A program made the translations under genes and the position numbers. The notes under the pieces are model-generated. The model did not search any database, was not told the origin of the DNA, and saw only the letters and a list, made by a program, of their open reading frames with translations. Of a stretch of 50,898 nucleotides of DNA, positions 1 to 50,898 are shown piece by piece; within the stretch, counting starts at the first letter, position 1, and the number at the start of each line of letters is the position of its first letter. The stretch is from a virus, in IMG/VR virus record IMGVR_UViG_3300006929_000024, positions 1 to 50,898 of that record. One strand, written 5' to 3'.

Positions 1-1131
1 ATGGGTGAGGTCATTCCACCTGGAGCAATAGATGAGATAAGAAATATGGGAGAAAAATTTATAGGTGGTAAATTAAATCCTTCTTATATTGAAAGTCCTT
101 TTGTCAGACAACAACTACAAGATGCTTTAAAAATAAACACAAAACAAATTAATATGAGCAAACTAGATTTAATACAAGGTGATTTTGATTATTCAAAGTT
201 TGCTGATAATTTAGGAATAGGCACTCCTGCTAAAGAAGACGCTTTAAAAGAAATTATAGGACAAAAAGGTTTTGATAATTTAAGAGATACAGTAGAGATT
301 TTAAAATCTGCACAAAGTATAAACTTTACTGATCCCTCTACATTTTTACTTAGAAGAGCAGGTTTAGGTGGTGTAGCTGCTTTAGGTGGAGGTGCTTTAT
401 TTATGTTGGGTGGTGGTTTAGGTTTGTTTGGTGGTATTGCTACTGCTGTAATAGGTCGTAAAGCTGGTTCAATATTTGCTGATCCAAAAGCATCTTCTAA
501 ATTATTAGGTATAATGACAGAGGCTGAAAGAAAAGCAGCAATGAATCCTGATACATTAGGTAGATTTATAGCTGGACCAAATCAACCAAGTATATTAGGT
601 ATGGTTGATCCTACAGAACCTCTTGGTAAATACTTTGGTCCCAACAGGTCAAGACAGTTAGCTAATTTTATGAATTATTTTGATTCTGAAAACAAAGACC
701 AAGTAAGAGTTGACCCTGATAAAGTAACTTTAAATGATGTAAATGATTATATAGGTAGGCTATCTCCAACTGTAGATACACCACAATTAAATATTTTTCA
801 ATTACCTGATGATGTTTTAGAAAGTGCTTTTCCTGAAGCTTTATATTTTAAGTATGCTCCTGAAGATCAAAGAGATAAAATGTTAGAAACTTTAAAAGGT
901 CTTAATGCAGGAGAACAACAAATAGATGCAGAAGATGCAGAGTTAGAAAAAATACCAGACGCACAACCACAACCTAACACGACAATGCAACCACCAACCG
1001 AGGTGCCAGATACACCAGCTGAAGTTCCTGATAATACACAAAGTAACATGAATCAAGGAAGACAAAGTTTTAGTTTTTTATTTCCAGGCGATACAACAGG
1101 TCAAGCCATAGCACAGAAAGACCAAAACTGA
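1..1131 (+). CDS. Glycine-rich virion-associated protein, possibly 5'-truncated
   Basis: No family was recognised. The reading frame is open from the first base, so the ATG at position 1 may be internal and the real start may lie outside the window. Residues about 118-150 form a long glycine/alanine/leucine-rich hydrophobic stretch that could cross or enter a membrane. The C-terminal 70 residues are acidic and Pro/Gln/Thr-rich, likely disordered. It is followed by a membrane protein with a 1-nt stop/start overlap, and its place after the tail genes (if the genome closes on itself) suggests an injected or internal virion protein. That role is inferred from position only. Confidence 0.7.
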   Translation: MGEVIPPGAIDEIRNMGEKFIGGKLNPSYIESPFVRQQLQDALKINTKQINMSKLDLIQGDFDYSKFADNLGIGTPAKEDALKEIIGQKGFDNLRDTVEILKSAQSINFTDPSTFLLRRAGLGGVAALGGGALFMLGGGLGLFGGIATAVIGRKAGSIFADPKASSKLLGIMTEAERKAAMNPDTLGRFIAGPNQPSILGMVDPTEPLGKYFGPNRSRQLANFMNYFDSENKDQVRVDPDKVTLNDVNDYIGRLSPTVDTPQLNIFQLPDDVLESAFPEALYFKYAPEDQRDKMLETLKGLNAGEQQIDAEDAELEKIPDAQPQPNTTMQPPTEVPDTPAEVPDNTQSNMNQGRQSFSFLFPGDTTGQAIAQKDQN

Positions 1132-1361
1132 TGGATGAAATGATGATGTGGAACATTGTACTTACAGTTATAGCGTCTGCTTTTGGTTGGGCGTTTAGTA
1201 AAATATTTTCAGAAGTAAAAAGATTACAAATACTACTCAATAAAACCAGGGAAGAGTACCTGCCTCGAGATGATGCACAGTCTCAGACTAATCAAATACT
1301 CGAACATCTTCGTAGATTGGAAGATAAGCTTGATCGTTTTATTGAGAAGTCAAATGGTTGA
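1131..1361 (+). CDS. Small membrane protein with N-terminal TM segment and coiled coil
   Basis: A 76-residue protein. Residues about 6-26 are a hydrophobic segment ending in a positive/negative stretch, and residues 30-72 have the heptad-like charged pattern of a coiled coil. The start codon overlaps the stop of the preceding gene by one base (TGATG), so translation is probably coupled. The shape (one TM plus coiled coil) resembles phage holin/spanin or virion membrane-associated proteins, but no signature motif supports a specific role. Confidence 0.7.
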   Translation: MDEMMMWNIVLTVIASAFGWAFSKIFSEVKRLQILLNKTREEYLPRDDAQSQTNQILEHLRRLEDKLDRFIEKSNG

Positions 1362-1983
1362 ACCAATATCCGCAGCGCTCGCTGGCATAGCATTAGTTAA
1401 AAAAAGTGTTGATTTTGTTAAACAACAAATACAAACCGCTAACGATATAGGCGATATTATTGGTCACATAGACAAAGCTATGATGGGTGAGCAACAAGTC
1501 ATCAAAGCTAGAGACAGTAAAAATGTTGACCATTTTGCTGTAGAAAATGTGGCTCAAGAAGTGATAGATGCTAAATTAGCTCGTGAACAAATGAACGAAC
1601 TACGTAACTTGGTCAATCTTCGTTTTGGTCCTGGTACTTGGGAGTTTATCTTACAAGAACGTAAGAAACGTATTGATGCAAAAAAACAAGCAATGAAAGA
1701 AGCAAAAGCTGCAAAATTAAAAAAACAACAAGAGATAGCAGAATATATAAAATATGGCTTTATTGGACTAGCAGTTGTATTATTTTTTGTTGTAGCAATT
1801 GGTATAACTATTAAATTTGGATTAGCACATCAAGTAGAAGGAGATGATAAATCTTGTAAGTTATATGAACCTAAATATTATCTTATTTGTATGAATGAAG
1901 GTAGAGGATATGCAGATACAGAGTTGTATTTAGATTATAAAAAAATGCGTGAAAACTGGATTGTCGATGATGATAAAAAATAG
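1354..1983 (+). CDS. Predicted membrane-anchored phage protein (209 aa)
   Basis: The ATG at 1354 is chosen rather than the upstream TTG/ATG codons because it gives a sensible N-terminus (MVEPISAALAG) and only an 8-nt overlap with the previous gene. Residues 1-25 are amphipathic or hydrophobic, the middle is a helical and very Lys/Ala-rich stretch (about 100-130), then one clear TM segment (about 131-155), then a Cys-containing tail of about 50 residues. I have an impression of similar proteins in marine phages near lysis/tail genes, but no function can be named. Confidence 0.75.
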   Translation: MVEPISAALAGIALVKKSVDFVKQQIQTANDIGDIIGHIDKAMMGEQQVIKARDSKNVDHFAVENVAQEVIDAKLAREQMNELRNLVNLRFGPGTWEFILQERKKRIDAKKQAMKEAKAAKLKKQQEIAEYIKYGFIGLAVVLFFVVAIGITIKFGLAHQVEGDDKSCKLYEPKYYLICMNEGRGYADTELYLDYKKMRENWIVDDDKK

Positions 1984-1984
1984 T

Positions 1985-1997
1985 ACAATTAAATTGT
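1985..1997. repeat. 13-bp palindrome ACAATT-A-AATTGT
   Basis: A perfect odd palindrome lies just after the stop codon of the membrane-protein gene and 8 nt before the ribosome-binding site of the LysM gene. It has no G/C-rich stem and no T-tract, so it is unlikely to terminate transcription. It could be a protein-binding site or chance in AT-rich DNA. Confidence 0.3.
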
Positions 1998-2017
1998 TAT
2001 AACAAAAGGAGAAATAA

Positions 2018-2506
2018 ATGTTTCCAAAATCTAAAGGGGCTTACAAGATAAAAAAAGGTGATACTTTATCAGGTATAGCTAAAGCTAGAGGTACTACAGT
2101 ATCTAAAATTATGAAAATGAATCCAAGTATTAAGGATAAAAACAAAATTAGAGCTGGTGCAGGATTAAAATTACCACCTAAACCAATTAAATCTACAGCA
2201 GCTGATAAAGCAAAAGCACAAAGAGGTAAATCTGATTTTGGTAAAATGTTTGGACCAACACCAAGACAAAAAGCAAGAGCAGCTGCATTAAAGAAAAATC
2301 AAATGGCTAAGAAAAGAGCTGGTGGTGTTATGAAAGCTATGGGCGGTAAGATGGCTAAAGGATATTCTAAAGGTGGAGCTAGAAGGATGATGACTGCTAT
2401 GGGCGGTAAGATGGCTAAAGGATATTCTAAAGGTGGAGCTAGAATGAACCTGAGTACTTTAAGAAGAGCTGCTGGAGGAATGGGTTACAAACTAACTAAG
2501 AAATAA
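2018..2506 (+). CDS. LysM domain protein with internal duplicated basic repeat
   Basis: Residues 7-52 match the LysM fold pattern: YKIKKGDTLSGIAKARGTT, then a second helix, NP.I.D.N.I, and a closing LKLP. LysM binds peptidoglycan-type glycans. Residues 100-142 contain two copies of a 20-residue basic Gly/Lys/Met-rich unit (GGKMAKGYSKGGAR core), encoded by a 49-bp exact DNA repeat with 60-bp offset. An AAAGGAG Shine-Dalgarno precedes the ATG. A paralogous LysM domain lies in the gene at 34130. A virion-borne cell-wall-binding protein is likely, though enzymatic residues are absent. Confidence 0.85.
   Translation: MFPKSKGAYKIKKGDTLSGIAKARGTTVSKIMKMNPSIKDKNKIRAGAGLKLPPKPIKSTAADKAKAQRGKSDFGKMFGPTPRQKARAAALKKNQMAKKRAGGVMKAMGGKMAKGYSKGGARRMMTAMGGKMAKGYSKGGARMNLSTLRRAAGGMGYKLTKK
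2336..2444 (+). repeat. 49-bp exact direct repeat inside the LysM gene (2336-2384 and 2396-2444)
   Basis: The two copies are identical at base level over 49 bp and are offset by 60 bp, so they preserve frame and duplicate 20 residues. Identity at synonymous positions points to a recent duplication. Confidence 0.95.
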
Positions 2507-2507
2507 C

Positions 2508-2536
2508 TTGATAAATAACTATCCTGTACTTATAGT
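2508..2536 (+). promoter_or_regulatory. Sigma70-like promoter, TTGATA-17-TATAGT
   Basis: The -35 box TTGATA lies at 2508-2513 and the -10 box TATAGT at 2531-2536, with a 17-nt spacer. The -10 box ends 5 nt before the ATG at 2542, so transcription would begin at or next to the start codon. There is no Shine-Dalgarno between them. It would open the replication region and separate it from the upstream virion genes. Confidence 0.6.
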
Positions 2537-2541
2537 AAAGT

Positions 2542-3216
2542 ATGGGAAATTTAATATCAAACATTCCATACTTTAAAGTATGGGTACGTAGAGAGTTTAC
2601 AGTAAATCATCGAAGGCATCATGGAGATTATCTTCATGCGTTAGCGATAGCTGTCACAAGTATTCCAGACCGATGTCTTTCCTTCCAAATCGTCTTTACT
2701 GGTTGTGAAGATGAAGAGAATCGTTTGGAAAATCCTCATGGTGGGGCGATGTGGGCTCGACTCCCGATTACGTCTCTAATCTTTGACGACCCACTTGATG
2801 ACTGGCCCAGTCCAATGCCTACTCATCTTGCCCAACCTTGGGATTGCTCAAGTAGAGAACATTCTATAATTCATTTTGACAGAACAAGTTCAAGTCCTTG
2901 GATATGTAAAATAGATGGTGAATTTTATACTGCTAAATATCATTTTACAGTAGACTATACTGGTAATGAAATAGCTGACGATCCAGCACAACACAAACAA
3001 AGTCATGTGCTACATTTAACAAACGGACCCTGGAAAGGTTGTATGGTAGCTTTACCTAATAATAGAGTTAGAGTTACTTCACCTGCAATGTGGGTGACTG
3101 GTGATGGAGCACCAGATTTTATACCAAGTCAATATACACATAGTGCTGAAGAGCATGATAGCTATATGGATTGGGAAACAACTTTTGATAATTTATATGC
3201 AGATAAAAAGAAATAA
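2542..3216 (+). CDS. Conserved marine-phage hypothetical protein (224 aa)
   Basis: The N-terminus (IPYFKVWVRREFT) and the following HHGDYLHALAIAVTS segment look like a conserved hypothetical family I have seen in marine phages, with no known function. No catalytic motif was recognised. An in-frame TAA sits 6 nt upstream of the ATG, so the start is fixed. With the -10 box ending at 2536 and no ribosome-binding site, a leaderless transcript is likely. The first 300 nt are visibly richer in G+C than the rest of the gene and its neighbours. Confidence 0.75.
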   Translation: MGNLISNIPYFKVWVRREFTVNHRRHHGDYLHALAIAVTSIPDRCLSFQIVFTGCEDEENRLENPHGGAMWARLPITSLIFDDPLDDWPSPMPTHLAQPWDCSSREHSIIHFDRTSSSPWICKIDGEFYTAKYHFTVDYTGNEIADDPAQHKQSHVLHLTNGPWKGCMVALPNNRVRVTSPAMWVTGDGAPDFIPSQYTHSAEEHDSYMDWETTFDNLYADKKK

Positions 3217-3961
3217 AAATGGTTTTATTATCTGCGATTTTAAAATTGTAGAAAAGTATAAGTACAAAGAATATTCTCGTAATGATGAGAGTATAAGAAC
3301 CTATAACGTAGATGGGCAAAAATATCCATCAGTCACAACTATATTATCAGCAACACAAAGTGAAGAAAAAAGAAAAGCATTATGTAGTTGGAGAAAACGA
3401 GTAGGACAAGAACAAGCTACACGGATCACGATAGATGCAGCCAGACGAGGAACAGAAATGCATTTAGTTTTAGAAAAGTATTGTCAAGCAAAACCTTATT
3501 TTAATGTAACACCTCAAGGTAATCAATCAAGAATGATGGCTCATACTATAGTAGAAAACTTTGGTAAATTAAAAGAAGTATGGGGTAGTGAGGTGCATTT
3601 AAAATATGATGACTTTTGTCCATCTTTGTACCCTAATCCAAAAAAAATGGCTTGGGCTGGTCAAACAGATGTTGTTGGTTTGTATGATGACAAACCTACT
3701 ATTATAGATTTCAAACAATCTAATCGTTTAAAAAAAGAAGAATGGATAGAAGATTACTACTATCAGATTGCAGCATACTCATTAGCACATAAAGCATACT
3801 ATGGTGAAATAGAACAAGGTCTTATTGCTGTGTGTACTAAAAATTATGAGTACCAGGAATTTAAAATGGACTATAATAAATTGTTAGAGTATGAAAATAA
3901 ATGGATGGAGAAAGCTTACGAATATTACAAAAAGTTAAGTACATCTTCTCCCAAAGTTTGA
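3197..3961 (+). CDS. PD-(D/E)XK exonuclease (RecB/Cas4-like fold)
   Basis: Motifs in order: ARRGTEMHLVLEKY (RecB-type motif I with the conserved His) about residue 78, AGQTDVVGLY (metal-binding Asp) and IIDFKQS (D-x-K catalytic pair) near 170-180, then YYYQIAAYSLA (the Q/Y motif of RecB-family nucleases). These define a single-domain nuclease acting on DNA ends, likely used with the neighbouring helicases in replication or recombination. The ATG at 3197 is the last in-frame start before the conserved core and overlaps the previous gene by 20 nt. Its 3' end overlaps the leftward helicase gene tail-to-tail by 37 bp. Confidence 0.85.
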   Translation: MQIKRNKNGFIICDFKIVEKYKYKEYSRNDESIRTYNVDGQKYPSVTTILSATQSEEKRKALCSWRKRVGQEQATRITIDAARRGTEMHLVLEKYCQAKPYFNVTPQGNQSRMMAHTIVENFGKLKEVWGSEVHLKYDDFCPSLYPNPKKMAWAGQTDVVGLYDDKPTIIDFKQSNRLKKEEWIEDYYYQIAAYSLAHKAYYGEIEQGLIAVCTKNYEYQEFKMDYNKLLEYENKWMEKAYEYYKKLSTSSPKV

Positions 3962-5358
3962 GCAGACATTTTTTTCTTTTTATTTAAAGCTAAAATAATA
4001 AACTCATCAATTGTACCTTTGATAACTAAGTCAATATACGTTACACTTTTTGTTTGTCCTTTTCTATGAGCTCTATCTTCTGATTGTTCTCTAAGTGTAA
4101 GATCATAACTATTTGAAAAATATACAACTGTATTTGCTGCTGTAAGATTTAAACCTAAGCCACCAGTTGCAGGATTACCTACCATAAATTTTGTATACTT
4201 GTCATTTTGAAAATTATCTACAGCTTTGTCTCTATCTGCCACAGATACAGCACCATAAATACTAACAGCTCTATCATAAGGATATTGTTTTTTTAATACT
4301 TTTAAAATCTCTTGAATGTTGTGTATATAGTTAGCCCATATAATCATTTTACCAGAAGTCTCATCTATAATGTTACACAACTCTTTCATTTTAGGATTAT
4401 TTAAAGTTTGTATCTCTCCTTGGTTAGAAGAAAAGAATCCACAAGTGACTTGATGCAGTCTTAACAATTCAGTAAGTTTATTTGTATAACTAATTTCTTT
4501 ATCTAATAAAACTGCTCTAGCATATTTTTTTAATTGATTATAAATTTCTAATTGTTCTGTTGACATAGTCAATTCTCTTTTCATATGTATCTTCGGAGGT
4601 AGGTCTAAACAATCCTCTTTTACTTTTCTAAATGAAAAAGGTTTTATCTTACCAAATAGTTCTGGTAAATTTTGATAATCATAAGGAATCATTTGTTGTC
4701 TAAAACCATCTCTTGTCAAAGGTCTCATCAAAGCATACCTAGCTCTAAAAGAATAATAAGAACTAAAACCTAATATAGTTGGATCTAAAAATTCACATTG
4801 ACTATATAAATCTAAAGGGCTTTTTGTTGTAGGTGAGCCAGTCATAACTCTTTTATATTTTACTTTTTTTGTAAGCTTAATAATATTTTTTGTTCTTTTT
4901 GCTCTATGGTTTTTTATAGTTGTTGATTCGTCAATAATCATATACATAGAGTCTGCATATTTATCAATTAATTTTTTAGCAACTTTTACTCCACTTGCAT
5001 GTGATAGTGCCTCCACATTCATAATGTACCAATTTATATTATCTTTTAAATGATAGTCAAAAGAATCTCTACGAAATAAATATTTAAAACCTTTAGCTGA
5101 ACTATCGGTGTCTATTTCTTTCAACCAATTATGCGTTACACTATTTGGTGCAATAATAAAAACAGTATTAATTTCTTTTTGATTATATAAAAAGACTGCG
5201 TTGTCAATTGCTACTTTAGTTTTACCTGTACCCATACCCATAAGATATAAAAAATATTTTTTATCCCAACTCATATTTAAAGCTTCTCTTTGATGAGCAA
5301 GGGGTTCACGTTTATATATATGTGTCATACTATATTTATAGGATTTTTTTGTTGACAT
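3925..5358 (-). CDS. SNF2/SWI2-type DEAD-like helicase (superfamily 2)
   Basis: All SF2 motifs are present: Walker A GMGTGKT (residues 41-47), motif II DEST (143-146, in place of DEAH), motif III TGSP (173-176), motif V GLGLNLTAANTVVYF and motif VI QSEDRAHRKGQ (425-435), the last typical of SNF2 proteins. It should be an ATP-driven dsDNA translocase or branch-remodelling enzyme in replication or recombination. At 477 aa it is a minimal core without accessory domains. It is the only convincing leftward gene in the window. Its start has no Shine-Dalgarno, and a TATACT box ends 4 nt upstream, so the message may be leaderless. Confidence 0.92.
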   Translation of the reverse strand: MSTKKSYKYSMTHIYKREPLAHQREALNMSWDKKYFLYLMGMGTGKTKVAIDNAVFLYNQKEINTVFIIAPNSVTHNWLKEIDTDSSAKGFKYLFRRDSFDYHLKDNINWYIMNVEALSHASGVKVAKKLIDKYADSMYMIIDESTTIKNHRAKRTKNIIKLTKKVKYKRVMTGSPTTKSPLDLYSQCEFLDPTILGFSSYYSFRARYALMRPLTRDGFRQQMIPYDYQNLPELFGKIKPFSFRKVKEDCLDLPPKIHMKRELTMSTEQLEIYNQLKKYARAVLLDKEISYTNKLTELLRLHQVTCGFFSSNQGEIQTLNNPKMKELCNIIDETSGKMIIWANYIHNIQEILKVLKKQYPYDRAVSIYGAVSVADRDKAVDNFQNDKYTKFMVGNPATGGLGLNLTAANTVVYFSNSYDLTLREQSEDRAHRKGQTKSVTYIDLVIKGTIDEFIILALNKKKKMSAQTLGEDVLNFL

Positions 5359-5380
5359 TACAAGTATAAAATTCTAATGT
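5352..5380 (+). promoter_or_regulatory. Rightward promoter candidate, TTGACA-17-TAATGT
   Basis: A consensus -35 box TTGACA (5352-5357) overlaps the first codons of the leftward helicase gene. A weak -10 (TAATGT, 5375-5380) follows after 17 nt. It would drive the replication operon from 5402, whose leader carries AACGGAGGAAAAC, the same ribosome-binding-site context used by the cassettes near 17-18 kb. Confidence 0.45.
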
Positions 5381-5390
5381 TATGTTTTAA
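5363..5390 (-). promoter_or_regulatory. Leftward promoter candidate, TTAAAA-16-TATACT
   Basis: Read on the minus strand, TATACT (5368 to 5363) ends 4 nt before the ATG at 5358, with TTAAAA (5390 to 5385) 16 nt further upstream. It overlaps the rightward promoter, forming a compact divergent control region of about 45 bp. The -35 is weak. Confidence 0.4.
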
Positions 5391-5401
5391 CGGAGGAAAA
5401 C

Positions 5402-5989
5402 ATGAATCAAGAAGAAGTAAAAATAGAGATGAACTTTGGTGAAGATGACCTTAAAACACTGACAGAATTAATTGACAATATGCTTAAAAACGAAAAAGCT
5501 ATTGAAGATTTAGTGTCAGCTCTAGACACATTAAAGCAACAACAAAGACAATTATCAGAAGTAGATATTCCTACCAAGATGAAAGATATTGGTATGAAAG
5601 AGTTTGTTACTGATAAGGGAGACAAGGTAAAAATTAAAAGTTTTTACACTGGCTATATACCAACAGTCAAAGCTTGTCTTAAAAGTGAAGAACTTGCTGA
5701 AAGAAGACAAAAGTGTTTAGCTTATTTAAGTAAAGATGCCAATAGTGCTCTCGTTAAGAATGAGCTATCCGTTTCTTTTTCAAAGACGCAAGATAATGAA
5801 GCTAAAGATTTAAAAGCTGATTTAGAGAAAAAAGGATATGCTCCAACTTTAAATGAATCAGTAAATGCTAATTCTTTGAAATCACATATCAATACAGTGA
5901 AAGAAAAAGGGTTAGAGTTTGACGATGATTTATTTAAAGTATTTATGAAAACTGAAACTAAAATAGAGAAAGGAAACAACGATGAATAA
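5402..5989 (+). CDS. Conserved phage replication-region protein, coiled-coil N-terminus
   Basis: Residues 10-50 form a charged coiled coil. They are followed by VDIPTKMKDIGMKEFVTDKGDKVKIKS, a pattern (IP-x-L/M-M-x-x-x-G-x-x-x-F...DG-x-K-V) shared by a widespread phage family that sits beside DNA-binding proteins and polymerases. The middle has VKNELSVSFSK, and the end (SLKSHINTVKEKGLEFDDDLFKVF) also fits that family. No catalytic residues are apparent, so a structural or accessory role in replication or recombination is an inference. A strong SD (GGAGG) precedes the ATG, and the stop overlaps the next gene by 8 nt. Confidence 0.8.
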   Translation: MNQEEVKIEMNFGEDDLKTLTELIDNMLKNEKAIEDLVSALDTLKQQQRQLSEVDIPTKMKDIGMKEFVTDKGDKVKIKSFYTGYIPTVKACLKSEELAERRQKCLAYLSKDANSALVKNELSVSFSKTQDNEAKDLKADLEKKGYAPTLNESVNANSLKSHINTVKEKGLEFDDDLFKVFMKTETKIEKGNNDE

Positions 5990-6761
5990 AGTAGCAGTTA
6001 AAGAAGATAAAGTTCCAGCAAAAGTAGACTGGACAGAAGATGCGGGTATGGGTTTAGAAGATGCAGCACAAGATGAATTTAAACTCCCTTTAATAAAAAT
6101 ACTATACTCAAGTAATATGCCTGATGGTATTGATAAAACAATATCAGGAACAGATGTTGCTGAAGGTTGTGTTTTTAATCAAACAAGTGAAAAAGCATAT
6201 GATGGTAAGCAAGGTTTTCTTGCCGTGCCTTGTATGTATAAAAGAAGTTTTAATGAGTGGAAAGAAATGGATGAAGGTAATAATAGACCTGTTGCAGTTC
6301 ATAAAGAAAAACCATTAGGACTTACCAGAAATGGTAACAAAGATGTTTTACCTAATGGTAACTATGTTGAAGATACAGGTAACTGGTTTATCTTAATTTT
6401 GGATAAAGAGAGAAATGTTATCGACCAAGGTATGGTTACTATGAAATCAACACAAAAGAAAAAAAGTAATGAGTGGTTGCAGAAGTTAAAAAGCAATAGC
6501 ATTATAGTTGATGGTAAACCACAAACACCACCATTGTATAAATGTATTTATCGTATGAGTGTTACAAGACAAGAGTCTGGTAAATACAAATATTTTGGTT
6601 GGCAGATAAAGTTTGAGGATTATTTAGATGATGCAAAAAATATTCACACTTTAACACAATCAAAAGAATTTGCTCATTTTGCGAAAGACTTTAATATGTA
6701 CTTTCAGCCAGAAGGTGAGCAAGAGGAGTCAAAGAAAAGCACAGATAAAGTTCCGTTCTAG
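5982..6761 (+). CDS. Predicted single-stranded DNA-binding protein
   Basis: The protein ends in an acidic/polar tail closing with DKVPF, closely resembling the DDIPF tip that bacterial SSB proteins use to bind partner proteins. The core (about 20-230) is a mixed beta-rich region with aromatic residues (FLAVPCMYKRSFNEWKEM; YFGWQIKFEDYLDD), consistent with an OB-type fold. It lies between the coiled-coil protein and the primase, where phages usually encode SSB. The assignment rests on the tail motif and context, and the fold itself is not proven. Confidence 0.65.
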   Translation: MNKVAVKEDKVPAKVDWTEDAGMGLEDAAQDEFKLPLIKILYSSNMPDGIDKTISGTDVAEGCVFNQTSEKAYDGKQGFLAVPCMYKRSFNEWKEMDEGNNRPVAVHKEKPLGLTRNGNKDVLPNGNYVEDTGNWFILILDKERNVIDQGMVTMKSTQKKKSNEWLQKLKSNSIIVDGKPQTPPLYKCIYRMSVTRQESGKYKYFGWQIKFEDYLDDAKNIHTLTQSKEFAHFAKDFNMYFQPEGEQEESKKSTDKVPF

Positions 6762-6763
6762 TA

Positions 6764-8344
6764 ATGCACAAAGAACTGTACAAGCTTTTTGTGACAGGTG
6801 AGAAGTCGTTTGTAAAGCTCTCTCTTACGGGAGAGAGTGATACAAATGGCAAGAAACAAGCTAAATATGTCACGATTCACGAACCAATTACACCAAGTAT
6901 ATGGAAAGACCATTTAGATGGAAAATATGGTATTGGTCTTAAACCAGAAATAGAAGACGAATGTTCTTGGGGTTGTATTGATTTAGACCCTAATGATTAT
7001 GAAAATTATTCAGCACAAAAATATATACAAGTTATACAAAAATTTAATTTACCCTTTATACCTGTATTATCAAAATCAGGTGGCTTACATTTTTTTGTTT
7101 TTTTAAAAGGTTTTATTAAAGCAGATAAGTTAAGACAGAAACTACAAGAATTTAATGAGATGTATTTTCTAAGTAATGAGGTATTTCCGTGTAATAAAAC
7201 AATTAACATGCCTTACTTTAATATGAATAGCACTATGGAGTTTGCATATAATGACCAAGGCACACCAGTTTTAGTAGGACAGTTTTTAGAGATAGTAAAG
7301 TCAAAAGCAATTACCCCAAAAGATTTTTTAAATTTTAAATTACAAGATAATGATGTTGAGAGAGATTGGAAACATTATCCACCTTGCGTACAAAAATTAG
7401 TACAAGATGGATGGGCAGGTAAAATGAGACATCAGTTTTTATATAATGTTGCAGTTTTAGAGATGAAAAAAAGAGTTGGTATAAACTATGTTGATCTTGA
7501 TAAAATTATGCAAGAAAGAAACAACAAAATATTTACCAACCCATTACCACCTACTGAAGTATCTCAAATGACTAAAGGTATACACAAAGAAGGTTATGGT
7601 TATCAATGTCCACCGAAACACAATGAGTATACACCAATATGTAATTACGAATTATGTAAAAGTAGAAAGCTAGGAAGGGGTGAAGAGACACCTGGTATTA
7701 TAGATAAGTTTACAAACATTACGTATGTACAAGATACAAAAAGTGTATGGTTTGAATTTGATTACGAAGGTCAACACATTACAGTTACACCAGATGATAT
7801 GAAAGATGAAAAAAGTTGGAGAGTAAAATTATTACGATACAGAGTATACTGGCTGACATTACCTAAACCAAGAAAAGGACCAAGTCAGTTTGAGATGTTA
7901 ATGAAAGCAATTGTAGAAAAATCTGTAGAAAGTCAAGACCATAGATATGCAGATAGTGTAGAAGAAGAACGATATGAAATATTAAAGAAGTTTTTTGAAA
8001 GTCATATAGAACAAGATAGATTTGAAAAACTCAAAGATGGTTATGTGGTGTTAGATAGTAATACAAATATATGTTACTTCAAAAAAATTACCTTAGCTAG
8101 TTTTTTACAAAAGAGTGGGACTAAAAGTTTTGCGAATCCTATGATTGCATTACGAATGTTAAATTGTAAAAAAATAGATTATCATGAAGGTGAGAAAAAT
8201 ATATGGACTGTAGAAATGCCTGAGTTTGTAAAACATAAAACAGTAAAGAAAAAACCAAAAGATGATGTAAGTGAGATGGATGATGAATACCACGAAAAGT
8301 TCAGAGCTGCAAAAACACAAAGCTCTGTATCAAAAGACCATTAA
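6764..8344 (+). CDS. Archaeo-eukaryotic primase (AEP)-type DNA primase
   Basis: AEP motif I appears as GCIDLDPND (D73, D75) and motif II as SKSGGLHFFVFL (S/H motif, H109), the metal- and nucleotide-binding sites of primase/polymerase enzymes. Downstream, a cysteine set (C208 in YPPCVQ, C282, C293, C298 in the CNYELCKSRKLG segment) resembles the four-Cys arrangement of the primase large-subunit iron-sulfur region. The C-terminal 220 residues are less recognisable. It should synthesise primers for the family A polymerase downstream. It starts 2 nt after the SSB-like gene and overlaps the helicase gene. Confidence 0.8.
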   Translation: MHKELYKLFVTGEKSFVKLSLTGESDTNGKKQAKYVTIHEPITPSIWKDHLDGKYGIGLKPEIEDECSWGCIDLDPNDYENYSAQKYIQVIQKFNLPFIPVLSKSGGLHFFVFLKGFIKADKLRQKLQEFNEMYFLSNEVFPCNKTINMPYFNMNSTMEFAYNDQGTPVLVGQFLEIVKSKAITPKDFLNFKLQDNDVERDWKHYPPCVQKLVQDGWAGKMRHQFLYNVAVLEMKKRVGINYVDLDKIMQERNNKIFTNPLPPTEVSQMTKGIHKEGYGYQCPPKHNEYTPICNYELCKSRKLGRGEETPGIIDKFTNITYVQDTKSVWFEFDYEGQHITVTPDDMKDEKSWRVKLLRYRVYWLTLPKPRKGPSQFEMLMKAIVEKSVESQDHRYADSVEEERYEILKKFFESHIEQDRFEKLKDGYVVLDSNTNICYFKKITLASFLQKSGTKSFANPMIALRMLNCKKIDYHEGEKNIWTVEMPEFVKHKTVKKKPKDDVSEMDDEYHEKFRAAKTQSSVSKDH

Positions 8345-9905
8345 AATATTTGGACCTCCTGGAACAGGAAAGACGCATACTTTAGTGGAAAGAGTTTTAA
8401 AAGGACATCTAAAAAGAGGTGTTAAACCTATTGATATTGCTTTTATATCTTTTACAAACAAAGCAGTAAACACAGCAGTGGATAGAGCACTAAAAGCATT
8501 TCCACAATATGACACAGATGACTTTGCAAGATTTAAAACATTACATAAATTTTGTAGAAGATATTTTGAAGAAGAAGTATTTGATCCTAAAGCTTGTATG
8601 TTAGATTATGCACTTCAAGCAAAGATAATAAAAACATCTGACAAAAGATTATCTGATGATAATTTTACATATAAAGATTGGTCATTAGGTGTGTACGACA
8701 AGTCACGAAACATGATGGACGATCCTGTAAAAATATATAAAAAAGAACAAAACAAAATGGATAGTTTAGATGTGTATCTACGTAAAATAGATACTTACAA
8801 TCATTACAAAAAAGATTCTTTTATAGATTTTACAGATATGATTGAACGTACAATTGATGAGGTAGACTTTCCGCAGCTCGAGGTTTTGATATTAGATGAA
8901 GCACAGGACTTTACACCATTACAATGGAGTGTGTTGTATAAACTAGCTCAAAGTGCAAAAAGAATATATTTAGCTGGTGATGACGACCAAGGTATATATA
9001 AATTTAATGGTAGCGATCCTAAGTATTTCACAACTTATTTTCCTGGCAGAAAAGTAATCTTGCGACAAACAAGAAGATTTGGTGAAGCTATACATCATTT
9101 TAGTCAAGTAATACGAAGAGGTATATTAGATAGTATAGAAAAAGATTATGAACATTTACAAAAGGATGGATACGTAAAACGCTATCTTAATTTTGCAGAA
9201 ATACCTGTAGGAGAATTACCAGGTACTTGGTACATACTAGGTAGGGTAAATACTACAGTAAATGAGTTACGATTAAGTGCAAAAGAAGCTGGCTTGTATT
9301 TTGCTGATAACAGAGGTAATAAATCTTTTGATATAAAACAATGGAGAGCTATCAAAGCTTGGACTCGTATAGCAAAAGGTAAAGATATATCTAAACAAGA
9401 AGCAGAAAACATGATGAAGTTTATAAGAGAAATAAAAGATCATAGCTACAGACGAATGGGTTTTTGGATTGAGTTACCTGAAACACAAACATATGACTTT
9501 GATGGCTTATGTGATTGGTGTGGTTTAAATTTAAGTGATGAAGCTGCAACAAAAGCTTGGTGGGAAATATTGCAAAGAAACTTTACACCAAGTCAAACAG
9601 AATATTTTTTACGTTTACTACAAAGATATGGTCAAAAAACTTTAGATGATGACCCACAAATAATTATAGATACGATACATAGTGTTAAAGGTGGTGAGGC
9701 TAACAATGTAGTTTTGTATAGCAAAACAAATTGGCCTGCATCTTACATAAATAAAAAAGATGCCAAAGACAAGAGTGATGAGAAAAGAGTCTATTACACA
9801 GGAGCCACGAGAGCCAGAGATACTTTACATATACTATCTAGTAATTATAGGTATAATTATCCGATAGGTGAAGATTATTTAATTTATTTAAGGGAGAAAA
9901 AATAA
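8280..9905 (+). CDS. UvrD/Rep-like superfamily 1 DNA helicase
   Basis: Walker A GPPGTGKT (residues 25-32 from this start), motif Ia FISFTNKAV, motif II DEAQDF (206-211), motif III AGDDDQGIYKFNG, motif IV RQTRRFG and a C-terminal block TIHSVKGGEA...VYYTGATRARD (motifs V/VI) identify an SF1A helicase. It should unwind DNA 3'-5' at forks or during repair. It overlaps the primase gene by about 65 nt. GTG at 8271 and ATG at 8280 or 8283 are all possible starts, none with a strong SD. The stop shares its last base with the next ATG (TAATG). Confidence 0.92.
   Translation: MMNTTKSSELQKHKALYQKTIKIFGPPGTGKTHTLVERVLKGHLKRGVKPIDIAFISFTNKAVNTAVDRALKAFPQYDTDDFARFKTLHKFCRRYFEEEVFDPKACMLDYALQAKIIKTSDKRLSDDNFTYKDWSLGVYDKSRNMMDDPVKIYKKEQNKMDSLDVYLRKIDTYNHYKKDSFIDFTDMIERTIDEVDFPQLEVLILDEAQDFTPLQWSVLYKLAQSAKRIYLAGDDDQGIYKFNGSDPKYFTTYFPGRKVILRQTRRFGEAIHHFSQVIRRGILDSIEKDYEHLQKDGYVKRYLNFAEIPVGELPGTWYILGRVNTTVNELRLSAKEAGLYFADNRGNKSFDIKQWRAIKAWTRIAKGKDISKQEAENMMKFIREIKDHSYRRMGFWIELPETQTYDFDGLCDWCGLNLSDEAATKAWWEILQRNFTPSQTEYFLRLLQRYGQKTLDDDPQIIIDTIHSVKGGEANNVVLYSKTNWPASYINKKDAKDKSDEKRVYYTGATRARDTLHILSSNYRYNYPIGEDYLIYLREKK
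9857..9867. promoter_or_regulatory. One-mismatch copy of the TTATCNGATAA palindrome after a TATAAT
   Basis: Within the last codons of the helicase gene, TATAAT (9852-9857) runs directly into TTATCCGATAG. This is the same arrangement as at 17697-17712. No -35 box at normal spacing was found, so this may be chance inside a coding region, or a weak internal promoter for the small genes that follow. Confidence 0.25.
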
Positions 9906-9973
9906 TGGAGTTTATTATAGCATATACACTTATATATACATTTATTGGCTTACAAAATGCTGGAATAATATAA
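9905..9973 (+). CDS. 22-aa hydrophobic microprotein
   Basis: This tiny reading frame starts on the last base of the helicase stop codon (TAATG) and ends with another TAATG shared with the next small gene. The product is almost entirely hydrophobic and aromatic (FIIAYTLIYTFIGL core) and could be a single membrane helix. The stop/start chaining suggests it is translated by coupling. It has no SD of its own. Function unknown. Confidence 0.4.
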   Translation: MEFIIAYTLIYTFIGLQNAGII

Positions 9974-10152
9974 TGCACAAGTATGAGATAAATTTAAAAA
10001 TGGAGTTTAAAACTAGACCTTCAAAAATTGAAGTAGAACATAAACTTTTTGATATTTTAAAAAATGGCTTTACTTTGCGTACTGCTGAAGAAGCTGATGA
10101 TTATGTTAAACGTAAAACTTTAAAGGAGAAAAATGAAAGAAAAATTAAGTAA
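9973..10152 (+). CDS. Small charged hypothetical protein (59 aa)
   Basis: It begins on the final A of the preceding microprotein's stop codon and ends 20 nt inside the DUF3310 gene. It is rich in Lys/Glu with a central LFDILKNGFTLRTAEEADDYVKRK helix-like stretch. No family was recognised. Support comes from the translationally coupled layout and lack of any other gene in the gap. Confidence 0.5.
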   Translation: MHKYEINLKMEFKTRPSKIEVEHKLFDILKNGFTLRTAEEADDYVKRKTLKEKNERKIK

Positions 10153-10462
10153 AACATTAGTTGAGTTTTTTGAGAAAAATAAAAATATACCCAAAGAAAC
10201 TGTAGAAGAGTTTCAATTAGTATTGAAAAAAGTATATGACAATACTCCCGATGATAATGAAGATAATTTGTGGGACAAAGGTGGAGATCATTATAAAGAT
10301 TTTAAGATACAACCTTCTCAGTTTATTAATGAAAACGATTTAGGGTTTGCTGAAGGTAATGTTATTAAGTATATATGTAGGCATGCAAAGAAGGACAAGA
10401 AAAAAGATATACTGAAAGCTATACATTATTGTGAAATGATAATTGACCGAGATTATGAGTAA
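10133..10462 (+). CDS. DUF3310 family protein
   Basis: The C-terminal half (DHYKDFKIQPSQFINENDLGFAEGNVIKYICRHAKKDKKKDILKAIHY, quoted in part) matches the DUF3310 signature: HY-x-x-x-x-IQP followed by N-x-L-x-F-x-x-GN-V/I-KY-I-x-R and a closing helix. These proteins are common in phage nucleotide/replication modules and sometimes annotated as nucleotide-kinase-like, but their reaction is not established. An AAAGGAG SD lies 6 nt before the ATG. The N-terminal 45 residues are an acidic extension. Confidence 0.85.
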   Translation: MKEKLSKTLVEFFEKNKNIPKETVEEFQLVLKKVYDNTPDDNEDNLWDKGGDHYKDFKIQPSQFINENDLGFAEGNVIKYICRHAKKDKKKDILKAIHYCEMIIDRDYE

Positions 10463-10565
10463 AAAACAAGGTACAATCATAAGCAAAACATTTTTACAGG
10501 CACTCACAGGCCATTTAAACGACTTTTTATTTCAAATACAGACTCACAGGGGGTTTCATGGCTAA
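10455..10565 (+). CDS. Possible 36-aa peptide bridging DUF3310 and DNA polymerase
   Basis: A short frame overlaps the DUF3310 stop by 8 nt and the polymerase start by 8 nt, filling the only gap in this operon. The product is a short basic/hydrophobic peptide. No SD or family match was seen, and the same bases also hold two ACTCACAGG words (10503 and 10542 areas). It may only be the polymerase leader. Confidence 0.25.
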   Translation: MSKKQGTIISKTFLQALTGHLNDFLFQIQTHRGFHG

Positions 10566-12432
10566 CTTACAGCTGGTTTTTAACTATAAGAAGAATATTT
10601 GGTCTGCACCAGTAGAATATAAGGATTTGACCTATGCAAAAGAGATAGCTATAGATCTTGAGACTAGAGATGATGGTATTAATGAAGGACTTGGTGCTGG
10701 TTGGGCTATGGGTAAGGGTAAGATAGTTGGTTTTGCTGTAGCTACTGAGGGTTGGCAAGGTTATTATCCTATGGATCATTTTGGTGGTGGTAACTTAATT
10801 AAAGAACAAGTATTAGATTACATGAAAACTGTATGTGCATTACCCTGTCGTAAGATATTTCATAATGCACCATATGATGTAGGGTGGTTACGATCCTATG
10901 GAATAGAAGTCAAAGGTGAGATAGTTGATACTATGGTTGCAGGAGCTTTGATAGATGAGAATAGATATACTTATAGATTAAACGCATTAGCTAAAGATTA
11001 TCTTGGTGAGATAAAGTCAGAGATAGATTTGAATGAAGCTGCAAAAGCACACGGGGTTGATCCGAAAGCTGAGATGTGGAAGTTGCCAGCCGAACATGTT
11101 GGACATTATGCGGAACAAGATGCACGACTCACGTATCTTTTGTGGCAACAGTTTAAACACATAATAAGTAAAGAAAGTTTAGAAACAGTATGGGAGTTAG
11201 AAAGAAACTTACTTCCTACACTCATAGATATGCGAATGAAGGGTGTACGTGTTGATGTAGAACGAGCAGCATTTTTACGAGCAAACTTTGCAAAGAAAGA
11301 AAAAGAGTTGTTATTAAATATAAATAAAATGATTGGTAAAGATATTGATATTTGGGCAGCTCGACAAATAGCTTGGGCGTTTGATAAATTAGGTATTGAC
11401 TATCCAAGAACAGAAAAGTCAAAAGAGCCTAGCTTTACACAAAATTGGTTATCAAACAATGAACATGAGTTTAGTAAGTTAATTGTAAAGACAAGAGAGA
11501 TAAACAAATTTCATAATACATTTTTATCTAGTATAATGAAATACGAACACAATGGTCGGATTTATGGTGAAATTAACCAACTGAGGTCTGATAATGGTGG
11601 TACTGTTTCTGGCAGGTTATCAATGTCGAATCCAAATCTCCAACAACTACCTGCTAGAAACAAAGATTTTGGTCCATTGATAAGAGGTCTGTTTTTACCA
11701 GAAGAAAAATGTGAATGGGGTAGTTTTGATTACTCTCAACAGGAACCTAGACTGGTGGTACATTATGCTAGTAGTATTGGTGAAGGTTATGAAGGTAGTC
11801 AAGAACTTGTAGAATCTTATGCAAATGCAGATGCCGACTTTCATCAAACAGTAGCAGACATTTGTGGTATTGGTCGTAAACAAGCAAAGACCATCGGACT
11901 TGGGTTGATGTATGGTATGGGTAAACATAAACTGTCAAATATGTTAGGTCTTGAATATGATGAAGCTATAGCTTTAATAACTAAGTACAATACGAAAGTA
12001 CCTTTTGTTAAGCAGCTATCAGATAGATGTATGCGTAAAGCAAATGAAACTGGTGTCATACGAACAAAGAAAGGTCGTAAATGTCGTTTTAATATGTGGG
12101 AGCCAAAAGATTTTGGAGTATACACACCAGAAAAGTTTGATAACGCAGTAGCTAAATATGGCAGAAATAACATAAAAAGATGTTATACCTACAAAGCTTT
12201 GAACAGATTAATACAAGGTAGTGCAGCTGATCAAACAAAAGCAGCAGTTGTTGCATGTAAAGAAGAACTAGGGTTACAACCGATGTTACAGATTCACGAT
12301 GAACTATGTTTTAACGTAGAAAATAAAAGCCAGATAGAAAAGATAAAGAAAACGATGGAGAACTGTATGAAGCTAAATGTACCTAGTGTAGTAGATGTAG
12401 CCATAGGAAAAAACTTTGGTGAAGCAGTATAA
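10558..12432 (+). CDS. polA: Family A DNA polymerase with 3'-5' exonuclease domain
   Basis: Exonuclease motifs: AIDLET (D33, E35), HNAPYDVGW, and YAEQDARLTYLLW. Polymerase motifs: A with FDYSQQEPR (D391), B (O-helix) RKQAKTIGLGLMYG, and C IHDE (580-582). It is T7-like in size (624 aa) and lacks a 5' nuclease domain. The O-helix residue equivalent to E. coli Phe762 is Leu448. In marine phages this position varies between Phe, Tyr and Leu and has been linked to lifestyle. It is the replicative polymerase. The SD is an AGGGGG just upstream. Confidence 0.96.
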   Translation: MANLQLVFNYKKNIWSAPVEYKDLTYAKEIAIDLETRDDGINEGLGAGWAMGKGKIVGFAVATEGWQGYYPMDHFGGGNLIKEQVLDYMKTVCALPCRKIFHNAPYDVGWLRSYGIEVKGEIVDTMVAGALIDENRYTYRLNALAKDYLGEIKSEIDLNEAAKAHGVDPKAEMWKLPAEHVGHYAEQDARLTYLLWQQFKHIISKESLETVWELERNLLPTLIDMRMKGVRVDVERAAFLRANFAKKEKELLLNINKMIGKDIDIWAARQIAWAFDKLGIDYPRTEKSKEPSFTQNWLSNNEHEFSKLIVKTREINKFHNTFLSSIMKYEHNGRIYGEINQLRSDNGGTVSGRLSMSNPNLQQLPARNKDFGPLIRGLFLPEEKCEWGSFDYSQQEPRLVVHYASSIGEGYEGSQELVESYANADADFHQTVADICGIGRKQAKTIGLGLMYGMGKHKLSNMLGLEYDEAIALITKYNTKVPFVKQLSDRCMRKANETGVIRTKKGRKCRFNMWEPKDFGVYTPEKFDNAVAKYGRNNIKRCYTYKALNRLIQGSAADQTKAAVVACKEELGLQPMLQIHDELCFNVENKSQIEKIKKTMENCMKLNVPSVVDVAIGKNFGEAV

Positions 12433-12437
12433 AGGTG

Positions 12438-12466
12438 TTGACTTATCCGATAAACTGGGATAATCT
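12438..12466 (+). promoter_or_regulatory. Promoter with TTATCCGATAA palindrome in the spacer
   Basis: The -35 TTGACT (12438-12443) runs directly into the 11-bp palindrome TTATC-C-GATAA (12443-12453). The -10 could be TAATCT (12461-12466, 17-nt spacer) or GATAAT (12459-12464, 15-nt spacer). It starts the small-gene operon 12533-15182. A protein bound at the palindrome would block sigma70 contact with the -35/spacer. Confidence 0.6.
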
Positions 12467-12532
12467 TTTTATATGGGTGGCACTCCAATTTATAATTATT
12501 CACAATGCCACCCACAACTTGGAGAAAGAAAC

Positions 12533-12796
12533 ATGAAACAGAAAAGAAAAATAAGATCATTTAAGAACTCAGACTGGTTAATGGTAACACCACAACATGT
12601 AAAGTTACACATAATGAGAATAACAACTTCATACTGGTATAACCCTAAAAACAAGATTACAATTAGAATACCATTAGAAGAAACACATCATATTATGATT
12701 GGTAAACATGGATACAAAGCAGCTGATGAATTGTTAATGACAGAAGAGTCTAAGAAAAAGAACTGGTCGTTATTAAAACCATTGAAGGTGGCGTAA
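12533..12796 (+). CDS. Hypothetical basic protein (87 aa)
   Basis: The ATG at 12533 follows a GGAG SD (12521-12524). The longer frame from 12473 would start upstream of the SD and inside the likely leader. The product is basic, with SYWYNPKNKITIRIPLEETHHIMIGKHGY in the middle, which looks like a small beta-rich fold. No family was recognised. It is the first gene after the palindrome promoter. Confidence 0.65.
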   Translation: MKQKRKIRSFKNSDWLMVTPQHVKLHIMRITTSYWYNPKNKITIRIPLEETHHIMIGKHGYKAADELLMTEESKKKNWSLLKPLKVA

Positions 12797-12951
12797 TGAA
12801 ATTAACAGAAAAACAAATGATCTCTATACTTAAAAATAACTTAATAGAAACTTGTTCAAAAGAAGAAAAGACACAAATATTTAATTTTGCTTTTGGTGAA
12901 GAGTTTATGAAGTCAAAAGACAAAGGAAGGTTGAAGGTATATCGTGAGTAA
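12796..12951 (+). CDS. Small hypothetical protein (51 aa)
   Basis: The start overlaps the previous stop (TAATG) and the end overlaps the next GTG by 8 nt. It is a helical, charged protein (LTEKQMISILKNNLIETCSKEE). There is no family match. The tight coupling on both sides and codon use like its neighbours support it as a real gene. Confidence 0.6.
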   Translation: MKLTEKQMISILKNNLIETCSKEEKTQIFNFAFGEEFMKSKDKGRLKVYRE

Positions 12952-13168
12952 AATTAAAAACTTTTTAATGGAAGTAGAAGAAGAGTTTTATGATATTGCA
13001 GAAGAAGATTGTTATGATGATGCTTTAAATCATATTGAACGTAAGTTTGGCACTATGGCAAGAGAGCATTGTGAATCTTTAATAAAAGAAAACCCTTATC
13101 TTGGTAATGAACCAAGTAAGGTGGTAAATTGTATGATGAAGGAAAATTTACGTCATGACGAAAGCTAA
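12944..13168 (+). CDS. Small acidic hypothetical protein, GTG start (74 aa)
   Basis: GTG at 12944 is preceded by GAAGG at normal distance. The protein is strongly acidic in its first half (EVEEEFYDIAEEDCYDDAL), a composition seen in early phage inhibitors and DNA mimics. That resemblance is only compositional. It overlaps the PP-loop gene by 14 nt. Confidence 0.65.
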   Translation: MSKIKNFLMEVEEEFYDIAEEDCYDDALNHIERKFGTMAREHCESLIKENPYLGNEPSKVVNCMMKENLRHDES

Positions 13169-14027
13169 AGAACTTATACGCAGAACCGATAGAGTGTCAG
13201 GTTTCGACCTAGATACTCCAGGTTGTATTAGTTTTTCTGGTGGTAGAACATCAGGATATATGCTACGTCAAATATTAGATTTTTATGACAATAAGTTGCC
13301 AGAGGATGTAAAAGTTGTTTTTTCGAATACTGGCAAAGAAATGCACGAAACATTAGATTTTGTACGAGATTGTGAAGTAAACTGGGATGTCAAGATCCAT
13401 TGGATTGAGTGGGATGAGGAGAATAAAGTTATAGAAGTAAACCATAACTCCGCATCACGAAACGGGGAGCCTTACGATAAACTAATTACAAAAAGAAAGT
13501 TTTTACCTAATCCAGTAACAAGATACTGTACCTCTGAACTAAAAATAAAACCTATGAAAGATTTTATGATGTCGAAGGGACATAATTATTGGGTAAACTA
13601 TGTTGGTCTACGTTACGATGAACCACATAGAGTAGCAAGATTATCACGAGCCAAGGACAAAGAAAGATGGGACAGTGAAGCACCATTGCATATAGAAAAG
13701 AAATCAGTAAGGGATGTAGCTGCGTTTTGGAAAAACAATAGCTTCGACCTTAAATTACCTGCTATCAATGGTAAAACACCATTAGGTAATTGTGATTTAT
13801 GTTTCTTGAAGGGTAAGAATACCATCATGAATATTATGAAAAACTACCCAGAAAAAGCACAATGGTGGATGGATCAAGAAAAAAAGCAGCTCGGAACCAA
13901 GTCAAAAGATGGATTTAAATTTAGACACGATAGACCAGATTATAAAACTTTGCTTGAAATAAGTAATAGCCAAATGGATTTGTTTGACTTTGATAAGTCA
14001 GATGACGTGTGTTTTTGTCATGATTAA
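13155..14027 (+). CDS. PP-loop ATP pyrophosphatase, PAPS reductase-like
   Basis: Residues 26-36 (SFSGGRTSGYM) form the SGGxxS PP-loop of the adenine-nucleotide alpha-hydrolase family, which activates substrates by adenylation. Cys-containing sites follow: RYCTSELKIKP, GNCDLCF and a terminal CFCHD (C286, C288). These could bind metal or carry sulfur. Phage members are usually labelled phosphoadenosine phosphosulfate reductase, but the surrounding replication genes suggest a nucleic-acid modification (for example thiolation) is at least as likely. The substrate is not known from sequence. Confidence 0.8.
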   Translation: MTKAKELIRRTDRVSGFDLDTPGCISFSGGRTSGYMLRQILDFYDNKLPEDVKVVFSNTGKEMHETLDFVRDCEVNWDVKIHWIEWDEENKVIEVNHNSASRNGEPYDKLITKRKFLPNPVTRYCTSELKIKPMKDFMMSKGHNYWVNYVGLRYDEPHRVARLSRAKDKERWDSEAPLHIEKKSVRDVAAFWKNNSFDLKLPAINGKTPLGNCDLCFLKGKNTIMNIMKNYPEKAQWWMDQEKKQLGTKSKDGFKFRHDRPDYKTLLEISNSQMDLFDFDKSDDVCFCHD

Positions 14028-14042
14028 TAAAAAGGAGAAAAT

Positions 14043-14249
14043 ATGGACAATAAAAATTGGAAAAGTATAACAGTCAACATAGATGATTACCATGCAGTAC
14101 GTGGTATATCACAAATGAAAAGCAGAAAACTTTCTGGGACTATTATAAAATTGATAAACGACTATATAAAAAATGTAGCAAAAGATAATAAAGAAGATTA
14201 TGATAAATTTAGAAAAAAATTAATTAAAATGTCAAAAAACGGAGGATAA
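14043..14249 (+). CDS. Ribbon-helix-helix-like small protein, candidate regulator
   Basis: Residues 6-38 (KSITVNIDDYHAVRGISQ followed by RKLSGTIIKLINDYI) fit the ribbon-helix-helix layout: a short beta strand, helix, turn with G, and second helix. The 68-aa size and basic C-terminus also fit. RHH proteins bind palindromes as dimers. It is encoded in the operon behind the TTATCCGATAA promoter at 12438, so autoregulation and control of the other palindrome promoters is a testable idea. An AAAGGAG SD precedes the ATG. Confidence 0.6.
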   Translation: MDNKNWKSITVNIDDYHAVRGISQMKSRKLSGTIIKLINDYIKNVAKDNKEDYDKFRKKLIKMSKNGG

Positions 14250-14250
14250 G

Positions 14251-14424
14251 ATGAAGTTAGTTAAAAAACACAAAATATGCGAACATTGTAAGGGTAATGG
14301 CTATCAAATTATTAGACAATTAGCTGGTATCATACAAACGCAAACATGTTTCTGGTGTAAAGGTGAAGGTTATACCGAAACTGTATATGAATGGGAAAAG
14401 GAAGAAGAACAAAAGTTAGCATGA
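14251..14424 (+). CDS. Small zinc protein with two CxxCxGxG motifs (DnaJ-type)
   Basis: A 57-aa protein with CEHCKGNGY (from C10) and CFWCKGEGY (from C33), i.e. one pair of DnaJ central-domain motifs that would hold a single zinc ion. The start has a strong SD (CGGAGGATAAG). In the SAR116 phage HMO-2011 a partial DnaJ central motif is reported fused to DNA polymerase; here it is free-standing in the small-gene operon. A role in protein-protein contacts or redox is possible. Confidence 0.75.
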   Translation: MKLVKKHKICEHCKGNGYQIIRQLAGIIQTQTCFWCKGEGYTETVYEWEKEEEQKLA

Positions 14425-14439
14425 AGCACGAATGACGAG

Positions 14440-14457
14440 CCAGTCATAAACTGGAGG
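14440..14457 (+). promoter_or_regulatory. Hairpin overlapping a Shine-Dalgarno (CCAGT-CATAA-ACTGG)
   Basis: A 5-bp stem (14440-14444 with 14450-14454) pairs with the first two bases of the GGAGG SD (14453-14457) for the gene at 14462. It could weakly limit translation of that gene. Confidence 0.3.
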
Positions 14458-14461
14458 TCAT

Positions 14462-14689
14462 ATGGAAGTAATAAATAAGAAAAAATTTTTAGCAGACTGT
14501 TTGCGTGTGCTAAATAAAAAACTGACTAAACAAGAATATCAACAGATTATTACTTTGTTGGAAGGTTTTTATCAGGGTGAAACTTACGGGTACGATAGTG
14601 GTTTTGACCCTGTTTTTTATGCAGATTTGCGTAATGAAAATTTACATGTCAAATACGACAATGTTGTACCATTAACAAGGAATAAGTAA
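14462..14689 (+). CDS. Hypothetical protein (75 aa)
   Basis: It has a GGAGG SD 4 nt upstream. The N-terminal 45 residues are helical (KKFLADCLRVLNKKLTKQEY), and the C-terminal part contains GYDSGFDPVFYADLR. There is no recognised family. It sits directly before a GTG-started gene in the same operon. Confidence 0.65.
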   Translation: MEVINKKKFLADCLRVLNKKLTKQEYQQIITLLEGFYQGETYGYDSGFDPVFYADLRNENLHVKYDNVVPLTRNK

Positions 14690-14690
14690 G

Positions 14691-15182
14691 GTGGCAGAGA
14701 AACAACAGTTTCAGCCACCTTCAACAGAATTTCTAATGCGTATGGGATATAGATTCTCACGCACTTTACTAAACCATGATAACTTATGTCCCGAAAATTA
14801 TTTGTGGAGAGCAGTAGTCGTAAATGCTTTGGAAGATTGTATGATTGTAAGAGGGGATCGTAAGTCGTCTACCTTTAAACAATCAGCTCACAACTGGATT
14901 ATTACAAACTGTAAAGACTTTGACATGGTTTGTAATTGGGCAATGTTAGATCCAGATGACGTAATAGCTGCTTACAAAAACGCACTTAAACAAAAAAATA
15001 TTAAGTTTACCATCAAACATGTTATGTGGAGTAAGTATAACAGTTTGTCCAGGTGCTCGAATCGGGAGCCAGAAAGTAGAAGAAAAAGATTATTAAAATG
15101 TGAAATGAAAAAAATTAGAAGTAAAGTTAAGGAAACATCAAATTATTTTGTATCTACAGTTTTTATTAATGTTGTGGCATAA
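14691..15182 (+). CDS. Conserved hypothetical protein of alphaproteobacterial phages (163 aa), GTG start
   Basis: The segment NYLWRAVVVNALEDCMIVRG followed by SAHNWIITNCKDFDMVC and AMLDPDDVIAAY matches a layout (AV-x-x-A-x-E-D ... A-x-x-W-x-x-x-x-D-F-x-x-VC ... A-x-x-D-P-D-x-V) I recall in many alphaproteobacterial phage and prophage hypothetical proteins. The function is unknown. The C-terminal 55 residues are strongly basic, so nucleic-acid contact is possible. GTG at 14691 follows TAAGG. It is the last gene before the non-coding stretch. Confidence 0.7.
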   Translation: MAEKQQFQPPSTEFLMRMGYRFSRTLLNHDNLCPENYLWRAVVVNALEDCMIVRGDRKSSTFKQSAHNWIITNCKDFDMVCNWAMLDPDDVIAAYKNALKQKNIKFTIKHVMWSKYNSLSRCSNREPESRRKRLLKCEMKKIRSKVKETSNYFVSTVFINVVA

Positions 15183-15219
15183 AAAAAGAGTGGCAAGACA
15201 CAAAAAAACTTGCCACTCT
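15181..15219 (-). terminator. 11-bp hairpin oriented as a leftward terminator
   Basis: AGAGTGGCAAG (15187-15197) pairs perfectly with CTTGCCACTCT (15209-15219) across an 11-nt A-rich loop. The A7 run at 15181-15187 becomes a T7 tract on the minus strand, so the canonical terminator direction is leftward. No T-tract follows on the plus strand. No leftward gene lies to its right, so it may stop antisense transcription or act as an RNA hairpin ending the upstream operon. Confidence 0.6.
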
Positions 15220-15232
15220 ATACCAAACGGAG

Positions 15233-15252
15233 TGATTGTGATAACACAATCA
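15233..15252. promoter_or_regulatory. 20-bp perfect dyad, 8-bp arms around ATAA
   Basis: TGATTGTG and CACAATCA are perfect inverted arms separated by ATAA. The size and symmetry are those of a dimeric operator. It lies between the leftward hairpin and the iteron region. An ACGGAG and a GTG codon overlap it, so it could also be a translational hairpin for a 37-codon frame (15238-15351), which I do not call as a gene. Confidence 0.5.
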
Positions 15253-15287
15253 TCTTATAAATATAGGTATTTGAAGGAGAAGTCAAT

Positions 15288-15362
15288 ATGTTTTTGCCAA
15301 AAAGTTGTTTGTACTATATGTTTCTATACAAACTTTTTTTTAAAAACATAAGTGTAAAATAG
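15288..15362 (+). CDS. Doubtful 24-aa peptide with good Shine-Dalgarno
   Basis: GAAGGAGA ends about 8 nt before an ATG opening a 24-codon hydrophobic/aromatic frame. This is the best-looking translation start in the non-coding stretch. It may be a real micropeptide or a relic. No other support was found. Confidence 0.25.
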   Translation: MFLPKSCLYYMFLYKLFFKNISVK

Positions 15363-15369
15363 GCAATAG

Positions 15370-15460
15370 TTTTGGGAAAACAGGAAAAACAGGAGAAAAC
15401 ATAGTGTTACAGAGAAATAGTTTTGGGAAAGTTTTGGGAATTTTGCATGTTTTTTGGGAA
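15370..15460. repeat. Four TTTTGGGAA iterons upstream of the small terminase gene
   Basis: Exact copies lie at 15370-15378, 15421-15429, 15432-15440 and 15452-15460, all in the same orientation. They are followed by a very AT-rich segment (15481-15515) directly before the small terminase start. Clustered same-strand iterons next to AT-rich DNA are typical of replication origins. The position next to the small terminase gene equally fits a pac site bound by that protein. Confidence 0.6.
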
Positions 15461-15520
15461 AAGAGAGGACTGTTTTGCAGAAAAATTTAAAAATATTTTA
15501 TTTTTTGTATAGAGATATAT

Positions 15521-16036
15521 ATGCCACAGAGAAGTAAACAGGTTAGAACAATAGACGATTTAACAATAAAACAAAAAAAGTTTATTGATATATTAGTTAG
15601 TCAATGGGGACAAATAACAAAGACAGATGCTTTGTTACAAGCTGGCTATAAAACTAAAACAAAAGATGCTGCAATGGTTATGGCAAGTAAATTAACAAAT
15701 CCAAATGCTAATCCACATGTGTGTAGATACCTTGAACATAAACTAAGTAAAGAACAAGAAAAATATGAAAAAGATAAATTAAGAAGATATAAAACCTTTG
15801 AAAGACTTAGAGATGGAGCAGAACAGAAAGGACAATACACAGGTGCAATTAATGCAGAATTTCGTTCAGGTCAATTAGCAGGTCAATTTGTAGAAAAAAA
15901 AGAAGTCTTACATAGTAGTCTTGAGGGTATGAGTAGAGAACAATTAGAAAAAAGATTACAAGAATTGGAGAAAAAAATAGATGATGGCGGCACAATAATT
16001 GATGTAACTCCAATAACAAAAAAGATAAAAAAATGA
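15521..16036 (+). CDS. terS: Terminase small subunit
   Basis: The N-terminal segment LTIKQKKFIDILVSQWGQITKTDALLQAGYK (quoted in part) and the ASKLTNPNANPHVCRYL block match the helix-turn-helix DNA-binding domain of Terminase_2-type small subunits. A Lys/Glu coiled coil (about 80-110) and an acidic-to-basic C-terminal tail follow, as expected for oligomerisation and contact with the large subunit. It recognises viral DNA for packaging. It is unusual in lying about 4.7 kb upstream of the large subunit, separated by the cassette region. Confidence 0.82.
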   Translation: MPQRSKQVRTIDDLTIKQKKFIDILVSQWGQITKTDALLQAGYKTKTKDAAMVMASKLTNPNANPHVCRYLEHKLSKEQEKYEKDKLRRYKTFERLRDGAEQKGQYTGAINAEFRSGQLAGQFVEKKEVLHSSLEGMSREQLEKRLQELEKKIDDGGTIIDVTPITKKIKK

Positions 16037-16446
16037 ATATTAAAATAGTAAATAAAATAAATGACGTTAATGTAAATGATGATCCTGTTAGAAAAAATTT
16101 AAGTTATAAATTTAGAACTACACAAGGTAGAAAAATTTATACTATCGTAAATAAAGCAGTTGTTTGTGTAGCTAACACAACTAAGGTGCCAACTAATATA
16201 CAGGAGTTAAGAAAATTTTCTAATGAAGACACAAATGAATTTTCTATATTTTATACTTTATGGAGTTATGAAAAAGGTTATGGAACTATAATTTTAAATA
16301 CTTTATTACCTATGTTAAATACAAAAAAATTTGTAACTTTATCTCCAAAAACTAAAATGGCTTACAATTTTCATATAAAAAATGGTGCAAAACTACTAGC
16401 TATAAATAATAAAAGTTATAACTTTGAGTATAAAAATGAAACTTAA
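16033..16446 (+). CDS. GNAT-like acyltransferase-fold protein
   Basis: The C-terminal half contains YTLWSYEKGYGTIILNTLLPML followed by FVTLSPKTKMAYNFHIKNGAK. It resembles the acetyl-CoA-binding and final beta/alpha part of GNAT proteins (G-x-G loop, then L-S-x-x-T-x-M-A-x-x-F-H-x-x-N-G-A), a pattern seen in phage proteins. The N-terminal 50 residues are less clear. The acceptor is unknown. Its start overlaps the small terminase stop (ATGA). Confidence 0.6.
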   Translation: MNIKIVNKINDVNVNDDPVRKNLSYKFRTTQGRKIYTIVNKAVVCVANTTKVPTNIQELRKFSNEDTNEFSIFYTLWSYEKGYGTIILNTLLPMLNTKKFVTLSPKTKMAYNFHIKNGAKLLAINNKSYNFEYKNET

Positions 16447-16822
16447 AAATAAACTTACTGAGAAAAAAATTTGGAACTATCTTAACCAGTTTCAAAAAGA
16501 AAACAAAGAAGCTCATTTTACTAGGATAGAAAGCTCTACAATCAACGGAATACCTGATGTTTATTGTGTTCACCAGGGTTATAGTTTTTGGTTAGAATTA
16601 AAAGCGAATGAAGTTAAGAATTGCAATATGTCAAAATTTCAAATGGTATGGCATATCAATAATAAACGTGCTGGTGGTAATTGTTTCATCTTGAACTGGC
16701 CCCTCTTGGAACTTGGTCCTAAACTTCTTGAAGTCCGTGAACCGAATGCCGTGGTTCCCGTTTCTACAGTTCCCGTTCCCGTTCTACACATTCTATTATG
16801 GTTAGAGGATCAGGTCCTGTAG
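16436..16822 (+). CDS. VRR-NUC domain nuclease with repeat-derived C-terminal tail
   Basis: NGIPDVY (D41) and FWLELKA (E54, K56) are the PD-x(n)-E-x-K catalytic core of VRR-NUC (Holliday-junction-resolvase-like) nucleases. ATG 16436 is preferred over 16424 because of the GAG 7 nt upstream. The family's core ends near residue 95; the remaining 33 residues (VVPVSTVPVPV...) are a translation of the GC-rich TTCCCG repeat element that begins at 16754, so the natural C-terminus appears to have been replaced or extended by the repeat. Confidence 0.8.
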   Translation: MKLKNKLTEKKIWNYLNQFQKENKEAHFTRIESSTINGIPDVYCVHQGYSFWLELKANEVKNCNMSKFQMVWHINNKRAGGNCFILNWPLLELGPKLLEVREPNAVVPVSTVPVPVLHILLWLEDQVL

Positions 16823-17024
16823 CAGCCCAGCCAGGGCCGCATGGCAAAACACAGCTCCCGTTCCCGTTACAAATCCCAGACTTCTGGGGTTTTTTAGTTA
16901 GGAGGGACAGGATGGCCGCGGGATCGCACGGGAAAACGCTGTTCCCGTTCCCGTTGCAAAGGTTGGTTTTCTGGGGTTTTTTATAGTTAAAGCGTTTCCG
17001 GCCCTGCGCGCAGCGGGAAAACGC
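16754..17024 (+). repeat. GC-rich repeat block R1 (three units: 16754-16854, 16855-16940, 16941-17024)
   Basis: Each unit opens with (C/T)CCCGTTCCCGTT, passes through a T-tract (CTGGGGTTTTTT in units 2 and 3), a TAGTTA or TATAGTTA word, and a GC-rich 3' half ending in CGGGAAAA. Unit starts are about 85 bp apart. Unit 2 contains GGGATCGCACGGG (as in R3 and R4), and unit 3 contains CGGCCCTGCGC (as in R3). This block fills most of the gap between the nuclease gene and the next promoter and is far richer in G+C than the genome. Confidence 0.85.
16875..16895 (+). terminator. Terminator-like hairpin in R1 unit 2
   Basis: CCCAG (16875-16879) pairs with CTGGG (16884-16888) across ACTT, followed by G and T6. 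It probably ends the terminase/nuclease transcript. Confidence 0.55.
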
Positions 17025-17089
17025 ATCATGGAAATGCCCAGTTTTCTGCGTGTTCCGTGAGCTGTCTGGCTGGCAGCTTTCCCAGGCAC

Positions 17090-17105
17090 AGCAGCAAAAG
17101 CTGCT
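17090..17105. repeat. 6-bp hairpin AGCAGC-AAAA-GCTGCT touching the -35 box
   Basis: A perfect GC-rich inverted repeat whose last base is the first base of the TTGACA at 17105. It could be an additional operator or the 3' end of an upstream hairpin. There is no gene in 16823-17159, only repeats, this hairpin and the promoter. Confidence 0.45.
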
Positions 17106-17141
17106 TGACATCCTGTGAAGCCCTGTTATATTATCCTATAA
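17105..17141 (+). promoter_or_regulatory. Promoter of cassette A with palindrome (one mismatch)
   Basis: TTGACA (17105-17110), a 16-nt spacer and TATATT (17127-17132) make a near-consensus promoter. The palindrome copy TTATC-C-TATAA (17131-17141) overlaps the end of the -10 box and the expected start site. AACGGAGGAAAAA follows as the ribosome-binding site. Confidence 0.7.
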
Positions 17142-17159
17142 ACAACGGAGGAAAAACAC

Positions 17160-17450
17160 ATGATAATAACTTTAAGTAAACAAAATTTTTTGGAGCAGGT
17201 GCGGCAGCACTCACGCTGGAAGCAATTCAGCTACGAGGCGTGGGAACAAATCTTCGAATGGGAAGAAGAGAGAAACGACAACAACAACAACGAGTATGAC
17301 CCTGTAGCCTTTTGTTGCGATTATGCAGAGTATAGTTCTTTTGACCAACTAAAGGATGATTACAGTGACATTGAAAGCAAAGAAGATTTAGAAGGACAGA
17401 CTTGGGTTAGTTACTTGCCTGAGGGTCGTATATTAATGAGGCAGTTTTAA
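17160..17450 (+). CDS. Small acidic conserved protein (96 aa)
   Basis: The pattern EYDPVAFCCDYAEYSSFDQLKDDY followed by an acidic helix and a short basic end (GRILMRQF) recalls a widespread family of small acidic proteins found in phages and bacteria (D-P-x-A-x-C-C-[DE]-[FY]). No biochemical role is known to me. The acidity is compatible with a DNA mimic, but that is only a suggestion. The first 120 nt are noticeably richer in G+C than neighbouring genes. A strong SD (GGAGG) precedes it. Confidence 0.75.
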   Translation: MIITLSKQNFLEQVRQHSRWKQFSYEAWEQIFEWEEERNDNNNNEYDPVAFCCDYAEYSSFDQLKDDYSDIESKEDLEGQTWVSYLPEGRILMRQF

Positions 17451-17554
17451 TGGGTGCCTTTCTCGCTATTGTTGCAATGTTTGTGATGTTATATCCAAAG
17501 GGTGCAATGTTGTTCGGCATCTTCTTAATTTTATTTATAGCTTATTTAATATAA
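17450..17554 (+). CDS. 34-aa membrane peptide
   Basis: It starts on the last base of the preceding stop codon (TAATG). Two hydrophobic stretches (residues 2-15 and 19-34) separated by YPKG suggest a small helical hairpin in the membrane. It is the last gene of cassette A, immediately before the R2 repeat. Confidence 0.55.
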   Translation: MGAFLAIVAMFVMLYPKGAMLFGIFLILFIAYLI

Positions 17555-17555
17555 G

Positions 17556-17640
17556 TCCCGTTCCCGTTCCCGTTGCAAAAAGTAACGGGAGTCTCTTGTT
17601 TAAGTTACAGGATGGCAGCCGTGCCGCCGGAGCGGGAAAT
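17556..17640 (+). repeat. GC-rich repeat unit R2
   Basis: Three tandem TCCCGT repeats (17556-17574) form a 7-bp hairpin with AACGGGA (17584-17590). TTAAGTTA and a GC-rich half ending AGCGGGAAAT (17631-17640) follow. This copy lacks the poly-T tract, so it is not a canonical terminator. Confidence 0.8.
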
Positions 17641-17673
17641 GGGTTTGTTTCAAAAAAGTGAAAAAATATTTTT

Positions 17674-17712
17674 TTGACAAGTGTCTTTATATATACTATA
17701 ATTATCGGATAA
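17674..17712 (+). promoter_or_regulatory. Perfect-consensus promoter of cassette B with exact palindrome
   Basis: TTGACA (17674-17679), exactly 17 nt, and TATAAT (17697-17702) match the sigma70 consensus at every position. TTATC-G-GATAA (17702-17712) begins on the last base of the -10 box and covers the predicted start site, an ideal repressor position. The leader then carries AACGGAG. Confidence 0.88.
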
Positions 17713-17730
17713 TCAAAACGGAGAATAAAA

Positions 17731-17922
17731 ATGGATGAAATCACAAAACTAATGTTACAAGACCCTAGTTTCATAGAAGCTATGAAAGATTTTGAGGCAA
17801 GAGGTTTTATAAAAGTAAAGAAAGAAGGTGTCTTAATAATTAATAGAGAAGGTCTAATGGAGTATATGAAAGACTTTGGTAAAGCCCCTGACCACTTTCC
17901 AAAGGTAGAAGAAGATGTATAA
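17731..17922 (+). CDS. Hypothetical protein (63 aa), cassette B gene 1
   Basis: A mixed helical protein (MDEITKLMLQDPSFIEAM then FEARGFIKVKKEGVLII). It has a short beta-like segment and an acidic end. No family was recognised. An AACGGAGAATAAAA leader precedes the ATG. It overlaps the next gene by 8 nt. Confidence 0.7.
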   Translation: MDEITKLMLQDPSFIEAMKDFEARGFIKVKKEGVLIINREGLMEYMKDFGKAPDHFPKVEEDV

Positions 17923-18076
17923 CTATTATGTAATTCATGTCGACTATGGTAAGAAGACTATTGAAGCTAGTACAACCTATGAGGCATGTAAAAAATTTGC
18001 TCAACACTTTGGTCTAAGGAGTACCAGAGGTATAGATGCGTTTTTAATGACGCAAAAGGTGGTTGCTGATGTCTAA
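17915..18076 (+). CDS. Hypothetical protein (53 aa), cassette B gene 2
   Basis: Starts 8 nt before the previous stop and ends 8 nt inside the next gene. The pattern YYVIHVDYGKKTIEASTTYEACKKFAQHFGL, then a basic turn and a helix, suggests a small alpha/beta fold. There is no known family. Its place in a three-gene chain supports it. Confidence 0.6.
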   Translation: MYNYYVIHVDYGKKTIEASTTYEACKKFAQHFGLRSTRGIDAFLMTQKVVADV

Positions 18077-18296
18077 AACAAAAAAAAGAAAACTAGCTAC
18101 GCAAAAGCAATTGGATTTGGTTAAGGACAAAATGTTAGACTTGATGGAAGAAATAAAAGAAGATGTTGAGGTGCCCCAATTTATTTACGCATCCCAGTTT
18201 CTTATAGCTCAATTAGCATACGACACTGCACCAAATCACAACGAAGCAACAAGAATGTTATTGGGTAGTATTATTACCCATTTACAACAAAGATAA
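18069..18296 (+). CDS. Hypothetical helical protein (75 aa), cassette B gene 3
   Basis: ATG 18069 follows AGGTGG at normal distance; the TTG at 18063 is less likely. The protein begins with a very basic stretch (SKTKKRKLATQ) and continues as amphipathic helices. No family was recognised. It ends 9 nt before the terminator hairpin of repeat R3. Confidence 0.65.
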   Translation: MSKTKKRKLATQKQLDLVKDKMLDLMEEIKEDVEVPQFIYASQFLIAQLAYDTAPNHNEATRMLLGSIITHLQQR

Positions 18297-18300
18297 TTCT

Positions 18301-18480
18301 CGTTCCCGTTCCCGTTTCATACGGGAACGGATTTTTTTTATATATAGTTAAAGAAGCTGGCCAGGGATCGCACAGCACGGGTGGGAAAAGTAACTCTTGT
18401 TCCCGTTCCCGTTTTGAAAGGCAACAGAAATTTTTTTTCTTATAAGTAGTTTTACGGCCCTGCGCCAGAGCGGGAAATGA
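18301..18480 (+). repeat. GC-rich repeat block R3 (units 18301-18390 and 18399-18480)
   Basis: Both units start with GTTCCCGTTCCCGTT. Unit 1 has an exact 18-bp word in common with R4 (GCTGGCCAGGGATCGCAC at 18356-18373). Unit 2 shares CGGCCCTGCGC (18455-18465) with R1 unit 3 and ends AGCGGGAAATG, as in R2. Each has a T8 tract after its hairpin. There is no gene in 18297-18580. Confidence 0.85.
18306..18339 (+). terminator. Strong terminator built from the TTCCCG repeat
   Basis: CCGTTCCCGT (18306-18315) pairs perfectly with ACGGGAACGG (18321-18330) across TTCAT, followed by A and T8. It ends cassette B. Confidence 0.85.
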
Positions 18481-18525
18481 AATCATATTCTCGATTGTCT
18501 TACATTTGAAAATAAAAAAAATCGT

Positions 18526-18555
18526 TTGCGTTATCCGATATATATAGTATAATTA
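18526..18555 (+). promoter_or_regulatory. Promoter of cassette C with palindrome (one mismatch) in the spacer
   Basis: The -10 is a perfect TATAAT (18548-18553) embedded in TATAGTATAATTA. The -35 TTGCGT (18526-18531, 16-nt spacer) runs into TTATC-C-GATAT (18531-18541). The layout equals that of the promoter at 12438. AAAACGGAGGAAAAA precedes the ATG. Confidence 0.65.
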
Positions 18556-18580
18556 TATTTTAACCAAAACGGAGGAAAAA

Positions 18581-19177
18581 ATGGGATTTGATTTATACGG
18601 ACAAAATCCAAAACTAAAAGGAGAAGAACCTTATATTGATTGGACTAAAAAGCCATCAGATGAGGAGAAGAAAAAATACTTCAAAGCTAGAGAAAAATTT
18701 GAAGAACAAAATCCAGGTCATTATTTTAGAAATAATGTTTGGTGGTGGAGACCATTAGCAAATTATGTTTTGCAGTTAATGGCAAATGAGTTCACAGAAG
18801 ATGAAATGAAATCGTGGCATCACAATGACGGTTTTGAAGTTAGTGGAGAACAAGCTCAAAAAATTGCTGATAGACTTGAGCAAGAACTAAAAACAAATCG
18901 AGTAAAAACTGTAGAAGAGTTTTATAAAGTAAAGATGAAGAAAGCAGAAGAAGAAAATAAAATCGTGGAACAGAAGCACCAAGAATTAAAAAAGATTGTT
19001 GCAGATAAAACTGGAAAAGACAATCTAGTTCCTAGAGATTATCCAGAACCATTTAATAGTCAATGGAATGATATTCAAAAGCAGTTTAATTACGAATCTT
19101 CCTATCCATTTTCTGAAGAAAATGTAATTGACTTTATGAAGTTTTGTCGTGAATCTGGAGGCTTTCAGATTTGTTAG
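18581..19177 (+). CDS. Conserved MGFDLYG-type hypothetical protein (198 aa), cassette C
   Basis: The opening MGFDLYGQNP and the later HYFRNNVWWWRPLANYV followed by an NDG motif and a KIADRLEQEL helix are the hallmarks of a widespread uncharacterised family that I recall in phages and bacteria. Residues 110-150 are a Lys/Glu-rich insertion that looks like a coiled coil. The end (DFMKFCRESGGFQIC) is also typical. The function is unknown. It is the only gene between its promoter and terminator. Confidence 0.8.
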   Translation: MGFDLYGQNPKLKGEEPYIDWTKKPSDEEKKKYFKAREKFEEQNPGHYFRNNVWWWRPLANYVLQLMANEFTEDEMKSWHHNDGFEVSGEQAQKIADRLEQELKTNRVKTVEEFYKVKMKKAEEENKIVEQKHQELKKIVADKTGKDNLVPRDYPEPFNSQWNDIQKQFNYESSYPFSEENVIDFMKFCRESGGFQIC

Positions 19178-19196
19178 AAGCTTTTTCACTTTTTGG

Positions 19197-19232
19197 AGAG
19201 GGAGTGTTTTATTTAGCACTCTCTCTTTTTTT
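19197..19232 (+). terminator. Rho-independent terminator of cassette C
   Basis: AGAGGGAGTG (19197-19206) pairs with CACTCTCTCT (19217-19226; one G-U) across a 10-nt loop, followed by a T-tract. It lies before, and is separate from, repeat R4. Confidence 0.8.
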
Positions 19233-19252
19233 ATTGTATTGGAGAACTTGAG

Positions 19253-19390
19253 CTCCCGTTCCCGTTTCAAAAGGTAACGGAATTTTTTTCTTTATAGTTA
19301 GGAGGCTGGCCAGGGATCGCACGGGTGGGGAAATACTTGTGCGAACTCCGATGGATGCCCGTTCCCGTTTCGAAAGATAACGGAATTTTT
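19253..19390 (+). repeat. GC-rich repeat block R4 (unit 19253-19345 and partial unit 19358-19390)
   Basis: Unit 1 has CTCCCGTTCCCGTT, a CCGTT/AACGG hairpin (19262-19266 with 19276-19280) and a T7 tract. TATAGTTAGG and the shared GCTGGCCAGGGATCGCAC (19305-19322) follow. Unit 2 keeps only the hairpin and T-tract. No gene occupies 19178-19603; besides the repeats it holds the cassette C terminator and cassette D promoter, and 19395-19530 is plain AT-rich DNA. Confidence 0.8.
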
Positions 19391-19530
19391 ATTACCTGGT
19401 ATTAGAAAAAATCGCCAGCTGAAATTTTTTTACAAAAATTAAAAGCGTTTAAATGCGTCAGTTTGAAATTCAAGGTAGTTTAGTACCTATAAAAATATAA
19501 AAAAAAGTTAAAAATAAATGTTTTTTATCC

Positions 19531-19561
19531 TTGATTTTATCGGATAAGTCTGTATTATAAT
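19531..19561 (+). promoter_or_regulatory. Promoter of cassette D with exact palindrome
   Basis: TTGATT (19531-19536) is followed directly by TTATC-G-GATAA (19537-19547), and a perfect TATAAT lies at 19556-19561 (19-nt spacer, slightly long). The palindrome position matches the promoters at 12438 and 18526. The leader ends in AAGGAGTTTAAA before the ATG. Confidence 0.62.
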
Positions 19562-19603
19562 AGATAAGACTTTTATTAATACCAAAAAAACAAGGAGTTT
19601 AAA

Positions 19604-19939
19604 ATGGTAAAAAAAATAAAAAACACAAAAGCATATTTAGAAACATCAATTATTAGATGTTTTCAACTAGATACGCAAATCAAACAGTTATCAAAAGCAA
19701 GAGCAGAAGTTAAAAGAGATATAACTGAATTAATGAAAAATAAAAATAATTATGATTTCAGTAATGAACTACATACTTATGCTTTACAGATAATAGAAAA
19801 ATTTTCTACTATTATTGATACTGAACAAATGAAAGAAGATAAAGTTTATGACAAGTATAAAACAAAAGAAAGAAAGAGTATTACTTTTCATATTCTTAAA
19901 ATTGATAATAAAGACATCAAAAAAAGAGGTACTAAATAA
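19604..19939 (+). CDS. Hypothetical coiled-coil protein (111 aa), cassette D gene 1
   Basis: A Lys-rich, largely helical protein. Residues 20-45 (LDTQIKQLSKARAEVKRDITELM) have heptad character. No family was recognised. It has a good SD (AAGGAG) and is linked to the next gene by TAATG. Confidence 0.7.
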   Translation: MVKKIKNTKAYLETSIIRCFQLDTQIKQLSKARAEVKRDITELMKNKNNYDFSNELHTYALQIIEKFSTIIDTEQMKEDKVYDKYKTKERKSITFHILKIDNKDIKKRGTK

Positions 19940-20184
19940 TGACTGATATATTTACTTTAGTACAAAACAATAATTTGGTTACTCAATCAAGAGTAACCGA
20001 ATTATCAAACAATGTTTCAGAAGAGCAGAAAAAACAATTAAATTATCAAATGTTATATTCTAAATTAGAACAAGCAATTTGCGAAACTAAAGCAGAATAT
20101 CCTAATTCAGAAGTAACTAATTTTTTGATGAATAAGGTAGAAACATATTTAGCAGAAATTCAAACAATATTGAGAGGTAACTAA
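19939..20184 (+). CDS. Hypothetical protein (81 aa), cassette D gene 2
   Basis: A helical, Gln/Asn/Glu-rich protein starting on the last base of the preceding stop and ending with a further TAATG. It has no motif of known function. A single Cys lies in LEQAICETKAEYP. Confidence 0.65.
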   Translation: MTDIFTLVQNNNLVTQSRVTELSNNVSEEQKKQLNYQMLYSKLEQAICETKAEYPNSEVTNFLMNKVETYLAEIQTILRGN

Positions 20185-20351
20185 TGGGATTATACTTTAA
20201 TGAAAAAACAACTACCTTAATGATGAAAGTCATTAAGGTAGAAAGATTAATTACTAGACTTGCATCAGATAGATATAGTAAATGGGCTGTTGATTATTGG
20301 TGCAATGTTAGAAAAGAATTAAGACTTAAAATGATGAAAGGTATTAACTAA
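20184..20351 (+). CDS. Small basic hypothetical protein (55 aa), cassette D gene 3
   Basis: It begins and ends with TAATG junctions. A basic helical protein (MMKVIKVERLITRLASDRYSKWAVDYWCNVRKEL). There is no family match. Chaining with genes on both sides is the main support. Confidence 0.6.
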   Translation: MGLYFNEKTTTLMMKVIKVERLITRLASDRYSKWAVDYWCNVRKELRLKMMKGIN

Positions 20352-20488
20352 TGAAAAATAAACTGTACGATTTTTTTATAACTAGGTTTTATGATAATAT
20401 GTTTATAAAAGCATTTATAACCTTTAGTGTTTCTTGGACTATTTTTTGGTTAGGTTTTTGTATCTATCATTTTATTAGTAACTTTTAA
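20351..20488 (+). CDS. 45-aa single-pass membrane protein, cassette D gene 4
   Basis: The start uses the previous stop's last base. Residues 19-42 form one hydrophobic, aromatic-rich TM helix, preceded by a basic N-terminus, which predicts an N-in orientation. It is the last gene before the cassette D terminator. A small membrane protein also ends cassette A. Confidence 0.6.
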   Translation: MKNKLYDFFITRFYDNMFIKAFITFSVSWTIFWLGFCIYHFISNF

Positions 20489-20510
20489 CAATAAATAAAT
20501 ATCTAGTATT

Positions 20511-20542
20511 AACGGCAATCAATTCGATTGCCGTTTTTTTTT
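20511..20542 (+). terminator. Strong terminator of cassette D
   Basis: AACGGCAATC (20511-20520) pairs perfectly with GATTGCCGTT (20526-20535) across AATTC, followed by a long T-tract. Confidence 0.92.
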
Positions 20543-20663
20543 GCCGTTTTTAGAAGGCTCTTTTTACTTTTATTATTTCTTTTGTTTTAATTTTTGTTTG
20601 CCGTCATTAGTCTAGGTTTAAAATATAACGGAGTGTTTAGGTCAAGTCGAATATATGCAAACA

Positions 20664-20692
20664 TTGGACAAACGATACGGATGGTGTATAAG
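20664..20692 (+). promoter_or_regulatory. Promoter candidate of the large terminase gene, TTGGAC-17-TATAAG
   Basis: The -10 TATAAG (20687-20692) ends 5 nt before the ATG at 20698, the same spacing as at 2536/2542. No SD lies between. An in-frame TAA at 20689-20691 rules out a longer protein. The -35 is only half consensus. Confidence 0.45.
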
Positions 20693-20697
20693 TAATT

Positions 20698-22170
20698 ATG
20701 AACTCAAAAAACTTACCTACAGAAAAACTAAGGCTCGAAGTAGAAAAGAAGTGGATTCAGCATGTAAAGTTTTGTCAGGATAACTTTTTGTATTTTGTTA
20801 AAGAGATATGGCCAGAGTTTATATATCGTAAAACTACAAACAAGAAAAACATAGGACACCATCAACTTATCTCAAATGAGTTTACAAAAATAGCTTCTGA
20901 GAAAAAAGGAAGGCTCATCATAAACATGCCCCCTAGACATACTAAATCTGAATTTGCTTCCGTATATTTTCCTGCCTGGATTATTGGTAAGTATCCAAAA
21001 ATGAAAATTATGCAAGTGTCTCATAATACTGAACTGGCCGTAAGGTTCGGGAGTAAAGTGCGTAATATCATAGACTCACCAGAATACAAACAAATTTTCG
21101 GAGATGTTAAATTAAGAGAAGACTCAAAAGCAAAAGGTAGATGGGAAACAAACAAAGGTGGAGAATATTATGCAGCTGGTGTTGGAGCATCAATCACGGG
21201 TCGTGGAGCTGATTTATTGATTATTGATGATCCACACACGGAACAAGATTCTATGTCTGATATGGCTATGGAACGTGCATATGAATGGTACACTTCAGGA
21301 CCACGACAAAGATTACAACCTGGAGGCTCAATATTATTAGTAATGACAAGATGGGCAGAAGATGATTTGACTGGCAGATTGTTAAAGGCTCAAACGGAAC
21401 CTAAAGCAGATACATGGAAACAAATTTCTTTTCCAGCGATCCTCGAATCAGGGAACCCAGTATGGCCTGAATATTGGACCCTAGAAGAATTAGAAAAGTT
21501 AAAAGCTTCTGTACCAATTAGGAATTGGTCAGCCCAGTACATGCAAGAACCAACTTCTGATGAAGGAGCTATAATAAAACGAGAGTGGTGGCAACCTTGG
21601 GAGAAAGAAGACATACCTAATTTGGTGCATATTATACAAAGTTATGATACAGCATTTAGTAAAAAAGAAACTGCTGACTATTCTGCTATTACGACTTGGG
21701 GTATTTTTTATCCTGATGAAGTAACACCCAATATAATTTTACTTGATGCACTTAGAGGTAAATATGATTTTCCTGAACTCAAAGCTGTTGCATTAGATAC
21801 GTATAAATATTGGGAACCTGAAACGATAGTGATAGAACAAAAAGCAAGTGGCGAACCTTTAACGCAAGAATTTAGAAGAATGGGTATACCTGTTGTACCA
21901 TTTGTACCGACTAAGGGTAATGATAAACATACCAGAGTAAATGTGGTAGCTCCTATTTTCGAGAGTGGTCAGGTATGGTATCCTTATGGAGAAAAATTTG
22001 CCGAAGACGTGATTGACGAATGTGCAGCATTTCCAAATGGTGCCAACGATGACTATGTAGACAGTATGTCCCAAGCAATGTTAAGATATAGAAAAGGCAA
22101 TTTTGTTGAATTATATTCTGACTACATAGACAATGAGGATAGAATTCCTAAAGAATATAATTATTATTGA
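20698..22170 (+). CDS. terL: Terminase large subunit
   Basis: The ATPase domain has a variant Walker A PPRHTKSE (78-85), Walker B LLIIDD (173-178) and a coupling motif region (VMTRWAEDDL). The RNase H-fold nuclease domain shows YDTAF (D317), IEQKASG (E380) and DDYVDS (451-456). The 490-aa length is normal for the family. It cuts and pumps DNA into proheads through the portal encoded 2.6 kb downstream. The start is fixed by an upstream stop. The transcript is probably leaderless or the promoter lies further upstream. Confidence 0.96.
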   Translation: MNSKNLPTEKLRLEVEKKWIQHVKFCQDNFLYFVKEIWPEFIYRKTTNKKNIGHHQLISNEFTKIASEKKGRLIINMPPRHTKSEFASVYFPAWIIGKYPKMKIMQVSHNTELAVRFGSKVRNIIDSPEYKQIFGDVKLREDSKAKGRWETNKGGEYYAAGVGASITGRGADLLIIDDPHTEQDSMSDMAMERAYEWYTSGPRQRLQPGGSILLVMTRWAEDDLTGRLLKAQTEPKADTWKQISFPAILESGNPVWPEYWTLEELEKLKASVPIRNWSAQYMQEPTSDEGAIIKREWWQPWEKEDIPNLVHIIQSYDTAFSKKETADYSAITTWGIFYPDEVTPNIILLDALRGKYDFPELKAVALDTYKYWEPETIVIEQKASGEPLTQEFRRMGIPVVPFVPTKGNDKHTRVNVVAPIFESGQVWYPYGEKFAEDVIDECAAFPNGANDDYVDSMSQAMLRYRKGNFVELYSDYIDNEDRIPKEYNYY

Positions 22171-22177
22171 GGATAAT

Positions 22178-22294
22178 ATGATACAAAAAATTAAAGACAT
22201 ATTTAGTAAAATTAAAAAAAGATTATTTGGAAAATTGTGTGAGTGTCTTCCTAAGAAAAAAAAGGGAAGAGGCAGACCACCAAAAACAGGATAA
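22178..22294 (+). CDS. 38-aa basic peptide with an AT-hook
   Basis: The product is very basic and ends GRGRPPKTG: residues 30-36 are a canonical AT-hook (R-G-R-P core), which binds the minor groove of AT-rich DNA. The N-terminal 20 residues form an amphipathic basic helix. A GAGG SD lies at normal distance, and the gene ends just before the next start. In an AT-rich phage, immediately after the large terminase, it could condense or mark DNA for packaging. That is inference. Confidence 0.6.
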   Translation: MIQKIKDIFSKIKKRLFGKLCECLPKKKKGRGRPPKTG

Positions 22295-22297
22295 CTA

Positions 22298-24772
22298 ATG
22301 GCAGAAGAGGAAAGTTCGGGTATCGGTTTTGGTACAGTAGCTGGTGTAGGAACTGCACTTGCTGGTGGAATCGGTTTATTATTGAATCGTAAGAAGGCGG
22401 TCAAGGAAGCCAGACAATTTTTAAAAGATACAAAACCAAGAGATTTAACTTTAGATGAAGCTACAAAAGTAGATGAAGTTATAAAAAAAGATGTTGTACC
22501 TGACCCTGATATAAACCAAAGAGCTTTAGTTACATTAGAGCAATCAAAAAAATTTGTTAAAGAAGCAGATGATGAACTTGGTAGGATTGAACAAGCTGTA
22601 AACGAACAACCACTAACGATGGGTGGAACTGCTGATAAAAATGAATTGTATGGAGTAGGTCCTGCCTTGTATGATTATGTTGCAAAACTTCCTAATAAAA
22701 AAGCAAAAACACCTGGAGAGTGGTCTTCTATATTTAGAAGTAAAATGGATTTAGAATATATAGAACCTGGTACAGGTGCTATGAGAAAAAGAGCAGTACC
22801 CTTACAAGAAGTAGAAGATGCTGCAATCGCAACTTATGACACAAGGGGTAATTTAAAAGGAGGGGTATTGTTTGATTTAGTACAGGACCCTGATGGTAAA
22901 AAAGCAAAATTAAGTATACCTACCATATTAAGTTTTATAAGAGGTTCACCATCTAATAATATAAAAGTTATAAAATATGGAACTACAAATTTTAAAAAAC
23001 AAGCTGATTCTTATTTAAATGATTTAAGAATATTAGATAAAGAAATAACTGACGCTAATGAATTTACAAGAGGTTTAAATAAAGAACAGTTACAGAAAAA
23101 AATCCTAGAATTACAAAAATTGCCTCCAAGCGATGAAGTCACAAATAATTTACAACTTGCAAACCAAGTATTAGAAAAAAAAGTAAGTTTAAATAATTAT
23201 ACAGGACTATTTGAATATGGCATACAAACAGGTACTATAAGTAATATGCAGCGTTTTGATGTCTTACCTAGAACATTAGATTATGCAAGATCAATAGGAG
23301 TTAGTTCTAGAGTAATAGATAATGTAAATGTTAAAGGTAAAACTTTTGATGAATTATTTTTTAATCGTGACACTGTAAAAAATAATTTTAACAGAAACAA
23401 AGTAGGGCAGAATGTTGATCCTGTTGCTAAATATTCTGAGGCTCATGATAGAAATTATCGTTACATGGGTAGTGAAGATTACTTTGAAGATATTCTATAT
23501 ATGGACAACGACATGATTGAAAAGTTGCCAACACAAATGCAAAGTTTATATAATCGTTCTCATTATAGCACAGACCCTGCTGGAAAAAATATATTAGGAC
23601 AATTTTTTCACATAAGAGGCGGCACTAGAAAAGTAGAAGGACCAGGTGGTAAAAAAGCTACTGTAGCTTCAGAAATACAATCTGATGAATTACAAACACA
23701 AGCAAATAACGTAGTAAGAATTAGAGATAATTTTATTCAAAAAACTTTGAGAGATATGAATACTGACGAAGGAAGAAAATTAAGTGAAAACTATCGAAAC
23801 ATGTCAAATGAAGAAAGACTTGCCTCTCAACCTATAAAAGAAGCAGCTAAAAGTTTTTATCAAAAAGCGTCTGAATTAAGACAAAACCCTTTTAATAGAC
23901 AAGATTTAAATAATTTATTAAACAGAGATACCTTAAAAGATAAAAGTGATGAGTTAATGAGTATTGCAGCTAAAGGTAGATATATGACCAAAGCTGATCA
24001 AACTAATTTTAATAAAATTGCAGACGAAATAGATTTCATAAAAAGTAAAGCTCCTAAACAAGCTCCGCCAAGAATGCCTTCTGGCGATGAGCTACCTTAT
24101 GTGCCTTTTAACAAAGATAAAGAATGGGCAGGTTTAAGTATAAGATATTTACTTAGAAAAGCTGCAAGAGAAGGAACAGATTATGTAGCTATAGAACCTT
24201 TTGAGTTAGTTGGTTTTAAAAGAGGAGATGGTAAAGTTGTTAAACAATTAGAATGGTATGGTAACTATAGAGGTGGGGGTAGTGCTAAAGTAAAACTAAG
24301 TAGTAAAAACTCTAGTAAAAAAAGAGATATGAATCCTAAAGTAGTAACTAAAATTCCAAAAGCACCAGGGTCTGGTAAAGCAATGATACCTTACTCCGAA
24401 GTAAAAGATGGTCCAGCAGCTCTACCTGATGCAATGAAAACATTAGGAAAAAGATATGACTTAAAAGTAGGCACTATTAGATTAGCTAAATCAGACCCAG
24501 ATAAACCTTTTAAGATATTAGGGCGACCAAAAGATTATTTAAATCCTGATACTGGAGAAGTATACAAAGCTAGAGAACATATTGCAGCCTTTAAGACAAG
24601 AGATGAAATACCTTATAATGTAAGTAAAGATGATGTGATTGAAGTTCAAAAAGGGAATTCTGATTTATACTATGAAGCATTTTCAATTCAAGTAAGACCT
24701 GAGTTTAAGAATATACCGATGACCACTTACAAAAAAGGTGGATTAGTGGTAGACTTATTTAAGTGGAGATAA
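22298..24772 (+). CDS. Large virion-associated protein with polyvalent-protein-like (EIQSD) domain
   Basis: An 824-aa protein. Residues 9-30 are a glycine-rich hydrophobic segment. VASEIQSDELQTQ (E459-D463) and EWAGLSIRYLLRKAAREGTDYVAI (from W610) form the paired motifs found in phage/plasmid polyvalent proteins that are carried into the host with DNA. The enzymatic role of that domain is unclear. The C-terminus ends KKGGLVVDLFKWR (812-824), with the GG-L motif seen in several other virion-region proteins here. Its place between terminase and portal fits an ejected protein. Confidence 0.65.
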   Translation: MAEEESSGIGFGTVAGVGTALAGGIGLLLNRKKAVKEARQFLKDTKPRDLTLDEATKVDEVIKKDVVPDPDINQRALVTLEQSKKFVKEADDELGRIEQAVNEQPLTMGGTADKNELYGVGPALYDYVAKLPNKKAKTPGEWSSIFRSKMDLEYIEPGTGAMRKRAVPLQEVEDAAIATYDTRGNLKGGVLFDLVQDPDGKKAKLSIPTILSFIRGSPSNNIKVIKYGTTNFKKQADSYLNDLRILDKEITDANEFTRGLNKEQLQKKILELQKLPPSDEVTNNLQLANQVLEKKVSLNNYTGLFEYGIQTGTISNMQRFDVLPRTLDYARSIGVSSRVIDNVNVKGKTFDELFFNRDTVKNNFNRNKVGQNVDPVAKYSEAHDRNYRYMGSEDYFEDILYMDNDMIEKLPTQMQSLYNRSHYSTDPAGKNILGQFFHIRGGTRKVEGPGGKKATVASEIQSDELQTQANNVVRIRDNFIQKTLRDMNTDEGRKLSENYRNMSNEERLASQPIKEAAKSFYQKASELRQNPFNRQDLNNLLNRDTLKDKSDELMSIAAKGRYMTKADQTNFNKIADEIDFIKSKAPKQAPPRMPSGDELPYVPFNKDKEWAGLSIRYLLRKAAREGTDYVAIEPFELVGFKRGDGKVVKQLEWYGNYRGGGSAKVKLSSKNSSKKRDMNPKVVTKIPKAPGSGKAMIPYSEVKDGPAALPDAMKTLGKRYDLKVGTIRLAKSDPDKPFKILGRPKDYLNPDTGEVYKAREHIAAFKTRDEIPYNVSKDDVIEVQKGNSDLYYEAFSIQVRPEFKNIPMTTYKKGGLVVDLFKWR

Positions 24773-24773
24773 T

Positions 24774-27176
24774 ATGGATGTAGAAAAACTAGAAAAGTTT
24801 GAAGACGACCAAGTAGAAAGTGGTGTCGAAGAAGTTGATGTCGAGATAGAAGAGCCAGTAGACGAGCAAAAAGCTCAAGCGCAAATGGCAGAAGAGGAAG
24901 CTGCTGCTGCACAAATGTTTTATGCAAACATTGCTGAAGAAATGGATGATACTGTTTTATCTAGACTTGGTAGTGAATTAATAACAGACTATAGAAGAGA
25001 TAAACAATCAAGAGGTGATTGGGAAAAAGCTTATACTTCTGGTTTAGATTTATTAGGTTTTAAAGTAAATGAAGAAGCTAGACCTTTTACTGGTGCATCT
25101 TCTGTAACACATCCATTACTTGCAGAATCTGTAACACAATTTCAAGCACAAGCTTACAAAGAATTACTACCAGCTCAAGGTCCTGTTAACACACAAGTTA
25201 TTGGAGATCAAACTTCTGAAAAATCAGAACAAGCACTTAGAGTAAAAGATTTTATGAACTATATGCTTACAGATAAAATGGAAGAGTACACAACAGACTT
25301 TGACCAATTATTATTTTATCTACCTCTTGCAGGTTCAGCATTTAAAAAAATATATTATGATGAGGTTATGGCTAGAGCAGTATCAAAGTTTGTACCTGCT
25401 GAAGATTTAGTTGTTCCTTATTATGCAACAGACATAAAAGAATCTGAAAGAATTACACATGTTTTAAAAATGTCTGAAAACGAAATTTTAAAAAAACAAG
25501 TTTCTGGATTTTATCGTGATGTAGATATTTTACCATCCCAACAAGATGACAATGAAATACAAGACAAATATAATCAAATGGAAGGTGTAGACCAAACTGG
25601 AGATAGTGATTACCAATTTAATATTTTAGAAATGCACGTGCATTTAGATATTGAAGAATACATGACTCCTAACTCTGAAGAAAAAAATATTAAGATACCA
25701 TACATTGTGACTATTGATGAAGGCTCTCAAGAAATACTTTCCATATATAGAAACTATAGTCCTGACGATCCATTAATGAATAGAAAAGAATATTTTGTGC
25801 ATTATAAATTTTTACCAGGTTTAGGTTTCTATGGTTTTGGTTTAATTCATATGATTGGTGGTTTATCAAGAACTGCAACTGCTGCACTTAGACAATTATT
25901 AGATGCAGGTACACTTTCAAACTTACCTGCTGGTTTTAAATCAAGAGGTATACGAGTACGAGATGATGACCAAGCTTTTCAACCTGGAGAATTTAGAGAT
26001 GTTGATGCTCCTGGAGGTAATATTAAAGATCAATTTATGATGTTACCATTCAAAGAGCCAAGTAATACGTTAATGCAACTTTTAGGATTTGTTGTACAAG
26101 CTGGACAAAAATTTGCTGGTGTAATGGACATGCAAACGGGAGAAGACAAGCAAAATAGAGCAGTTGGAACTACGTTAGCTCTTCTTGAACGTGGTTCAAG
26201 GGTCATGAGTGCTATACATAAGCGTTGTTATTATGCAATGCGTATTGAATTTAGGCTTTTAGCTACTGTTTTTGGCACTTATTTACCCCCAAGTTACCCT
26301 TATGCTGTTCCTGGTGGGGACAAAATGATAAAAATGATGGATTTTGGTCCCGAAGTTGACGTAATTCCAGTCGCAGACCCAAATATTTTCAGTTTATCAC
26401 AAAGAATTACACTTGCGAGTCAACAATTACAGGTTGCACAGTCAAATCCACAACTTCACAATCTTCGAGAAGCATATAAACGTGTTTATGAAGCTATGGG
26501 AACAAAAGATATAGATAAAATACTAAAGCCAGAGGATAAACCAACACCAACTGACCCTGGTGCTGAAAATTCTAATGCTTTACGAATGAAAGTACCTACT
26601 GCTTTTCCTTTTCAAAACCATGATGCTCATATTGCATCACATGTTGCTTTTATGAAAACAAGAATGGTACAAGTAAATCCTATGGTACACGCATTATTAA
26701 CAGCACATGTACAAGAACATATTTCTATGAAATCAAGAGCACAAGTTTTCTTAGAAGTAAAACAAAATAGACCTGATTTAGTACAATTAGAGCAAGTTGA
26801 CCCACAATCATATTTAGCAGAAACAGAAAGTATGATTGCAGAACAAATTGCTCATCTTACAGCTATGTTTGCAGAAGCAGAGGGTGGAAAACAAGATCCA
26901 TTAATAGCATTGAAAAACAGAGAACTTGATTTAAGGGCTATGGATATGCAAAGAAGAGGTCAAGAGAACATGATGGATATGGAAAGAAAATCTGGTGAGT
27001 TTGCAGAAAGATTAGATTTAGATAGGATGCGAAGAGAAGATGCAGAAGAAGCATCTGGAGAAAGAATAAGAATTGCTGAAGAAAAACTTGACTTACAAGA
27101 AATGAAAATTAGAAACGATATGGAGAAAAACAATGAAGGGAAAAAGACAAGGACCCCCACCAAAGAAGGGACCTAA
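24774..27176 (+). CDS. Portal protein
   Basis: An 800-aa protein with the features of large podovirus-type portals: an acidic N-terminus (1-45), DYRRDKQSRGDWEKAY and PFTGASSVTHPLLAESVTQFQA near the clip/stem entry, a central FLPGLGFYGFGLIHMIGGLSRTATAALRQLLDAG segment (quoted in part) typical of the crown/wing region, and a long charged coiled-coil C-terminus (about 700-800). It forms the dodecameric DNA channel with the large terminase. It starts 2 nt after the previous gene. Confidence 0.88.
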   Translation: MDVEKLEKFEDDQVESGVEEVDVEIEEPVDEQKAQAQMAEEEAAAAQMFYANIAEEMDDTVLSRLGSELITDYRRDKQSRGDWEKAYTSGLDLLGFKVNEEARPFTGASSVTHPLLAESVTQFQAQAYKELLPAQGPVNTQVIGDQTSEKSEQALRVKDFMNYMLTDKMEEYTTDFDQLLFYLPLAGSAFKKIYYDEVMARAVSKFVPAEDLVVPYYATDIKESERITHVLKMSENEILKKQVSGFYRDVDILPSQQDDNEIQDKYNQMEGVDQTGDSDYQFNILEMHVHLDIEEYMTPNSEEKNIKIPYIVTIDEGSQEILSIYRNYSPDDPLMNRKEYFVHYKFLPGLGFYGFGLIHMIGGLSRTATAALRQLLDAGTLSNLPAGFKSRGIRVRDDDQAFQPGEFRDVDAPGGNIKDQFMMLPFKEPSNTLMQLLGFVVQAGQKFAGVMDMQTGEDKQNRAVGTTLALLERGSRVMSAIHKRCYYAMRIEFRLLATVFGTYLPPSYPYAVPGGDKMIKMMDFGPEVDVIPVADPNIFSLSQRITLASQQLQVAQSNPQLHNLREAYKRVYEAMGTKDIDKILKPEDKPTPTDPGAENSNALRMKVPTAFPFQNHDAHIASHVAFMKTRMVQVNPMVHALLTAHVQEHISMKSRAQVFLEVKQNRPDLVQLEQVDPQSYLAETESMIAEQIAHLTAMFAEAEGGKQDPLIALKNRELDLRAMDMQRRGQENMMDMERKSGEFAERLDLDRMRREDAEEASGERIRIAEEKLDLQEMKIRNDMEKNNEGKKTRTPTKEGT

Positions 27177-27324
27177 TCCTCAAGGATTAAATATAGTTAT
27201 GATAAGTCTTGGTAGTATGATGAATGCACCAGGATGTCCTCATAGAGAAAACGGAGTTAAAAGTGATATTAAAGGTATAAGTAATATACAAGTAAAAGGT
27301 AAAAAATTTATAGGAGTTAAATAA
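27133..27324 (+). CDS. Small conserved marine-phage protein (63 aa)
   Basis: A basic Pro/Gly-rich start (GKRQGPPPKKGPNPQG) and an end CPHRENGVKSDIKGISNIQVKGKKFIGVK (quoted in part) that I recall from marine phage hypothetical proteins, with a Cys-Pro-His patch that might bind metal. It overlaps the portal gene by 44 nt and is joined to the holin gene by TAATG. Confidence 0.7.
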   Translation: MKGKRQGPPPKKGPNPQGLNIVMISLGSMMNAPGCPHRENGVKSDIKGISNIQVKGKKFIGVK

Positions 27325-27713
27325 TGGCACTTACTGCACTAATAGGACCAGCAACTAAATTAATTGGAAAATTTGTTAGAGACAAAGATAAACAAGCACA
27401 ACTTGCTCATGAAATATCTACTATGGCAGAAAAACATGGTCAAGAATTAGCTCTGGCTCAAATAAAATTAAACACCGAAGAGGCAAAAGGTAATTGGTTT
27501 CAATCATCGTGGAGGCCATTGTGTGGATGGATTTGTGCGTTATCTCTTGGTATAAATTTTATGGTAGCTCCGATTTGTGCAGGATTTGGTATTACTGTTC
27601 CACAAGCTGACATGTCGGTCATGATGCCGCTTTTGCTCGGCATGCTAGGAATCGGGAGCCTCAGATCCTTGGACAAAATTAAAAAAGTGGATACAAAAGC
27701 ACCTAAAAAATAA
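27324..27713 (+). CDS. Holin of the 3TM family
   Basis: The pattern fits the 3TM holin family used by gene-transfer agents and many phages: an N-terminal amphipathic helix (ALIGPATKLIGKFV), a charged linker, SSWRPLCGWICALSLGINFMVAPI as the first TM with the typical WRP motif, a second TM (MPLLLGMLGIGSLRSLDKIKK) and a basic tail. It would permeabilise the inner membrane at lysis. It is separated from the M15 peptidase by 4.8 kb of head genes. Confidence 0.82.
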   Translation: MALTALIGPATKLIGKFVRDKDKQAQLAHEISTMAEKHGQELALAQIKLNTEEAKGNWFQSSWRPLCGWICALSLGINFMVAPICAGFGITVPQADMSVMMPLLLGMLGIGSLRSLDKIKKVDTKAPKK

Positions 27714-27901
27714 TGTACGATATAGATACTATACAAGTTTTAAGAGCAAAAATTAAAGATTCTATTGAAAAATATAAAGAAGATCTCATTTATGGTGTAG
27801 ACACAATAGAAAACTTGCAATATGCTAGAGGTAAGATCAACGCATTAGAGTCGTTGCTTCAGGACATAAATGACCTGCTAAAAAAGGAAGAAAAAATATG
27901 A
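27713..27901 (+). CDS. Hypothetical helical protein (62 aa)
   Basis: A short all-helical, acidic protein (IKDSIEKYKEDLIYGVDTIENLQYARGKI, quoted in part) linked by TAATG to the holin and by a 4-nt overlap (ATGA) to the co-chaperonin. Similar small helical proteins are common between holin and head genes in marine phages. The function is unknown. Confidence 0.7.
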   Translation: MYDIDTIQVLRAKIKDSIEKYKEDLIYGVDTIENLQYARGKINALESLLQDINDLLKKEEKI

Positions 27902-28332
27902 GTATAGAACTACAGAAGAAACCAAAACTAATACTACCATCTAAACCTAAACAAAAAACTAATATTCCATTAACGAAAGAACAAAGAGAAGCTTACCTAA
28001 ATACGCTTCCTGATCCAGTTGGTTATAGAATGTTATTAAAACCTTTTGTTCCTGAAAAGAAAACAGAAGGAGGTATTTTGTTATCAGACAAAACAACAGA
28101 AACAATGGAAATGACAACTGTTGTAGGTCTTGTAGTAAAAATGGGAGAACTTTGTTATAAGGATAAAACTAAGTTTCCAGAAGGACCTTGGTGTAAAGAA
28201 GGACAGTTTGTTATATATGGTAGATATGCAGGAGCTAGATTTAAAACTAAATTTGGCGAACACAGAATACTAAACGATGATGAGATTATTGCAACAATTA
28301 AGAAACCCGAGGACATCCTCGCACTATTTTAA
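27898..28332 (+). CDS. GroES-like co-chaperonin
   Basis: The core (about 40-140) follows the GroES/Cpn10 plan: PVGYRMLLKPF strand, a mobile loop KKTEGGILLSDKT (GGIxL binds the GroEL hinge), GLVVKMG, and EGQFVIYGRYAGARFK as the characteristic later beta strands. An N-terminal 40-residue Lys/Pro-rich extension is unusual. It probably directs host GroEL to fold the capsid proteins encoded next to it, as T4 gp31 does. Confidence 0.85.
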   Translation: MSIELQKKPKLILPSKPKQKTNIPLTKEQREAYLNTLPDPVGYRMLLKPFVPEKKTEGGILLSDKTTETMEMTTVVGLVVKMGELCYKDKTKFPEGPWCKEGQFVIYGRYAGARFKTKFGEHRILNDDEIIATIKKPEDILALF

Positions 28333-28341
28333 GGAGTAGTT

Positions 28342-29265
28342 ATGGCACAAGAACAACAACATGTAGAATTAGACACAGACGGCATTGAAGAAAAAGATAT
28401 ACAAATAGAACAAGAAAGTTCTATTGAAAAAGAAAAACCAGAACTTGAATCAGTTGATTTAGGTTACACAGACCCAATTAAAAAAGATGAAAAAGCTCAA
28501 GTTCAAAAAGAACTTCCTTTAGCAAAAGAAGATGATTTAGAGCAAGTATCTGATGGGGTTCAAAAAAGAATTAACCAGCTTACTAGAAAAATGAGAGAAG
28601 CTGAAAGAAGAGAAAAAGCAGCTCTTGATTATGCAAAAGGCTTACAAGGAAAATATAATAAATCTGAAAAAGATAAAAGTGTAGTAGATGAATCTTTTGT
28701 AAAAGAGTATGAAACAAGAGTAGATGCTCAAACTGAGCAAGTAAAACAAAAATTAAAAACTGCTATGGAATCACAAGACTATGATTCTATGATGACTGCA
28801 AATCAAGAACTTACTGCATTAGCTGTTGAAAAAGAAAAGGCTAAAATGAGAAAAGAGCAGTTAGAACAACAAAAAGCAGAAGCAGAAGAGATAGCAAAAC
28901 AACAACCTGTTCAACAAGAACCTATACCACAACAAGAGCCAAGTCCTAAAGCTAGAGACTGGGCAGATAACAATACTTGGTTTGGTCAAGACAAGGTTAT
29001 GACAAATGCAGCTTATACTATTCATACAGATTTAGTTCAAAAGGGGTTTGACCCAGAGTCTGATGACTACTATACTGAAGTTGATAAACAAATGAGGGAT
29101 AATTTTCCTAATAAGTTTGTTGAAGAACGACCAGTCCAAACTGTTGCCTCAGCGGGGCGTAAACAGCAAGGGCGCAGAAAAGTGACACTCACTCGGTCAC
29201 AAGTAGCAATAGCTAGAAAACTCGGAGTGCCATTAGAAGAATACGCTAAACACGTGAAAGGATAA
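28342..29265 (+). CDS. Putative capsid scaffolding protein
   Basis: A 307-aa, highly acidic and Gln/Glu/Lys-rich protein with long coiled-coil regions (about 70-190), a Pro/Gln linker (PVQQEPIPQQEPSP) and a basic C-terminal helix (RRKVTLTRSQVAIARKLGV). This composition and the position between portal and capsid genes are those of scaffold proteins, whose basic C-terminus binds the capsid protein. No sequence family was identified with certainty. Confidence 0.7.
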   Translation: MAQEQQHVELDTDGIEEKDIQIEQESSIEKEKPELESVDLGYTDPIKKDEKAQVQKELPLAKEDDLEQVSDGVQKRINQLTRKMREAERREKAALDYAKGLQGKYNKSEKDKSVVDESFVKEYETRVDAQTEQVKQKLKTAMESQDYDSMMTANQELTALAVEKEKAKMRKEQLEQQKAEAEEIAKQQPVQQEPIPQQEPSPKARDWADNNTWFGQDKVMTNAAYTIHTDLVQKGFDPESDDYYTEVDKQMRDNFPNKFVEERPVQTVASAGRKQQGRRKVTLTRSQVAIARKLGVPLEEYAKHVKG

Positions 29266-29267
29266 TT

Positions 29268-29738
29268 ATGACTGAAAAAATAGATAGAACTTCACGCAGT
29301 TCAAGGGAAACTGTAGAAACAAGAAATAAACCTTGGACTCCACCATCAAGTCTAGATGCACCTCCTGCACCAAAAGGATTCAAGCATCGTTGGATAAGAA
29401 CTGAAAGCTTAGGTTTTATGGATACAGGTAATGTATCTAAAAAACTTAGAGAAGGTTGGGTGTTCGTAAGAGCAGAAGAAGTAAAAAACCAACTTGGCGA
29501 TCATGATTATCCAGTGGTTCGAGAAGGACAATATCAGGGGTTAATCGGGGTTGGTGGCCTTGTGTTGGCAAGGATACCTGAAGAAATAGTCGAGCAACGC
29601 AAAAAATATTTTGATAATATTACTTCTGATCAAGTAAAATCCGTTGATAACGATATTCTAAGGGAGCAACGTCCCGAGATGCCTGTCAATATTGACAGAC
29701 AGTCAAGGGTAAGTTTTGGTGGCTCTCGCAAAAAGTGA
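29268..29738 (+). CDS. Head-region hypothetical protein (156 aa)
   Basis: Begins with a Ser/Arg/Pro-rich disordered segment, then FKHRWIRTESLGFMDTGNVSKKLREGWVFVRAEE, GLIGVGGLVLARIPEEIVEQRKKYFDN and a charged tail. I recall similar proteins in marine phages directly before capsid genes. A minor head or scaffold-associated role is inferred. It ends at a terminator hairpin that overlaps its stop codon. Confidence 0.72.
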   Translation: MTEKIDRTSRSSRETVETRNKPWTPPSSLDAPPAPKGFKHRWIRTESLGFMDTGNVSKKLREGWVFVRAEEVKNQLGDHDYPVVREGQYQGLIGVGGLVLARIPEEIVEQRKKYFDNITSDQVKSVDNDILREQRPEMPVNIDRQSRVSFGGSRKK

Positions 29739-29748
29739 GAGTTTTTTT
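29723..29748 (+). terminator. Terminator overlapping the end of the 29268 gene
   Basis: CTCTCGC (29723-29729) pairs with GTGAGAG (29735-29741; one G-U) across AAAAA, followed by T7. It lies just before the two capsid genes and may adjust their expression relative to the scaffold. Confidence 0.8.
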
Positions 29749-29775
29749 GTTAATTATTTTATAAGGAAATAAAAT

Positions 29776-30420
29776 ATGGCTAATACTAACGTATCGTTTG
29801 GCTTGAGACCTTTATCAAGATTAGGTTCAAGTTACAACACTACTGGTACAACAGAATACAGAATAGCTTATGACAACTCCAATAGAATTTACCAAGGGAT
29901 GCCTGTAATACCTACTGCGGCTGGAACAATCGATGATTTACAAGCAGCAGCTGGTGGAACAGTTTCTATTTTAGGTGTTTTCTATGGTTGCGAGTATGTT
30001 TCTAGTACCACAGGAGAGAGAATTTTCTCAAACAACTGGCCTGGATCTGGAGCTGATAGTAATCACCCAGTAAAGGCTTTCGTATATGACGATCCAATGC
30101 AATTATTTGTTATAGCAGCTGATGCTGGTGGAGGTAGTTTTGATACCGAAGCTGAAATAAGAGCAGCAGTATTCTTAAACGTGCAATTGGCAAATGGAAA
30201 TAGTGGTAATAACACTACTGGTATTTCTACTGCTGTCGCAGATTTAAGTACAGCCGCTGTTACAGCTACTTTTCCTCTACGTATTGTTGGAATTCAAGAA
30301 GACCCTGAAAATTCTGATTTTACAGCAGCAGGTATTCCGTTGATCGTACGTATTAATAATCACTTTAATGCACCTAACGGCTCTATAGTCCAAGGTACAG
30401 TTTCAACATTAGGAGTATAA
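29776..30420 (+). CDS. Probable capsid-associated (decoration-like) protein (214 aa)
   Basis: Starts MANTNVSFGLRPL and is rich in Gly, Ala, Thr and Ser with alternating beta-strand patterns and no charge clusters, like phage head decoration or fibre proteins. A sequence block YRIAYDNSNRIYQGMPV and the ending HFNAPNGSIVQG were noted, but no named family. It directly precedes the major capsid gene (3-nt gap), suggesting comparable expression. Confidence 0.65.
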   Translation: MANTNVSFGLRPLSRLGSSYNTTGTTEYRIAYDNSNRIYQGMPVIPTAAGTIDDLQAAAGGTVSILGVFYGCEYVSSTTGERIFSNNWPGSGADSNHPVKAFVYDDPMQLFVIAADAGGGSFDTEAEIRAAVFLNVQLANGNSGNNTTGISTAVADLSTAAVTATFPLRIVGIQEDPENSDFTAAGIPLIVRINNHFNAPNGSIVQGTVSTLGV

Positions 30421-30423
30421 AGC

Positions 30424-31335
30424 ATGGCAATATCTAGAGCACAATTAGTAAAAGAGTTAGAACCAGGCTTGAACGCATTATTCGGTTTGGAATATAACAG
30501 GTATGAAAATGAACATGCAGAAGTATTTGCAGCAGAATCATCAGACAGAGCTTTTGAAGAAGAAGTAATGTTAAGTGGTTTTGGCTCAGCTCCTGTCAAA
30601 GCAGAAGGTGGAGCAGTTCAATTTGATGATGCAAACGAATCTTTCACTGCAAGGTATACACACGAAACCATCGCTATGGCTTTCGCTATTACCGAAGAAG
30701 CAATCGAAGATAATTTGTATGACAGATTAGCTGGTAGATACACAAGAGCTTTGGCTAGAAGTATGGCAAATACTAAACAAGTTAAAGCTGCAAATGTTCT
30801 TAACAACGCATTCAGCGCATCTTTCACAGGTGGTGATGGTGTATCTTTATGTAATGCAAGTCATCCAATATTAAGTGGTGGCACATTTCAAAATACATTA
30901 ACCACAGCAGCTGATTTATCAGAAACATCATTAGAGCAGTCATTAATTGACATTGCTGCTTTTGTTGATGAAAGAGGTTTAAAAATTTCTACACAAGGTG
31001 TTAAGTTGATAATTCCAAAAGAATTACAATTTACTGCTGAGAGAATTTTAAAATCTCCACAAAGAGTTGGTACAGCTGATAATGATATTAATGCTATGGC
31101 TTCTATGGGAATGATTCCTCAAGGTTATAGAATTAATCATTTTTTAACAGATACTGATGCTTTCTTCATTATGACTGATGCTCCTAACGGATTAAAACAA
31201 TTCGTAAGAAGCCCAATCAAAACTGCTATTGAAGGTGACTTTGATACAGGAAATGTAAGATTTAAAGCAAGAGAGAGATATTCATTTGGATTCTCTGATC
31301 CAAGAGGTATTTTTGGCTCACCTGGTGCAGCTTAA
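30424..31335 (+). CDS. Major capsid protein, HK97-fold (Mu gpT-like)
   Basis: The opening AISRAQLVKELEPGLNALFGLEYNRY, the acidic E-loop-like region, YTHETIAMAFAITEEAIEDNLYDRL (spine-helix entry), the HPILSGG turn and the late block FVRSPIKTAIEGDFDTGN (each quoted in part) are typical of gpT-like/HK97-type major capsid proteins. At 303 aa no long N-terminal delta domain is present, consistent with a separate scaffold. It is followed by the strongest late-region terminator. Confidence 0.9.
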   Translation: MAISRAQLVKELEPGLNALFGLEYNRYENEHAEVFAAESSDRAFEEEVMLSGFGSAPVKAEGGAVQFDDANESFTARYTHETIAMAFAITEEAIEDNLYDRLAGRYTRALARSMANTKQVKAANVLNNAFSASFTGGDGVSLCNASHPILSGGTFQNTLTTAADLSETSLEQSLIDIAAFVDERGLKISTQGVKLIIPKELQFTAERILKSPQRVGTADNDINAMASMGMIPQGYRINHFLTDTDAFFIMTDAPNGLKQFVRSPIKTAIEGDFDTGNVRFKARERYSFGFSDPRGIFGSPGAA

Positions 31336-31354
31336 AAATCTCTTATAATAAACG

Positions 31355-31387
31355 AAAAAAGGGGGCTTACATGAGCCCCTTTTTTTA
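31355..31387 (+). terminator. Terminator after the major capsid gene
   Basis: GGGGCT (31362-31367) pairs perfectly with AGCCCC (31374-31379) across TACATG. A6 precedes and T7 follows, so it may terminate in both directions. Confidence 0.92.
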
Positions 31388-31389
31388 TG

Positions 31390-31402
31390 TATACTATAAT
31401 TA
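31390..31402 (+). promoter_or_regulatory. Possible promoter element TATACTATAATTA
   Basis: The 13-mer is identical to that around the -10 of cassette B (17692-17704), and one base differs from cassette C (18543-18555). It lies just after the capsid terminator and 74 nt before the next gene. No -35 box is visible because the terminator occupies that position. Confidence 0.4.
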
Positions 31403-31475
31403 CCAAGATTAACAATGGGTATAGACTGGCTTGGCAGATAACCTAGAAAACTATATCTACAACTAGGAGAAAATT

Positions 31476-31937
31476 ATGGGAACAACAACTTTTTCAGGTC
31501 CTATCAAAGCAGGTACTATTAAAGAAACAACTGGAACTACTGTTGGATCAAATATGAAAAATACAGGTCAAGTTGTAATGGCACAAAGCTTTGCAGTTGA
31601 CTTATCTGGAGGAGCACTTGCTGCAACAGCAACAGATGTAATCATTCCAGCAAACTCACAAATCATTGATTGTATTTTTGACGTAATCACAGCATCTTCA
31701 GATGCAACTGACATTAGTATTGGTTTTGTTGGAGGAGCAGCTACTGCTCTTGTTAACGCAGAATCAATTGGTACTACTGCTGGTAGAAAATACCCAACAA
31801 CTAAAGCAGGAGGAGCTTTAGCTTGGGAAGATATTGGAACGTCTGATCAAAGATTAAACGTGACTAACTCAGCAGCTACTACTGCTGGTGAAGTTAGACT
31901 TACTATTTTGTATCAACAAAACACTAACTTTGCATAA
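31476..31937 (+). CDS. Virion structural protein, beta-rich (153 aa)
   Basis: Gly/Ala/Thr/Ser-rich with few charges. It opens GTTTFSGPIKAGTIKETTG and contains repeated beta-strand patterns. No Cys or catalytic motif is present. It resembles head decoration or fibre subunits that follow capsid genes. The role is inferred from composition and position. Confidence 0.65.
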   Translation: MGTTTFSGPIKAGTIKETTGTTVGSNMKNTGQVVMAQSFAVDLSGGALAATATDVIIPANSQIIDCIFDVITASSDATDISIGFVGGAATALVNAESIGTTAGRKYPTTKAGGALAWEDIGTSDQRLNVTNSAATTAGEVRLTILYQQNTNFA

Positions 31938-31949
31938 TAGAGGTATATA

Positions 31950-32258
31950 ATGAACTCAGATATAGGAGCAAAAACTGTAACTAGCACTGGTACTATACAG
32001 TCTGGTCGAACACGTTTGCTGTCTATTTATTATGTAGGTCATGCTTCAGCTGGAAGTTTAACTTTTAAAGATGGTGGGGGAAGTGGTACACAAAAACTTG
32101 TTATTGCGACACCTGCTGGAAGTGCAGCTGATCAATATCAAGTTGATATGCCTTTAGATGGTATAGTTTTTAAAACTGATATGCACTTGACTATCAGCAA
32201 CGTAACCTCTGTTACTGTTTTTGTAACACCGATTACTGCTGACACTGATAATGGATAG
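31950..32258 (+). CDS. Virion structural protein, beta-sandwich-like (102 aa)
   Basis: Alternating hydrophobic/polar residues (RTRLLSIYYVGHASAGSLTFKDGGG... and HLTISNVTSVTVFV) point to a small beta sandwich. Together with the gene at 45867 it may represent a recurrent small virion fold. It overlaps the next gene by 8 nt. Confidence 0.65.
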   Translation: MNSDIGAKTVTSTGTIQSGRTRLLSIYYVGHASAGSLTFKDGGGSGTQKLVIATPAGSAADQYQVDMPLDGIVFKTDMHLTISNVTSVTVFVTPITADTDNG

Positions 32259-32559
32259 TTATACAGAAGAACTTATAATGTTAAAAAGGGGAGGCATGCC
32301 TCCCCGAAACAAAAAGAATTTTCGTTCTACAAAGTCTGGTGCTGGAATGACACAAGCTGGTGTTATGGCTTATAGAAAGAAAAACCCTGGTTCTAAATTA
32401 AAAACTGCTGTTACTGGTAAAGTAAAAAAAGGTAGTAAAGATGCAAAAAGACGTAAATCATTTTGCGCTAGAAGTTTAGGTCAAATGAAGAAATTTCCTA
32501 AAGCAGCTAAAAACCCTAATTCAAGATTAAGACAAGCAAGACGTAGATGGAAGTGTTAG
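32251..32559 (+). CDS. Small, very basic conserved protein (DUF6321-like)
   Basis: The block KSGAGMTQAGVMAYRKKNPGSKLKTAVT, then KDAKRRKSFCARSLGQM and RLRQARRRWKC (each quoted in part) matches, from memory, a conserved family of viral/phage basic proteins (DUF6321). The protein is over one-third Lys/Arg with two Cys. Residues 12-16 are KRGGM, one of the recurrent GG motifs. DNA binding in the virion is plausible but unproven. Confidence 0.7.
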   Translation: MDSYTEELIMLKRGGMPPRNKKNFRSTKSGAGMTQAGVMAYRKKNPGSKLKTAVTGKVKKGSKDAKRRKSFCARSLGQMKKFPKAAKNPNSRLRQARRRWKC

Positions 32560-33021
32560 ATGAAACTATCTGATAATTTTAGCTTACATGAGTTTACAAA
32601 ATCACAAACGGCTACAAGACACAATATAGATAATACACCAAGTGAAGAAGTAATTGGTAATTTACAATCTCTGTGTTTAGGTGTTTTACAGCCAGTAAGA
32701 ACGAACTTTCAAAAACCCATGATTATTAGCTCTGGTTTTAGATGTAAAGAATTAAACACAAAAATCGGTGGTAGTTCTACATCACAACATGTATTTGGTC
32801 AAGCAGCAGACATTGAAGTGCTAGAGGTAAGTAATTTAGAACTTAGTGATTGGATAAATAAAAATTTAAATTATGATCAATTAATATTAGAGTTTCATAA
32901 TCCAGATGAAGACCCTCACTCAGGTTGGGTTCATGTGTCGTTTAACTCTGATAATAATAGACATGAATATAAAGAAGCTTATAAAAACGAAGAAGGTAAA
33001 ACAAGGTATAGATTAAGATAA
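32560..33021 (+). CDS. Peptidase M15-type endolysin (D-Ala-D-Ala carboxypeptidase-like)
   Basis: SSGFRCKELN, SQHVFGQAADIEV (H77, D84) and SGWVHVSF (H125) give the H...D...H zinc site of M15 peptidases. The 153-aa single domain and the opening SDNFSLHEFTKSQTA fit the M15_3 phage group. It would cut peptidoglycan cross-links at lysis. It has no signal peptide, so release depends on a holin. A TAATG junction joins it to a small membrane protein. Confidence 0.88.
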   Translation: MKLSDNFSLHEFTKSQTATRHNIDNTPSEEVIGNLQSLCLGVLQPVRTNFQKPMIISSGFRCKELNTKIGGSSTSQHVFGQAADIEVLEVSNLELSDWINKNLNYDQLILEFHNPDEDPHSGWVHVSFNSDNNRHEYKEAYKNEEGKTRYRLR

Positions 33022-33149
33022 TGGATAATATAACACCAGAGTTAGTTGAAACAGTTCATAACATATCATGGTTTGATGGTATTTGTTATATCGTATTAGG
33101 ATTGGCAACTTACGCTGCATATAGATGGATAAAAAACAAATGGCGATGA
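33021..33149 (+). CDS. 42-aa single-TM protein after the endolysin
   Basis: It starts on the last base of the endolysin stop. Residues 17-36 form one hydrophobic helix (ICYIVLGLATYAAY), with an acidic N-terminus and a basic C-terminus, predicting N-out/C-in. It may be a lysis accessory protein by its coupling to the endolysin. There is no family support. Confidence 0.6.
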   Translation: MDNITPELVETVHNISWFDGICYIVLGLATYAAYRWIKNKWR

Positions 33150-33286
33150 ACAGAGGAAGTATGAGACAACAGATTACTAAAGGGCCTATGAAAAAAAAAG
33201 TTGGTTTATACAGTAAAGGCAAAAGAATAAGAGTTGTTCAAGGTAATAAAGGTAGACTTGCAAAAAAGAATATAAGAAATAGGTAA
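33125..33286 (+). CDS. Small very basic protein (53 aa)
   Basis: ATG 33125 gives MDKKQMAMNRGSM and then a Lys/Arg-rich body (QQITKGPMKKKVGLYSKGK). ATG 33146 is an alternative start. It overlaps the membrane-protein gene by 25 nt. The basic character matches the following two genes. Nucleic-acid binding is inferred from charge only. Confidence 0.5.
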   Translation: MDKKQMAMNRGSMRQQITKGPMKKKVGLYSKGKRIRVVQGNKGRLAKKNIRNR

Positions 33287-33332
33287 GTAGACACAATACA
33301 AACAAAAGTTTATAATAATATAAGGAGTTACT

Positions 33333-33842
33333 ATGACTAAATTATGCCCAAGAGGTAAAGCAGCAGCAAAAAGAAAATTTAAGGTTTACCCAAGTGCTTA
33401 TGCTAATGCTTACGCATCAAAGGTATGTGCGGGAAAAATTAAAGACCCAAGTGGTGTAAAACGAAAAGATTTTAAAGGAAAAAAACCATCTAGCTCTAAA
33501 GTAGCAAGTGCTGCTAAAAGAGTTAGAAAAGCCAATAAAGGAGGCGTTATGAAAGTACAAAAAGCAGGATTAGGTTTAATGATGCTTATGAACCATATGA
33601 AAAAAGAAGGTAAAAAGAAAGCAAGAGCACAAGCTAGAGAGGGAGAAATGCAAAGTCTGATGGCTGGTAACATGCCACAAGATAAAGCTACAAGTGGTTT
33701 AGATTCAGTAGAAACAACTGGTTTAAGTGCAGGTGGTATGACACCTTCAGCTTCAGGTTCTTATATTAAACAAGATATTGATGGAGATGAAAGTTTTACT
33801 AATCCATCAACACAAGCTTATTATAAAGGTATGCTTGACTAA
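33333..33842 (+). CDS. Basic conserved protein, CPRGKAAAKRKFKVYPSAYAN type (169 aa)
   Basis: The first 45 residues (LCPRGKAAAKRKFKVYPS, then YANAYASKVCAGKIKDPSG) are a strongly conserved block that I recall from marine phages and large DNA viruses, with two Cys and many Lys. A basic linker follows, then NKGGVM (68-73), a helical middle and an acidic Ser/Thr-rich end. Inside the gene an AAAGGAGG stands before an in-frame ATG at 33549, so a shorter 97-aa product could also be made. Confidence 0.72.
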   Translation: MTKLCPRGKAAAKRKFKVYPSAYANAYASKVCAGKIKDPSGVKRKDFKGKKPSSSKVASAAKRVRKANKGGVMKVQKAGLGLMMLMNHMKKEGKKKARAQAREGEMQSLMAGNMPQDKATSGLDSVETTGLSAGGMTPSASGSYIKQDIDGDESFTNPSTQAYYKGMLD

Positions 33843-34120
33843 TGAGTTTAGATAAGTGGTTTAAAGAAAAATGGGTAGACATCGGAAGTAAAAAGAAAGA
33901 TGGAACTTTTGCAAAGTGTGGTAGAAGCAAACAAAAAGCAGATGCGAAAAGAAAATATCCAAAGTGTGTACCACTTGCAAAAGCTAGAAGAATGAGTGAA
34001 GGACAAAGAAAAAGTGCTGTTAAAAGAAAACGATCAAAAGCACAAGGAGTTGGTGGTAAACCAACAAACGTGAGTACATTTACAAAGAAATACTATGGTG
34101 GTATGATTAACATAAATTAG
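33842..34120 (+). CDS. Basic conserved protein, WVDIGSKKKDGTFAKCGR type (DUF5872-like)
   Basis: The pattern KWVDIGSKKKDGTFAKCGR, KRKYPKCVPLAKARRMSEGQRKSAVKRKR (quoted in part) matches what I recall of DUF5872, a family of unknown function in viruses. The two conserved Cys sit in K-x-C contexts. It overlaps the previous stop by one base (TAATG). With its neighbours it makes a run of highly basic small proteins. Confidence 0.7.
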   Translation: MSLDKWFKEKWVDIGSKKKDGTFAKCGRSKQKADAKRKYPKCVPLAKARRMSEGQRKSAVKRKRSKAQGVGGKPTNVSTFTKKYYGGMININ

Positions 34121-34129
34121 GAGATAACT

Positions 34130-34855
34130 ATGGGTGCGGTTAAAGATTTTTTTACAAAAGGAACATTGTTTGGTAAGGAACCAGATGTTATGGCAAGAGA
34201 CGTTAAACCTGTTAGAGGTAGAGGTGGTGCTGATCAATTTGGTAGAATAATAAAAACGAAATCAGTAAAAGAAAAAAAAGCAGCTAAAAGACAAGCAGGT
34301 TTTGATAAGGCTAGAAAATCAGCTGGAATGTCTACTGAAGGAAATATTTCTAAAGCAGGAAAACAAGGAAAAGCTATGCCTGTAGGAACAAGAACAGGAG
34401 CTAAACCAAAAGTACAATTTCCAAAAACAACAGGTAGCTATAAAATTAAAAAAGGAGATACTTTAAGTAGTATTGCAAAAGCAAGAGGAACAACTGTTGC
34501 TGCAATAATGAAAGCAAATCCAAATATAAAAGACAAAAACAAAATTAGACTTGGTGCTGGACTCAAAGGTGTTCCAGGAGCACAAGGTTCATCTACTATA
34601 AAGAATATTGCTGATGCTGGTCCAAAAGGCAAACCAGCTGAAGTAGGAACTAAATACGGAGAACTCTATAAAAACAAAGGTAAAAAGAAAAAGACAACCT
34701 CAAAAGCAGAAAGAGGCAAAAGAGACTTTAAAGCTTTAAACTTTTTTAAAACAACAGATAAGCAAAAACAAAGAAGAGCTGATTTAAAAGCAAAGTTTGG
34801 TAAAGCTGAAGGTGGTATGGCCTCTATGGATGATTACATGAAAGATTTACTATGA
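34130..34855 (+). CDS. LysM domain protein, paralogue of the 2018 gene (241 aa)
   Basis: Residues about 103-150 (SYKIKKGDTLSSIAKARGTTVAAIMKANPNIKDKNKIRLGAGLK, quoted in part) are a LysM domain almost identical in pattern to that of the gene at 2018. It is flanked here by long Lys-rich segments and ends AEGGMASMDDYMKDLL. It overlaps the next gene by ATGA. A cell-wall-binding virion protein is likely. Confidence 0.8.
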   Translation: MGAVKDFFTKGTLFGKEPDVMARDVKPVRGRGGADQFGRIIKTKSVKEKKAAKRQAGFDKARKSAGMSTEGNISKAGKQGKAMPVGTRTGAKPKVQFPKTTGSYKIKKGDTLSSIAKARGTTVAAIMKANPNIKDKNKIRLGAGLKGVPGAQGSSTIKNIADAGPKGKPAEVGTKYGELYKNKGKKKKTTSKAERGKRDFKALNFFKTTDKQKQRRADLKAKFGKAEGGMASMDDYMKDLL

Positions 34856-35370
34856 GTGATGAATACACAAGTAGATTACTATTACCAAAAAAAGGGACTA
34901 TTATTAAACCAGAGATAGCTAAAGAAGAAACAGAATCTGGTGTAAAAAGAGAGTCTGCTCAACTAAAAGTTGGTAAAAAAATATTAGGTCTTGATGTTGT
35001 AGGTGAGGTAGGAAAACAAAAACAATCTTATAAAGAACAAAAAGCATCAACAAAAGGTGCTAGTTTAAATATTACAAAAAGATTTGATAAAGATAGAGGT
35101 GGTTTTGGTGCAGAATTTTACACAAAAAAGGATAAAAACATAGGTGGGTCAGAAAAGAAAAAAGGTTTTAACGTAGGTTTAACTTATAAATTACCTTTCA
35201 ATGAGGGTGGCTTAACTCCTAAACAAAAAAAAATAGACGTAGCAGAACCTTTTGGTAAAATTACTGGTGAAGATTTTAAAAAATTGAAAAAAGCTAGTAC
35301 TGGTGACTTTATGACCTCTAGAGGTGGTAGAGCTGCAATCCGTGGAACAAAGTTTAAAGGTGTATTCTAG
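34852..35370 (+). CDS. Hypothetical virion-region protein (172 aa)
   Basis: Lys-rich with beta-like segments (GASLNITKRFDKDRGGFGAEFY, GFNVGLTYKLPFNEGGL). The GFN-x-G-x-T-x-x-L-P-F pattern looks like a closing beta strand, followed by the recurrent NEGGL motif (117-121). No family was recognised. Confidence 0.65.
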   Translation: MSDEYTSRLLLPKKGTIIKPEIAKEETESGVKRESAQLKVGKKILGLDVVGEVGKQKQSYKEQKASTKGASLNITKRFDKDRGGFGAEFYTKKDKNIGGSEKKKGFNVGLTYKLPFNEGGLTPKQKKIDVAEPFGKITGEDFKKLKKASTGDFMTSRGGRAAIRGTKFKGVF

Positions 35371-35379
35371 GAGGTAATT

Positions 35380-36069
35380 TTGGCTACATCAGGGACAACT
35401 ACCTTTGATTTAAACATAGATGACATTATTCAAGAAGCTTATGAAAGATGTGGTGTTCGCACTAACTCTGGCTATGATTTAAAATCTGCAAGAAGAAGTT
35501 TAAATATTCTGTTTTCTGAATGGGGAAATAGAGGTGTACATCTTTGGAAAGTAGAGTTAAAAGAACAACAACTTACTGCTGGTACATCAACATATACTGC
35601 ACCAACAAATACGAATGATATACTAGAAGCTTATATAAGTACCACTACAGGAACTACATCTTCTACAACTGATGTAGCTTTAACTAAAATTAGTAGAAGT
35701 GAATATTCTGCTTTACCTAATAAAGGTAATCAAGGACAACCTAGTCAATACTATGTGGATAGACAAACTACTCCACAAATCACTCTATACCAAACACCTG
35801 ATGCTAGTACGTATACATATGTTAAATATTATTATTTGAAAAGGATCGAAGATGCAGGTTCATATACTAATCAAGCAGACGTGGTATTTCGATTTATACC
35901 CTGTATGGTTGCAGGTCTTGCATATTATCTTGCCATGAAAAGAAACCCGCAACTTGTACAACAAAATAAATTATTATACGAAGATGAATTACAAAGAGCT
36001 TTGACTGAAGATGGACAAAGAACTTCTGTATACATTACTCCACAAACTTTTTACCCACAAGGTGTATAA
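35380..36069 (+). CDS. Head-tail connector/tail accessory protein, TTG start
   Basis: A near-perfect AGGAGGTAA lies 4 nt before a TTG at 35380, which decides the start (MATSGTTTFDLN). The fold pattern (NIDDIIQEAYERCGV, SARRSLNILFSEWGNRGVHLW, then beta strands with TAGTSTYT) is that of P22 gp4-like head-completion or tail-accessory proteins in short-tailed marine phages. It lies before a second adaptor-type gene. Confidence 0.75.
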   Translation: MATSGTTTFDLNIDDIIQEAYERCGVRTNSGYDLKSARRSLNILFSEWGNRGVHLWKVELKEQQLTAGTSTYTAPTNTNDILEAYISTTTGTTSSTTDVALTKISRSEYSALPNKGNQGQPSQYYVDRQTTPQITLYQTPDASTYTYVKYYYLKRIEDAGSYTNQADVVFRFIPCMVAGLAYYLAMKRNPQLVQQNKLLYEDELQRALTEDGQRTSVYITPQTFYPQGV

Positions 36070-36353
36070 TGGATGAGATATTAAAATTATTAAAAAAAAA
36101 TCAATATAAAGTACCTAAAGGTTTTTTAAAAGCTCCAAAGTTTGATAATAAAAAAACAATAGTACCTAAAGGTTTTTTAAAAGCTCCAAAGTTAAGTAAA
36201 GAACAAAAGAAAAGATTAAAAATTCAAAAAGATATAAGAAAAAAACAATCTTTAGAAAGAGATCCAAGTGGTATGACACAATTACTTAACCAAGGTGGCT
36301 TAGTCAATGGTCAAGGTGCGGTAATTAAACCTAGAAAATTTAAGGTTTATTGA
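36069..36353 (+). CDS. Small basic repeat protein (94 aa)
   Basis: It contains two copies of VPKGFLKAPK (residues 15-24 and 32-41) encoded by a 33-bp exact repeat, then a Lys-rich helix and NQGGLVNGQG (74-83) close to the C-terminus. It is joined to its neighbours by TAATG and TGATG. No family was recognised. Confidence 0.65.
   Translation: MDEILKLLKKNQYKVPKGFLKAPKFDNKKTIVPKGFLKAPKLSKEQKKRLKIQKDIRKKQSLERDPSGMTQLLNQGGLVNGQGAVIKPRKFKVY
36110..36193 (+). repeat. 33-bp exact direct repeat (36110-36142 and 36161-36193)
   Basis: The two copies are identical at every base and offset by 51 bp, so they keep the frame and duplicate the VPKGFLKAPK peptide. Confidence 0.93.
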
Positions 36354-36733
36354 TGGCTTATGCGAGAGGTAAAAAATCAAAAGCAATATCTGATAGGTCA
36401 GGTATGGAGTTTCCATATACAGAAATGGTTAAGGAATGGAATGGCTCTTTAGTACATCGTTCTGAGTTTGAAGCTAAACATCCACAAATAAGAAAAAAAC
36501 ATGTTAAAGCAGATGCAATAGCTTTAGTAAACCCAAGACCTATGCACCCTGATACGCAAAAAGAGTTTCTTTTATATATAAGTAATGGTTTCTTTTCTGA
36601 AACAAAAGATACTGGTATAACAGGTGGAGCAAGTATGACTCCTGCAAGCAGTGATAATATATTAGGTACTAAACTTACAGCTGTTGAAGCAACAGTATCT
36701 GTTGGAACAAATTTTACAGTGGTGATTTCATGA
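36353..36733 (+). CDS. Conserved marine-phage structural protein (126 aa)
   Basis: ATG 36353 shares two bases with the previous stop and gives MAYARGKKSKAISDRSGMEFPYTEMVKEWNG, a block (quoted in part) I recall as strongly conserved in marine phages. The second half is Thr/Ser/Ala-rich and beta-like, and more variable. A minor structural role at the head-tail junction is inferred from position. Confidence 0.72.
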   Translation: MAYARGKKSKAISDRSGMEFPYTEMVKEWNGSLVHRSEFEAKHPQIRKKHVKADAIALVNPRPMHPDTQKEFLLYISNGFFSETKDTGITGGASMTPASSDNILGTKLTAVEATVSVGTNFTVVIS

Positions 36734-37377
36734 GTATTACACATACAGCTTTTTTAACACAAGTAAGAAACTATACTGAAGTAGATTCTAATGTTTTATC
36801 AGATACAATATTAGATCAATTTATAAGAAACATAGAATTAGATATAGCTGGTAAAGTAGATTACGATGATATTAGAAAATATGTTACTGCTGTTTCAGGA
36901 ACAGCAAGATATTTAAATGTGCCAGATGATTGTATAAGTATTCGTTCTGTTCAAATAATAAGTAGCAGCACAAGAGATTTTTTAGAAAAAAGAGATACAT
37001 CTTTTATAGCAGAATACAATCCTGGTGATTCTACAGGACAACCAAAATATTATGCAAATTGGGATGATAAAAATATTGTCTTTGCACCAATACCCGATCA
37101 AGCATATGAAATACAAATGAATTACATAAGAGACCCTGAGCATTTTGATTCGGCAACAACAACTTTTTTATCTAATCATCAAGAAAATTTATTGTTGTAT
37201 GGTGTGTTAGTTGAATCTTTTAGTTACTTAAAAGGTCCTATGGATATGTACAAACTGTATCAAGACAAGTATAATGAAGAGATACAAGCATTTATGCTTA
37301 CTCAAATGGGTAAACGCAGACGTGCTGATTATGATGATGGTGTAATGAGATTACCTGTGCAATCTCCTTCACCTTAA
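36730..37377 (+). CDS. Head-tail adaptor (SU10/P22 gp4-like)
   Basis: FLTQVRNYTEVDSNVLSDTILDQFIRNIELDIAGKVDYDDIRKY, the LNVPDDCISIRSVQI strand, PKYYANWDDKNIVFAPIPDQAYEIQMNYIRDPEHF (each quoted in part) and a C-terminal helical bundle reproduce the layout of phage adaptors that bind under the portal. It overlaps the previous gene by 4 nt (ATGA). Confidence 0.8.
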   Translation: MSITHTAFLTQVRNYTEVDSNVLSDTILDQFIRNIELDIAGKVDYDDIRKYVTAVSGTARYLNVPDDCISIRSVQIISSSTRDFLEKRDTSFIAEYNPGDSTGQPKYYANWDDKNIVFAPIPDQAYEIQMNYIRDPEHFDSATTTFLSNHQENLLLYGVLVESFSYLKGPMDMYKLYQDKYNEEIQAFMLTQMGKRRRADYDDGVMRLPVQSPSP

Positions 37378-37396
37378 CTTTTAAAGGAGAGAAAAA

Positions 37397-37837
37397 ATGG
37401 CAATAACAACAAGTGCAGTATGTAATGTTTTTAAAACAGATGTATTGAAAGCAGTTCATAATTTTACAGCTGCTCCAACTGGAAACAGTTTTAAATTAAG
37501 TATGTATACTTCAAGTGCAACTTTAGGTAAATCAACTACATCTTTTACTTCAGATAATCAAGTAACTTCACCATCTGGCTATTCAAGTGGTGGTAAAGTT
37601 TTAGTGCAAGTAACACCAGCTTTAAGTACAGATACAGCTGTTGTAGATTTTGCAGATTTATCTTTTGTAGGTGTATCACTTACAGCAAGAGGTGCTTTAA
37701 TTTATAACGATACAGCTTCTGGTGATCCAGCAGTTGCAGTATTAGATTTTGGTGGAGATAAAACAGCTACTTCAGGGACATTTACAATACAGTTTCCAAC
37801 TGCTGATGCGTCAAATGCGATTATAAGAATAGCATAA
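37397..37837 (+). CDS. Virion structural protein, beta-rich (146 aa)
   Basis: Ser/Thr/Ala-rich with a regular strand pattern (TGNSFKLSMYTSSATLG, VDFADLSFVGVSLTARGALIYN). It looks like a small tail or fibre-attachment protein. The AAAGGAG SD is strong. No named family was recognised. Confidence 0.65.
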   Translation: MAITTSAVCNVFKTDVLKAVHNFTAAPTGNSFKLSMYTSSATLGKSTTSFTSDNQVTSPSGYSSGGKVLVQVTPALSTDTAVVDFADLSFVGVSLTARGALIYNDTASGDPAVAVLDFGGDKTATSGTFTIQFPTADASNAIIRIA

Positions 37838-37855
37838 AAATAGGAGTTTACACCC

Positions 37856-38995
37856 GTGACTACTAGAACATTAACTATTACTGTTGTTGGTGGTAATCCC
37901 TCTAATCATCCGTATCATAATGTTGGTTCTAGTAATAAATATGCAATAGATGGTTCTACTGCTACAGCAGATGTAACATTATATCTTGCTGAAGGTGGAA
38001 CTTATGTATTTGATCAATCAGATAATTCAAACAGTGGACATCCTTTAAGGTTTTCTACTACAGCTAACGGTACGCATAGTGGTGGTTCAGAGTACACTAC
38101 AGGAGTAACAGTTACAGGTAATGCAGGCAATGCAGGTGCTAAAACCACTATTGTGGTAGCTGATTCTGCACCCACTTTATATTATTATTGTACTAATCAT
38201 TCCAACATGGGTTGGACTGCAAATACTGTTGCAGCTACTTCTTGGGGTGTTTTATCTTGGGGAGAAGGTGCATGGGGTGATCAAAACGATGTGTCTTTTT
38301 CTGTTACTGGAGTCTCCTCTGCTACTGCTATTGGTTCTGTTACTATTGACGCAGAAATAGGAGAAGGTTGGGGTCGAGGAACTTGGGGTAATAGAGTTTG
38401 GGGTGGTGTATATTCCGTCATACCCACAGGTGTAGCCGCAACTTCTGCAATAGGAACAGCAACAACAAGTATTGCAGTTACAGTATCTGTTACTGGTGTA
38501 TCTACTACTTCTGCTGTAGGTGGTGTAACTACCACTCAAGGTGTTGAAATTACTCCAACAGGTTTATCTTTGACAGGTTCACTTGGTACAGTTACTTTTG
38601 ATGGAGATGCAGCAGTAGGAGTAACAGGTGTAGCTATGACGTCAGGATTAGGTACAGCAATTGTTGCACCTATCACATTAGTAGATGCAACAGGAGTTGC
38701 TCTTACAAGTTCAATTGGTACTGTTGTCTTAGAAATGACTGGTACAGTAAATGTTACAGGAGTTTCATCAACATCCTCTGTGGGTTCTATAGTTCCTGTC
38801 TCAGGATACGATGTAACAGGAGTTGCTGCAACATCAGCAGTGGGAAGTCCAACAGAAGTTACAGGTGGAGGTACAGTAGACAATGTCACTGGAGTAGTAT
38901 TGACGAGTTCAGTTGGAAGTGTAATAATAATAGCATGGTCAGAAATAGATACAGGTACTCCTGTAACGTGGACAAGAATAACAACAGCAGCATAA
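37856..38995 (+). CDS. Cupredoxin-like domain plus VTGV repeat fibre protein, GTG start
   Basis: Residues 1-120 form a beta domain with ITVVGGNPSNHPY, TYVFDQSD, GHPLRFS (H62) and YYYCTNHSNMGW (C112, H115, M118), i.e. a type-1 copper-like ligand set. A W/G-rich linker follows, then about seven degenerate repeats of roughly 25-30 residues with a V-T-G-V-x-x-T-S-x-x-G-S/T core. Fibre or adhesin use is likely. Copper binding is suggested by the ligand pattern only. A GGAG SD precedes the GTG. Confidence 0.72.
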   Translation: MTTRTLTITVVGGNPSNHPYHNVGSSNKYAIDGSTATADVTLYLAEGGTYVFDQSDNSNSGHPLRFSTTANGTHSGGSEYTTGVTVTGNAGNAGAKTTIVVADSAPTLYYYCTNHSNMGWTANTVAATSWGVLSWGEGAWGDQNDVSFSVTGVSSATAIGSVTIDAEIGEGWGRGTWGNRVWGGVYSVIPTGVAATSAIGTATTSIAVTVSVTGVSTTSAVGGVTTTQGVEITPTGLSLTGSLGTVTFDGDAAVGVTGVAMTSGLGTAIVAPITLVDATGVALTSSIGTVVLEMTGTVNVTGVSSTSSVGSIVPVSGYDVTGVAATSAVGSPTEVTGGGTVDNVTGVVLTSSVGSVIIIAWSEIDTGTPVTWTRITTAA

Positions 38996-39006
38996 AAGGA
39001 TAAAAT

Positions 39007-39924
39007 ATGGCTTCAACATACTCAGCAGATTTAAAACTGGAACTCATGGCTACTGGTGAAAACGCTGGTACATGGGGAACAAAAACAAATAACAATTTAA
39101 ATTTAGTACAACAAGCAATCGGTGGATTTGAACAAGTAACAGTCGGGGATGGTGCTACAGTCGCACTTGCAATGACTGATGGTACAGTATCAAACGCAAG
39201 AAATATGGTTGTAAAAGTGGCTACTGTTACCCTATCAGGAGCCACTGTTTTAACTGTACCTGATAGCATAGAAAAAATGTATATTTTCGATGTAACAGGT
39301 GTAACCAACCCAACAAACTTAACTATTAAAACTGCAAGTGGATCTGGCTTTTCTCCAGACCAACAAAAAATATATTTTGCATATGCAGACGGAACTAATA
39401 TTGTAGAAGTATCATTAGATAGTTTAGGTGGTGCAGTTGGTGTAGCAAGTTTACCAACAGTAACTGTAGCAAAAGGTGGTACTGGTTCAACATCAGCATC
39501 CGATGCAAGAACTGCTTTAGGTTTAGCAATAGGTAGTGATGTTCAAGCTTATAATGCTGATACAGTTTTTAAAGATGTAAACAATACATATACAAAAGCA
39601 CAAAGAGGATCAACACAAACTGCTGGTTCTCAAACTGGTAGTGTTACATTAGATTTTGACACTTATCAAAACTTTGTTTTAACGGCAACAGGTAATGTTA
39701 CATTAGCTAATCCTTCTACTGAATCAGTAGGACAATCTGGTATTATAGTGTTTGTTCAAGATGGTACTGGAAGTCGTACGTTAAGTTTAGGAACAGATTA
39801 TGAAACTGCTGGTGGTGCTGGTTTGACTATATCCACTGCTGCTAATTCAGTTGATGTCATACCATATTTTGTTAAAGCTGCCTCAAGTATTCAGCTCGGA
39901 GCACCGCAACTTGCTTTTGCGTAG
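39007..39924 (+). CDS. Tail fibre protein
   Basis: The N-terminus (MASTYSADLKLELMATGENAGTWGTKTNNNLN, quoted in part) is the standard beginning of many marine phage tail fibres. VAKGGTGSTSASDARTALGL with QAYNADTVFKDVNNTYTKAQRGS are the collagen-like/trimer-forming repeat motifs of phage fibres. The C-terminal part is beta-rich. It probably trimerises and attaches to the tail. Confidence 0.8.
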   Translation: MASTYSADLKLELMATGENAGTWGTKTNNNLNLVQQAIGGFEQVTVGDGATVALAMTDGTVSNARNMVVKVATVTLSGATVLTVPDSIEKMYIFDVTGVTNPTNLTIKTASGSGFSPDQQKIYFAYADGTNIVEVSLDSLGGAVGVASLPTVTVAKGGTGSTSASDARTALGLAIGSDVQAYNADTVFKDVNNTYTKAQRGSTQTAGSQTGSVTLDFDTYQNFVLTATGNVTLANPSTESVGQSGIIVFVQDGTGSRTLSLGTDYETAGGAGLTISTAANSVDVIPYFVKAASSIQLGAPQLAFA

Positions 39925-39936
39925 GGGATATAACCA

Positions 39937-40827
39937 ATGCCAGTAAAAGGTGAATTTTTTCAAAATCCAGGTTCAAGTGGAGCAAGTTCATTTTATGATT
40001 ATCAAATACCTTTTGGTTGTAAAATACCTAGAAGTCCTTCAGTAAGAACTGGAACAAATGGTGGTGGTTTTGGTTGGAGTGGTCAGGTTTACCCTAATAC
40101 AAGTTCATGCACTAGATGGACTTTTAGCACATGGCTTAAAAAATTATTAGTAACTGATGAGATAGGACCAATAGATGGTGCTACTTTTACTCAAATGTTT
40201 GTGTCAAATATTGCTAATAACCAAGGAGCAAATTTAACTTTTACTTATGGTTCTGGTGCTGCCAACCAAGATGTAATTGGATTTGATGGTTCATCCTCTG
40301 TTAGAGGTTTAGAAAAATTTACAGACAGAAATAATTGGTGGCATTTGTGTATGATTTTTGATACTACACAATCCACACAATCTGATAGGGTAAAAGTGTA
40401 TAGAAATGGTGTTTTAGCAGATGTTAATATAGGTTCAGTATATTCACAAAATGCTAATATAGAATTTGGTGTAGGTCAAGCATATGGCTCTCACTATTAT
40501 GGCTTGTTTTATGGTGCTCATAACCACAGTGAAGGTAACAGTCTTGGATGCCAATTAGTAGTAGCAGAAACCATTATTAGACATAGTATTACTGGTGATA
40601 GCATAGCTAATTACGGATATTTAAAAAATGGGGTGTGGGTACCTCGAGACCCAACAGACTCTAGCTATATAAATTCAACTTTTGGTTCAGAAGGTCTTTG
40701 GTTTAAATATGCAGATGCTAGTAATTTAGGATTGGATAGTAGTGGTAACAATAATAGTGCAACTACAACACCTAATATAAATGCCGATCACCAAGTAATC
40801 GATACACCAACCAATGATGGGAGTTAA
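39937..40827 (+). CDS. Tail fibre with LamG/concanavalin-like domain
   Basis: The block RWTFSTWLKKL, WHLCMIFDTTQSTQSDRVKVYRNGV and LVVAETIIRHSI follow the jelly-roll pattern of LamG-like carbohydrate-binding domains. A short tail (LGLDSSGNNNSATTTPNINADHQVIDTPTND) then ends at a stop 2 nt before the next fibre gene. In related proteins this tail appears to continue into the next module, so the pair may be one fibre split in two. Confidence 0.72.
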   Translation: MPVKGEFFQNPGSSGASSFYDYQIPFGCKIPRSPSVRTGTNGGGFGWSGQVYPNTSSCTRWTFSTWLKKLLVTDEIGPIDGATFTQMFVSNIANNQGANLTFTYGSGAANQDVIGFDGSSSVRGLEKFTDRNNWWHLCMIFDTTQSTQSDRVKVYRNGVLADVNIGSVYSQNANIEFGVGQAYGSHYYGLFYGAHNHSEGNSLGCQLVVAETIIRHSITGDSIANYGYLKNGVWVPRDPTDSSYINSTFGSEGLWFKYADASNLGLDSSGNNNSATTTPNINADHQVIDTPTNDGS

Positions 40828-40829
40828 GT

Positions 40830-42551
40830 ATGGCAGCTAATTCAAATTTTGCAGGATTTAATGGTCATAAACAAGGTAATAATGATGTAGCCTCAATAGA
40901 AGGTGGAACAAGTTACTCTATTACAACTAATAATAGAGGTTTTATAGGTAATTATAATTTAGAAATTGGTAAAAAATATTATTGGGAAGTAAGAGCAAAA
41001 AGTTTTGGTGGTACAAGTGACCAGCTTTTTATTGGAGTATGTAAAGATACAACTGATTTAAGTGGTAATAGAGGTGGTGGTCAAGTTGCTAGTAGTGGTT
41101 CATATGGTTTTGAAAATTATAATAATAATGTGTATTTAAATAGTGACAGTAGTTCAGGGTCTGGTCCTGGGCAATTTAGAAGTCCTCCTAATAATATAAG
41201 AGTAAAAGTTGATAGAGTTAACCATACTATTAGTTGGGCATTAGATGATGGTAGCTTTAGTTCTACTTATACTATACCTTCAACTGGTAGATTATATCCT
41301 TGGTTGGGTAGTGGTGGTGGTACAAATACAGCAGAAGCTAGAGCCAATTTTGGACAGGACAGTACTTTTTCTGGAGATTTGACCGCACAAACAAATACAG
41401 ATGAAAATGGCTTCGGTGAATTTTATTACTCGGTGCCTTCTGGCTTCCTTGCGTGTTGCAGTGGGAACAAAAGTGTTAGTGCAGACATAGACCCTAATCT
41501 TACAGACGATAATCACCCAACAAAACAATTTACAGTTGCTCAATGGACAGGTAATAATAGTTCACAAACTGTCGACATTGGTTTTAAACCTGACCTATTG
41601 TTTTTTAAAATACCTTCATCAAGTAATTCTTGGACTGTTGTTGATACAGTAAGAGGAGGAACAGCTAGTTCAACAAAATCTTTAAAACTTGATGGTTCAG
41701 ACCAAGAATCAACTGGTGCTTATGTTGCTTTGACTGGGTATGTTTCTAATGGATTTACTTTGACTTCTAGTTCTGGTTCAGATTTCAACACTAATGGTAC
41801 AGTTTATAATGCGTATTGTTGGAGAGCAAATGAAGGAACAAATGTTACTAATAATGATGGCGATACAACAGCTTCTGTATCTGCAAATCCTAAAGCTGGG
41901 TTTAGCATATGTACTTATTCAGGAATCGGTAGTTCTAATGGTCAATCCACAGTTGGACATGGTTTAAATTCTGCTCCTGAAATAGTAATACACAAAGGAA
42001 GAAATACGACCGCAGGATGGTGGACTCAATCTTCTTTTTTTACAGGTCCTAATTACTTAATGCAATTAAATACTACTGCTGGTCAAACTGAATTTACAGG
42101 GTATGGTAATTTAGTGGCTCCTACGAGTAGTGTTTTTTATATTAATGGTATAGATGGAATAGGTGGAGGAAGCACTAATTATGTATCGTATTGTTGGCAT
42201 TCAGTTCCTGGCTATAGTTCCTTTGGAACCTATACTGGTTCAGGTTCTCAAAATGGCAGATACATCGATTTAGGTTTTCGTCCAAAATTAGTAGTTTGTA
42301 AAAAAATAAACGAAGCTTCTACAACTTATGGTTGGGCAAATTTTAATACTACACATCAAAAATTTAATAAAGCAACATTTTCTGGTGGTTGGTTTGATAC
42401 TGGTGCAGCTTGGTCTGGAAACTATGATATACAAATATTAGGTAATGGTTTTAAACATAGAAATAACAATACTAATTTAGATGCAAGTGGTAAAACATAT
42501 TTATATATGGCGTGGGCAGATGTTCCAGCGAAGTATAGTAACGGATTTTAA
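40830..42551 (+). CDS. Tail fibre module with SPRY-like and WTGN repeat domains
   Basis: Residues 30-180 (LEIGKKYYWEVRAKSFGGTSDQLFIGVC..., VKVDRVNHTISWALDDG) resemble a SPRY/B30.2 domain. The rest has the series FTVAQWTGNNSSQTVDIGFKPDLLFFK, SICTYSGIGSSNGQSTVGHGLNSAPEIVIHK and FGTYTGSGSQNGRYIDLGFRPKLVV, three degenerate copies of one beta module. Such modules sit at fibre tips in marine phages. It has no SD and starts 2 nt after the previous stop, in another frame. Confidence 0.72.
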   Translation: MAANSNFAGFNGHKQGNNDVASIEGGTSYSITTNNRGFIGNYNLEIGKKYYWEVRAKSFGGTSDQLFIGVCKDTTDLSGNRGGGQVASSGSYGFENYNNNVYLNSDSSSGSGPGQFRSPPNNIRVKVDRVNHTISWALDDGSFSSTYTIPSTGRLYPWLGSGGGTNTAEARANFGQDSTFSGDLTAQTNTDENGFGEFYYSVPSGFLACCSGNKSVSADIDPNLTDDNHPTKQFTVAQWTGNNSSQTVDIGFKPDLLFFKIPSSSNSWTVVDTVRGGTASSTKSLKLDGSDQESTGAYVALTGYVSNGFTLTSSSGSDFNTNGTVYNAYCWRANEGTNVTNNDGDTTASVSANPKAGFSICTYSGIGSSNGQSTVGHGLNSAPEIVIHKGRNTTAGWWTQSSFFTGPNYLMQLNTTAGQTEFTGYGNLVAPTSSVFYINGIDGIGGGSTNYVSYCWHSVPGYSSFGTYTGSGSQNGRYIDLGFRPKLVVCKKINEASTTYGWANFNTTHQKFNKATFSGGWFDTGAAWSGNYDIQILGNGFKHRNNNTNLDASGKTYLYMAWADVPAKYSNGF

Positions 42552-42568
42552 CAAAAGGAGATTATAAA

Positions 42569-43210
42569 ATGTGGGCTTTAGTAAACAGTAAAAATGAAGT
42601 AACAGAAATAATTAAAGTTGCTCGTTCTATTGTAGTAGACGATGTAAGACATCCAAGAACTATTTTTGGTGCTTGGAGTTGGTCAGAATTAAATGCAATA
42701 GGTATATATCAAGTAGAGGACAGTGGAACAAAAGGTGATAATAGGTTTCAAATTACATCTGAGCCTATTTATACATTTGATGCAAGTAATAAAAAAGTTA
42801 CAACAAAATATACAATAACAGATAGACCTCTTGATGATAGTGAGGCTAAAGATGAGGCTGGTAAAAATATTATTAATCCAGAAGGTGAAAAATTAATAAA
42901 TACAGGATTAAAAACTATAGCTAAAAACAATACAAATAAAATGGCTCATGACCTTATATCTAGGTTTAGTTGGTTGGTTGAAAGAAATATATATGATAGT
43001 TCTAAAGCTATACCAGATGCAGTAAAAACTTATGTTGCAGCCATACAAAAAGATGCTGATGATATTGTTACTGCAATAACTAATGCTAAAGATATGACAG
43101 AATTTATAGCATTGCATACAGATGAAATGAATAGTGATGGTACTTTAAAAACTATGAATAGGCTAAATAGGTGGACATCCGATACTACAGTAACTGCTTA
43201 TATAAGATAA
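42569..43210 (+). CDS. Tail fibre accessory/assembly-like protein (213 aa)
   Basis: Begins MWALVNSKNEVTEIIKVARSIVVDDVRHPRTIF, resembling the short proteins that follow tail fibre genes (assembly or attachment proteins). The second half is helical with KMAHDLISRFSWLVERNIYDSSKAIPDAV. A strong AAAGGAG SD is present. The role is inferred from order and the N-terminal pattern. Confidence 0.62.
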   Translation: MWALVNSKNEVTEIIKVARSIVVDDVRHPRTIFGAWSWSELNAIGIYQVEDSGTKGDNRFQITSEPIYTFDASNKKVTTKYTITDRPLDDSEAKDEAGKNIINPEGEKLINTGLKTIAKNNTNKMAHDLISRFSWLVERNIYDSSKAIPDAVKTYVAAIQKDADDIVTAITNAKDMTEFIALHTDEMNSDGTLKTMNRLNRWTSDTTVTAYIR

Positions 43211-43214
43211 TGAT

Positions 43215-45395
43215 ATGCTTAGTGAAATCCGTATTGCTGGAGGTATAAACAAACAAGTAACACCGACAGGTGCACAAGGAAAATGGATTGATTGCGACAA
43301 TGTTCGTTTTCGTTATGGTTATCCAGAAAAAATAGGCGGTTGGGAACAAACTACATTAAATACTTTAGTAGGTGTTGCAAGAGACACACACATATGGAGT
43401 GATTTACTTGGCAAAAGATATATAGTCATAGGAACAAACAAAGGCTTATTTTTATACCATGATGGTGCCTTTTATGATATCTCACCTTTAGATACAAACA
43501 TAACATCATGTACTTTAACAACTACCAATAATTCTGCAACAGTTACTGTAAATAAAGCATCACATGGTTTAGAGGTAGGTGATTTGTTTTTATTTGCAAG
43601 TGTAACCTTACCTGGTTCTGGTACAGGTTTTGTAAGTGCAGATTTTACGCAAAACACTTTTGAAGTAATAACAAGAACTTCTGATAGTTTTACTGTGACA
43701 GCAGGTAAAGTAGAATCAGGTGCTGGTTTTAGTGCTGGAGGAAGTGTTACTTTATCTCCATATTTTAAAGTTGGTGATGCAGTACAAGTAACTGGTTATG
43801 GTTTTGGTACAGGTCTTTATGGTGGGTCAAATGTAAGTATAACAAGCACAACTTTAAATGGTGCTTTATTAGATGATGCTAATGGAACAAGTGGCTCAGG
43901 TACTGCAATTACTTTAACGTCTGTATCTGGTTTTAGTAGTGATGGTGGTACATTAAAAGTTGGTGAAGAATTAATAACTTATACGGGTGTAGCAGGTAGC
44001 ACTGTTACAGGAATAGTAAGAGGAGCTTCTGGCTCTACTAGGTCTGCTCATAGTGATGGTGCTGTGGTACAAGAGGCCTCTAGCTTTACTGGATGGGGTG
44101 ATGCTTCACCTACTGGTGAAGTAACATTAGAACCAGGTAACTGGTCATTAGATAACTTTGGGCAAATATTAGTTGCGACTGTAAAAAATAATAAGACTTT
44201 TCAATGGAACCCGAGCAGTGCCTCGGCTCTGTCAACAAGAGCTACAGTCATAACAAACGCACCAATTCAAAGTGTGATGACTGTAGTATCTGACAGAGAT
44301 AGACATTTAATACATTTAGGCACTGAAACTACTGTAGGAACAAGTTCTCAAGATAAAATGTTTATTCGTTTTGCAGATCAAGAAAACTTTTCTGATTACA
44401 CACCAACATCTGTAAATACAGCAGGAACTTTTAGAATAGATAGTGGTACAAAAATAGTAGGTGCAGTAAATGCTGGTAGTTTTATTTTAATACTTACCGA
44501 TACATCTGCTTATACAATGCAATTTGTAGGTCCACCTTTTACATTCGGTATACAACAAGTTGGAGCTAACTGTGGTTTAATATCACAACATGCAATGGTT
44601 GCTGTAAATGGTGTAGTGTACTGGATGGGAAGAGCAGGAGGTTTTTATTTGTTTGATGGTACAGTAAAAAAAATACCTTGTTCTGTTGAAGACTTTGTTT
44701 TTACAACACAAGACACAGATGATTTAGGTATAAATTTTGATGCAGCAGATGTTGTTTATGCTGGTTATAATTCTTTGTTTAGTGAAATAAATTGGTTTTA
44801 TCCAAAATCTACAACTACACAAATTGACAGGGTAGTAACTTATAATTATGCAGAGGGTTTATGGACAATAGGTTCTTTAGCTAGAACAACATATTATGAT
44901 AAAACTATTTTTGATAACCCTTATGCAACAGATTATAATACAACAGCTATACCATCGTTTCCAATTATACAAGGTGCAACAGCTACAAATGGAGCTACAA
45001 CTTTATATGCTCATGAAAAAGGTAATAACCAAGTAAATTCCGATGGCACTAAAACTGCAATAGTTGGCACCATACAAAGTGGAGATTTTGAAGTACAAGG
45101 TCAAGGGGATGGTGTGGTTTCAACTGGTGAATTTTTTATGAAAATAAGAAGATTTGTTCCTGACTTTAGAGCTTTAAATGGTAATGCAAAAGTTACTATA
45201 AACCTCAAAGACTTTCCAAGTGACACGGAAGCCAGTAGCACTTTAGGACCATTTACTGTTAACTCCTCAACTCAAAAAGTAGATACTAGAGCTAGAGCTA
45301 GAGCTGTAAATTTAAAAATAGAAAATATTACTACTGACGAGGATTGGAGGTATGGTACTTTTAGAGCTGATGTGCAACCTGATGGTAGGCGTTAA
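43215..45395 (+). CDS. P22 gp10-like tail/packaged-DNA stabilisation protein
   Basis: A 726-aa beta-propeller-like protein. NKQVTPTGAQGKWIDCDNVRFRYGYPEKIGGWEQ (quoted in part) is the typical N-terminus, and WSDLLGKRYIVIGTNKGLFLY, GIQQVGANCGLISQHAMVAVNGVVYWMGRAGGFYLFDG and the closing WRYGTFRADVQPDGRR are characteristic of phage stabilisation proteins. It closes the tail hub of podoviruses. Its presence and the lack of a tape measure argue for a short tail. Confidence 0.82.
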   Translation: MLSEIRIAGGINKQVTPTGAQGKWIDCDNVRFRYGYPEKIGGWEQTTLNTLVGVARDTHIWSDLLGKRYIVIGTNKGLFLYHDGAFYDISPLDTNITSCTLTTTNNSATVTVNKASHGLEVGDLFLFASVTLPGSGTGFVSADFTQNTFEVITRTSDSFTVTAGKVESGAGFSAGGSVTLSPYFKVGDAVQVTGYGFGTGLYGGSNVSITSTTLNGALLDDANGTSGSGTAITLTSVSGFSSDGGTLKVGEELITYTGVAGSTVTGIVRGASGSTRSAHSDGAVVQEASSFTGWGDASPTGEVTLEPGNWSLDNFGQILVATVKNNKTFQWNPSSASALSTRATVITNAPIQSVMTVVSDRDRHLIHLGTETTVGTSSQDKMFIRFADQENFSDYTPTSVNTAGTFRIDSGTKIVGAVNAGSFILILTDTSAYTMQFVGPPFTFGIQQVGANCGLISQHAMVAVNGVVYWMGRAGGFYLFDGTVKKIPCSVEDFVFTTQDTDDLGINFDAADVVYAGYNSLFSEINWFYPKSTTTQIDRVVTYNYAEGLWTIGSLARTTYYDKTIFDNPYATDYNTTAIPSFPIIQGATATNGATTLYAHEKGNNQVNSDGTKTAIVGTIQSGDFEVQGQGDGVVSTGEFFMKIRRFVPDFRALNGNAKVTINLKDFPSDTEASSTLGPFTVNSSTQKVDTRARARAVNLKIENITTDEDWRYGTFRADVQPDGRR

Positions 45396-45398
45396 TGT

Positions 45399-45713
45399 AT
45401 GGATATAAAAAATATTGTAAGTCTTGATGATGAAAACATCTGGAAAAGCGACCACACATCAAATCCATATGCTATTGTTTTAGATGCCAAAAAAATATGG
45501 AAGTTTACAAAAAATGAATGGCCTCAACAATACAAATTCTATTCAGAGATGATAGAAAAAAATGCTAAAGATTTTAAATGGGGATTACATAAACAAAAAT
45601 CATTTAAGTTATTGACAATAAAAGAGTTCTGTTATTTTATGGCACCACCTGATATAATATATAGAGCTATTAGAAAAGAACCTGAAAAAAAGAAAGGTAA
45701 GAAACGTGGCTAA
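45399..45713 (+). CDS. Hypothetical tail-region protein (104 aa)
   Basis: Starts 3 nt after the gp10-like gene. It contains ENIWKSDHTSNPYAIVLDAKKIWKFT and ends with a very basic tail (PEKKKGKKRG). No family was recognised. It overlaps the following GTG gene by 8 nt. Confidence 0.65.
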   Translation: MDIKNIVSLDDENIWKSDHTSNPYAIVLDAKKIWKFTKNEWPQQYKFYSEMIEKNAKDFKWGLHKQKSFKLLTIKEFCYFMAPPDIIYRAIRKEPEKKKGKKRG

Positions 45714-45870
45714 AATAAATACTTTTATACCAGAACCAAAAGAAGAGTATAATATAGAAAATCAAAGATTAATTAATTTAGCTCTTACTCAAATAATACA
45801 AAAATTAAATTTTAGTTATCAACAAGAAATTAAAAATGATCAACAAGCTTTTGAGTATTTTTTATCATGA
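45706..45870 (+). CDS. Small tail-region protein, GTG start (54 aa)
   Basis: AAAGGTAAG precedes the GTG at good distance. The sequence AKINTFIPEPKEEYNIENQRLINLALTQIIQKLNFSYQQE (quoted in part) is a pattern I recall as a small gene in marine phages beside tail genes. A helical protein with a Pro-rich start. It overlaps the next ATG by 4 nt. Confidence 0.65.
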   Translation: MAKINTFIPEPKEEYNIENQRLINLALTQIIQKLNFSYQQEIKNDQQAFEYFLS

Positions 45871-46217
45871 CAATACAATATAAAAATCAAGGTTTTAAAC
45901 AGACGGATACAAGTAAAACTACAGTATTTACATGTCCTGCTAGTGGAACAGTAATAATCAAAAGTATTTATTTAGCTAACAATGATGCGTCATCAGCTAT
46001 ATTAGTTAATATGAATTTTGTTGATTCATCAGATTCTAATACTGAGTATGAATTTTTTAGAGATGATGTAGCGGCTAAATCGCAGGTAAACGCCTCACCT
46101 CAAGGTTTAAATTTAGAAGCAGGAGATGCTATTACTGTCCAAGCAGCTACAGGAAGTAATAAAATACAAGGTCTAATAAGCTATGCTTTAATTGATCGTT
46201 CTCAAGAAAATGGATAG
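45867..46217 (+). CDS. Small virion beta-sandwich protein (116 aa)
   Basis: A beta-rich pattern (KTTVFTCPASGTVIIKSIYLANND, ILVNMNFVDSSDSN, GDAITVQAATGSNKIQGLISY) like small tail-tip or decoration proteins. There are no catalytic residues. It overlaps its neighbours by 4 and 8 nt, so it belongs to the tail operon. Confidence 0.68.
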   Translation: MTIQYKNQGFKQTDTSKTTVFTCPASGTVIIKSIYLANNDASSAILVNMNFVDSSDSNTEYEFFRDDVAAKSQVNASPQGLNLEAGDAITVQAATGSNKIQGLISYALIDRSQENG

Positions 46218-46776
46218 TATTAGTTCTGCAATATTTAAAATAGAAAAAGCTTTAGATGATAAATTTTGTGAAAACTTATCAGAATACATAGAGCTGTCTT
46301 GTAAGCAAAAAGCTACTTTGTTAAGTAATAATAAAGAAGTAGAAGATACTGCATATCGTAATGTGTATAACTATGGTCTTGATGAAAGAAAAGACCAAGA
46401 TATGTTATATAAAAAAATTATATTTGAATGTTGCCAAAAAGCTTTAAAACATTATCAAAAAATGTTTCCCTCTTTACATCAAGAAATGAAATTAGAGTCA
46501 ATAAATTTACTTAAATATGTTAAAGGTAATTTTTATAAAAGGCATATAGATGCTTACTATAAAGTAAACAGACACATTTCTTTTATAATAAACTTAAACA
46601 AAGACTATGAAGGTGGGGAATTAATGTTTTATTATCCACATAATTATAAACCATATAGTAAGGTAGATTTAAATAAAGGAGATTTAATTATGTTTCCTAG
46701 TAATTTTATGTATCCTCATTCTGTTGAGCCAGTCATCTCTGGAACTAGATATAGTATTGTATCTTGGTTTAGTTAA
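46210..46776 (+). CDS. 2-oxoglutarate/Fe(II)-dependent oxygenase
   Basis: The double-stranded beta-helix motifs are clear: H112-x-D114 in FYKRHIDAYY, the distal H170 in MYPHSV, and R180 in SGTRYSIVSWF for the 2-oxoglutarate carboxylate. EGGELMFYYP is the typical strand of prolyl-hydroxylase-like enzymes. It hydroxylates an unknown substrate, perhaps a virion protein or a sugar, given the glycosyltransferases next door. ATG 46210 is preferred to the TTG at 46192. Confidence 0.85.
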   Translation: MDSISSAIFKIEKALDDKFCENLSEYIELSCKQKATLLSNNKEVEDTAYRNVYNYGLDERKDQDMLYKKIIFECCQKALKHYQKMFPSLHQEMKLESINLLKYVKGNFYKRHIDAYYKVNRHISFIINLNKDYEGGELMFYYPHNYKPYSKVDLNKGDLIMFPSNFMYPHSVEPVISGTRYSIVSWFS

Positions 46777-46814
46777 CACTTGATTTATTCTAGTATTTAT
46801 AGGATATTATTTAT

Positions 46815-47015
46815 ATGAAAACTATACAATGCGAAAGTCAAGAGACTTACAGAAACAAAAAAACTAATACAGTTTATAAGACTAAAGAAGATGCTCAACA
46901 CGATGTAGACAATCCAAATACAGATACAAAACAAGAAGATATAGCCTGTGATGTGAATATTATAGTGCCTCCAGAGGTTTTATCTTTAGTAAGTAAAACT
47001 AAAGACGAGACCTAA
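46815..47015 (+). CDS. Hypothetical protein (66 aa)
   Basis: A polar protein (SQETYRNKKTNTVYKTKEDAQHDVDNPN) with an acidic middle and a short hydrophobic IIVPPEVLSLVSK end. No family was recognised. It lies between the oxygenase and the first glycosyltransferase. Confidence 0.6.
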   Translation: MKTIQCESQETYRNKKTNTVYKTKEDAQHDVDNPNTDTKQEDIACDVNIIVPPEVLSLVSKTKDET

Positions 47016-47020
47016 TTACT

Positions 47021-47950
47021 ATGAGGCCTATGGGTGGAACAGAGATACAAGAACATTTTTTATCTCACTATGTTGATAATGCTTTACTTAATAAATTTCA
47101 AATATGCACATCTATTCCTGGTAAAGCAGATTTAAGCAAAGATAAAATAAATATACTATGGCAAAAGAATAGTCACGATCAACCAAACATATATCCTTGG
47201 TTTGAAGATAAAACTAACCACAATAAATATGACTGGTATGTTTTCAATAGTCATTGGAATTATGAAAAGTATCGGTATCGTTTTGATATACCAACTGACA
47301 GATGTCATGTAATAAAAAATGGTGTCAACAACTTTCCTGTAAGAACTGAATTTAAAGAAGGTAATATGGTTCGCATGTTATTTCATGTAACACCTTGGAG
47401 AGGTTTAAATGTATTATTAGGTGCTATGCAACAATTAAAAGATTGTAATGTTCATGTGGATGTGTTTAGTAGTTGTAAGATATACGGAGAAGACTTTGCA
47501 GAACAGAATGAAGCTACCTATGAACCTTTATATGAACAAGCAAGAAATTTAGAAAATGTTAATTACATAGGCTATAGAGAACATTCGTTTATACAAAAGT
47601 ATATGTATCGTTATCATATGTTTGCTTATCCAAGTATATGGGAGGAGACAAGTTGTAATGCAGCTCTTGAAGCAATGGCTGCTGGATTGTATTGTATTGT
47701 AACAAACTACGGAGCTTTATATGAAACTTGTTCCGAGTTTCCTGCTTATGTTACTTACAATAAAGACTATCGTAGACTATCCACGTTATTTGCTGATGCT
47801 ATTCGACATGCAGTATCCACGATTCATGAGCCAGAGGTGTTTAAGCATTTACAAATGCAACAAGACTTTGTAAAAAGATTTTATAGTTGGGATAAGAAAA
47901 AAATAGAATGGACTAATTTTTTACAAGGTATTGTAAATGAAAGACGTTAA
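47021..47950 (+). CDS. Glycosyltransferase family 4-like (GT-B fold)
   Basis: MGGTEIQEHFLSHYV resembles the GG-x-E start of GT4 enzymes. RMLFHVTPWRGLNVLLGAMQ opens the nucleotide-sugar domain, and YPSIWEETSCNAALEAMAAGLYCIVTNYG (about residues 202-230) is the hallmark E-x(7)-E donor-binding motif. It probably adds a sugar to phage DNA, a virion protein or a host surface glycan. Together with the next gene it forms a glycosylation pair. The overlap with the next gene is 14 nt. Confidence 0.85.
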   Translation: MRPMGGTEIQEHFLSHYVDNALLNKFQICTSIPGKADLSKDKINILWQKNSHDQPNIYPWFEDKTNHNKYDWYVFNSHWNYEKYRYRFDIPTDRCHVIKNGVNNFPVRTEFKEGNMVRMLFHVTPWRGLNVLLGAMQQLKDCNVHVDVFSSCKIYGEDFAEQNEATYEPLYEQARNLENVNYIGYREHSFIQKYMYRYHMFAYPSIWEETSCNAALEAMAAGLYCIVTNYGALYETCSEFPAYVTYNKDYRRLSTLFADAIRHAVSTIHEPEVFKHLQMQQDFVKRFYSWDKKKIEWTNFLQGIVNERR

Positions 47951-48719
47951 ATTATTTGTAGCTACTCCTGTTCATAGTAATGTTTCTATTCACTATATGC
48001 AGTCTATTATAAAACTACAAACAGCTTGTTTTGAAAAAGGTGTTTTGTTTCAAGTACAGTTGATGAAATCTTCTTTAGTAACAGCTGGCCGTAATTTATG
48101 CGTATCACATTTTTTAAGTTCTGATTTTACGCACTTATTATTTATAGATAGTGACATTTTGTTTTATTCAGATTCTATATTTAAAATGATTGAAAAAGAT
48201 GTTGATATCATAAGCATACCTTATCCTATGAAAATAATACAATGGGACAAGGTTTTTAAGAAAAACAAAGATATGCAAAATATGGATGAACTACAAGCTA
48301 GAACAAGTGGTAATATGTTTCCTGTTAAAATAAAAGATGAAGAAGATGATATAAACTTTGTAGATGAAATGATTGAGTTAAACTTTTCTCCAACAGGTTG
48401 TATGTTATTAAAAAGAGAAGCTTTAGACAAAATGATTAAAGCTTATCCAGAAAAAACAATTAAACAAGAAACAGTTATAGATGATGTCAAGACATTAAAA
48501 CCTAATTTATATAACTTTTTTGACACTTTTTACGATGAAAAAGAGAAAATATACTATGGTGAAGACTTTGCTTTTTCTAGGTTATGGACTAATATAGGTG
48601 GTAAATGTTATGCTTTAGTAACAGAATATATTACACATGTTGGTGAATATCAGTTTACTGGCAGACTAATAGACGAAATGATACCTGTAGGTCTTGATAG
48701 ACAAGATAAAAACAGTTAG
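47937..48719 (+). CDS. GT-A fold glycosyltransferase-like protein
   Basis: VKLFVATPVHSNVSIHYMQSI at the start, RNLCVSHFLSSDFTHLLFIDSDI with a DxD (D71, D73) for metal/nucleotide sugar, then SIPYPMK, SPTGCMLLKREAL and YYGEDFAFSRLW (acceptor/catalytic acidic motif) describe a family 2/Anp1-like GT-A enzyme seen in marine phages. It follows the GT-B enzyme with a 14-nt overlap, so they are likely translated together. Confidence 0.85.
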   Translation: MKDVKLFVATPVHSNVSIHYMQSIIKLQTACFEKGVLFQVQLMKSSLVTAGRNLCVSHFLSSDFTHLLFIDSDILFYSDSIFKMIEKDVDIISIPYPMKIIQWDKVFKKNKDMQNMDELQARTSGNMFPVKIKDEEDDINFVDEMIELNFSPTGCMLLKREALDKMIKAYPEKTIKQETVIDDVKTLKPNLYNFFDTFYDEKEKIYYGEDFAFSRLWTNIGGKCYALVTEYITHVGEYQFTGRLIDEMIPVGLDRQDKNS

Positions 48720-48750
48720 ACTATAGGTATAAATACTATAGGAGTTTTAT

Positions 48751-49566
48751 ATGGCGTTTCCAGTTTTAGCAATGGCAATAGGTGCAGGGTTAGGTGCTTT
48801 ATATTCAAAGTCACAAGGTGGATCAAATAGAGATATGTTAAAGAGTGCACTTATGGGTGCAGCACTAGGAACTGGTGCAGGCTATGCAATGCCAGCTACT
48901 TTTGGAGGTGGTCTATCAGGTATTGCTGCCGCAGGTCCTCCAACCGCAGCAGGTGTTGGTCCAGCTAGTGTTGGTTTAGCTCCTACTTTAAAAGGATTGT
49001 CTGTTGGTAGTAAAGTAGCCTTAGGAGCAGGTGTTGCTGGTTTAGCCATGACACCAAAACCATTTGAACCAAAACCAGTAGGAGATTTATTTAACGAAAG
49101 TGAATACGATGCTGAATATTTAAAGCAAAGAGAAAACGTAGAAGGTTTAGGACAAAGATTTGATTACGGATCACCACAACAAACAGCAGATTTATACAAT
49201 TACAATCAACCTAACGAAGTATATTCTTATGCTAAAGGTGGTATTGTTGAAAATATACCTTCTTATAAAGAAGGGGGTGTAAGTTATTTACCTAGTAAGT
49301 TAGACCATGATGAAAAAGATACAAATAACTATGTTAGAGCAGAAGGCTACATAGAAGATGCTACAGATATAGCAGATAAAGACAAAGATACAATGTTAGC
49401 ACAACTAGCAGATGGTGAGTTTGTAAGTCGTGCTGATGCAATATTAGGAGCTGGTATTATGCAAGGAGCTGACCCAAAAGATTTTAAAGAAATGAGAGCA
49501 AAAGGTGCAAAGTTTTTTTACGGACAACAAGACCAATTGAAGAGAATATATGATCTGGTGACCTAA
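48751..49566 (+). CDS. Virion-associated protein with glycine-rich membrane segments and GG motifs
   Basis: Residues 1-105 are Gly/Ala-rich with two or three hydrophobic segments. AKGGIV (161-166) and KEGGV (173-177) are recurrent GG motifs of this genome. KDTMLAQLADGEFVSRADAILGAGIMQGADP is a conserved block (quoted in part) that I recall from many marine phage virion proteins. It may be ejected or structural. The C-terminus is charged. Confidence 0.7.
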   Translation: MAFPVLAMAIGAGLGALYSKSQGGSNRDMLKSALMGAALGTGAGYAMPATFGGGLSGIAAAGPPTAAGVGPASVGLAPTLKGLSVGSKVALGAGVAGLAMTPKPFEPKPVGDLFNESEYDAEYLKQRENVEGLGQRFDYGSPQQTADLYNYNQPNEVYSYAKGGIVENIPSYKEGGVSYLPSKLDHDEKDTNNYVRAEGYIEDATDIADKDKDTMLAQLADGEFVSRADAILGAGIMQGADPKDFKEMRAKGAKFFYGQQDQLKRIYDLVT

Positions 49567-49904
49567 TGGTTTTAACAGATGATATATGGGCAGTTTTAGA
49601 ACCTGCTGCTAGAATGGGAGAAGGGTTCACAAAAGAAGATCTAGAAAAAGGAATTAAAGGACATTCATGCTTTTTATTTACCAAAAACAAAAGTGCAGCA
49701 GTTTGTATCAAAATAAAAAATACTTTAAGAATTGCTTTAGGTGGTGGTGATATGGAAGATATGAAAAAAATATTTACTGATATTGAAGATTTTGCAAGAA
49801 CTAGACATTTCAATGCAATAGATATTTTAGGTAGAGAAGGATGGTTAAAAGTTTTACCTGGTTTTAAAAAACAATGTGTTTTGATGAGAAAGGATATTAA
49901 ATGA
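49566..49904 (+). CDS. GNAT-like conserved phage protein (112 aa)
   Basis: The pattern IWAVLEPAARMGEGFTKEDLEKGIKGHSCFLFTKNKSAAVCIKI, then IALGGGDMEDMKKIFTDIEDFARTRHFNAIDILGREGWLKVLPGFKK (each quoted in part) resembles a compact GNAT-like fold family in phages, including the final GR-x-GW motif. No catalytic residue is assignable. It is joined by TAATG to the previous gene and ATGA to the next, among ejection-type proteins. Confidence 0.65.
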   Translation: MVLTDDIWAVLEPAARMGEGFTKEDLEKGIKGHSCFLFTKNKSAAVCIKIKNTLRIALGGGDMEDMKKIFTDIEDFARTRHFNAIDILGREGWLKVLPGFKKQCVLMRKDIK

Positions 49905-50898
49905 ATTTATTCGGAGGAGGTAGCTCTCCAGCACCAGCACCAGCACAGAGTGCTTCTGGAACACAAACATCAATTCAAAGAGAAGCTCCTGGAATAGAGG
50001 CTAGAAAACTTGCTCTTTATGATGAAGCAATTCAATTAGCTAAACAACCTTTAGAGGTACCAGAATATCAAGTAGCTGGTCCTGCACCTTTAGAACAACA
50101 AGCTTTTCAAATGGCAGGTCAAACAGGACAAGGACAAAATACTTCAACAGCTGGTATTGCATCTATATTAAGTGGTAATCTTTTAGCTGCACAACAACCT
50201 GATATTGATGCTTTTATGAATCCTTATCAAAGGTATGTTGTAGATGAAGTTAATAGACAAGCAGCTATGAAAGAAAATCAATTAAGTGCACAAGCTATAC
50301 AATCTGGCGCATTTGGTGGAGGTAGAGAAGGTGTGGCTCAAGCAGAATTAGAAAATAGAAGATTAGGAACTATTGGTCAATTACAGGCAAGTGGTTTTCA
50401 AACAGCTCTTGGTGCAGCACAAGCACAACAAAAGTTTCAAACAGATGCTGCACTAAGTACAGGTAGTAAATTACTTGGAGCTGGAGCTCAACAACAAGCA
50501 ATGCAACAAGCTGATATAGCTCAACTAGGTCAAGCTGGTGGACTACAAAGACAAATAGCAGATAGAGCTTTAGCTGCTCAAAGACAAACTGAAGTAGCTA
50601 GACAATATGAACCATTCCAAAGAATGGAGTTTGCAAAAGGTATTATGACCACATTACCAACTGCTGCATCAACTATCACACAAACAACAGGTCCAGGAAC
50701 AAACCCATTTGCTCAGGCTCTTGGAACAGGAGTCACGGCTTATAGTGCATATCAAATGATGCAACCAGGTCAAAAAACTGGAACTGCTGGTCAAACATCA
50801 GACAGAAGATTAAAGAAAAAAATTAAACACAAATCTGTATCTAAATCTGGTTACAACATTTATGAGTTTGAATACAATTGGTCTCCACAAAAGTATAC
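49901..50898 (+). CDS. Virion protein with C-terminal S74 chaperone domain, cut by window edge
   Basis: The first 290 residues are Gln/Ala-rich and helical (FGGGREGVAQAELENRRLG and many QAQQ stretches), like phage ejection or tail-tip proteins. SDRRLKKKIKHKSVSKSGYNIYEFEYNW opens an intramolecular chaperone/auto-protease (S74) domain, whose S-D-R/K-x-L-K start holds the cleavage site. The gene runs off the window before the domain is complete. Confidence 0.8.
   Translation, partial: MNLFGGGSSPAPAPAQSASGTQTSIQREAPGIEARKLALYDEAIQLAKQPLEVPEYQVAGPAPLEQQAFQMAGQTGQGQNTSTAGIASILSGNLLAAQQPDIDAFMNPYQRYVVDEVNRQAAMKENQLSAQAIQSGAFGGGREGVAQAELENRRLGTIGQLQASGFQTALGAAQAQQKFQTDAALSTGSKLLGAGAQQQAMQQADIAQLGQAGGLQRQIADRALAAQRQTEVARQYEPFQRMEFAKGIMTTLPTAASTITQTTGPGTNPFAQALGTGVTAYSAYQMMQPGQKTGTAGQTSDRRLKKKIKHKSVSKSGYNIYEFEYNWSPQKY

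Follow-up and report, generated by a model that had tools for sequence, protein, structure and literature searches.

A recurrent palindromic operator at promoters of a pelagiphage genome, with a predicted ribbon-helix-helix protein as candidate repressor

The window, that is, the whole stretch of DNA analysed here, is a single IMG/VR virus record of 50,898 nt related to Pelagibacter phage HTVC023P, the two DNA polymerases being 70% identical. Its gene order (primase, helicase, polymerase, small terminase at 15521, large terminase at 20698, and head and tail genes) is that of the HTVC023P group. Small genes of unknown function fill the interval between the small and large terminase genes, most of them with their own promoter upstream and often with a GC-rich terminator-like repeat behind them. 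No integrase gene was found among the window genes scanned, which covered the structural genes in part; the protein encoded at 14251 has a weak partial match to an 'integrase' PHROG. The HTVC023P-type phage HTVC027P has been described as lytic; none of its early genes has a known function, and its gp30, gp33, and gp34, situated between the terminase subunits, have unusual early/middle expression profiles (PMC12753301).

Five copies of a shared palindrome had been placed on promoters by the first-pass annotation, and all five were recovered at the same positions (Table 1). The operator reads TTATC-S-GATAA, where S is C or G; the copies at 12443, 17702, and 19537 are exact, and that at 18531 is TTATCCGATAT. 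The copy at 12443 belongs to the promoter of a gene run from 12473 to 15182, which includes the gene of a ribbon-helix-helix (RHH) protein at 14043. Of the two one-mismatch copies, 18531 proved strong, and 17131 is best seen as a weak or decaying site, since T replaces a G found in 34 of 34 non-redundant sites of relatives, and since the relatives range at this promoter of the 17160 gene from a good copy (TTATCCGATAT in L117, L179, L188, and L194) to a GGATAA half only. The set of five is thus four strong sites and a fifth that should not bear the argument. The overlap with sigma70-like promoters holds in both geometries described below, with the reservation that at 12438 and 18526 the -35 boxes score under the cut-off of the promoter scan, although relatives have better ones. 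A possible sixth site at 9857 had not been listed before; the same site is also present in the motif-negative contig L019, and coding constraint may explain it.

Table 1. Operator sites, neighbouring genes, and terminator-like repeats in the window
Feature	Position	Strand	Remarks
Possible sixth site TTATCCGATAG, last codons of helicase gene, 116 bp before 9973	9857..9867		Matrix score 14.5
Operator TTATCCGATAA, directly after TTGAC(T) -35 box	12443..12453		Exact match
First ORF behind operator 12443; true start likely 12533, after 5'-UTR hairpin	12473..12796	+	
68-aa RHH protein, best repressor candidate	14043..14249	+	Predicted fold, pI 9.9, co-variation with operator
GC-rich CCGTTCCCGTT...AACGG terminator-like repeats, 8 copies of CCCGTTCCCGTT core	16772..19403	+	Separate the putatively operator-controlled cassettes
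Weak/decayed operator TTATCCTATAA across -10/start of 17160 gene	17131..17141		One mismatch
96-aa very acidic protein behind weak operator 17131	17160..17450	+	pI 4.3
Operator TTATCGGATAA overlapping -10/start of TTGACA-17-TATAAT before 17731	17702..17712		Exact match; promoter 12/12
63-aa acidic protein behind operator 17702	17731..17922	+	pI 4.9; co-distributed with operator
Operator TTATCCGATAT in spacer right after -35 box, before 18581	18531..18541		Matrix score 15.6
198-aa protein, function unknown, behind operator 18531	18581..19177	+	
Operator TTATCGGATAA in spacer after TTGATT, before 19604	19537..19547		Exact match
111-aa protein, function unknown, behind operator 19537	19604..19939	+	

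Two placements are found relative to the promoter boxes. In a rough automatic classing of 39 sites, about 29 lie in the spacer and about 8 across the -10 box and start; the spacer-type sites begin within 1–2 bases of the -35 box and thereby take up the -35-proximal end of the spacer. The window has three spacer-type sites (12443, 18531, and 19537) and two of the -10/start type (17131 and 17702). Either placement would let a bound protein obstruct RNA polymerase, as expected of a repressor but not of the usual activator. Activators usually bind upstream of or at the -35 box, and MerR-type spacer activators require spacers of 19–20 bp. A palindrome acting as a promoter element, or as an activator site that raises transcription, would agree with the location at promoters; however, the placement of the site with respect to the same -35/-10 boxes is not fixed, and one of its two positions covers the start, which speaks against either role and leaves this explanation very improbable. 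Repression at these sites is judged likely.

With up to one mismatch allowed, TTATC-N-GATAA is matched 11 times in the window, where 3.2 ± 1.9 matches were expected, and none of 100 shuffles reached 11. The exact form TTATCSGATAA, present in three copies, averaged 0.003 copies in 300 dinucleotide shuffles of a 9.5-kb region, where it appeared once altogether and never in three copies. Furthermore, a palindrome screen blind to the motif (5-bp arms, gap 0–12) returned TTATC-1-GATAA as the sole repeated palindrome of the 9.5-kb region, a terminator arm aside, and recovered it in the diverged relatives L103, L104, and L120 as well. Palindrome families of any kind with at least three copies arose in 12 of 300 shuffles, giving a p of about 0.04 for the window alone; it is therefore the recurrence in relatives that settles the reality of the operator. 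The observation made in the first-pass annotation is confirmed.

The matrix scan of the genome and its relatives that had been recommended with that observation used 34 non-redundant sites from relatives for training, with the window left out. In the window it ranked 19537, 17702, 12443, and 18531 as the top four, followed by 9857 in fifth and 17131 in sixth place. All top four sites are noncoding, although noncoding sequence makes up 7% of the window, and they lie 29–67 bp before an ORF start. Six motif-positive relatives contain 23 sites above threshold, nearly all at promoters, against 4 in seven motif-negative relatives, so that coding sequence does not hold the many equally good matches that would have spoken against a regulon. 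A repeated and conserved site thus stands at several promoters and is rare elsewhere in the genome, the arrangement of a multi-operator regulon.

Relatives were fetched with polymerase, terminase, 17731, and RHH queries; for the RHH search the operator-clade subset of the alignment was used, the mixed alignment A1 having given no usable conserved stretch. In these relatives the same genes are preceded by the palindrome, within flanking sequence that has diverged, and the lack of conservation at orthologous genes that would have counted against the first-pass annotation was not observed. The 12443 operator is kept at the 3' end of the polymerase gene in L008, L010, L098, L106, L117, and L206, and lies 237 bp after this gene in L011 and L012. 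The 17702 architecture is repeated in L094, L103, L108, L185, L186, and L193, and stands over a different gene in L207 and L214. The 18531 operator is kept in most of 16 operator-clade regions upstream of the 18581 orthologue, with decay in L193 and L108, and the 19537 operator is aligned and kept in 8 non-redundant upstream regions, some with one or two base changes. The consensus of the 34 sites is TTATC-C/G-G-A-T-A-A, with TTATCCGTTAA as a recurrent variant; columns T2, C5, G7, T9, and A10 are invariant, partly by construction, as the set was gathered by pattern.

Chance and shared ancestry were considered as a source of this pattern, the cassettes being duplicated copies with the palindrome as a passenger, and the cassettes do have terminator repeats and ribosome-binding context in common. 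However, the cassettes are unlike one another in flanks and promoter geometry, and conservation across the collected sites is highest in the 11 columns, again partly by construction. When the DNA preceding the 18581 and 19604 orthologues is aligned with no selection for the site, the palindrome stays recognisable while the sequence upstream of it diverges. This pattern of conservation already disfavours a passenger, whose probability is close to negligible, and the operator is regarded as almost certainly real and conserved.

The distribution of the operator is narrow. Two exact promoter–operator patterns, searched against 2.9 million viral contigs, matched 16 contigs, nearly all from the operator subclade, and the operator is absent from HTVC023P, from the part of HTVC027P that was read, and from most related contigs. 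In the sequences compared, the operator is therefore confined to one subclade, and the phage regulon proposed in the first-pass annotation is upheld on this ground. In G012 (L119), virion genes are often 85–96% identical to those of the window, but the early region, RHH protein, and operators belong to another lineage; thus, the operator accompanies the early region and the RHH gene and not the virion genes. The motif-blind screen yielded no palindrome family that could serve as a replacement operator in HTVC023P, 023Pt_psg01, or HTVC027P. Among the motif-negative relatives screened, ATAAGA-N4-TCTTAT in L105, L116, and L119 is the sole convincing promoter-associated family, and the idea that every subclade has a palindrome of its own was dropped.

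A host transcription factor of SAR11 could in principle bind the palindrome, which the phage would have borrowed to couple its accessory genes to the state of the host, and the operator promoters do resemble host sigma70 promoters. Nevertheless, HTVC023P and HTVC027P were both isolated on strain HTCC1062, and the site is missing where it was sought in both, as in most related contigs; its restriction to one phage subclade points the same way. In addition, 142 alphaproteobacterial genomes, among which SAR11 members were not distinguished, contain 0–6 exact matches with no sign of a regulon. A host factor is accordingly quite improbable, and the regulator is most likely encoded by the phage, since the operator is restricted to one subclade and absent from HTVC023P.

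Three gene families follow the operator in their distribution: 14043, which is widespread but diverged, 17160, and 17731. Only the 14043 product, basic and with an RHH-like model, looks like a DNA-binding protein. Its AF2 model has a mean pLDDT of 92, with helices at residues 13–25 and 30–48 behind an extended segment at 7–12, to which no strand is assigned in the monomer model. The best Foldseek matches are MatP, CopA-SO, Arc, and CopG, with VIA Z values of 4–6 to many RHH proteins, and the protein is predicted to adopt the RHH (MetJ/Arc/CopG) fold of an N-terminal strand, helix A, a turn, and helix B. Profile matches are weak, to MatP and ParG, and the window protein has no significant sequence match to curated RHH families; single members of its family match RHH_5 (E 0.0016), VapB (0.0013), and MatP_C (0.006). 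The palindrome of 11 bp is short for two RHH dimers, which counts against an RHH protein as its binder.

From the alignment with Arc, we infer that the DNA-facing strand residues are S8, T10, and N12. This putative contact strand reads S-T-N or S-T-S in the operator-bearing phages, and its middle residue is A in nearly all of the other sequences read. The nine RHH proteins with T at this position group on a single branch (support 100/99, length 1.74), and operators lie nearby for eight of the nine; the 47 other proteins contribute one stray match, in L139. The motif-negative relatives keep an RHH homologue and have no recognisable common palindrome, and no 14043 homologue was detectable in the half of HTVC027P that was read. 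In L207 and L208, the T-contact RHH protein is present with no operator upstream of its gene; these contigs end before most of the cassettes. The association between RHH protein and operator is suggestive rather than proof, because it reflects one evolutionary transition and not many. Genes 17160 and 17731 were gained on the same branch and hence also co-vary with the operator.

A different phage protein has to be weighed as the binder, for example the 17731 product, acting either by itself or together with the RHH protein. Both 17731 and 17160 occur in the motif-positive genomes and are lacking in nearly all motif-negative ones, the start site of 17731 itself carries the operator, and there is a winged-helix (Crp-type) match that is weak (E 0.003) and far below the cut-off. 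Against this, the 17731 and 17160 products are acidic, with pI values of 4.9 and 4.3 and net charges of -4 and -12, and 17731 homologues in L198–L202 occur without the operator. In L207 and L214, a promoter with the operator-like TTAACGGATAA precedes an unrelated gene, so that the control element can persist without 17731 at that place. Binding by such a protein is considered unlikely. The 14043 protein is probably the binder, and its earlier choice as candidate regulator is backed by the predicted fold and the co-variation with the operator. Two further candidates were rejected. The zinc-ribbon-like 14251 protein, considered for the resemblance of GATAA to GATA sites, has no counterpart in any of the six motif-positive genomes compared, and the 49566 protein, co-distributed with the operator, matches no Pfam family and is read as acetyltransferase-like and not as a DNA binder. 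A 14251 homologue is present in L207.

TTATC-S-GATAA is thus interpreted, with reasonable confidence, as the operator of a phage-encoded repressor, the 14043 RHH protein, that binds and blocks promoters. The protein would bind as a dimer or higher oligomer and would exclude host sigma70 RNA polymerase by occupying the space between the -35 and -10 boxes or by lying across the -10 box and start. Its targets would be the accessory genes between the terminase subunits, each with its own promoter and mostly its own terminator, and the gene run downstream of the DNA polymerase, the repressor gene included. Operator 12443 fronts co-directional genes with short gaps, 14043 among them, and no terminator is predicted on the + strand between them; in operator-bearing relatives with 2.6 kb upstream of the RHH gene available, the operator lies 1.48–2.11 kb upstream of it. 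The position of 14043 in this run suggests an autorepressor layout, in which the protein would limit its own synthesis through operator 12443. As HTVC027P is described as lytic and its gp30, gp33, and gp34 have unusual profiles, the most likely purpose would be to shut down or cap early and accessory transcription once the repressor accumulates, a timing that we infer from this comparison. By any evidence here, nothing indicates a temperate-phage immunity repressor of the lambda CI or L5 type.

P22 Arc, F55 of SSV1, and SvtR offer the closest likeness, as virus-encoded RHH repressors that act at virus promoters including their own. Arc is a small RHH repressor that acts on an early promoter of the operon containing its own gene, where its operator is set between the -35 and -10 boxes. 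Arc structures are among the fold matches of the 14043 model, at a sequence identity of about 10–15%. Arc serves one operon through a 21-bp operator with two subsites, and P22 is temperate; here, in contrast, one compact 11-bp palindrome recurs at four to five promoters. In E. coli, MatP is one RHH protein acting on a short odd-length palindrome, matS GTGACRNYGTCAC. MatP is the best profile and Foldseek match of the 14043 protein, but it organises the chromosome, has extra domains, and differs in sequence. F55 of the Sulfolobus virus SSV1 and SvtR of SIRV1 are RHH repressors acting by promoter occlusion at several virus promoters and their own, the F55 sites being located at immediate-early promoters; they differ in that the viruses are archaeal, the F55 operators are tandem direct repeats, and F55 maintains lysogeny (PMC5569661). 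Cluster O mycobacteriophages contain 17-bp palindromes, phage-specific dyads at many loci that are absent from other phages; these number more than 30 copies, lie mostly away from promoters, and were judged by the authors unlikely to be regulatory (PMC4351075). Unlike these dyads, nearly all TTATC-S-GATAA sites are at promoters.

A literature search found no described operator or repressor for pelagiphages, and the regulon is rated as one of a known kind, a phage-encoded Arc/F55-like autorepressor, that is new for this abundant and poorly understood phage group. The defined DNA site, the candidate protein, and the target gene set make the circuit testable outside the slow-growing host, and the relatives provide a natural series that shows joint change of site and protein. 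A broader and rather doubtful reading is that the RHH repressor and its operator constitute a specificity group in lytic SAR11 phages, an immunity-like system without lysogeny. If that were true, the operator and the contact residues would shift together between subclades, and promoter–operator–gene–terminator cassettes would move in and out of genomes and come under the resident repressor. Furthermore, a resident phage could switch off accessory genes in a co-infecting relative belonging to its own group, and phages of other groups would be spared.

Between the genes of the small and large terminase subunits, the small genes of the window are set apart by eight copies of a repeat with a GC-rich CCCGTTCCCGTT core, accompanied by AACGG and T-runs. 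A GGCCAGGGATCGCACGGG-like tail exists in many copies, some of the eight show terminator folding, and the repeats are common to the operator clade (the relatives having TTATC-S-GATAA) and some near relatives. The protein encoded behind the weak operator 17131 is very acidic (pI 4.3, net charge -12) and could be a DNA mimic; in the set of genomes compared, no phage outside the operator clade has it. The basic protein, whose gene adjoins the large terminase gene and occurs in the operator clade, possesses a C-terminal end, KKKGRGRPPKTG, forming an AT-hook-like tail. A hairpin, similar to one in the relative L103, lies immediately downstream of operator 12443; the annotated start at 12473 is probably false, the true translation start being 12533.

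Features of the window
Feature	Positions	Family
Auxiliary gene, ferredoxin-annotated	2542-3216	phrog_3704
Hairpin GGGTGGCA...TGCCACCC	12473-12532	
Auxiliary gene, phosphoadenosine phosphosulfate reductase family	13155-14027	phrog_424
CCCGTTCCCGTT-core repeats	16772-19403	
96-aa acidic protein	17160-17450	
53-aa basic protein	22133-22294	

In HTVC027P, two minus-strand promoters (about 17345-17385 and 17735-17765) carry GTATAGGATAAT/GTATAGGATGAT directly after the -10 box, similar to the GGATAA half site of the weak operator. The motif-negative relatives L105, L116, and L119 contain a distinct palindrome, ATAAGA-N4-TCTTAT, which may be the operator of another phage repressor. Its three copies, two of them in tandem, are found at promoters in the stretch separating the two terminase genes, at distances of about 2.6-2.9 kb and 0.66-0.88 kb upstream of the large terminase gene. 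A repeated intergenic block with GTCTAGTATA...AAATATCGCAAATAAGGA precedes accessory genes in L129 (about -2098, -1469, and -905 relative to the large terminase gene) and L132 (about -2051).

Downstream of a spacer-type promoter, a short ORF (MKTNVALKRSGLLLW) is situated within the inverted repeat GAGAGAGTAAC...GGTAACTCTC, in L104 from about position 52. Both elements are also located upstream of the homologue of 17731, the gene of a 63-aa acidic protein, in L117, L182, L183, L195, L196, and L197, and the arrangement looks like a leader peptide or an attenuator.

Follow-up and report, generated by a model that had tools for sequence, protein, structure and literature searches.

Arrays of lineage-specific words at fixed places between the terminase genes of HTVC023P-type pelagiphages: possible iteron- or operator-like DNA sites

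The window analysed here is the whole stretch of 50,898 nucleotides of the IMG/VR virus record IMGVR_UViG_3300006929_000024, and the genome that carries the array is that of an HTVC023P-type pelagiphage. Eight repeat units, all on the + strand, were found at 16754–19419 in four gaps (A to D) between the TerS and TerL genes. The genes and units are as follows:

14043–14249, + strand: c7, predicted ribbon-helix-helix (RHH) DNA-binding protein (AlphaFold2 pLDDT 92.7), candidate partner of the words
15521–16036, + strand: TerS-like gene, left border (phrog_641, E 7.7e-5; Pfam Terminase_2, E 0.0011, short of the Pfam cut-off)
16424–16822, + strand: c0, Holliday-junction (HJ)-resolvase/VRR-NUC-type nuclease gene (PDB 4qbo, E 0.01; Pfam Hjc)
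16754–16854, + strand: unit A1, words at 16754–16783, GC block at about 16814–16844, overlapping the end of c0
16855–16938, + strand: unit A2, including a terminator-like hairpin at 16871–16892
16939–17024, + strand: unit A3, with GC block CCGGCCCTGCGCGCAGCGGGAAAACGC, a block type conserved at that position
17160–17450, + strand: c8, small gene (phrog_9974)
17554–17640, + strand: unit B, beginning directly 3' of a stop codon
18298–18389, + strand: unit C1, strong terminator-like hairpin at 18306–18330, then T8
18397–18478, + strand: unit C2
18581–19177, + strand: c2, lying between unit groups C and D in most relatives
19195–19228, + strand: separate terminator-like hairpin, 3' of c2 and 5' of the D units
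19251–19333, + strand: unit D1, inverted-repeat ends TCCCGTTCCCGT...ACGGGNGGGA and a variable interior
19356–19419, + strand: unit D2, words and T-tract without a GC-rich 3' half
20698–22170, + strand: TerL gene, right border (phrog_38, E 9e-119; 72% identical to HTVC023P TerL)

The motifs G-P-D, E-L-K and S-K-Q are invariant in the c0 family, and Pfam Hjc matches c0 in three of ten relatives (best 5e-4); a single-sequence structure prediction of c0 was of low confidence (pLDDT 54) and was left out of the argument. As the first-pass annotation had stated, one unit invades a gene end: the first unit overlaps the 3' end of the ORF at 16424–16822, so that the last codons of c0 (...VPVSTVPVPV) are the first word string. 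The first word lies within the final codons of this HJ-resolvase/VRR-NUC-like gene in the word flavours inspected.

We observed that the exact 12-mer CCCGTTCCCGTT is present in all eight units (at 16772, 16857, 16944, 17557/17563, 18305, 18402, 19255 and 19358), always on the + strand, and has no exact copy in the window outside the array, which confirms the earlier proposal of a real repeat family with a single orientation. When up to two mismatches were allowed, 15 matches were found in the window against 0.66 expected, a number that none of 100 shuffles reached. Thirteen of these lie in the array on the + strand; of the remaining two, one coincides with the − strand arm of the hairpin at 18306–18330 and the other is isolated at 39681. 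The exact 18-mer GCTGGCCAGGGATCGCAC was indeed common to C1 and D1 (18356–18373 and 19305–19322), as was the second motif, CGGCCCTGCGC, to A3 and C2 (16999–17009 and 18455–18465); the word TATAGTTA, thought to be shared by the units, was exact in only three of them (16982, 18343 and 19293). The T-tract is generally present but missing from the unit at 16754 and weak in that at 17557, and the GC-rich 3' half is likewise general but lacking in the unit at 19358. The GC content of gap A (16823–17159) is 53%, against 26–37% in the other gaps. The words are 6, 7 or 8 bp long and are directly repeated, as a rule two to four times per array.

Further copies exist in related viruses, with the same array found at matching positions in at least 25 other IMG/VR contigs. 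Because the array recurs in these contigs and, with a different word, in the isolate HTVC027P, an assembly or cloning artefact, the possibility that could have overturned the first-pass annotation, is excluded. Its remark that no named element has this structure stood within the searches made here. A first 15-mer scan gave mostly matches resembling in-gene repeats of unrelated phages, and one pattern run against GTDB genomes in search of a bacterial origin returned only two single matches (Sphingopyxis, Pontibrevibacter), probably due to chance.

The words themselves differ among relatives, in which GTTTCCC, CCGTCCCG, TTTCCCGA or AATCATAT occupies the same interval, and in nearly every locus examined the commonest word is absent outside it. 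Words can be mixed within one genome, as in L148, with CCCACTT in gap D and GTTCCC in gaps A–C, and almost no array is left in HTVC023P. Gene content between the fixed unit positions also varies, and gain or loss of single units was seen: A2 is absent in L164, and in both L140 and L164 one unit stands for C1 and C2. The GC blocks are hypervariable, a property that a reading of the units as iterons or operators leaves unexplained. G-quadruplex formation or outer-stem pairing was considered as a common principle and dropped, since the reverse complement is lacking in the CCGTCCCG-word phages.

In the complete 57.6 kb genome of the cultured phage HTVC027P, the interval contains 16 GCTTGNN heptad pairs, all on one strand (array sequence GCTTGNNGCTTG), compared with one elsewhere; Markov-resampled HTVC027P genomes yield 0.03 pairs each by chance. 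The words stay on the + strand beside − strand genes in both HTVC027P and 023Pt_psg01, and arrays of both completely sequenced phages (HTVC027P, about 17719–17737; 023Pt_psg01, locus L221:6950) lie between divergent genes, where there is no gene 3' end. In these sequences, word direction tracks the genome and not the adjacent genes, and this independence of gene direction argues for a signal at the level of DNA rather than of the transcript. The first-pass annotation had missed both main features, namely a word that changes between lineages at a fixed location and a strand that is kept whatever the local gene direction.

In the window, a promoter-like site with a TTATCSGATAA-like operator comes after the last unit of each gap, and six such operators were found in all against 0.86 expected; the sites after gaps A to D are:

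17105–17134, + strand: sigma-70-like promoter of c8 (TTGACA-18-TATTAT), operator-like TTATCCTATAA at 17131
17674–17702, + strand: consensus sigma-70 promoter (TTGACA-17-TATAAT), operator-like TTATCGGATAA at 17702
18531–18541, + strand: operator-like TTATCCGATAT in the c2 promoter
19531–19558, + strand: promoter-like site, operator-like TTATCGGATAA at 19537

The last word lies 138–298 nt from the next start codon in 19 genomes. Outside HTVC027P the words are about 100–200 bp upstream of promoters and not on them (about 100–170 bp in the window), and a sigma-70-like −35 box adjoins some arrays. At both the gp33 and the gp34 promoter of HTVC027P, an array runs straight into the TTGACA; a published RNA-seq study (PMC12753301) reports these genes alone in an additional temporal cluster, and it is this one classification of two genes that links the arrays to expression. 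A role of TATAGTTA/TATATATAA as a late promoter was unsupported, TATAGTTA also occurring elsewhere in the window without pattern. As far as sequence can tell, the arrays, their confinement, fixed polarity and lineage-specific words, their start inside the nuclease gene and their position relative to promoters are established.

When a non-coding feature stays in place and yet has its entire sequence replaced from lineage to lineage, a co-evolving recognition system is indicated. We tentatively favour, at somewhat under an even chance, the view that the units are DNA-level iteron- or operator-like sites that co-evolve with a phage protein. The units would be cis-acting sites in which iteron words stand beside GC-rich, partly palindromic blocks, located in the spacers that precede the small genes, each with a promoter of its own, between terS and terL. 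A sequence-specific phage protein would most likely recognise the words and evolve with them, which would give every lineage a private word at unchanged positions; the units may control or organise the interval, through the timing of the small genes or in an operator- or centromere-like role. We infer the binding of a protein to the words, its identity and its effect on expression.

Short direct-repeat words are the kind of target that RHH proteins bind cooperatively, and the modelled protein c7 is a candidate RHH partner, with evidence against it as well. Its best fold and profile matches (MatP, CopA(SO), Arc, CopG, E73 and ParG) all have E > 0.04 and are consistently RHH. Its beta strand reads S-T-N in the GTTCCC lineages versus mostly S-A-R/K in the rest, although individual words are not tracked. 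HTVC023P possesses c7 with almost no array, and in L206 and L172, both of which have AATCATAT words, a search of the 9 kb upstream of TerL revealed no c7. The traits of RHH operator arrays found here are short tandem direct repeats and an RHH-fold protein in the same genome; overlap with promoters is seen at gp33/gp34 of HTVC027P, whereas the window units lie upstream. Omega of pSM19035 binds 7-bp repeats that overlap promoters (PMC9499535), and cognate ParR/parC pairs diverge together (PMC9426499). The phage arrays resemble parS (Omega/ParB of pSM19035) and parC (ParR) in their short direct repeats, in having several arrays near promoters, in repeats that differ between families, there along with the binding protein (PMC9499535, PMC9426499), and in that the phage group encodes an RHH fold. 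They differ in having far fewer contiguous words and an attached GC-rich inverted-repeat block; moreover, genomes with the RHH gene and genomes with the words do not coincide, and binding is putative.

It is rather unlikely that the units are intercistronic terminators or insulators, each ending the upstream transcript and shielding the next small-gene cassette. Several do resemble intrinsic (Rho-independent) terminators in having a hairpin and then T's near a gene end: B and C1 begin right after stop codons, a hairpin with a T-tract is present at 18306–18330 and at 16871–16892, the window genes in the region all point one way, and seven terminator-like sites were counted there against 3.5 expected (sd 2.0), a weak excess. 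However, A1 has no such hairpin and that of B is weak, gap D has its own terminator upstream of its units, and terminators stand alone in relatives, as in L181, a GTCCC-word phage with a canonical terminator and, after it, a unit that has no T-tract. Termination requires neither word nor GC block, nor does it fit the arrays between divergent genes. The earlier proposal of terminators therefore applies to some units and not in general; transcript ending by some units would be a secondary, lineage-dependent property.

We consider it improbable that the units form part of a pac-like zone for packaging or concatemer processing that TerS or its partners would recognise, even though the interval is flanked by terS and terL in the lineages examined, has a fixed genome polarity and species-specific words, as pac sites next to terminase genes do, and begins with an HJ-resolvase-like nuclease. 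TerS identity to the window also drops as the word departs from GTTCCC while TerL identity does not, but the correspondence with the word is equally good for the neighbours of TerS. Eight sites dispersed over 2.7 kb among genes are unlike a single pac site, a pac function for them is putative, and the isolate genome records begin arbitrarily at a CDS. Phage T7, with short repeats near its genome ends, was considered for comparison.

Small-gene exchange by homologous or homeologous recombination at the units, as cassette linkers, is quite improbable as well. Consistent with it are the variable gene content between fixed unit positions and the Mantel correlations of gene-identity matrices, which are 0.51–0.67 where no unit intervenes (0.67 for TerS-c0 and for c1-TerL), versus 0.15 for c0-c8 across gap A and 0.40 for c2-c1 across gap D; between L159 and L128, identity is 93% for c0, 74% for c8, 66% for c2 and 91% for c1. 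Nevertheless, c8 and c2 are linked (r 0.53) despite unit groups B and C between them, no in-region breakpoint of recent exchange fell inside a unit in contigs with long similar tracts, and L162/L164 break about 100 bp inside c2. Of the recombination points suggested earlier, the weak linkage, lowest across gap A, agrees with the idea and the breakpoints do not.

There is a similarly small chance that the words form a phage-encoded DNA address. A lineage-private word on one strand would then label the interval, at the head of which stands the resolvase-like nuclease gene with the first copy in its 3' end. The word would be read by the nuclease itself or by a cognate protein, either to discriminate between own and foreign phage DNA or to guide recombination or packaging, and a switch of word would set lineages apart.

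GC-rich palindromic units in the spacers of an AT-rich genome, gained and lost one by one, are known from the GC clusters of yeast mitochondrial DNA and from double-hairpin elements, a family described as mobile (PMC4478555). The phage units share these features and a variable interior, but self-spreading or passive amplification is very unlikely for them: they occupy the same gaps in many genomes instead of varying sites, on one strand without inverted insertions, are absent from the rest of the window and of HTVC027P, and share a word within each genome that changes as a whole set between lineages.

It is highly improbable that the units are small structured RNAs or act in RNA processing, given the absence of covariation and of a folding strand bias: inverted-repeat ends and a mean folding z of about −1 over 75 units (0 for control sequence) are offset by similar z on both strands, zero to one compensatory pairs in two ortholog sets, no covariation of note in consensus folding of orthologous units, and a polarity that in two relatives does not depend on the direction of transcription. 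The small-RNA genes suggested at first thus found no backing, the Rfam scan giving no gathering-level match (one match, E 3.9, was far below its cut-off) and the tRNA scan nothing. A covarying GC hairpin sought by regular expression, TTTCC[AG]GC...GC[GT]GGAAA, had G-G mismatches in half of the cases and was rejected.

The reading of the units as iteron- or operator-like sites can be tested directly, since a version of the array, together with two array-preceded genes of unusual published RNA-seq timing, is present in HTVC027P, which is cultured on SAR11 HTCC1062. Pelagiphages of the HTVC023P type infect SAR11 bacteria and are very common across the ocean, and almost nothing is known of their gene control, in which such sites may take part.

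In the window, a virus record of 50,898 bp, a search found the word CCCGTTCCCGTT as exact copies at 16772, 16857, 16944, 17557/17563, 18305, 18402, 19255 and 19358, on the + strand throughout; with up to two mismatches there were 15 matches versus 0.66 expected. The units fill four gaps, and the remaining intergenic gaps of the genome lack the word. Among the gaps of the window, gap A has a GC content of 53%, against 26-37% elsewhere. The 18-mer and the 11-mer that the first-pass annotation had described as shared between units are both present. Separately, a 150-bp pair (2021-2170 and 34418-34567, 75% mutual identity) lies far apart in the genome, each copy within an ORF.

Unit-bearing gaps (units on the + strand) and palindromic sites of the window
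16823-17159, gap A, filled by units
17451-17730, gap B, filled by units
18297-18580, gap C, filled by units
19178-19603, gap D, filled by units
17131, TTATCSGATAA operator-like palindrome
17702, TTATCSGATAA operator-like palindrome
18531, TTATCSGATAA operator-like palindrome
19537, TTATCSGATAA operator-like palindrome
12443, TTATCSGATAA operator-like palindrome
9857, also a TTATCSGATAA operator-like palindrome

At its 5' end a unit has a word string, which a hairpin and T-tract usually follow; next come a TTATAGTTA-like stretch and a GC-rich block ending in CGGGAAA. These blocks are typed by position (A3, CCGGCCCTGC...GCGGGAAAACGC; D1, GGATCGCACGGGNGGGA), and their interior differs even among close relatives, while the termini of D1 are near-invariant inverted repeats, TCCCGTTCCCGT...ACGGGNGGGA. 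Gain and loss involve whole units: A2 is missing in L164, and C1/C2 form a single unit in L140 and L164.

The array is flanked by a TerS-like gene and the TerL gene, whose product is 72% identical to that of pelagiphage HTVC023P. In about 20 related contigs the order is TerS, c0 (resembling VRR-NUC/Hjc nucleases), units A, c8, units B, variable small genes, units C, c2, units D, c22/c18, c1, TerL. These units recur in at least 25 contigs from IMG/VR. The one combined pattern searched against 84,980 bacterial and archaeal genomes gave two matches only, each single. A phosphoadenosine phosphosulfate reductase-like gene (phrog_424; 13155-14027) lies 5' of TerS, and the small gene c9 (17731-17922) has a weak, below-cut-off match to a Crp-like HTH (PF13545, E 0.0034).

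In relatives that lack GTTCCC, different words occupy the corresponding interval: GTTTCCC, CCGTCCCG, TTTCCCGA, CTCGTAC and the AT-rich AATCATAT. The cultured HTVC027P has 16 GCTTGNNGCTTG matches on the + strand at 16506-17726 and one in the rest of its whole genome; 023Pt_psg01 has GCTTGCTCGCT and GGGCCCACCC. In the GTTCCC, GTTTCCC, GTCCC, AATCATAT, HTVC027P and 023Pt_psg01 flavours, the first word string falls within the final codons of the c0 nuclease gene and continues beyond the stop, giving protein tails such as VPVPV, FPVSRFPF, SLSRPAPSRP, HIPNHIPN and CGLKLEPCCLGLEACGLHLE. The array is mostly gone from HTVC023P itself, and none was seen in a few other relatives inspected for words (L178, L196). 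In L148, gap D (7905-8060) has the word CCCACTT, whereas gaps A-C have GTTCCC; the GC block beside it (GGATCGCACGGGCTGGGA) is still of the usual type. HTVC027P also contains an unannotated ORF (L222:3638-4009) with the c0 nuclease signature, whose C-terminus is encoded by heptad repeats; gp32, annotated on the - strand, overlaps them and may be spurious.

Among the alternatives, which we rank behind an iteron- or operator-like function, termination draws on the good terminator-like hairpins within some units; however, separate terminators adjoin units in gap D and in L181. In HTVC027P (about 17719-17737) and 023Pt_psg01 (L221:6950), moreover, arrays lie between divergent genes, so at those two sites they cannot be 3'-end elements. 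A role as cassette linkers is also ranked lower. The interval is mosaic (for example, L159 versus L128), and pairwise gene-identity correlation, which between neighbours without intervening units is 0.67 (TerS-c0), 0.67 (c1-TerL) and 0.51 (c5-TerS), is almost lost across gap A (c0-c8, r 0.15, p 0.075) and weaker across gap D (c2-c1, r 0.40), but persists across B and C (c8-c2, r 0.53). Contigs that share tracts with 93% identity or more showed few breakpoints, and no unit contained one. In L162/L164 a recent exchange broke inside c2, about 100 bp into the gene (about 2750 in L164), the two being practically identical from there rightwards through TerL and only about 70-80% identical leftwards. 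With breakpoints outside units, and few of them, the correlations indicate that units mark the mosaic just coarsely. A packaging zone, selfish repeats and RNA likewise rank behind sites read on DNA. On the question of RNA, units fold with only a small advantage over shuffled sequence (mean z about -1), equally on both strands, and their alignments showed no covariation of note.

Evidence for DNA sites comes from strand and position. In HTVC027P and 023Pt_psg01 the words keep the + strand although the interval has - strand genes, and in the gp33 and gp34 promoters of HTVC027P they extend into TTGACA; these two genes alone are reported to form an extra temporal class in a published RNA-seq study (PMC12753301). 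Together with the operator-like palindromes described next, strand, position and promoter data favour putative DNA sites linked to how separately expressed small genes are controlled or organised.

Every unit gap of the window also has a TTATCSGATAA-like operator within a promoter-like site (six palindromes in the window versus 0.86 expected). These palindromes belong to promoters of small genes that lie between units and are kept 5' of c8, c2 and c22 in most relatives, which hints at a small regulon under a repressor or activator of its own. Candidate partners for the words are the nuclease-like c0 and c7. The latter (14043-14249), conserved in most relatives, is confidently predicted as a ribbon-helix-helix DNA-binding protein, its nearest folds being the MatP DNA-binding domain, CopA(SO), Arc and CopG. 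This fold binds 7-bp direct repeats at promoters (PMC9499535). Because c7 and word occurrence disagree in HTVC023P, L206 and L172, we regard c7 as a candidate only.

The array is a real, recurrent feature of an abundant phage group and, as far as we searched, undescribed. Our best reading, held tentatively and at slightly less than an even chance, is that the units may be iteron- or operator-like DNA sites with a putative co-evolving reader.
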